Part shown: positions 1 to 21,601 of the stretch, in pieces
Numbering within the stretch: the first letter of the stretch is position 1
How the letters are laid out: each line of letters begins with the position of its first letter
Source: Candidatus Huberarchaeum crystalense
GTDB lineage: Archaea; Huberarchaeota; Huberarchaeia; Huberarchaeales; Huberarchaeaceae
Direction: 5' to 3'
NCBI GenBank assembly: GCA_002789275.1
Contig: PFSX01000011.1
Coordinates: 8,230 to 29,830 of the forward strand
DNA: 21,601 bases
Notes under the pieces: generated by a model
The model's input: the letters and a program-made list of their open reading frames with translations, nothing else
Database searches by the model: none
Told to the model about the DNA's origin: nothing
Made by a program: the position numbers and the translations under genes

Positions 1-260
1 GGGGATTTAATACAGAAAAGTAAAAACTCTTCTATAATGTCTTTTAGCAAGGTAGTTTAAAAAGGGTTGCACTCTGTAGAAGCATATGACTTTTGGGTAT
101 AAAAACCCTAAAAACAAGCATTTTTAATAAATTATAAATAACATAAATTATATTTAAAAATCTCTATTTTGCGCGCATTTTATACATCATTAATCTCCCT
201 TTAATTTTAAAAAGTTTTAAAATGCGCGATTTTGTTAGTTCTTTTTATTTTTACTTTAAA
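1..260. other. AT-rich stretch without a gene
   Basis: No credible coding region was found on either strand. The stretch holds a short hairpin around 95-108 (GGGT/ACCC) and the larger inverted repeat listed at 172-228. Any gene that ends here would have to begin outside the window. Confidence 0.6.
172..228 (-). terminator. Inverted repeat downstream of the DUF2070 gene
   Basis: The arms CGCGCATTTTA (172-182) and TAAAATGCGCG (218-228) are perfectly complementary over 11 bp and separated by about 35 bases. The repeat begins about 30 bases beyond the stop of the minus-strand DUF2070 gene, so a role in 3'-end formation or mRNA stability is plausible. The long loop makes a classical terminator uncertain. 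Confidence 0.4.
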
Positions 261-1877
261 TCAGCTGCTCCACAGCATAATTGCCAACACCATAAAAATT
301 AGCGCAATAGTTATAACAAAGGGCAAAACAAATTTCAAAAATCCCGCGGCAATGGCAGTATTTGGCAAAAGTTCATAACCATCTCCTCCAAGTAGCTTTG
401 TGATTCGTTCAACTTTGCCATAGCTTGCTGTTACATACTCTGCGCCTGCTTTTGCTTCTTTGATTAGGCGCGAAATTTCATAGATATGCTCTGGCAACAC
501 TTCAAACATATATTTTCCATTGTTGCGTTGATGATTGTCAGTACTGCAAGCAATAATTTTGCATTTAAATGTTTTTTCAAGTGATTGTAAAAGCTGCCGT
601 CCATCAAGGTTGTTTGAATCAAATAAAATAAAAACCATTTTTTTCCCAACATCAAGATACGCAACCCTAATATCACACCCCCCAACAATACCTTGCGATG
701 TTCCTAGAATTATATATTCTTGCTCTATCTTTGCTAATTTGGTTTTTAAAGATGTTGCTTCTTCAATAAGATTCAGACTCTGCAATGAACTTGCATACAT
801 AACACTAAAGTCTGAATCAATACTAGAACTGTGCATATCTACAAATATGTCACTGCTCGCTAAACCAACACCTATATCTATATCTCCGTTGCCGTCTGCA
901 AAAGCTAATGTCTTTCCGCCAATGTTCAACAAGCATATGCGATCTCCAATTACTGCTTTTGCTTTTTCACCAACTTGCTCGAGTGAAGCTGATTTAATAT
1001 CACCAACCAATTTCATTACATCTTCATTTTTTACAATATCTAAATCGTGCGTGCAAGGACCGTGAAAAGTCAATGAATTTTCAATATTATCATGAAAAAT
1101 TTTTGGCATATTTGAGCTTCCAATATTTCCTATTGGCCCCGGATGAACATATGGTACTAAAAAAGTTGCTTTGTGTTGTCCCTTTTTTTGATCTTTCCAT
1201 GTGTCAAATGACAACACATGAACCATTGCTTTTCCATCTTTTGATAGTTTAAGCAAAGATTTTTCTGATTTTGTGCTGCCTGTAAACCAGTCAGTAAAAA
1301 ACGCAACCAACAACTCAAATAAATCCACTTTTGCAAAAACCTTGAACGGCTCTGAAATTGAATAAATAACAAAAATCACAAGCAGCGAAAACAAAAAACT
1401 CATTGCTATAATCTTTCTTCCAAGATTAGTGTCAGATGGATGCGAATAAAACAGAAAAAAAATCGCCACAATAATAAACAAACGGATGCTGCTTTTTACC
1501 AAAGCACGACCTATTGAATTTCCCAAAGTTCGCAAAAAGAACACCCTAATACCAAAACTTAAAGAAAGCCCAATCGCCAAAGCATAAAACTCCAAGTGAA
1601 ATATAAGCCCTATTGCATAAAATCCACATTCTACAACATTTGAAAGGAGATTAATAAACTCAGATTGCTGAAATGAGAGATTTTTATCTCTAACTAAAAA
1701 AGTTGAAGCAAGCGAAGATATTCCAAACAGCACAAAGAACCAAACATTGTTAAAAATTATAGAAAAAATCAAAGGTAAAATAAGATTAACATAAAACAGC
1801 AAACCTTGTTTTGATGATTTTTGTATTAAAGGAGCTGATTTATCTAAATATTTAGTCAAAGCAATTGGGTCTGCCAT
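261..1877 (-). CDS. DUF2070 family archaeal membrane protein
   Basis: This 538-residue protein matches the archaeal DUF2070 family by architecture and motifs; the family's function is unknown. The N-terminal part (about residues 25-178) holds several hydrophobic segments, for example around 27-62, 88-115, 131-144 and 155-173. A large soluble domain follows, with the conserved stretches HPGPIG (245-250) and FHGPCTHDLD (271-280). One more membrane segment lies near the C-terminus (about 512-536). The clustered His, Cys and Asp residues could bind a metal, but that is inference. The ATG at 1877 gives MADPIALTKY. It is preceded by a degenerate in-frame copy of the same start region, listed separately. 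The gene lies downstream of the DHH gene on the same strand with a 172-base gap. Confidence 0.85.
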   Translation of the reverse strand: MADPIALTKYLDKSAPLIQKSSKQGLLFYVNLILPLIFSIIFNNVWFFVLFGISSLASTFLVRDKNLSFQQSEFINLLSNVVECGFYAIGLIFHLEFYALAIGLSLSFGIRVFFLRTLGNSIGRALVKSSIRLFIIVAIFFLFYSHPSDTNLGRKIIAMSFLFSLLVIFVIYSISEPFKVFAKVDLFELLVAFFTDWFTGSTKSEKSLLKLSKDGKAMVHVLSFDTWKDQKKGQHKATFLVPYVHPGPIGNIGSSNMPKIFHDNIENSLTFHGPCTHDLDIVKNEDVMKLVGDIKSASLEQVGEKAKAVIGDRICLLNIGGKTLAFADGNGDIDIGVGLASSDIFVDMHSSSIDSDFSVMYASSLQSLNLIEEATSLKTKLAKIEQEYIILGTSQGIVGGCDIRVAYLDVGKKMVFILFDSNNLDGRQLLQSLEKTFKCKIIACSTDNHQRNNGKYMFEVLPEHIYEISRLIKEAKAGAEYVTASYGKVERITKLLGGDGYELLPNTAIAAGFLKFVLPFVITIALIFMVLAIMLWSS

Positions 1878-1926
1878 ATTGATACTCTACATCCTATTTT
1901 TGACCAAAGATATTAGGTCTGCCATA
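1851..1926 (-). repeat. Degenerate 48-bp duplication of the DUF2070 gene start
   Basis: The start of the DUF2070 gene (MADPIALTKYL) is preceded, exactly 48 bases upstream on the minus strand, by a diverged copy reading MADLISLVKNRM and then TAG. The block containing GGTCTGCCATA occurs at 1868-1878 and 1916-1926. The upstream copy has its own ATG at 1925 and forms a 12-codon open reading frame in frame with the gene. It looks like an old tandem duplication. Whether the mini-ORF is translated cannot be told. Confidence 0.75.
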
Positions 1927-1953
1927 AAGTTTTTGTTTAGGGTTGTAAATAAC

Positions 1954-2075
1954 AACATTTATTAGATTTGCTATTTACTATAGTAGAATTATGCAAAGAG
2001 CATATTTTTAACAAAACATTTATTAGATTTGCTATTTACTATAATAGAATTATGTAGGGGGCATATTTTTAACAA
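1954..2075. repeat. 61-bp tandem duplication at the 3' end of the DHH gene
   Basis: Two near-identical 61-base units (1954-2014 and 2015-2075) lie head to tail; for example TTAGATTTGCTATTTACTAT occurs in both. The second unit contains the last codons of the DHH phosphoesterase (FVKNMPPT, stop). The first contains the same 3' end in diverged form (FVKNMLFA, stop). The gene end and its trailer were therefore duplicated in tandem. Confidence 0.85.
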
Positions 2076-3093
2076 AATTTATAAATTTTTGAAAGTATTT
2101 TACAGGAATAATCAAACCTGCTGCGCGCTCATGTCCTCCGCCGTTGCTGTCAGGAATTTGGCTTGCGATTTGCCGCATTAAATGGTTGCAGTCAAGCAAT
2201 TTGGACCTGCACGAGATTTTTATCCTTTGATTTTTAAACTGCGACTTACTAACAACAAAAATAGTATTATCACTATACTTGTCTGCCATAAGATTTGAAA
2301 TTATGCTCGAGCTGCAGAACTTTGAGTCAATTTGAACAAAAAGCACAACATCATTTAACTTTTCAATTTTTGATAGGCAAATCGCTTTTTTAAGATTTTT
2401 TTGAAATTCATCTGCTTGCTCTAAATATTCTGATGGCTTTGTTAGAAAATCCTCTGCTGAATTTTGCTCGAGTAAAAATTTAATTAAACCACTACTTATT
2501 GCATTAAAATTAAAATTTTTTTTGTTAATCTCAACAACCCCAGTAATGACTTCAGACAATTTTAAAACAGAATCTTTGTCAAATTTTTCAACAAAATTTT
2601 TGCAATCCTCATCATTTTTATCACCCATATCACCGATTATACCAACTGCTGCTATAAATGCTCTTTTTTTAATTGCTTCATATTGCTCAAACAATGAAAA
2701 CACAACAAACGACGCGGGTTTATAAACTTCAGGATCATTTTCGCGCGGATTTATATAAAAAACATTGTTATCTCTAATGATTTTATCAGAAATCATATGA
2801 TGATCAATAATTAAAATTGGTTGTTTTTGGGGGTTTTCAATTTTTTGAGGTAAAACAGGCAAATCCACAAAAATGCTTGGAGAAAACACAACAACTGATT
2901 GAATTTCATCAATGCTTAAACACTGTAATTTCACATCTTGAATACTCAATTCTTTGGTTAAATATGCAAACATCAAAGCCGCACTACAAAGCCCATCAGT
3001 GTCGCTGTGGTAAAATATGTGTGGTGAAAGTTTCAATTTATTAGTTTGTGATTGCTTTATTTGATCAAAAAAACAGTTAATGTCTGTTAGCAT
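2050..3093 (-). CDS. DHH-family phosphoesterase (archaeal RecJ/GAN-like)
   Basis: This 347-residue protein has the hallmarks of the DHH superfamily, metal-dependent phosphoesterases that include RecJ exonucleases and nanoRNases. Motif I is HSDTDG (29-34). A second acidic motif is FVDLP (around 75-79). The signature DHH is at 97-99 (LIIDHHM). A further acidic motif, GDMGD, lies near 153-157. The C-terminal DHHA1 domain carries GGGHERAAG (318-326). All key metal and substrate residues appear intact, so activity is expected. Archaeal relatives of this length include replisome-associated nucleases (GAN/GINS-associated) and oligonucleotide phosphodiesterases; the sequence alone does not separate these. 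The last codons lie within a 61-bp tandem duplication. Confidence 0.85.
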   Translation of the reverse strand: MLTDINCFFDQIKQSQTNKLKLSPHIFYHSDTDGLCSAALMFAYLTKELSIQDVKLQCLSIDEIQSVVVFSPSIFVDLPVLPQKIENPQKQPILIIDHHMISDKIIRDNNVFYINPRENDPEVYKPASFVVFSLFEQYEAIKKRAFIAAVGIIGDMGDKNDEDCKNFVEKFDKDSVLKLSEVITGVVEINKKNFNFNAISSGLIKFLLEQNSAEDFLTKPSEYLEQADEFQKNLKKAICLSKIEKLNDVVLFVQIDSKFCSSSIISNLMADKYSDNTIFVVSKSQFKNQRIKISCRSKLLDCNHLMRQIASQIPDSNGGGHERAAGLIIPVKYFQKFINFVKNMPPT

Positions 3094-3135
3094 AAGATTT
3101 TTGTAAAAGTTTAAGAATTAAAATATTGCTTGAAA

Positions 3136-3309
3136 TGTATTTTTTAAAATAATGGTCGAGTATATGCTTTTAGATAATGTTTGGTGTGTGTTTTTTAAAA
3201 TAATGTTTAGGTATATGTTTTTAGATAATGTTTGGTGTGTGTTTTTTAAAATAATGGTCGAGTATATGCTTTTAGATAGTGTTTGATGTGTGTTTTTTAA
3301 ATAATATTT
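3136..3309. repeat. 51-bp tandem repeat, about 3.4 copies
   Basis: A 51-base unit is repeated head to tail; the marker AAAATAATG starts at 3146, 3197 and 3248, and a decayed fourth copy starts near 3299. Units alternate between a GGTCGAG and a GTTTAGG variant. The array fills the space between the start of the DHH gene and the 3' end of tRNA-Trp. No open reading frame of note crosses it. It may contain the DHH gene promoter. Confidence 0.9.
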
Positions 3310-3314
3310 GGGAG

Positions 3315-3385
3315 TGGGGCTTAAGAGATTTGAACTCTTATGGGCCGGTCTGGAGCCGACTATGTTGCCGTTACATCAAAGCCCC
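3315..3385 (-). tRNA. tRNA-Trp (CCA anticodon)
   Basis: The minus strand folds into a 71-nt cloverleaf. The acceptor stem GGGGCTT/AAGCCCC is perfect. The D-arm is ATGT/ACAT. The anticodon stem GTCGG/CCGGC (one G-U) encloses loop CTCCAGA with anticodon CCA. The T-arm is AAGAG/CTCTT with loop TTCAAAT. The discriminator is A73 and no CCA tail is encoded. There is no intron, although many archaeal tRNA-Trp genes carry one. It is divergent from ndk with fewer than 50 bases between, so the two probably share promoter DNA. Confidence 0.93.
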
Positions 3386-3432
3386 TTAATGTTTTTAAAA
3401 TAGAAATTTTGCGTTGTAAAAAATATATGGTA

Positions 3433-3903
3433 ATGGAACAAACACTTGTTTTAATCAAGCCTGATGCATTACAGCGCGCACTTGTTGGCGAAATAATTCA
3501 TAGATTTGAGCAAAAAGGTCTAAAAATTGTTGGATTAAAAATGGTTCAAATAGATAAAAAATTGGCTGAAGAACATTACAAACACATAAAAGAAAAACAC
3601 GGCAATGTCTTTGAAAGATTGCAAAAAATGATTATAAGCGCACCTGTAATTGCGATGATTGTTGGTGGGGTTGATGTAGTTAAAACAGTTCGATTAATTA
3701 TTGGAACTACAAAAGCGCGCGGAGCAGAAGCAGGGACAATCCGCGGCGACTTGGCAATGAGCATACAAAACAATATAGTTCATGCGTCTGATTCACGAGA
3801 AAATGCAAAAATAGAGATTAACCGCTTTTTTAAACCTAAAGAAATATTTGATTGGAATTGGTCAATATGTAATTCAATCTATGCAAGCGAAGAGATAGCT
3901 TAA
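3433..3903 (+). CDS. ndk: Nucleoside diphosphate kinase
   Basis: Ndk transfers the gamma phosphate from a nucleoside triphosphate to a nucleoside diphosphate through a phosphohistidine. The 156-residue product starts MEQTLVLIKPD, as in the family. It contains TIRGDLA (102-108) and the active-site NIVHASDS motif with His117. Length is normal for archaeal Ndk. The reading frame is open upstream to 3340, but that part overlaps tRNA-Trp. Another ATG lies two codons earlier, at 3427 (MVMEQ); the start at 3433 is chosen by family alignment. A TATA-like TTTTTAAAATA at about 3391-3401 fits a nearly leaderless transcript. Confidence 0.93.
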   Translation: MEQTLVLIKPDALQRALVGEIIHRFEQKGLKIVGLKMVQIDKKLAEEHYKHIKEKHGNVFERLQKMIISAPVIAMIVGGVDVVKTVRLIIGTTKARGAEAGTIRGDLAMSIQNNIVHASDSRENAKIEINRFFKPKEIFDWNWSICNSIYASEEIA

Positions 3904-3970
3904 AAATTTACACTTAACATTTTATAATAAATATAATAACTTATTAACAAACAACAATCACAATAAAATT

Positions 3971-4840
3971 ATGGTTTTACTTGAAGTTTTTAATGTTAAA
4001 AAAGCTTACAATAATAAGATATATTTCGCTTTATATGTAGCAATTTTAATGATTGTATCGGCTTTGCTCTTAAAATATCTCTTTTTATATATTTATGGGG
4101 GCGATGTTACTCACAATTATTTTCTTTTGCTTGTGTGGGTTGGTATTTTTATGGCAATTATTCCAAAACTTTTTATAGAAGCAGAAGAGGTTTGTCCAAT
4201 CAACTGGCATCCAATTCAAAAAAAATGGGTTGAGGGCTGCACTTTTATTGAACGGCACAAAGACATTCTTTTTATTTTTGTTATACTCTCAATCTTAATC
4301 ACAATATTTTTCTTTACAATTTGCTATTTTAATGTGTTTGGGAGTAATTTTGGCGCGCCACAAAAGCAAGAAATTGAAAAAATTAAAGAGATTGCAACTT
4401 CTTTGTCTGGCTATGCAAAGAGCGACATTGGTGGTGGTTTTTGGGATAAATTTTCAATAATCTTTGCACAAAATACAAAAATAAGTATTTTATTTTTTCT
4501 ATTATCAGTACTTGAAATGTTTGGCGCGCTCTTTTTATTAAGTTGGAATGCTTCTGTATTTGGCGTGTGGTTATCAGAAATCGCAAAGCAAGCATCTCAG
4601 CAAACAAACAATATAATCTTAATTTTAAGCACTTCGGCAACATCTTTTTTAGGGATTTTACCACACGCTATTTTTGAGTTTAGTGGGTTTTTTCTGGCTG
4701 CGATCGCAGGAGGAATTTTAGCAATAGGTATCCATTTATATAAAGATAATGCTCTCTTACTTCAGATTAAAGACAGTATTTTGGTTTTACTTGCAGGCCT
4801 GGTTTGCATACTTATAGGCGCAATTATTGAGGCATTATAA
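3971..4840 (+). CDS. SpoIIM (stage II sporulation protein M) family membrane protein
   Basis: This 289-residue polytopic membrane protein has the SpoIIM/DUF95 signature LPHAIFEF followed by a hydrophobic, Ala/Gly-rich helix (about 230-250). Hydrophobic segments lie near 18-42, 50-68, 98-122, 172-202, 216-250 and 266-288. In bacteria SpoIIM belongs to the engulfment machinery. Archaeal homologues are widespread and their role is unknown, so sporulation should not be inferred. Its stop codon overlaps the next start codon by one base (TAATG at 4838-4842), so it is probably co-translated with endA. Confidence 0.85.
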   Translation: MVLLEVFNVKKAYNNKIYFALYVAILMIVSALLLKYLFLYIYGGDVTHNYFLLLVWVGIFMAIIPKLFIEAEEVCPINWHPIQKKWVEGCTFIERHKDILFIFVILSILITIFFFTICYFNVFGSNFGAPQKQEIEKIKEIATSLSGYAKSDIGGGFWDKFSIIFAQNTKISILFFLLSVLEMFGALFLLSWNASVFGVWLSEIAKQASQQTNNIILILSTSATSFLGILPHAIFEFSGFFLAAIAGGILAIGIHLYKDNALLLQIKDSILVLLAGLVCILIGAIIEAL

Positions 4841-5202
4841 TGATAACAGAAAGGAGTAAAGCAAAAATAAAAAAAATAGCACAAAATAAGCAAAAAGAAA
4901 TAATTAAACAATTGCAAAAACAATCAATTGTCGAAGATTTGACAAATAAAGGATATACTTTAAAAGCAGGACTTAAATATGGTTGTGATTTTAGAATCTA
5001 CGCAAAAGGAGTAGGGATAAAACAAGGAAAGAAAAAACAAGAAGAGCATAGTTTTGCTATATTAGATGTTGTTAAAGGCAAAGACAGCATCAAAATTAAA
5101 GATCTTGTAGCAAAAGCTAGGGTTGCGCGCGCCACTAATATGAAATGGCTTATTAGTATTGACAAGAAAGAGTTGTTAGTAAATGTTGGGTGGGTAGATT
5201 AA
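4840..5202 (+). CDS. endA: Minimal tRNA-splicing endonuclease subunit (catalytic domain)
   Basis: The 120-residue product matches the C-terminal catalytic domain of archaeal tRNA-splicing endonuclease, which cuts bulge-helix-bulge introns from precursor tRNAs and rRNAs. The expected triad is visible: Tyr54 in YGCDFRIYAKG, His70 in EEHSFAIL and Lys102 in ATNMKWLIS, with H-to-K spacing close to that of characterised enzymes. VARVAR-like residues (94-98) and a terminal VGW also fit. The N-terminal domain of ordinary EndA (about 170-180 aa in total) is missing, replaced by about 30 Lys/Gln-rich residues. It therefore resembles a one-domain catalytic subunit that may need a partner. The start overlaps the spoIIM stop by one base. 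None of the four tRNA genes in this window has an intron. Confidence 0.8.
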   Translation: MITERSKAKIKKIAQNKQKEIIKQLQKQSIVEDLTNKGYTLKAGLKYGCDFRIYAKGVGIKQGKKKQEEHSFAILDVVKGKDSIKIKDLVAKARVARATNMKWLISIDKKELLVNVGWVD

Positions 5203-5385
5203 TTTAATCTATTTAAAAAGATTTTTGGAAGCAAAAACAAAAACAAGCTTATTGCCGAGTATGCATTAAAAGATATGGTTAAGCTGATTGGCGTTTCTGG
5301 ATATAGAGTTGCAAAATCTGTTTCTGAGAAGTTAAAGACAATCTTGCCCTAAATTGAAGAACTTGAAAAAGAATTAATAAATTAG
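5203..5385 (+). pseudogene. Broken small gene (possibly histone-fold-like)
   Basis: Directly after the endA stop and in the same frame, codons continue as sensible protein: KLIAEYALKDMVKLIG, then VSGYRVAKSVSEKLKTILP, then TAA (5350-5352), then IEELEKELIN and TAG (5383-5385). There is no start codon before the internal ATG at 5275. The composition is coding-like and helical. A missing start and an internal stop suggest a decayed gene of about 60 codons. The pattern of a helix, a short loop and RVA-VSEKL faintly recalls archaeal histone-fold proteins (histone or DUF1931), but the similarity is too weak to rely on. Confidence 0.5.
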
Positions 5386-5407
5386 AAAAATATCTAATTA
5401 AAAATTT

Positions 5408-5485
5408 ATGAACAAGAAGACAGCAGATTTTATTTTCTATGCAAGCGAAGGCTCAAAACAAAAGGGAGAAGCAAAAAATGATTGA
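5408..5485 (+). CDS. Small upstream ORF overlapping the gatB start
   Basis: A 25-codon ORF starts with ATG at 5408, 27 bases after an AT-rich TTAATAAATTA element, as expected for a leaderless mRNA. It runs MNKKTADFIFYASEGSKQKG and a few further residues, ending in TGA at 5483-5485. It overlaps the gatB ATG (5478) in another frame. The gatB Shine-Dalgarno-like GGGAG (5464-5468) lies inside it. It may be a leader ORF that couples translation into gatB, or a chance ORF. No homology is recognised. Confidence 0.3.
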   Translation: MNKKTADFIFYASEGSKQKGEAKND

Positions 5486-6878
5486 CTTGCCCAAAAAGCT
5501 CGCAGAATCTCAACTAAAAATAGGACTTGAAACTCACTTACCTTTAAAGACAAAATCCAAACTTTTTTGTTCTTGCTCAACAAAAAAAAGTGGCAGACCA
5601 AACACGCAAGTTTGCGAGGTTTGTTTAGGTCTTCCTGGATCAAAACCAACTTTAAACAACGCAGCAGTAAAAGCAGCAATAAAACTTGGTTTGGCACTTG
5701 GATGCAAAATAAATTCACCTAGCTTTTTCTCAAGAAAGACCTATTTTTACCCAGACATGTCAAAAAATTTTCAAATAACCCAATATGAAATCCCAATTGC
5801 TGAAAATGGGTTTTTAATGTTAGGTGACAAAAAAATAAGAATAAAAAGAGTTCATATTGAAGAAGATCCTGCCAAGATTGTTCATAAAGATAATTATTCT
5901 TTGATTGATTATAATCGTTCGGGTCGTCCTTTATTAGAAATTGTCACAGAACCAGATTTAAATTCTCCTAAAGAAGCGCGCGCATACCTGCAAAAACTTT
6001 CGTTAATTGCAGAATATTTGCAGATTTTTGATCCTGCTGATGAAGCATCAATGAAGTCAGATGTTAATGTTTCAATATTTGGTGGAAGTCGTGTTGAAAT
6101 TAAAAATATAAGTGGATTTAAAGACGCTGAAAAAGCAATTAATTTTGAGCAAATTCGCCAAAAGAATGTTTTATTAACAGGCAAAAAAGTAGTGCAAGAA
6201 ACAAGGATGTATTCTCCTGTTGCTGGATCTACAACAACTGCGCGCATAAAAGAAACAGAATCAGGCTATGGATATATTTTTGAGCCTGATTTGCCTTATT
6301 TGGAGTTTTCTTTGCAAGAAATTGAGAGAGTAAGGAACTCTCTTGAAGAATTGCCTGACCAAAAAAAGCAAAAATTTGTGAAACTTGGGCTAAATAAAGC
6401 GACAGCAGAATCTCTTGTTTCTGAAAAGGCACTATCAGAGCTTTTTGAAGAACTATCAAAAAAATTTGACAAAAATTTGGTTGCAACTTATTGTTTAATT
6501 TTACTTAAAACAACCAATTATAATGGAATAAAGGTAGAGCAAATAAATATTAATCCTGAATTTGCAAAAATTTTAGAGCAAGTAAACACAAATAAAATCA
6601 ACAAACATGAAGCAGAGGAAATTATTCGTAAAATAGTTGAATTGAAAATTAAGAATAAAGCCCCGGCAAAAATTAATTGCTTGTTTGATGGGGAGTCTTG
6701 GGATTTTGATTTAAATGAGATTGTTGAAAAAGTGCGCGCACAAAACAAAGAAAAAGACCTTTCAGATCCAAAGATTTTGAATTTTTTAATAGGGCAGGTT
6801 TTAAGAGAAACAAAAGGAAAAGGCAATATTCAAAAAATTATCAAGATTTTGAAAAGAGCAAAAGGCAAAAACAAATAG
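5478..6878 (+). CDS. gatB: Asp-tRNA(Asn)/Glu-tRNA(Gln) amidotransferase subunit B
   Basis: GatB is the kinase and tRNA-binding subunit of GatCAB, which converts mischarged Asp-tRNA(Asn) or Glu-tRNA(Gln) to the amide form. The 466-residue product opens with KIGLETHLPLKTKSKLFCSC, the family signature. Cys31, Cys33, Cys46 and Cys49 (FCSC and VCEVC) form the usual zinc-site pattern. YFYPDMSKNFQITQYEIP and DYNRSGRPLLEIVTEPD follow, then a C-terminal helical YqeY-like tail ending in a Lys-rich stretch. The frame is open to 5439, but the start at 5478 is supported by family alignment and by GGGAG nine bases upstream. gatA and gatC are not in the window. Confidence 0.93.
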   Translation: MIDLPKKLAESQLKIGLETHLPLKTKSKLFCSCSTKKSGRPNTQVCEVCLGLPGSKPTLNNAAVKAAIKLGLALGCKINSPSFFSRKTYFYPDMSKNFQITQYEIPIAENGFLMLGDKKIRIKRVHIEEDPAKIVHKDNYSLIDYNRSGRPLLEIVTEPDLNSPKEARAYLQKLSLIAEYLQIFDPADEASMKSDVNVSIFGGSRVEIKNISGFKDAEKAINFEQIRQKNVLLTGKKVVQETRMYSPVAGSTTTARIKETESGYGYIFEPDLPYLEFSLQEIERVRNSLEELPDQKKQKFVKLGLNKATAESLVSEKALSELFEELSKKFDKNLVATYCLILLKTTNYNGIKVEQININPEFAKILEQVNTNKINKHEAEEIIRKIVELKIKNKAPAKINCLFDGESWDFDLNEIVEKVRAQNKEKDLSDPKILNFLIGQVLRETKGKGNIQKIIKILKRAKGKNK

Positions 6879-6957
6879 ATAAAAACAAACAAATAAGCAA
6901 AAAACACAAGCAAGAAAAACAAAAAAAATAAAGCAAGAGCAAAAGAATAAAAATACA
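6879..6957. other. Low-complexity A-rich trailer after gatB
   Basis: Almost pure A with scattered C and G (blocks such as AAAAACAAACAAATAAGC), continuing the base composition of the Lys-rich gatB 3' end. It ends at the bidirectional hairpin at 6958-7000. No gene was seen. Confidence 0.6.
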
Positions 6958-7000
6958 TTTGATTGAGTTATATGGTAAAAACAATATTCACTCAATCAAA
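6958..7000. terminator. Bidirectional hairpin between convergent gatB and pop5
   Basis: The arms TTTGATTGAGT (6958-6968) and ACTCAATCAAA (6990-7000) are perfectly complementary over 11 bp around a 21-base loop. The repeat lies exactly between the 3' ends of gatB (plus) and the Pop5 gene (minus). Its right arm covers the Pop5 stop codon (6996-6998). This placement suggests a shared 3'-end structure. Confidence 0.6.
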
Positions 7001-7454
7001 CACTATTTTTAAGAAACTGTTTACAGGTTTTGATTGTTCCTGAAACCAAAACACAATGAAGAAGAACTTCTTTTTCATTTATTTTTTTAATCCATCCAAA
7101 TACAACTTTTAGTTTTTCCAAACTTGTGCGCGCAACTTGTATTATCATTTTGTTTTGTAAAGAAAAATTTGGAAAAAACCGAAGATTTGCTTCAATAAAA
7201 TCAATTTCTCCAAAAAGTTTAATATAAGTTATTTCTATTTCTCTTCTAAGATCATATGAGTTAATTTTTGCTTCACTCATAACTTCATAAACAACATAGC
7301 GCTTCTTATCTTGCAGCGTTGGTTTTGTTTTTACAAGTAAATTGTTTAGGGGTTTGGGTTTGCTATTTTTATCAAATGGTTTTGTTTTTACAAGTAAATT
7401 GTTTAGGGGTTTGGGTTTGCTATTTTTATCAAATGGTTTTGTTTTTACAAGCAT
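6996..7454 (-). CDS. rnp2: RNase P protein component 2 (Pop5/Rnp2) with a repeat-bearing N-terminus
   Basis: Residues about 52-150 match the Pop5 subunit of archaeal RNase P, which pairs with Rpp30 to activate the catalytic RNA for tRNA 5' processing. Typical features are RYVVYEVMSE at 52-61, an LFGEIDFIEANLRFF segment, IIQVARTSLEKLK and the C-terminal VSGTIKTCKQFL. The first 51 residues are unusual. Two perfect copies of the 19-residue unit LVKTKPFDKNSKPKPLNNL (2-20 and 21-39) are followed by a partial third (LVKTKP), encoded by a 57-bp tandem DNA repeat. The family core begins at KRYVV, so this basic, Pro/Lys-rich extension is an addition. The Rpp30 partner gene is at 20927 in this window. 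The gene is 44 bases downstream of the UPF0145 gene on the same strand. Confidence 0.85.
   Translation of the reverse strand: MLVKTKPFDKNSKPKPLNNLLVKTKPFDKNSKPKPLNNLLVKTKPTLQDKKRYVVYEVMSEAKINSYDLRREIEITYIKLFGEIDFIEANLRFFPNFSLQNKMIIQVARTSLEKLKVVFGWIKKINEKEVLLHCVLVSGTIKTCKQFLKNSV
7321..7451. repeat. 57-bp tandem repeat, about 2.3 copies, in the Pop5 5' coding region
   Basis: Exact units occupy 7321-7377 and 7378-7434, with a partial third at 7435-7451. The period of 57 is a multiple of three, so the frame is kept and 19 amino acids are repeated per unit. The lack of divergence between the two full units implies a recent expansion. Confidence 0.95.
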
Positions 7455-7498
7455 AAATTATTTGCTTTTAAAAACATTTTTTCTTAAAAATATAGTAT

Positions 7499-7807
7499 TT
7501 ATTCTAGTTTAACAGCAGTTCCATATGCTAAAATCTCAGTAGTTCCAGGTACTATGCTGTTGGTTTCATATCTTACACTAACAATTGCATCAGCACCCAT
7601 TTTTCGAGATTCTTCGAGCATTCTCTCTGTGGCTTCGTTTCGCGCCCGAGTCAATAACACAGTGTAGGTTCCTATTTCTCCACCAATAATTGCTTTTAAC
7701 CCTGCAGCAATATCTCTAACAAACCATCGCGCCCTTACTGTATTTCCTTGTACTAATCCAAGCACCTTAGATATTTTTTTACCTTCTATTGAATGAGTAG
7801 TTGCCAT
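7499..7807 (-). CDS. YbjQ/UPF0145 family protein (putative heavy-metal-binding domain)
   Basis: The 102-residue product starting MATTHSIEGKKISKVLGLV matches the small, widespread YbjQ/UPF0145 family. Typical elements are GNTVRARW, the GGEIGTYTVLL turn, ARNEATERMLEESRKMGADAIV and the closing AYGTAVKL. Family annotations mention heavy-metal binding, but the function is not established. The frame also allows a GTG start at 7837 (ten residues longer). The internal ATG at 7807 is preferred because relatives begin with a short strand directly before the TxxxIEG motif. An AT-rich promoter-like block (TATATTATTTATATAAT) lies at about 7840-7856. Confidence 0.85.
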   Translation of the reverse strand: MATTHSIEGKKISKVLGLVQGNTVRARWFVRDIAAGLKAIIGGEIGTYTVLLTRARNEATERMLEESRKMGADAIVSVRYETNSIVPGTTEILAYGTAVKLE

Positions 7808-7984
7808 AATTATTCTTTTTTCTACTTTACTTTCCACTATATATTATTTATATAATTTGAATAAATATTACAAGCTTTATAACAAGTAATGCATTCCACA
7901 AAAATAAGATATATATCTAAATTCTAAAGAAGTAGTGCTAATTAAAATAATTAAAATAAATGCATTTGTTTTGGTAAAAAATCT

Positions 7985-8533
7985 ATGACAAATATTTATG
8001 TTTTTCGATTGGGTCATCGTTTTAGCAGAGACAAACGAATAACCACGCATATTGCTCTTGTGGCGCGCGCATTTGGAGCAAAAGCAGTTGTTTTTGATAT
8101 AGAAGACAATCGCGTAAAAGATAGTGTTTATAAAATTTGCGATAAATGGGGTTATGGTCCATCAGGAGACTTTGAGATTTTTTATGAAAAAAATTGGAGA
8201 AAATTTATAAAAGATTTTGACGGAATAAAAATACATCTTACAATGTATGGTTTTTCTCTTTCAAAAGTTAAAGATAAAATATTAAAAGATATAAAAGACA
8301 AAAATATTTTAATAGTTGTAGGGGGGCAAAAAGTTCCTGGAGAAATATATAATCTTGTTGATTATAATGTTGGTATAGGTAATCAGCCACATTCAGAAGT
8401 TGGCGCGTTGGCTGTTTTTCTGCATGAATTAAATGCAAAACCATTAGACGAAAACGAGTGGAATTGTAAAAAAAATCAAGGAAAAATAAGGATTTTTCCG
8501 CAGAAAAAAGGAAAAAAAGTTGCTAAAAGATAA
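7985..8533 (+). CDS. trm56: tRNA (cytidine(56)-2'-O)-methyltransferase aTrm56
   Basis: This archaea-specific SPOUT enzyme methylates the 2'-O of C56 in the tRNA T-loop. The 182-residue product has the opening [20 protein letters not shown], in which GHR and RDKRITTH are diagnostic. It also has [11 protein letters not shown], and the knot-forming [20 protein letters not shown] followed by [18 protein letters not shown] near the C-terminus. Length is normal. The gene is divergent from the UPF0145 gene. An AATTAAAATAAAT element about 27-40 bases before the ATG fits a leaderless transcript. Confidence 0.95.
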
Positions 8534-8572
8534 ATATAAAAAAGTTATAGGTGTAAATTTGTCTTCAAAATA

Positions 8573-8613
8573 GCCCTTTTACCTTTTTGTAATAAACTTG
8601 CTTGCAAGGGTTT
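8573..8613 (+). terminator. Probable terminator of trm56
   Basis: About 40 bases after the trm56 stop, CCCTT and AAGGG arms enclose a loop that contains a small CTTG/CAAG hairpin. A T-run (GGTTTTTAAAT) follows. This resembles a hairpin-plus-U-tract end signal. Confidence 0.4.
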
Positions 8614-8627
8614 TTAAATAAAAAATA

Positions 8628-8765
8628 CTAAAAAAAATATCCCTCTTTTTTTTAGGGGGCGTAAGCGCAGATCTGCGCCAGGTCTTTCAACCCAAGGCAA
8701 CCGCTTTAAGCTCTTGTCAGCTTTTTAGCGCTGGCATTTGCCGAGATCTACGCTTACGTGTTTGT
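8628..8765 (-). ncRNA. Candidate structured RNA (or small MITE-like element), GC-rich
   Basis: Imperfect terminal inverted repeats GCGTAAGCGCAGATCT (8659-8674) and AGATCTACGCTTACGT (8744-8759) bound a GC-rich 101-base block in very AT-rich DNA. Inside are arms GCCAG (8677-8681) with CTGGC (8731-8735) and GGCAA (8696-8700) with TTGCC (8738-8742). These cross each other and would form a pseudoknot around a nested hairpin with CGCT/AGCG and AAGCT/AGCTT stems. On the minus strand the single internal irregularity of the long stem is a U-G wobble, but on the plus strand it is a C-A mismatch. The minus-strand 3' side runs into CCCT/AGGG plus a U-run (8628-8657), like a terminator. These points favour a minus-strand RNA. 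It matches no RNA family I recognise. A miniature inverted-repeat element is the alternative. Confidence 0.4.
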
Positions 8766-8820
8766 GTTTTTACTATTTTTTATTTACGCTTATGTGTTTG
8801 TGTTTTTTATATCTTTATTA
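8749..8820. repeat. 36-bp tandem duplication beside the structured element
   Basis: The block ACGCTTACGTGTTTGTG (from 8750) recurs as ACGCTTATGTGTTTGTG from 8786, period 36. The copy includes the right-hand inverted repeat of the structured element, so the edge of that element was duplicated. Confidence 0.75.
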
Positions 8821-8825
8821 GTTGT

Positions 8826-9181
8826 TGCAATATTGTAAAGGTAATAAATATTGCTGCTTGTCATCAACAATATATTACTGTTACGAAAAGCCACCACTCA
8901 TTGCGATTACATCGCGAGTGATGACAGTTGCGTGGCTGAAAAGAGGTAATAGGAAAAGCATTTCGCGCCCTTTTTAAATAACCTCTTATAAAGATATTAT
9001 ATACTAAATATATAAAATAATAGCTTCGCTTCAATAATCTGCGTGAATTTGGGGAAATTCTCGTATTTTGCGTTTTGTGAAGTTGTTGTTTTGTCAACCA
9101 GTTACGTTCTGACTCTTGGGGAAGAGCTTGAAGAACATGACTACAAACTCAAACATTCTTGGGGAAGAAATGTTATTTTTT
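8826..9181 (+). ncRNA. Candidate long noncoding RNA with pseudoknot and three GGGG-capped hairpins
   Basis: No protein gene fits here, yet the DNA is dense in complementary arms. GCAATATT pairs with AATATTGC (about 8826-8853). A compound helix AGCCAC-CACTC-GCGAT / ATCGC-GAGTG-GTGGCT (8889-8938) has an 11-base bulge, ATGACAGTTGC. Bases of that bulge can pair with the upstream TGTCATCA, giving a pseudoknot. AGAGGT pairs with ACCTCT (about 8942-8986). Three hairpins then share a GGGG loop: GAATTT/AAATTC (9045-9060), CTCTT/AAGAG (9113-9126) and AACATTCTT/AAGAAATGTT (9152-9174). The last is followed by a U6 tract (9176-9181), like a terminator. A TATA-like TTTTTTATAT lies at about 8802-8811. Hallmark sequences of RNase P RNA and SRP RNA were looked for by eye and not found. 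Confidence 0.35.
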
Positions 9182-9285
9182 AGATCAATATAATTTATTT
9201 AGTTGAGGGTATTTAAAAACCCCCCTCTATAAAAAATCAAAATACACAACAAAAAAATAAAAAACAAAGAAGAAAAGGTGCAGTT

Positions 9286-9414
9286 AGAACTATTTTTCAA
9301 TAAATCCTTCCTTCAAAAAAAGAAGGAAAAAAATAGTTTTAGAGCTCAATTTTAAAGCTATTTTCGCTAAAAAAGCGAAAATATATCAAAGCACTGCTTT
9401 GATGCTCGATGCTC
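9286..9414 (+). promoter_or_regulatory. Hairpin-rich 5' leader of ftsZ
   Basis: Three consecutive stem-loops precede ftsZ. The first pairs AGAACTATTTTT (9286-9297) with AAAAATAGTTTT (9329-9340), with an inner CCTTC/GAAGG stem. The second pairs ATTTTCGCT (9360-9368) with AGCGAAAAT (9374-9382). The third pairs ATCAAAGC (9385-9392) with GCTTTGAT (9396-9403). A tandem 7-mer, GATGCTC twice, follows (9401-9414). The Shine-Dalgarno AAGGAGG is at 9431-9437. Most first genes in this window look leaderless, so a long folded leader is exceptional and could control ftsZ expression. Confidence 0.6.
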
Positions 9415-9441
9415 TTTACTTCAAAAAAACAAGGAGGAAAA

Positions 9442-10563
9442 ATGTCATTCTTATTAAAAAAAGCAGAAGAAATAGCAGATATCCGAAAGGGTGAGTTCAC
9501 ATCAAAATTTAACGAAGCCCCATCAGTCAAAATAATAGTTTTTGGCTGTGGTGGTGCTGGGTCAAACGCAGCGACAAACATATTTTCGCGCAATATGCCT
9601 GGTGTCACAGTTGTAGCGGCAAATACAGATGCTCAGCATCTAAATGAAAGAACCAGAGCAAATCAAAAAATATTGCTTGGTGCAGAGGTAACAAAAGGCA
9701 GGGGCGCAGGAGGTATAATGGGTATTGGCGGCGCTGCTGCTGAAGCAAGTATTCAAGAAATAAAAAACGCATTAAAAGGATCTGATCTTGTTTTCATCAC
9801 AGCAGGTATGGGTGGAGGAACAGGAACAGGCACAGCGCCAATAGTGGCAAAAGCAGCAAAAGATCTAGGTGCTTTGGTAATTTCTATAATAACAATGCCT
9901 TTTTCTATGGAGTGCGGGCGCATCGGCACTGCAATTAGCGGTTTAGCAAAACTTAGAGAATTTTCAGATACAGTAACAGTGATTGACAACAACAGAATTA
10001 CAGATGTATTTGGGGATTTACCTTGCAGAAATGCATTTGCTATGGCAGATACAATAATCACAACATCGATTGAAGGAATTGCTACAACAGTGAACAATGT
10101 TGGTGAAATTAACTTAGATTTCTCTGACTTAAGAAGAATTTTTGAGACAGGCGGAACATTGGCAACTGTCGGTGTTGGAGAAAAAAATAGCTCAGAAGCA
10201 AAAACAGAAGAAGAAAGTGTTGAAGCTGCTGTAAAGCAAGCACTATCTTCACCATTGTTAGACATCACTTATGAAGGAGCAACAGGCGCACTTGTGGATA
10301 TTACTGTTGGCACAAAAGTAAGGTTAAGAAACTTCACAAAAGTTGGTGAAATGATCGCATCCAAAATGGATCCTGGTGCAATAAATATGGTTGGATTAAG
10401 AGTTTCTCCAGATATGGGTGAACACGGCGTCAGAGTAATTACTACTATCACAGGTGTGTCATCACCGCAAATACTCAATCAAAAAAGTGAGTATGAGCAG
10501 GTTTTAGAGCGAAAAAACATTCTGAAGAGCAAGCTTGGACTTGACGCAATTGAGATAGATTAA
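9442..10563 (+). CDS. ftsZ: Cell division protein FtsZ
   Basis: FtsZ is the tubulin-like GTPase that forms the division ring. The 373-residue product has an N-terminal GCGGAGSNA loop (35-43), the GTP-binding signature GGGTGTG (124-130), an NNRITDVF segment (183-190) and the synergy loop NLDFSD (224-229), which corresponds to the NADFAD-type motif needed for GTP hydrolysis. The C-terminus is short and ends in a charged tail (LERKNILKSKLGLDAIEID), resembling the archaeal FtsZ1 group. The frame is open from 9409, but ATG 9442 has a strong Shine-Dalgarno (AAGGAGG) at the right distance. A 17-bp hairpin follows the gene. Confidence 0.96.
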   Translation: MSFLLKKAEEIADIRKGEFTSKFNEAPSVKIIVFGCGGAGSNAATNIFSRNMPGVTVVAANTDAQHLNERTRANQKILLGAEVTKGRGAGGIMGIGGAAAEASIQEIKNALKGSDLVFITAGMGGGTGTGTAPIVAKAAKDLGALVISIITMPFSMECGRIGTAISGLAKLREFSDTVTVIDNNRITDVFGDLPCRNAFAMADTIITTSIEGIATTVNNVGEINLDFSDLRRIFETGGTLATVGVGEKNSSEAKTEEESVEAAVKQALSSPLLDITYEGATGALVDITVGTKVRLRNFTKVGEMIASKMDPGAINMVGLRVSPDMGEHGVRVITTITGVSSPQILNQKSEYEQVLERKNILKSKLGLDAIEID

Positions 10564-10584
10564 AAACAACAAACAACACACTGC

Positions 10585-10654
10585 AAAACAACAAACAAAC
10601 ATATTTCCTTTCAAAGAGGGCAAAATCAAGATGTTTGTGTTTGTTTGTTGTTTT
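10585..10654 (+). terminator. Strong inverted repeat after ftsZ
   Basis: AAAACAACAAACAAACA (10585-10601) and TGTTTGTTTGTTGTTTT (10638-10654) are perfectly complementary over 17 bp with a 36-base loop. The repeat begins 22 bases after the ftsZ stop. It most likely acts as a transcription end or 3'-protecting structure. Confidence 0.6.
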
Positions 10655-10716
10655 AGCACAGTTTAAGTTAAAGGTCGCTTAAAATTACACTACCTATCTA
10701 AAAAATATATAGATTT

Positions 10717-10823
10717 TTTCATTTAAAATATACAAAATACTAACATAATCAAAATTATTTTACATATCTTTCTTTCATTTAAAATATACAAAATACTAAC
10801 ATAATCAAAATTATTTTACATAT
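10717..10823. repeat. Direct repeat of 51 bp, period 56
   Basis: The 51-base sequence that begins TTTCATTTAAAATATAC and ends ATTTTACATAT occurs at 10717-10767 and again, identical, at 10773-10823. A 5-base spacer separates the copies. It lies in noncoding AT-rich DNA between ftsZ and a decayed small gene. Confidence 0.9.
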
Positions 10824-10887
10824 TCTTTGTAAATAATATTAGATTAATTTTAATTGTTTATTTTGTTCATTCACTCAAAAAAATCTG

Positions 10888-11096
10888 TTATACATAACTG
10901 TATATAAAGAAAAGATTAATTCCTTTATTTTCTAAAATTTTTATATATTCTTTAATTCCATTATAAATTTCTGTTTTCCTTTAATATAGATAACATCACT
11001 ACATAATATTTTAACTACATATGTTGCGATCCACTCCATTTTATTTTTTAGTGTTTTTGCTATAATATCCTTTAACAAATAATTTAAAAACTTCAC
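10888..11096 (-). pseudogene. Small unknown gene interrupted by a one-base frameshift
   Basis: On the minus strand a GTG at 11096 opens a 51-codon frame with coding-like composition (VKFLNYLLKDIIAKTLKNKM, then EWIATYVVKILCSDVIYIKG). Near 10974-10977 (a run of four T on the plus strand) sensible protein jumps to another frame: EIYNGIKEYIKILENKGINL, then FFIYSYV and a stop at 10888-10890. One extra A in the minus-strand A-run would join both parts into a 69-residue protein. The original frame stops at 10941-10943. Either a real frameshift mutation or a homopolymer sequencing error is possible. No family is recognised. Confidence 0.45.
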
Positions 11097-11166
11097 TTTT
11101 GTTTTGGTATTTAAGCGCGCGCCTTTTCGCGATATATTTGTCAGACAACAAACATCAAAAAATTAT

Positions 11167-11238
11167 GGGCGAGTAGATCAACGGTAGATCGCTACATTGG
11201 CGTTGTAGAGGTTCTGGGTTCAAATCCCTGCTCGTCCA
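11167..11238 (+). tRNA. tRNA-Ala (GGC anticodon)
   Basis: This is a 72-nt cloverleaf. Acceptor GGGCGAG/CTCGTCC carries the G3-U70 wobble that is the main alanine identity element. The D-arm is GATC/GATC, and the anticodon stem CTACA/TGTAG has loop TTGGCGT with anticodon GGC. The T-arm CTGGG/CCCTG has loop TTCAAAT and one U-U mismatch (50-64). The discriminator is A73 and no CCA is encoded. A TATA-like GATATATTT lies about 30 bases upstream. Confidence 0.95.
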
Positions 11239-11370
11239 TTTAAACCAATCAATTTACAATATTTTGAGTGTTCTGTTTAAATAATTTTAAATTGTTTAAG
11301 CAGATTAACTTTTATCCTTAAATAGGTGTGAATTATTTTATTTTGACTGTTCAAAAAATTTAGCTTTAAA

Positions 11371-11418
11371 AATGCAGGGGCAGGAGTGAGTTATGCAAAA
11401 CGCACAACAGCGCCAAAT
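11371..11418 (-). repeat. Partial tRNA-Leu 3'-end copy A with hairpin
   Basis: AATGCAGGGGCAGG resembles the plus-strand view of the tRNA-Leu 3' end (AATGCAAGGAGCAGG). A hairpin follows: outer arms GGAGT (11383-11387) and GCGCC (11410-11414), and inner arms GTTATGC (11390-11396) and GCACAAC (11402-11408). The outer arms no longer match, which makes the copy look like a hybrid of copy B (5' arm) and the tRNA-Thr copy (3' arm). Confidence 0.7.
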
Positions 11419-11494
11419 AATGCAAGGAGCAGGAGTGAGTTATGCAAAACGCACAACAACTCCGCGATGCGGACTTAAACCTGCGAAGATTTAT
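11419..11494 (-). repeat. Partial tRNA-Leu copy B interrupted by a hairpin
   Basis: AATGCAAGGAGCAGG is identical to the tRNA-Leu 3' acceptor and T-stem side. A hairpin then intervenes: outer GGAGT (11432-11436) with ACTCC (11459-11463), inner GTTATGC (11439-11445) with GCACAAC (11451-11457). A degenerate T-arm follows (GCGGACTTAAACCTGCGAAG against GCAGGATTTGAACCTGCGAA in the tRNA). The rest of the tRNA is absent. Confidence 0.75.
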
Positions 11495-11528
11495 GTTAAA
11501 TTTATGTTAATATTATTATATTTATATG

Positions 11529-11570
11529 AAGAGCAGGCGCGAGTTGTGAAAACACGCAACAGTATTCAAT
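11529..11570 (-). repeat. Partial tRNA-Leu 3'-end copy C with decayed hairpin
   Basis: AAGAGCAGG resembles the tRNA-Leu 3' end. CGCGAGTTGTG, AAAA and CACGCAACAG follow, a decayed form of the same hairpin; the outer right arm is lost. The copy abuts the intact tRNA-Leu trailer. Confidence 0.6.
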
Positions 11571-11572
11571 AA

Positions 11573-11655
11573 TGCAAGGAGCAGGATTTGAACCTGCGAA
11601 AGCTTACGCTACAAGGTCCTAAACCTTGCCCCTTTGACCACTCGGGAACCCTTGC
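11573..11655 (-). tRNA. tRNA-Leu (TAG anticodon)
   Basis: This is an 83-nt class II tRNA on the minus strand. Acceptor GCAAGGG/TCCTTGC has one G-U. The D-arm has a CCC/GGG stem. Anticodon stem CAAGG/CCTTG has loop TTTAGGA with anticodon TAG. The long variable arm is AGC-GTAA-GCT. The T-arm GCAGG/CCTGC has loop TTCAAAT. The discriminator is A73 and no CCA is encoded. Three degraded copies of its 3' end lie directly downstream. Its 5' leader side holds an 8-bp hairpin, CTATTGTT/AACAATAG (11666-11687). Confidence 0.95.
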
Positions 11656-11967
11656 TTTGCGGGTGCTATTGTTGTTTTAAACAATAGACGCCTCAAAATG
11701 CTTTGCACTTTGACTCTTGCTTGCCACTTAATTTTTTTACTTGCAAAATATAAACTTTTTAAATTTTTCAGCTTTTTCAGCTGAATCTATAACCTATTTT
11801 TTAATATTTATTTGAGTATATGTGTTTTTTATAAATATGTGTTAGTTATAAATAGTAGATTGTTATAATATATTCCTAAAAACATTTTTAAATTCTTTGA
11901 CCTGCAAATTTACAAAGTTATAGAGCAAACTTTACATTTATACTTTGCAAAGCTTTATAAATAATTT
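11656..11967. other. Intergenic region between tRNA-Leu and rpsO
   Basis: It holds the hairpin CTATTGTT/AACAATAG in the tRNA-Leu leader and otherwise AT-rich DNA. A TATA-like CATTTATACTTT about 28 bases before the rpsO ATG fits a leaderless rpsO transcript. No gene was seen. Confidence 0.55.
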
Positions 11968-12435
11968 ATGGCGCGACAACATACACGAAAAAAAGGACAA
12001 AGCAGAAGCTTAAGGCCAATGATTGCTAAAAACACTAATTTTAACATATCAAAAAATGTGGTTGAAAAAGCAATTGGGACGCAAGCAAAACAAGGAAAAA
12101 GCTCTAGTGAAATTGGAGCAAGTTTGCGCGACAGCTATGGCGTGCCTGACGCGAAAAAGGCATTAGGTAGGGGAATTGTATTGTATTTAAAAGAGAAAGA
12201 CCTTATTAAAAAAGACGAATTCCCTGAGGACTTAAAAAACTTGATGACCAAAGCAATTGCTTTGCACACACATTTGCAAACAAATAAACACGACGCGCAC
12301 AACAGAAACAATTTCCTAAGAATAAAGTCAAAAATCAAGCGTTTGATTAAGTATTACCAACATAAAAACTATATGCTTGATAAATGGAGATTTACAATTG
12401 AAAATGCCAAGCTTATCATTGGAGAGGTGAAATAA
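11968..12435 (+). CDS. rpsO: 30S ribosomal protein S15 (uS15)
   Basis: The 155-residue protein matches archaeal/eukaryotic-type uS15, which binds 16S rRNA in the central domain of the small subunit. It has the archaeal N-terminal extension (ARQHTRKKGQSRSLRP), an EIGASLRDSYGVPDAK helix-turn region, FPEDLKNLMTKAIALHTHL, and the conserved C-terminal FLRIKSKIKRLIKYYQ. A basic N-terminus and a length of about 150 residues are normal. The stop overlaps the rpoK start by one base (TAATG), and the rpoK Shine-Dalgarno GGAGAGGTGA lies in the last codons. Confidence 0.95.
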   Translation: MARQHTRKKGQSRSLRPMIAKNTNFNISKNVVEKAIGTQAKQGKSSSEIGASLRDSYGVPDAKKALGRGIVLYLKEKDLIKKDEFPEDLKNLMTKAIALHTHLQTNKHDAHNRNNFLRIKSKIKRLIKYYQHKNYMLDKWRFTIENAKLIIGEVK

Positions 12436-12623
12436 TGGATAATGATGACAATATTCAAAAAAACATTTTTGTACGCACGCGCATAGTGGCATTTCGCACG
12501 CACCAGCTCAAAAAAGGAGCAAAACCTTTAATAAAAAATGTCAAAGATAAGAATTCCTATCAAATCGCGCAAGAAGAGTATGATGCAGGCAAATTGGATT
12601 TTTTAATTGTTGAAAAAATTTAA
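12435..12623 (+). CDS. rpoK: DNA-directed RNA polymerase subunit K (Rpb6/omega type)
   Basis: The 62-residue product resembles archaeal RpoK, the Rpb6/omega homologue that clamps the largest RNA polymerase subunit. The family pattern TR-(I/V)-A-R--QL--GA-P-(L/V)I is seen in RTRIVAFRTHQLKKGAKPLI. The C-terminal IA-EE--AGKL signature is seen in YQIAQEEYDAGKLDFLIVEK. The sequence is rather divergent; the usual LTRFE start motif reads FVRTR here. It is translationally coupled to rpsO by a one-base overlap and a good Shine-Dalgarno. Pairing with a ribosomal protein gene suits a core information-processing role. Confidence 0.8.
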   Translation: MDNDDNIQKNIFVRTRIVAFRTHQLKKGAKPLIKNVKDKNSYQIAQEEYDAGKLDFLIVEKI

Positions 12624-12693
12624 GTAAAATGGTTTTAAATCACATGAAAAGTTTAAGATATAAAATCTCTTCTTTAAATTTTGGTTGAAAAAA

Positions 12694-13386
12694 TCAAGAA
12701 AATGAATTTTTCTTTTGCAAATATCTTTCTATTTCGCTCTCTGATTGAATTCCTGACAAAACAATCTTATTGTTAATAAGTAAGCTCGGCATTTGGGTTA
12801 TGTTGTGCGAAGCAAGCAAAAGATCAACAACTGTATTATTTAAATCAGCAGCAAGAGGAATAAGAATAAATGTGTCTGTTTGTTTGTTGTGTAAATCAGT
12901 CAAAACTTTGCTTTGCACTGCCTGCTGTGCGATTATATTTTTGTTTGTTGTTTTATCTGAGTAAAAATAAAAAATCATATTTTGACTCATATTGCATTTT
13001 TCTTTTAAGATTAAGGTGTTAATAAGAAATTCTGTTTTTAATAAAAGGTATTCTCTTTTCTTTGAATCCATTGTTTTTATTAAAATGTTAGCGTTTTCGT
13101 AACGCTCTATTTCTTGTCCTTTTTTTAAATTATTGTTTGCAAATTTGAAGTTTTGTTTAATTGCCTCTTCGCAATAATCTTTATTGCTTATTTGCTGGTA
13201 ATAAAATGTCATTTGTTTTATATTTGAAAATTCATAAGTTAAACTGCTAATTGTTAACATTGTTGCTTCTGTTCTTTGACTTTCAAACATCACTCCAACA
13301 AACAAGCCAAGCAAAAAAACAACTATTGATATTACTGCTGCCTGCCAAAATACAATATTATTATTTTCTTTTTCTATTTGAACCAT
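12694..13386 (-). CDS. Membrane-anchored thioredoxin-fold protein lacking CxxC
   Basis: This 230-residue protein has a short N-terminus and one transmembrane helix (about 12-33, rich in Val, Leu, Phe and Gly), so the rest is probably extracytoplasmic. The C-terminal third (about 125-225) looks like a thioredoxin/DsbA-type domain: a strand (MIFYFYSD), helices, and a QMPSLLIN stretch with the expected cis-proline. The catalytic CxxC is absent: SDKTTN stands where the motif would be. Only two other cysteines (in KDYCEEA and EKCNMSQ) lie earlier, so a redox role is doubtful. The gene overlaps the glycosyltransferase stop by 13 bases and has a strong Shine-Dalgarno (AAGGAG, minus strand). Confidence 0.6.
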   Translation of the reverse strand: MVQIEKENNNIVFWQAAVISIVVFLLGLFVGVMFESQRTEATMLTISSLTYEFSNIKQMTFYYQQISNKDYCEEAIKQNFKFANNNLKKGQEIERYENANILIKTMDSKKREYLLLKTEFLINTLILKEKCNMSQNMIFYFYSDKTTNKNIIAQQAVQSKVLTDLHNKQTDTFILIPLAADLNNTVVDLLLASHNITQMPSLLINNKIVLSGIQSESEIERYLQKKNSFS

Positions 13387-14618
13387 TGTATATCTCCTTT
13401 TAATACTTTATAACTTGACATAATTACAACAAAAGCAGAAAACATTGCATAAAACAATATATAGAAAAGTAAAGGGCGTGCAAAATATATAATGCTTTTT
13501 TTAAAATCTAAACGAAATGTTTTAAAACAAATAACTATGGATACAAAAAATAGTATTAATAATCCTGTTGTTAAAGCAGTAAGACCTGAGATAAAAAAAT
13601 CAAAATAAAAAGATATGCTTTGTCCCACAATTATATGATAATATAACAAAAGAAATGTATTGTAAATTTGATTTAAAAGAAAATAGCTAATTATAAAAAA
13701 GCTTAAAAACAAAATAATAACATTAATCAACATAAAAGGAAATACAATTCTACATAAAATATTTGGCTGCAACTTAAGAAAATCTAATTTATATTTAATT
13801 AAAGATTGTATCGTGCCCATCATCCACCTAATTCTTTGATTCCACAAGCTCTTAAATGTTTTTGGCACTTCTGTTGTGTTAAAAAAAAAAATAGGGCTCT
13901 TTATTTTATAATTATATTTATATATTCGCAATGCAATTTCCAGATCTTCAGTAAGGTTTTTCGTATCAAAACCCCCTATTTTTTTAATAATTTTTGTGCG
14001 AAAAATACTTCCTACCCCGTGTGTTACATATATCAATTTAATACTCTGAAAAAACAGTTTTAACACTGAAGAAAAGACATACTCCCAATATTGAATTTTT
14101 TCTATGATTTTTTTAGTATTGCGTGGACACATTGGTGGGGTTACAGCTGCAACATTAGAATCACTGAAAAATCCAATGCTTTTATATATTGCTTCTGGAT
14201 GAATATAAGAATCAGCATCCAAAACAACAAAAAATTCACCTTTAATTATGCTTATCCCTTTATTTAATGAATCTGCCTTTCCACTGTTTGTTTTGTTAAG
14301 CACTTTTACATAATTATACTGCTGAGCATAGCGATTGGCAATTGCGCGCGTTTTATCTGTTGATCCATCATTAATTACAATAACTTCTAAAAGATTTTTA
14401 GGATAATGCAACGCAATAACAGAGTCCAAAGTTGCAGCAATGGTTTTTTCTTCATTGAAAGCAGGTATAATTACACTGACTCGCGGCAATTTTTTAGGCA
14501 ATAATGGCTCCTCATAAATGCGCTTTTTATTCTTAAAATAATTTAATAGAAAAAGAGTAGAAAAATATAAAGAAATATATATTAAAGTAAGCGAAATAAT
14601 TGTGAAAAATTCTACCAT
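13374..14618 (-). CDS. Family 2 membrane glycosyltransferase (processive type)
   Basis: This 414-residue protein has an N-terminal membrane helix (about 4-27), a GT-A catalytic domain and about four C-terminal membrane segments (about 285-405). Catalytic signatures are intact: VSVIIPAFNEE (48-57), INDGSTD (82-88), DADS (134-137), the catalytic-base motif TED (223-225) and QRIRW (261-265). QxxRW typifies processive synthases such as PgaC poly-N-acetylglucosamine, hyaluronan and cellulose synthases. It may polymerise or export a surface polysaccharide; donor and product cannot be read from the sequence. The thioredoxin-fold gene follows in the same transcript with a 13-base overlap. Confidence 0.9.
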   Translation of the reverse strand: MVEFFTIISLTLIYISLYFSTLFLLNYFKNKKRIYEEPLLPKKLPRVSVIIPAFNEEKTIAATLDSVIALHYPKNLLEVIVINDGSTDKTRAIANRYAQQYNYVKVLNKTNSGKADSLNKGISIIKGEFFVVLDADSYIHPEAIYKSIGFFSDSNVAAVTPPMCPRNTKKIIEKIQYWEYVFSSVLKLFFQSIKLIYVTHGVGSIFRTKIIKKIGGFDTKNLTEDLEIALRIYKYNYKIKSPIFFFNTTEVPKTFKSLWNQRIRWMMGTIQSLIKYKLDFLKLQPNILCRIVFPFMLINVIILFLSFFIISYFLLNQIYNTFLLLYYHIIVGQSISFYFDFFISGLTALTTGLLILFFVSIVICFKTFRLDFKKSIIYFARPLLFYILFYAMFSAFVVIMSSYKVLKGDIQWFK

Positions 14619-14760
14619 AATATATTTAACAAGCGTTTTTGCAAACTAAAAACAATATGAAAATCCTATTTTTATAATTTTTATAAATTATAACCAACAA
14701 TTATGCTAATATTTATTAAAGCCAATGTAAGTTAAGATTTACTCATGACTTTGTGTTTAC

Positions 14761-14877
14761 TTTTGTTTGTAAAATAAAAGCCTCAGGCGCGAGTTGTGCA
14801 AAACGCACAACAGCGCCAGTAAAAGCTATGGTTTTACAAGGTGGGAGTTTGGACTCACGACCGCGCGCCTTTTTTTG
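14761..14877 (-). repeat. Partial tRNA-Thr copy D with hairpin insertion (117-bp duplication)
   Basis: A 27-base block, the tRNA-Thr trailer (TGTAAAATAAAA) plus the acceptor 3' strand GCCTCAGG, occurs at 14761-14787 and again at 14878-14904, period 117. In the first copy a perfect hairpin follows: outer GGCGC (14786-14790) with GCGCC (14813-14817), inner GTTGTGC (14793-14799) with GCACAAC (14805-14811). Next come a GTAAAA/TTTTAC hairpin and a degenerate T-arm (GTGGGAGTTTGGACTCACGA). The anticodon and D arms are absent. The arrangement is the same as that downstream of tRNA-Leu. Confidence 0.85.
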
Positions 14878-14895
14878 TTTTGTTTGTAAAATAAA

Positions 14896-14968
14896 AGCCT
14901 CAGGTGAGAGTTGGACTCACGACCTCGTGCTTACCAAGCACGCGCTCTACCAACTGAGCTACTGAGGC
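14896..14968 (-). tRNA. tRNA-Thr (GGT anticodon)
   Basis: This is a 73-nt cloverleaf on the minus strand. Acceptor GCCTCAG/CTGAGGC is perfect. The D-arm is GCTC/GAGC with loop AGTTGGTA. Anticodon stem CGTGC/GCACG has loop TTGGTAA with anticodon GGT. T-stem GTGAG/CTCAC is perfect. The discriminator is U73, as expected for archaeal tRNA-Thr, and no CCA is encoded. Oddly, the T-loop reads TCCAACT, so the normally invariant U55 is C. Its 5' end is 42 bases from the divergent pyrG start. Confidence 0.94.
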
Positions 14969-15010
14969 GATTGCATATAAATTTTTGTAAATATTCTTTA
15001 TAAATATTTT
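14969..15010. promoter_or_regulatory. Compact divergent promoter for tRNA-Thr and pyrG
   Basis: Only 42 bases separate the tRNA-Thr 5' end and the pyrG ATG. CATATAAAT (about 14975-14983) lies 28-36 bases before the pyrG ATG. TTTATAAAT (about 14999-15007) lies a similar distance upstream of the tRNA in the other direction. Two TATA boxes interleaved in this way would make pyrG leaderless, with its TATA box close to the tRNA start site. Confidence 0.6.
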
Positions 15011-16675
15011 ATGGTTAGTTTTAATCCACCAACAAACACGAAATTCATATTTATTACTGGAGGGGTTCTATCTGGATTGGGTAAAGGGATTGTTTCTGCA
15101 AGTGTTGGACGTTTAATAAAATCAACTGGTTTAAGTATAATTTTTATAAAGTGCGATGGATATCTAAACATTGATCCCGGAACTATGCGGCCTACTGAAC
15201 ACGGTGAGGTATTTGTGCAAGAAGATGGGGGAGAGGTAGATATGGATTTTGGGCACTACGAGCGTTTTTTAGATATAAATACAAAATCCTCATGGAATTT
15301 GACAATGGGAAAAATCTTTAATCAAATTCTCACTAATGAAAGAAAAGGAAAATACCTTGGACAAACTGTTCAACTAATACCCCAAACAACCAATGAAATA
15401 AAAAATAAAATATATAAACTTTCAGAAAAGGCAAACATTGCTGTAATTGAAATTGGCGGCACGGTAGGGGATATTGAAATTATGCTTTTTTTAGAGGCAA
15501 TTAGACAAATCAAAAATGAGTATGGATCTAAAAATTGCTTGTTTATGCATTTGTCTTTTGTTCCTGTTTTAAATGGCGAACACAAAACAAAGCCGACGCA
15601 ACACTCTGTTAGAGAGTTGCTAAAAGCAGGCATTCAGCCCGATATAATTATTTGCAGAACCAGCGAAGCAGTTGCTCGGCGCGCAAAAGAAAAAATTGCA
15701 TATTTTTGTAATGTGTTATTTGAAAATATAATAGATGATCCTGATGCTGAAACTGTTTATGAAGTTCCGCTGGTTTTTAAATCTCAGGGCTTGGACAAAA
15801 TAATAAAAAATAACCTTGACTTGAAAAACACATTAGAAGATATAACCCAAATAAAACAAGCATCTATAACAAACAACAAAAGTTCAAATTTGAGCTGGGC
15901 AGAACTTATTAAAAATTACAAAAATCCGCAACAAGAGATTACAATCGCAATTTGCGGAAAATATACTAGCTTGCACGATTCTTATATCAGCATTTTGGAG
16001 GCGCTTAACCATTGCAGAGCACACCTTTCTGTAAAAATAAACCTGAAATGGATTGACACTTCTAATTTAAACCAGCAACTGACAGAATCACTAAAAGAAG
16101 TTAATGGAGTAATTGTTCCTGGAGGTTTTGGAACCAGGGGTGTTGAAGGAAAAATTATAGTAATAAAATATGCGCGCGAAAATAATCTTCCTTTTCTCGG
16201 ACTTTGCTATGGAATGCAGTTAGCAATTGTTGAATTTGGTCGTAATGTCTGTGGATTAAACAACGCTAACTCTACAGAAATTGATGCACAAACAGAACAC
16301 CCTGTAATTGATATTTTGCAAGATCAAAAAGAAATCACAGAAAAAGGAGGAACAATGCGCTTAGGCAAATTTCCTGCGGTTTTGAAAGAAGGCACTAAAG
16401 TTTATGAAATTTATGGACAAGAGCAAATCTCAGAACGACACCGCCATCGCTATGAAGTTAATCCAAAATACCTCAAACTCCTTGAAGAAAAAGGCATAAT
16501 ATTCTCAGGAGTTTCATCTGACAAAAAATTAGTTGAGTTCATAGAATTACAAAATCATCCTTTTTTTATTGGCACGCAAGCCCATCCTGAATTCAAATCA
16601 AGGTTTGAAAATCCTGCTCCTTTGTTTGTAGAGTTTATAAAAAGTTGCATAAAAATTAAAAAAGAGAAAGCATAG
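15011..16675 (+). CDS. pyrG: CTP synthase
   Basis: PyrG makes CTP from UTP with ATP and glutamine. The 554-residue product has the N-terminal synthetase domain with P-loop ITGGVLSGLGKG (15-26), IKCDGYLNIDPGTMRPTEHGE, the DFGHYERF element and the KTKPTQHS motif. The C-terminal class I glutamine amidotransferase domain has the oxyanion loop PGGFGTRG, nucleophile Cys399 in GLCYGMQ, and His525 and Glu527 in QAHPEF. All key residues are intact and the length is normal. aIF2-alpha starts 11 bases after the stop, so the two genes are probably co-transcribed. Confidence 0.97.
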   Translation: MVSFNPPTNTKFIFITGGVLSGLGKGIVSASVGRLIKSTGLSIIFIKCDGYLNIDPGTMRPTEHGEVFVQEDGGEVDMDFGHYERFLDINTKSSWNLTMGKIFNQILTNERKGKYLGQTVQLIPQTTNEIKNKIYKLSEKANIAVIEIGGTVGDIEIMLFLEAIRQIKNEYGSKNCLFMHLSFVPVLNGEHKTKPTQHSVRELLKAGIQPDIIICRTSEAVARRAKEKIAYFCNVLFENIIDDPDAETVYEVPLVFKSQGLDKIIKNNLDLKNTLEDITQIKQASITNNKSSNLSWAELIKNYKNPQQEITIAICGKYTSLHDSYISILEALNHCRAHLSVKINLKWIDTSNLNQQLTESLKEVNGVIVPGGFGTRGVEGKIIVIKYARENNLPFLGLCYGMQLAIVEFGRNVCGLNNANSTEIDAQTEHPVIDILQDQKEITEKGGTMRLGKFPAVLKEGTKVYEIYGQEQISERHRHRYEVNPKYLKLLEEKGIIFSGVSSDKKLVEFIELQNHPFFIGTQAHPEFKSRFENPAPLFVEFIKSCIKIKKEKA

Positions 16676-16686
16676 TAAAAAAGTAT

Positions 16687-17445
16687 ATGCAACAAAACGA
16701 AAACCTTAATACATATCAGTACGGAATTGTAAAAAGAATTGAACCTAGCTTTGCGATTATCGCTTTGCCAACCATAGATGCAGAGGGCTTTCTTCATATA
16801 ACTAGTGCTACAAATAAAGAAACAAAAAATATGAATGCAATTTTGAAAATAAATCAAGAGGTAGTTGTCAAAATTTTTCGCGTATCTCCGACAGGCTACA
16901 AACTTTCATTAAAAGATGTATCTGAAAATATAACTTCAAATATATTAAAAAAAGTGCATCAAAACCAACAAATCGTCCGCTTATTTGAAATAGCTGGAAA
17001 AAATGCAAAAATCTATAATCCTCAGATTTTTCTTCAAAAATTACAAAACAAATACAGGGAAATAACTCCTTTATTCGAAGATGCTGCAGAAACAGGGTCA
17101 GCGATTTTCGAAGAAGCAGGAATTCCTTCAAGTTTGGCCAAAGAATTAACAAAAATAGCACAAACAAAATTTAAGCAAAGAAAAATAGTTGTTTCAAAAA
17201 AAGTTATAATTGAATCTAAAAAATCAAACGGGCTTATAATAATCAAAACTGCTCTGCAAAACATTGAGAAAAAGGGCTATAATATTATATATCTTGCTGG
17301 GGGAAAATATTTAATCAAAACACTAACATCAGACCCAAAAAGCGCAGAAAAAGATATTAACAACTCACTTCACGAAATGAGAAAAAAAGTAGATGTATGT
17401 GAAATTCTGTTAGATAAAGAGTCAAATGCTGTTAAAAAATGCTAA
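16687..17445 (+). CDS. Translation initiation factor 2, alpha subunit (aIF2-alpha)
   Basis: This is one of three subunits of aIF2, which brings initiator Met-tRNA to the ribosome. The 252-residue product has an N-terminal S1/OB domain (about 10-80: YGIVKRIEPSFAIIAL, EGFLHITSA, VVVKIFRVSPTGYKLSLKDV), a central helical domain (about 85-165, with NPQIFLQKLQNKY and FEEAGIP) and the C-terminal alpha/beta domain that binds the gamma subunit (from about 170). Length is slightly shorter than the usual 260-275. The S1 domain is divergent. No clear Shine-Dalgarno is seen. Its last codons overlap the PfkB gene by 7 bases. Confidence 0.88.
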   Translation: MQQNENLNTYQYGIVKRIEPSFAIIALPTIDAEGFLHITSATNKETKNMNAILKINQEVVVKIFRVSPTGYKLSLKDVSENITSNILKKVHQNQQIVRLFEIAGKNAKIYNPQIFLQKLQNKYREITPLFEDAAETGSAIFEEAGIPSSLAKELTKIAQTKFKQRKIVVSKKVIIESKKSNGLIIIKTALQNIEKKGYNIIYLAGGKYLIKTLTSDPKSAEKDINNSLHEMRKKVDVCEILLDKESNAVKKC

Positions 17446-18476
17446 AAAAATATATGGAAAAAGCGAAAAATACAAATCAAATAAAATTAAGTATTAGCAA
17501 AAAATATAAAACACAAAACACTAACAATACAAAGGCAAATAAAAGCAAAAAATATAAAATTATTGGCATTGGCGCGCTACTATATGACAAAATATATGTA
17601 ATTGAAAGATTAGCGCACTCAAATGAAAGCATAGGAATTAGAAATGTGTATAATTCTCCTGGGGGAAGCGTGGCAAACACTATTTTTTGGTTGGGAAAAT
17701 ATGGGTACAAATCAGCGTTTTTTGGCAGTTTGGGAGATGATAAAGAAGGGAAGAATATGGCAGATAGTTTCAAAGACGCAAGCGTTGCTTTATCTTATAT
17801 AAATACACTTAAAAATTCCCTAACTGATTTTGCTCTGACTTTTGTAGATGACAAAGAAAACAGAACTTTTTACACTTATATCAAATTGGACAACATATTG
17901 ACAAAAAAAAATTTAGACAAACACCTTCAAACTCTAAAACAAAGTGAGTGGTTTTTTATTAGTCCACATGGAGATAAGCAACAAATAAAATTAGTAACTT
18001 TATTAGTGGAAAAATTCAAAAAATCTGGCGGAAAAATTGCCTTTTCAATAGGTGTATGGTATAAACGAAAATTATTGGATAAGTTAATTTCAATATCTGA
18101 TGTTGTTTTTCTTAATCGAACTGAGTTGGCTTTTTTAACAGGCACTTCTGAACGAGATTTTAAAAAAGGTATTGTAAAACTGAGAAAAATGTGTAAAGGG
18201 ATTATTGTAAATACTCGCGGCAAAGAGGGAGCATATGTTTTTGATGAGAGGGGTAAAGAATATTTTATACCAACTCGCGCGCGCAAAGTTGTTGATACTA
18301 CTGGTTGTGGCGATGCATTTGCAGCAGGCTTTCTTAATGGTTTGTTCAAAGGAAGCATAAAAAAAGGAATAGAAAATGGTACAAATTTATCAGCAGAAGT
18401 TATTGAAAGATACGGCGCAAGAAACGGCGTTGGATGTATTAATTTTAAGAGCGGAAGATTTAAGTGCAAAAAATAA
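17439..18476 (+). CDS. PfkB-family carbohydrate/nucleoside kinase
   Basis: This 345-residue ribokinase-fold kinase starts with a Lys/Asn/Thr-rich stretch of about 38 residues not typical of the family. The core begins at KYKIIGIGALLYDKIYVI. The substrate-side motif GGSVANT is at 75-81 and the C-terminal PfkB signature VVDTTGCGDAFAAGF at 284-298, with catalytic base Asp292. Substrates in the family include ribose, nucleosides, fructose phosphate and adenosine; this sequence alone does not decide between them. The start at 17439 overlaps aIF2-alpha by 7 bases. An alternative ATG lies at 17454. Confidence 0.88.
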   Translation: MLKKYMEKAKNTNQIKLSISKKYKTQNTNNTKANKSKKYKIIGIGALLYDKIYVIERLAHSNESIGIRNVYNSPGGSVANTIFWLGKYGYKSAFFGSLGDDKEGKNMADSFKDASVALSYINTLKNSLTDFALTFVDDKENRTFYTYIKLDNILTKKNLDKHLQTLKQSEWFFISPHGDKQQIKLVTLLVEKFKKSGGKIAFSIGVWYKRKLLDKLISISDVVFLNRTELAFLTGTSERDFKKGIVKLRKMCKGIIVNTRGKEGAYVFDERGKEYFIPTRARKVVDTTGCGDAFAAGFLNGLFKGSIKKGIENGTNLSAEVIERYGARNGVGCINFKSGRFKCKK

Positions 18477-18658
18477 ATATTTGTTGACTTTGCAAAAACC
18501 CTTAGATATTTTAGAAAGTATGCTCAATTAAGATTTTATATTTACCTTATATTCTATAAAAGTTTTGACTATTATCTTCTTTTCATCAACATCATTCGCT
18601 CTTTTTAATATTTTTTTGTTATTTTCTTTTTGTGTTTTTGTATTTTCTTTATTTTATG
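18477..18658. other. Convergent gap between the PfkB gene and topA
   Basis: T-rich DNA between the convergent 3' ends. It contains the left copy of the 40-bp duplication of the topA end. No clear terminator hairpin and no gene were seen. Confidence 0.5.
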
Positions 18659-18700
18659 CTATTTTCTTTTTGTGTTTTTATATTCTTTATATTTTTCTCT
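18621..18700. repeat. 40-bp tandem duplication at the topA 3' end
   Basis: The units 18621-18660 and 18661-18700 both begin ATTTTCTTTTTGTGTTTTT. The right unit encodes the last codons of topA (EYKNTKRK, stop). The left unit is a diverged copy just beyond the stop codon. Confidence 0.8.
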
Positions 18701-20749
18701 AAATGCTACGCGCGTTTCGCATTCTGAGTTTAGACACATTGTAAAAGGTCGCTTACCTTTTCGCACGACTGTGACTGCTGGAAAACCGCATTTTTCACAG
18801 AGTTTTTCTGTTTTTTGAATTAGCGCGCTCTTTGGCAATGAAGATGTCTGCTTGCAATTTGGATAGTTGCTGCATCCAACAAATTGTCCGAATCTTGATC
18901 GCTTTAAGACCAAATCACCACTACATTTGCATTTTCCAAAATTTGTTGCTTCTTGCCGCGCTTCATAAAGCTGACTCTTTAGCTCTTTGCCAATATCTAA
19001 TTTATGCAAAGAAAAGTCGCGAATCGCATTAGTAATATGAACTTTTGATGCTTCAAGCACTTCTGCATCTGAAATTTTGTTAATTTGAATGTCTTCTAAT
19101 TTTTGCTGAAGGTCTGCTGTCATATTTTCATCAATTAGCGTAGGTATATATTCTTCTAAAACCTTTTCAACTACAATTCCTAATTTTGTTACACCTATTT
19201 GCGAGGTATTTTCAATATATTTTCTATTATACAAAGTTCTTACAATTTCAGCGCGGGTTGCTTTTGTTCCTAATCCTTTTTTTTCAAGTTCTTTAACAAA
19301 TGATGCCTGAGAATATCGCTTTGGCGGCTCTGTTTGCTTTTCTTCAAGATTTATATCCTTAACAGTGACAAGTTCGCCTTTTTCAACAGAAACAACTTGC
19401 GTATCTTCTTTAAGATTAGAATATGGCATATATAATTCAAGCCACCCTTGCTTTTTTGTTCTGAGAAGAGTAAGCAAAAATTTATAATCTTCAATTTGAG
19501 CCACAATTTTTGTAGATTCTCGAATTGCAGGCTCTCCAAAAGTTGCAAGAAATCGCTTTACTATCAAATCATACAACTTCTTTTGATCAGTTGTTAAACT
19601 TTTTGGAAATTCACCTGTTGGATAAATTGCAGGGTGTGCAAGGTCTTCTTTTTTTCCTTCGTTTGGTTTCAAATCAGGCATTGCAAGCAATTTTGCACAC
19701 AAAGAATTATACTCGTTTTGCAGGGCAATTTGCTGAATAACATTTCGCAAACCTAAGGTTGCGGGCAGTTTTTGGCTAGATGTGCGCGGATAAGAAATAT
19801 AAGTAGCAATATATAATTCTTGAGCTATTTGCTGTGTTTGAGAAGGAACAAATCCAAAAACCCTGTAGGCTTCCATTTGCAAATCAGTTAAATTAAAAGG
19901 TGTAGGAGACAATAGATCTTTTTCCTTTTTTTCAATAGAAGCAATAGTTGCAAATTTTCCTTTGCAAGCATCTATAATTTTTTTAGCTTCGGCTTTGTCC
20001 CAAATTTTATCTTCTTCATACATAAAAAAAAGAGAAAAACCATCAAGCAAAAGTTTAACTTGCCAATAAAATTGAGGTATGAATGCAATAATTTCTTTTT
20101 CTCGTTTTACTAAAATAGCCAAAGCAGGTGTCTGAACTCTGCCAGCACTCAATGTTGTGTACATTGTTTTGGGGTCTGCTTTTCTCTGTTCAGCCAAAGC
20201 ATCCATCAAAGAGCGCGACACATTTATACCATAATACCAATCAACAATATGTCTAACAACTCCACTTTCTGTCATTTTTCTATCAAAATTTTCCAAATTT
20301 TGAAATGCTTTAGTTAGTTCGCCTTTTGTCAAAGTAGAATACTTCATCCTTTTAATGTTCATTGGCGCAGCACCAAGACCGTGTATAAGAATATTGTTTC
20401 CAATCACAGAACCCTCAATATCATAGTCGCATGCATTAATATATATATCTGCGTTGCCGCCATATTTTATAATTGTTTTCAAAAATTTTTCAGAGAACTC
20501 TGCTCCCTTACTAACTTCTGATAAAGGCGCCCAGCGCACATTAAATTGTGGAAATGTTTTATTTCCATTAGCAGTAAGAGTATATAAATGGCCAGCAGCA
20601 GGAAAAATTAAAATCTCTTCATTGTCTTGTTTTGCTTTATAATAAGTAACAGCCCCTGATTTTTGTGGTTTTATATTGTCAAATATTTTTGCAAATTGTT
20701 GTGCTACGCTCGGCTTTTCAACGATTATTGTTATTTTTTGAGAAGACAT
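18659..20749 (-). CDS. topA: DNA topoisomerase I (type IA, archaeal)
   Basis: Type IA topoisomerases relax negative supercoils through a 5'-phosphotyrosine. The 696-residue product has the Toprim domain: IIVEKPSVAQQFAKI at the start, and the acidic CDYDIEG (107-113). The catalytic ISYPRTSS motif contains Tyr320. SAGRVQTPAL (201-210) and KKGLGTKATRAEIV follow. Two C-terminal zinc ribbons are visible: CKCSGDLVLKRSRFG to GCSNYPNC, and CEKCGFP to CLNSEC. Residues match archaeal TopA/Topo III-like enzymes. The frame is open to 20812, but MSSQKITIIVEKPS at 20749 is the family start. It is divergent from the Rpp30 gene. Confidence 0.95.
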   Translation of the reverse strand: MSSQKITIIVEKPSVAQQFAKIFDNIKPQKSGAVTYYKAKQDNEEILIFPAAGHLYTLTANGNKTFPQFNVRWAPLSEVSKGAEFSEKFLKTIIKYGGNADIYINACDYDIEGSVIGNNILIHGLGAAPMNIKRMKYSTLTKGELTKAFQNLENFDRKMTESGVVRHIVDWYYGINVSRSLMDALAEQRKADPKTMYTTLSAGRVQTPALAILVKREKEIIAFIPQFYWQVKLLLDGFSLFFMYEEDKIWDKAEAKKIIDACKGKFATIASIEKKEKDLLSPTPFNLTDLQMEAYRVFGFVPSQTQQIAQELYIATYISYPRTSSQKLPATLGLRNVIQQIALQNEYNSLCAKLLAMPDLKPNEGKKEDLAHPAIYPTGEFPKSLTTDQKKLYDLIVKRFLATFGEPAIRESTKIVAQIEDYKFLLTLLRTKKQGWLELYMPYSNLKEDTQVVSVEKGELVTVKDINLEEKQTEPPKRYSQASFVKELEKKGLGTKATRAEIVRTLYNRKYIENTSQIGVTKLGIVVEKVLEEYIPTLIDENMTADLQQKLEDIQINKISDAEVLEASKVHITNAIRDFSLHKLDIGKELKSQLYEARQEATNFGKCKCSGDLVLKRSRFGQFVGCSNYPNCKQTSSLPKSALIQKTEKLCEKCGFPAVTVVRKGKRPFTMCLNSECETRVAFREKYKEYKNTKRK

Positions 20750-20926
20750 ATTATATTTATTATGAATTGCTGTATTTATAGATTTGTAAAAAACCATTTG
20801 AAGTTTTTGCAAGTGTGTGGTGGTTTTAAATAATTATATTTTTCAGGGGATTTTCACAGAGCTTTGTTTTATAATAACAATCACTTACTTTTAACTAGGT
20901 GTGTTGTTATCTCATAACAACAATTT
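20750..20926. promoter_or_regulatory. Divergent promoter region between topA and the Rpp30 gene, with a palindrome
   Basis: A TATA-like TTTTATAATAA lies at about 20867-20877 for the Rpp30 gene. A perfect hairpin GTTGTTAT-CTC-ATAACAAC (20903-20921) sits just downstream of it and ends five bases before the start codon at 20927. It could be an operator or a 5'-UTR stem. TATTATATTTATTATG-like AT-rich DNA lies directly upstream of topA. Confidence 0.5.
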
Positions 20927-21586
20927 ATGGGAAAAGCAAACAATATATTTGATTTTAAAATTTATTACAGCAAAGACATAGAAAAATTGCTAAAAACAGC
21001 AGAGTGTCTTGGTTTAAGTGGAGCGTGCGTTGTATTTCACAAAGAAAATGTAATAGAAGCACAAAATTTTAAGACAAACAGCAAGTTGCATATTTTAAAA
21101 GGTCTGGAACTTGAAATTAACACTCAAAGCGACATGCAAAATATTGATAAGTGCGCAGAGTTTGTTGATTTAGTTTTTGCAAAAATAAAAAATGAAAATT
21201 TAGTATTTGATGTGCTTAAATCGCGCAAAATACAAATATTAAATTTTGATAATATTGTTGTTGAGCAGAGCTATCTCAGATTAACAAAAGATGCAAACAA
21301 ACATATTGAGGTTTGCTTAAAAAGCTTGCAAATTGATTTAAAACTCATCAAAAAATACAAAAAAATTATAGAAATTGCAAAGCGAAAGCACTATGCTGCA
21401 GGAATAATACTAACAAGTGGGGGAAATAAATGGAATGAATTAATAGGGAGAGAAGAAGCATTTGCAATATGCTCTGTTTTGCTTAAAACACACCCTGACC
21501 AGTCAAAAAAAATAATCTGTGGAAAAGATTTGTTAAAACAATGCGATAAAAATTATTTAGATAAAGGTGTTGAGATTATTGAGTAA
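20927..21586 (+). CDS. rnp3: RNase P protein component 3 (Rpp30/Rnp3)
   Basis: The 219-residue protein matches archaeal Rpp30, a PHP-like TIM-barrel subunit of RNase P that pairs with Pop5. Features are the N-terminal strand FDFKIYY, LGLSGACVVF, LKGLELEIN, FVDLVFAKIKN, the core FDNIVVEQSYLRL, and the C-terminal AAGIILTSGGNKWNELIGREEAFAICSVLL. Length is normal (about 210-230). Its partner Pop5 is encoded at 6996-7454. A tight palindrome lies in the probable 5' leader. Confidence 0.88.
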   Translation: MGKANNIFDFKIYYSKDIEKLLKTAECLGLSGACVVFHKENVIEAQNFKTNSKLHILKGLELEINTQSDMQNIDKCAEFVDLVFAKIKNENLVFDVLKSRKIQILNFDNIVVEQSYLRLTKDANKHIEVCLKSLQIDLKLIKKYKKIIEIAKRKHYAAGIILTSGGNKWNELIGREEAFAICSVLLKTHPDQSKKIICGKDLLKQCDKNYLDKGVEIIE

Positions 21587-21601
21587 AATTTATATTTTGT
21601 T

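Follow-up and report, generated by a model that had tools for sequence, protein, structure and literature searches.

In the part of the Candidatus Huberarchaeum crystalense genome searched, a small family of hairpins lies exclusively behind tRNA genes, at some loci in arrays where the hairpin is joined to repeated pieces of the tRNA 3′ end. The hairpin array resembles the tyrT repeat of Escherichia coli, and looks like a by-product of a duplication-prone genome, not a proven mobile element.

The arrays behind tRNA-Leu(TAG) and tRNA-Thr(GGT)

The window (the whole 21,601-nucleotide stretch of contig PFSX01000011.1 that was analysed) holds two of these arrays. Their features are as follows, from each tRNA gene downstream.

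11573..11655, minus strand: intact tRNA-Leu(TAG) (ARAGORN; Rfam tRNA, 51.8 bits)
11531..11567, minus strand: hairpin copy C, with altered core and unpaired outer stem (covariance model E 4.3e-13; fold z −0.61)
11527..11538, minus strand: degraded acceptor-like segment CCTGCTCTTCAT at the 3′ end of copy C (from sequence)
11471..11488, minus strand: spare tRNA-Leu T-arm CTTCGCAGGTTTAAGTCC (repeat family D8; placement)
11427..11464, minus strand: hairpin copy B, outer stem GGAGT/ACTCC paired (covariance model E 3.0e-14)
11416..11433, minus strand: copy of the tRNA-Leu 3′ end and trailer, CCTGCTCCTTGCATTATT, at the 3′ end of B (14/14 terminal tRNA bases)
11378..11415, minus strand: hairpin copy A, outer arms GGCGC/ACTCC incompletely paired (covariance model E 1.2e-14; fold z −1.17)
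11373..11384, minus strand: degraded acceptor copy CCTGCCCCTGCA at the 3′ end of A (from sequence)
14896..14968, minus strand: intact tRNA-Thr(GGT) (ARAGORN; Rfam tRNA, 69 bits)
14840..14862, minus strand: spare tRNA-Thr T-arm (from sequence, partly repeat family D16; placement)
14819..14837, minus strand: second small inverted repeat, GTAAAA-CCATAGC-TTTTAC (from sequence)
14781..14818, minus strand: hairpin copy D, outer stem GGCGC/GCGCC paired (covariance model E 3.1e-13)
14761..14787, minus strand: 27-nt copy of the tRNA-Thr 3′ end and trailer, a second copy of 14878-14904 (repeat family D2)

Copies A, B, C and D, which a sequence-only reading of the window had placed behind tRNA-Leu and tRNA-Thr, are real (covariance model E ≤ 4.3e-13), and the plus-strand order it gave for B and D, acceptor strand then hairpin then T-arm, is correct, with spare T-arms at 11471-11488 and 14840-14862. 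Its observation that all four carry degraded copies of the 3′ part of their own tRNA was confirmed in part: B repeats 14/14 terminal bases and D shares 27 nt, but the tRNA-end match of A and C falls below 10/14, and neither has an attached T-arm of its own. Copy C begins 6 nt downstream of the tRNA-Leu 3′ end. The second inverted repeat sits between the spare tRNA-Thr T-arm and copy D, and is paired in the predicted fold of tRNA-Thr plus D. When the spare Leu copies are divided into tRNA halves, the optimal cuts fall at or just before CC^TG and leave an insert of 39 nt; the insert in the spare Thr copy measures 55 nt, and there the optimal cut is 8-11 bases upstream of CC^TG.

Distribution of the hairpin and of the tRNA-end copies

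A covariance model found 10 hairpin copies in the 0.5 Mb of genome searched (the genome is estimated to be about 75% complete), scoring 53.6-60.3 bits and spread over four contigs; no eleventh appeared at E ≤ 1, with all 93 candidates in the home genome scored. Every copy lies 6-211 nt downstream of a tRNA gene and on the tRNA's own strand, so the hairpins are not scattered at random across the genome, and the association with unrelated tRNAs first seen in the window extends to five loci (Leu-TAG, Leu-CAA, Leu-TAA, Ser-GGA and Thr-GGT). The 19-nt core GTTRTGCAAAACGCACAAC occurs three times in the window at ≤3 mismatches, against 0.02 expected from shuffles. In the tRNA sense the hairpin is a palindrome of about 28 nt, TGTTGTGCGTTTTGCAYAACTYRCNCCTG, with a terminal CCTG that is unchanged in all eight distinct copies. 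CCTG is also present within the last 24 nt of each of the five host tRNAs, and of 13 of the 40 tRNAs overall. For 30 nt, of which CCTG forms the last four, the Thr and Leu-CAA cores are the same; their flanks are unlike. Outer arms occur in mixed combinations among the copies. The tRNA-Thr T-arm was considered as the source of the 3′ half of the hairpin; it matches at 8 of 12 positions, and since nine other 12-mers in the 40 tRNAs score as well, a T-arm origin is a lead only.

Copies of the local tRNA 3′ end follow the hairpins at Leu-TAG, Leu-CAA and Thr. The last 14 nt of the tRNA are repeated 14/14 at Leu-TAG (copy B), 12/14 twice at Leu-CAA (where an N accounts for one of the two mismatches) and 12/14 at Thr; at Ser-GGA the match is 10/14, and a repeat of its own tRNA end is not shown. 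At Leu-CAA the hairpin, tRNA end and trailer make up a 49-bp tandem unit present in 2.6 copies. A 13-base N run lies directly downstream of this tRNA, and the Leu-TAA contig terminates within its array. Each of 40 downstream flanks was scored by how closely it resembles its own tRNA end, and the highest values belong to Thr-GGT and the three Leu loci (38, 34, 28 and 25); the remaining flanks scored at most 18, and the Ser-GGA hairpin flank, at 17, is inside this background.

No convincing match to the hairpin was found by covariance model in 296 other archaeal genomes, a set with no member of the same phylum, searched with stricter filters and up to 22 candidates scored per genome. Among the candidates scored, 42 weak matches fell in 37 of these genomes, the best at 23.2 bits, and the 19 of these loci that were examined contain no tRNA. 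By uS15, a 77%-identical relative is listed on a public contig of 92 kb, and the window's own cluster on 33 contigs. In 60 other genomes the core pattern (≤3 mismatches) gave one match, with 3 mismatches, at a locus without a tRNA. Rfam recognized no known RNA family over the arrays, even at E up to 10. The parts of the literature covered on tRNA-linked repeats, palindromes and casposons contain no description of these copies, and a literature search for intergenic tandem repeats at tRNAs in DPANN found none.

Stem pairing and predicted folds

The sequence-only reading had taken the outer stem, which changes in sequence yet keeps its pairing in B and D, as a sign that the fold matters. Complete outer pairing does hold in those two copies, and in those two only. 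Across the eight distinct copies 60.0% of outer-stem cells are paired, and shuffling the 3′ letters from copy to copy gives 60.2%; pairs changed on both sides number two, compared with 1.5 after shuffling, so that the argument from kept pairing fails. Outer-stem pairing does beat versions slid by 1-3 columns (20.0-42.5%), which is expected because the structure was drawn from these same sequences. The inner stem has no two-sided change, and neither stem thus gives the compensatory change beyond chance seen in structured RNA under selection.

Individual folds are nevertheless uneven: B (MFE −20.5 kcal/mol, z −4.28) and D (MFE −20.9 kcal/mol, z −3.67) fold better than all of 200 shuffles, whereas copy C (z −0.61) folds like shuffles. 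In the minimum-energy folds of full-length tRNA-Thr plus D and tRNA-Leu plus its array, the 5′ acceptor strand of the tRNA is captured by the acceptor-like stretch belonging to the final copy; these folds have low ensemble frequencies (0.0067 and 0.0006) and ignore modification and co-transcriptional folding, and the real tRNA is transcribed before the copies. Native acceptor pairing is kept by tRNA-Thr alone, and by the array-less Ala-GGC and Leu-AAG tRNAs folded with flanks to 199 nt.

Origin of the arrays and comparison with known systems

Short tandem duplications are dense in the stretches of this genome that were sampled. These hold 34 tandem arrays of period at least 25 (25-120 bp duplications) in 131,262 bases, against 10 in 466,158 bases at 30 other archaeal loci, or 6 in 212,257 bases in the low-GC subset of those loci (GC < 36%); the window's own Leu array is below the threshold for this count. 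On balance, and by a slight preponderance, we judge that the hairpin repeats arose from a palindrome that spread between tRNA ends and was then multiplied, along with the tRNA end, through tandem duplication. Template switching, or recombination at the shared CCTG, would have carried this palindrome (about 28 nt) from one tRNA end to another; because the hairpin ends in CCTG and the host tRNAs carry it within their last 24 nt, we infer spread at that identity, and the mixed outer arms are what recombination would give. Head-to-tail duplication behind Leu and Thr would then amplify the tRNA 3′ end, trailer and hairpin, with the intact tRNA as the first array member, so that units would remain like the local tRNA. 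Any transcribed units would probably be removed as a by-product when the tRNA 3′ end is processed. The shared CCTG lends slight support, since 13 of the 40 tRNAs have it; the chance of finding it in three independent hosts is about 0.03, a simple product for a feature noticed post hoc.

Some observations sit less easily beside tandem duplication. By itself it does not carry the hairpin from one tRNA family to the other two; the confinement of the copies to a single strand and to tRNA genes could reflect site-specific insertion; and there is the position of the best Thr split, upstream of CC^TG.

The closest likeness is to E. coli tyrT/tyrV, where tandem repeats (178 bp × 3.1) also lie directly behind the tRNA and carry its own 3′ end: the last 19 nt of tRNA-Tyr recur in full (19/19) three times behind tyrV and once between tyrT and tyrV. 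In the same way, units that include the terminal bases of the preceding tRNA are found at Leu-TAG (B), Leu-CAA and Thr. The E. coli record annotates rttR at these repeats, an RNA that might act as a by-product. The archaeal unit differs in its 49-bp length, in its one short palindromic core, in that this core is common to Leu, Ser and Thr tRNAs, and in the lack of any match to RF00391 (rttR/RtT RNA), a model with no match in this genome and positive only in E. coli among 14 control genomes.

The earlier interpretation is supported in part: the tie to tRNA genes is strong, the footprint of an integrative element finds no support, and a small hairpin mobile element keeps a modest probability. 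A non-autonomous mobile hairpin, like REP, MITE or the mitochondrial RHE, inserted at CC^TG by an enzyme encoded elsewhere, could account for one 28-30 nt core in a single orientation in three tRNA families and for the 39-nt and 55-nt inserts in the spare copies; we nonetheless consider it unlikely, with just 10 copies at five loci, none off tRNA genes, with no Y1 transposase, tyrosine integrase or Cas1 matched in a genome estimated to be 75% complete, and with the cut position ambiguous, the Thr placements lying upstream of CC^TG, while the repeated units fit the short-duplication habit of the genome and have a precedent in the tyrT/tyrV layout. REP/REPIN sequences, as described, are extragenic palindromes of 20-40 bp in more than 100 copies, moved by RAYT transposases (PMC3733652, PMC2817692). 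The archaeal hairpin is likewise a palindrome in that size range outside genes, but it differs in copy number and in its restriction to tRNA 3′ ends, and REP-type mobility was set aside on finding no match to the Y1 transposase (PF01797, the one transposase family searched) in a genome estimated to be 75% complete. Mitochondrial RHE, or double hairpin elements, are similarly small, intergenic and potentially mobile, and in one sponge many are located 5′ of tRNA genes (PMC2800124); they belong, however, to organelle genomes, occur also inside other genes, and are not described with repeated tRNA ends in the portion of that source covered. Somewhat more doubtful is a combined account, in which an archaeal mobile palindrome some 28 nt long inserts solely into tRNA 3′ ends, at CCTG, by some enzyme or by template switching, and an array grows with the tRNA end as its initial unit; hairpin and tRNA end would undergo concerted evolution, and extra acceptor strands could compete for the tRNA 5′ end.

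Such competition also figures in a reading that we hold improbable, a functional RNA made with the tRNA, either a by-product RNA or a decoy acceptor for the tRNA 5′ strand. The strong folds of B and D and the captured 5′ acceptor strands, with native pairing in the controls, leave room for an RNA role; against it stand outer-stem pairing at the shuffled level, the lack of two-sided change in the inner stem, the shuffle-like copy C, and, for a decoy, the low ensemble frequencies, the prior transcription of the real tRNA, and the ability of any duplicated acceptor strand to pair in this way. Attachment-site scars of a provirus, ICE-like element or casposon are highly improbable. Partial tRNA copies beside the intact gene are a usual outcome of such integration (PMC9897764), and casposons are described as targeting the tRNA-Leu 3′ end with a 14-bp duplication (PMC6977970). 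Here, though, the repeat spacings are 49-117 bp, hence without room for cargo, one hairpin type is shared by all five loci, and neither tyrosine integrase (PF00589) nor Cas1 (PF01867) was matched in the genome, estimated at 75% complete. A viral, plasmid or phage source was likewise rejected, as the two exact 19-nt cores were absent from viral contigs and no similar DNA was found in plasmid and phage collections. An assembly artefact of a short-read metagenome bin, to which the N run behind tRNA-Leu-CAA and the contig end inside the Leu-TAA array might point, has hardly any likelihood, the window arrays being contiguous, the unit sequences different, and the hairpins on four contigs.

These arrays provide an archaeal case in which repeats behind tRNAs of three families include the tRNA's own 3′ end, an arrangement already familiar from E. 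coli tyrT, in a genome whose sampled stretches have short tandem duplications about ten times as dense as the compared archaeal loci. Because partial tRNA copies are commonly interpreted as scars of integration, it matters that spread and duplication as favoured here would offer a route to them with no integrative element involved.

Distribution of the hairpin and layout of its arrays

With all 93 candidates scored, the covariance model R2, built with the inner stem of the hairpin, found 10 copies in the genome at E ≤ 6e-13 and none further at E ≤ 1. All 10 lie 6–211 nt behind a tRNA gene and on its strand; with 40 tRNA genes found, the possible target space is about 40 × 211 = 8.4 kb, against 1.0 Mb of strand. 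The sequence-only reading had proposed this search for clustering near tRNA 3′ ends, and in this genome its expectation is borne out. The four window copies that it reported (A, B, C and D) exist, beside intact genes for tRNA-Leu(TAG) and tRNA-Thr(GGT). The three Leu loci are similar to one another (324 nt at 81%, 212 nt at 91%) and related by duplication, so the independent hosts number three tRNA families. A pattern search with the 19-nt hairpin core matched six places with at most one mismatch and one more, on contig C31, with 3 mismatches; this last has no tRNA within the surrounding 2.4 kb, was not recovered by R2, and sits in what looks like coding sequence. The hairpin family is real and tRNA-bound, with tRNA-end arrays.

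Hairpin loci, elements in tRNA sense (spare T-arm and tRNA end are copied pieces of the local tRNA 3′ part)
Leu-TAG, 3 hairpins: order as at Leu-CAA, with hairpins C, B, A
Leu-CAA, 4 hairpins: tRNA, 13-base N run (fetched stretch L038:804-816, directly behind the tRNA), hairpin C, AT-rich spacer, spare T-arm, hairpin B, tRNA end, trailer, hairpin A, tRNA end, trailer, hairpin X; tandem period 49 bp
Leu-TAA, 1 hairpin: copy C, then end of contig (end of stretch L128, inside the array)
Ser-GGA, 1 hairpin: tRNA, 12 nt, hairpin, CCTGCTCCTCG, next tRNA
Thr-GGT, 1 hairpin: tRNA, trailer, spare T-arm, small inverted repeat, hairpin D, 27-nt copy (tRNA end and trailer)

Given the N run and the contig end, the real arrays may exceed their assembled length. 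Copied tRNA ends agree with the local tRNA at 14/14 positions in Leu-TAG B, 12/14 twice at Leu-CAA (one miss being an N), 12/14 at Thr and only 10/14 at Ser. When downstream flanks were compared with their own tRNA ends, Thr-GGT and the three Leu loci came top of the 40 tRNAs (38, 34, 28 and 25); all others scored at most 18, Ser-GGA at 17 being within this background.

Host genome and its tRNAs

The assembly has 74 contigs and 499,820 bases, is estimated 75% complete, and carries the window on contig C70. The window uS15 protein matches archaeal-type S15 proteins, one named Woesearchaeota; top matches of its CTP synthase are from DPANN-type archaea, with many from Deltaproteobacteria too (52–59% identity). 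The relatives compared have only the domain in common with this host, which is probably an isolated archaeal lineage of DPANN. GC content is 31.5% in the sampled genome, where GCGCGC-rich stretches recur near tRNA genes (window 11115-11123 and 14862-14869; also stretches L038 and L039). Two tRNAs have A at the first anticodon position, which is unusual for archaea: tRNA-Leu(AAG) at L133:1346-1428 and tRNA-Pro(AGG) at L131:542-616. The single PF14437 deaminase found (L165) looks by sequence like a dCMP deaminase, not TadA.

Stem pairing

Copies B and D form two stacked stems, each beating 200/200 shuffles; fold z is −1.17 for A, −0.61 for C, −1.75 for Ser and −1.00 for the A′-X′ stretch. The inner stem is 96.3% paired and nearly invariant, with no two-sided changes. 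The outer stem had been thought to change sequence while keeping its pairing, a view abandoned here: over 8 distinct copies 60.0% of cells are standard-paired, against 60.2% when shuffled. Sliding it by 1–3 columns leaves 20.0–42.5% paired, a gap expected for a structure derived from the same sequences. These results suggest that B and D represent two intact forms, between which recombination may have produced the mixed forms A and Leu-CAA B. Template-switch correction of quasi-palindromes could yield the same apparent covariation without selection.

Origin of the hairpins and arrays

The 131,262 bases of the window and eight stretches, L156–L163, contain 34 tandem repeats of period ≥25 (25.9 per 100 kb); 24 are mostly noncoding and 1 is ≤200 nt from a tRNA seen in its stretch. 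Thirty comparison archaeal loci, fetched by CTP synthase, hold 10 in 466,158 bases (2.1 per 100 kb), and those with GC below 36% hold 6 in 212,257 bases. The density of 25–120 bp tandem duplications is roughly ten times that of the 30 other loci. The window Leu array, its copies diverged, falls under the count threshold, and the sample does not extend to the Leu-CAA array; the comparison thus speaks for a background habit and not for these arrays, whose special feature is the shared palindrome. Among the window repeats, one of 51 bp (3136-3305, 3.4 copies) comes within 8 bases of the tRNA-Trp 3′ end, which it does not include; another of 57 bp (7320-7451, 2.3 copies, 100% matches) lies inside the open reading frame 6996-7454 and encodes a 19-residue repeat.

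Over 30 nt up to and including CCTG, Thr D is identical to Leu-CAA, and their flanks differ. CCTG is invariant across hairpin copies, and occurs within the last 24 nt of 5/5 host tRNAs and of 13/40 tRNAs overall. On the Leu spare copies the best placements of tRNA halves put the break at CC^TG or slightly before it (39-nt insert). On the Thr spare copy they put it 8–11 bases further upstream (55-nt insert), because the 3′ side of the hairpin is itself similar to the tRNA-Thr T-arm, though not specifically so. Template switching or recombination at such short identity may have joined the hairpin to tRNA ends. Escherichia coli K-12 tyrT-tyrV, where rttR is annotated, has 178-bp units in 3.1 copies, and full 19/19 copies of the last 19 nt of tRNA-Tyr stand three times behind tyrV and once between tyrT and tyrV; the layout is that of the hairpin arrays, although the sequence family of rttR differs.

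Partial tRNA copies are also known to arise by integration (PMC9897764) and from casposons at tRNA-Leu (PMC6977970). The integrative-element footprint suggested by the sequence-only reading finds no support here: neither tyrosine integrase nor Cas1 was found in the estimated 75% of the genome assembled. A mobile hairpin, the main rival to template switching with tandem duplication, is unlikely. The same partial genome yielded no Y1 transposase, the one transposase family searched; with a quarter of the genome missing, absence of machinery is no proof. R2, run on 296 other archaeal genomes under stricter filters and with at most 22 candidates scored per genome, gave a best match of 23.2 bits, against 53.6–60.3 at home, and none of 19 fetched loci among its 42 weak matches had a tRNA. 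A pattern search of 60 other genomes found a single match, with 3 mismatches, at a locus without tRNA; viral contigs lack the exact core, and plasmid and phage collections gave no similar DNA. A functional RNA is less likely still. In predicted minimum-energy folds of tRNA-Thr with D and of tRNA-Leu with its array, the last copy, through its acceptor-like segment, base-pairs with the 5′ acceptor strand of the tRNA, while tRNA-Thr alone and two array-free tRNAs (flanks to 199 nt) are predicted to keep their own acceptor pairing. Such capture is, however, what any duplicated acceptor strand allows and demonstrates no role. The array and control folds make a functional RNA slightly less improbable than before, and take a little from our preferred reading, to which we still incline by a little: that hairpins and arrays arose as side effects of template switching and tandem duplication.
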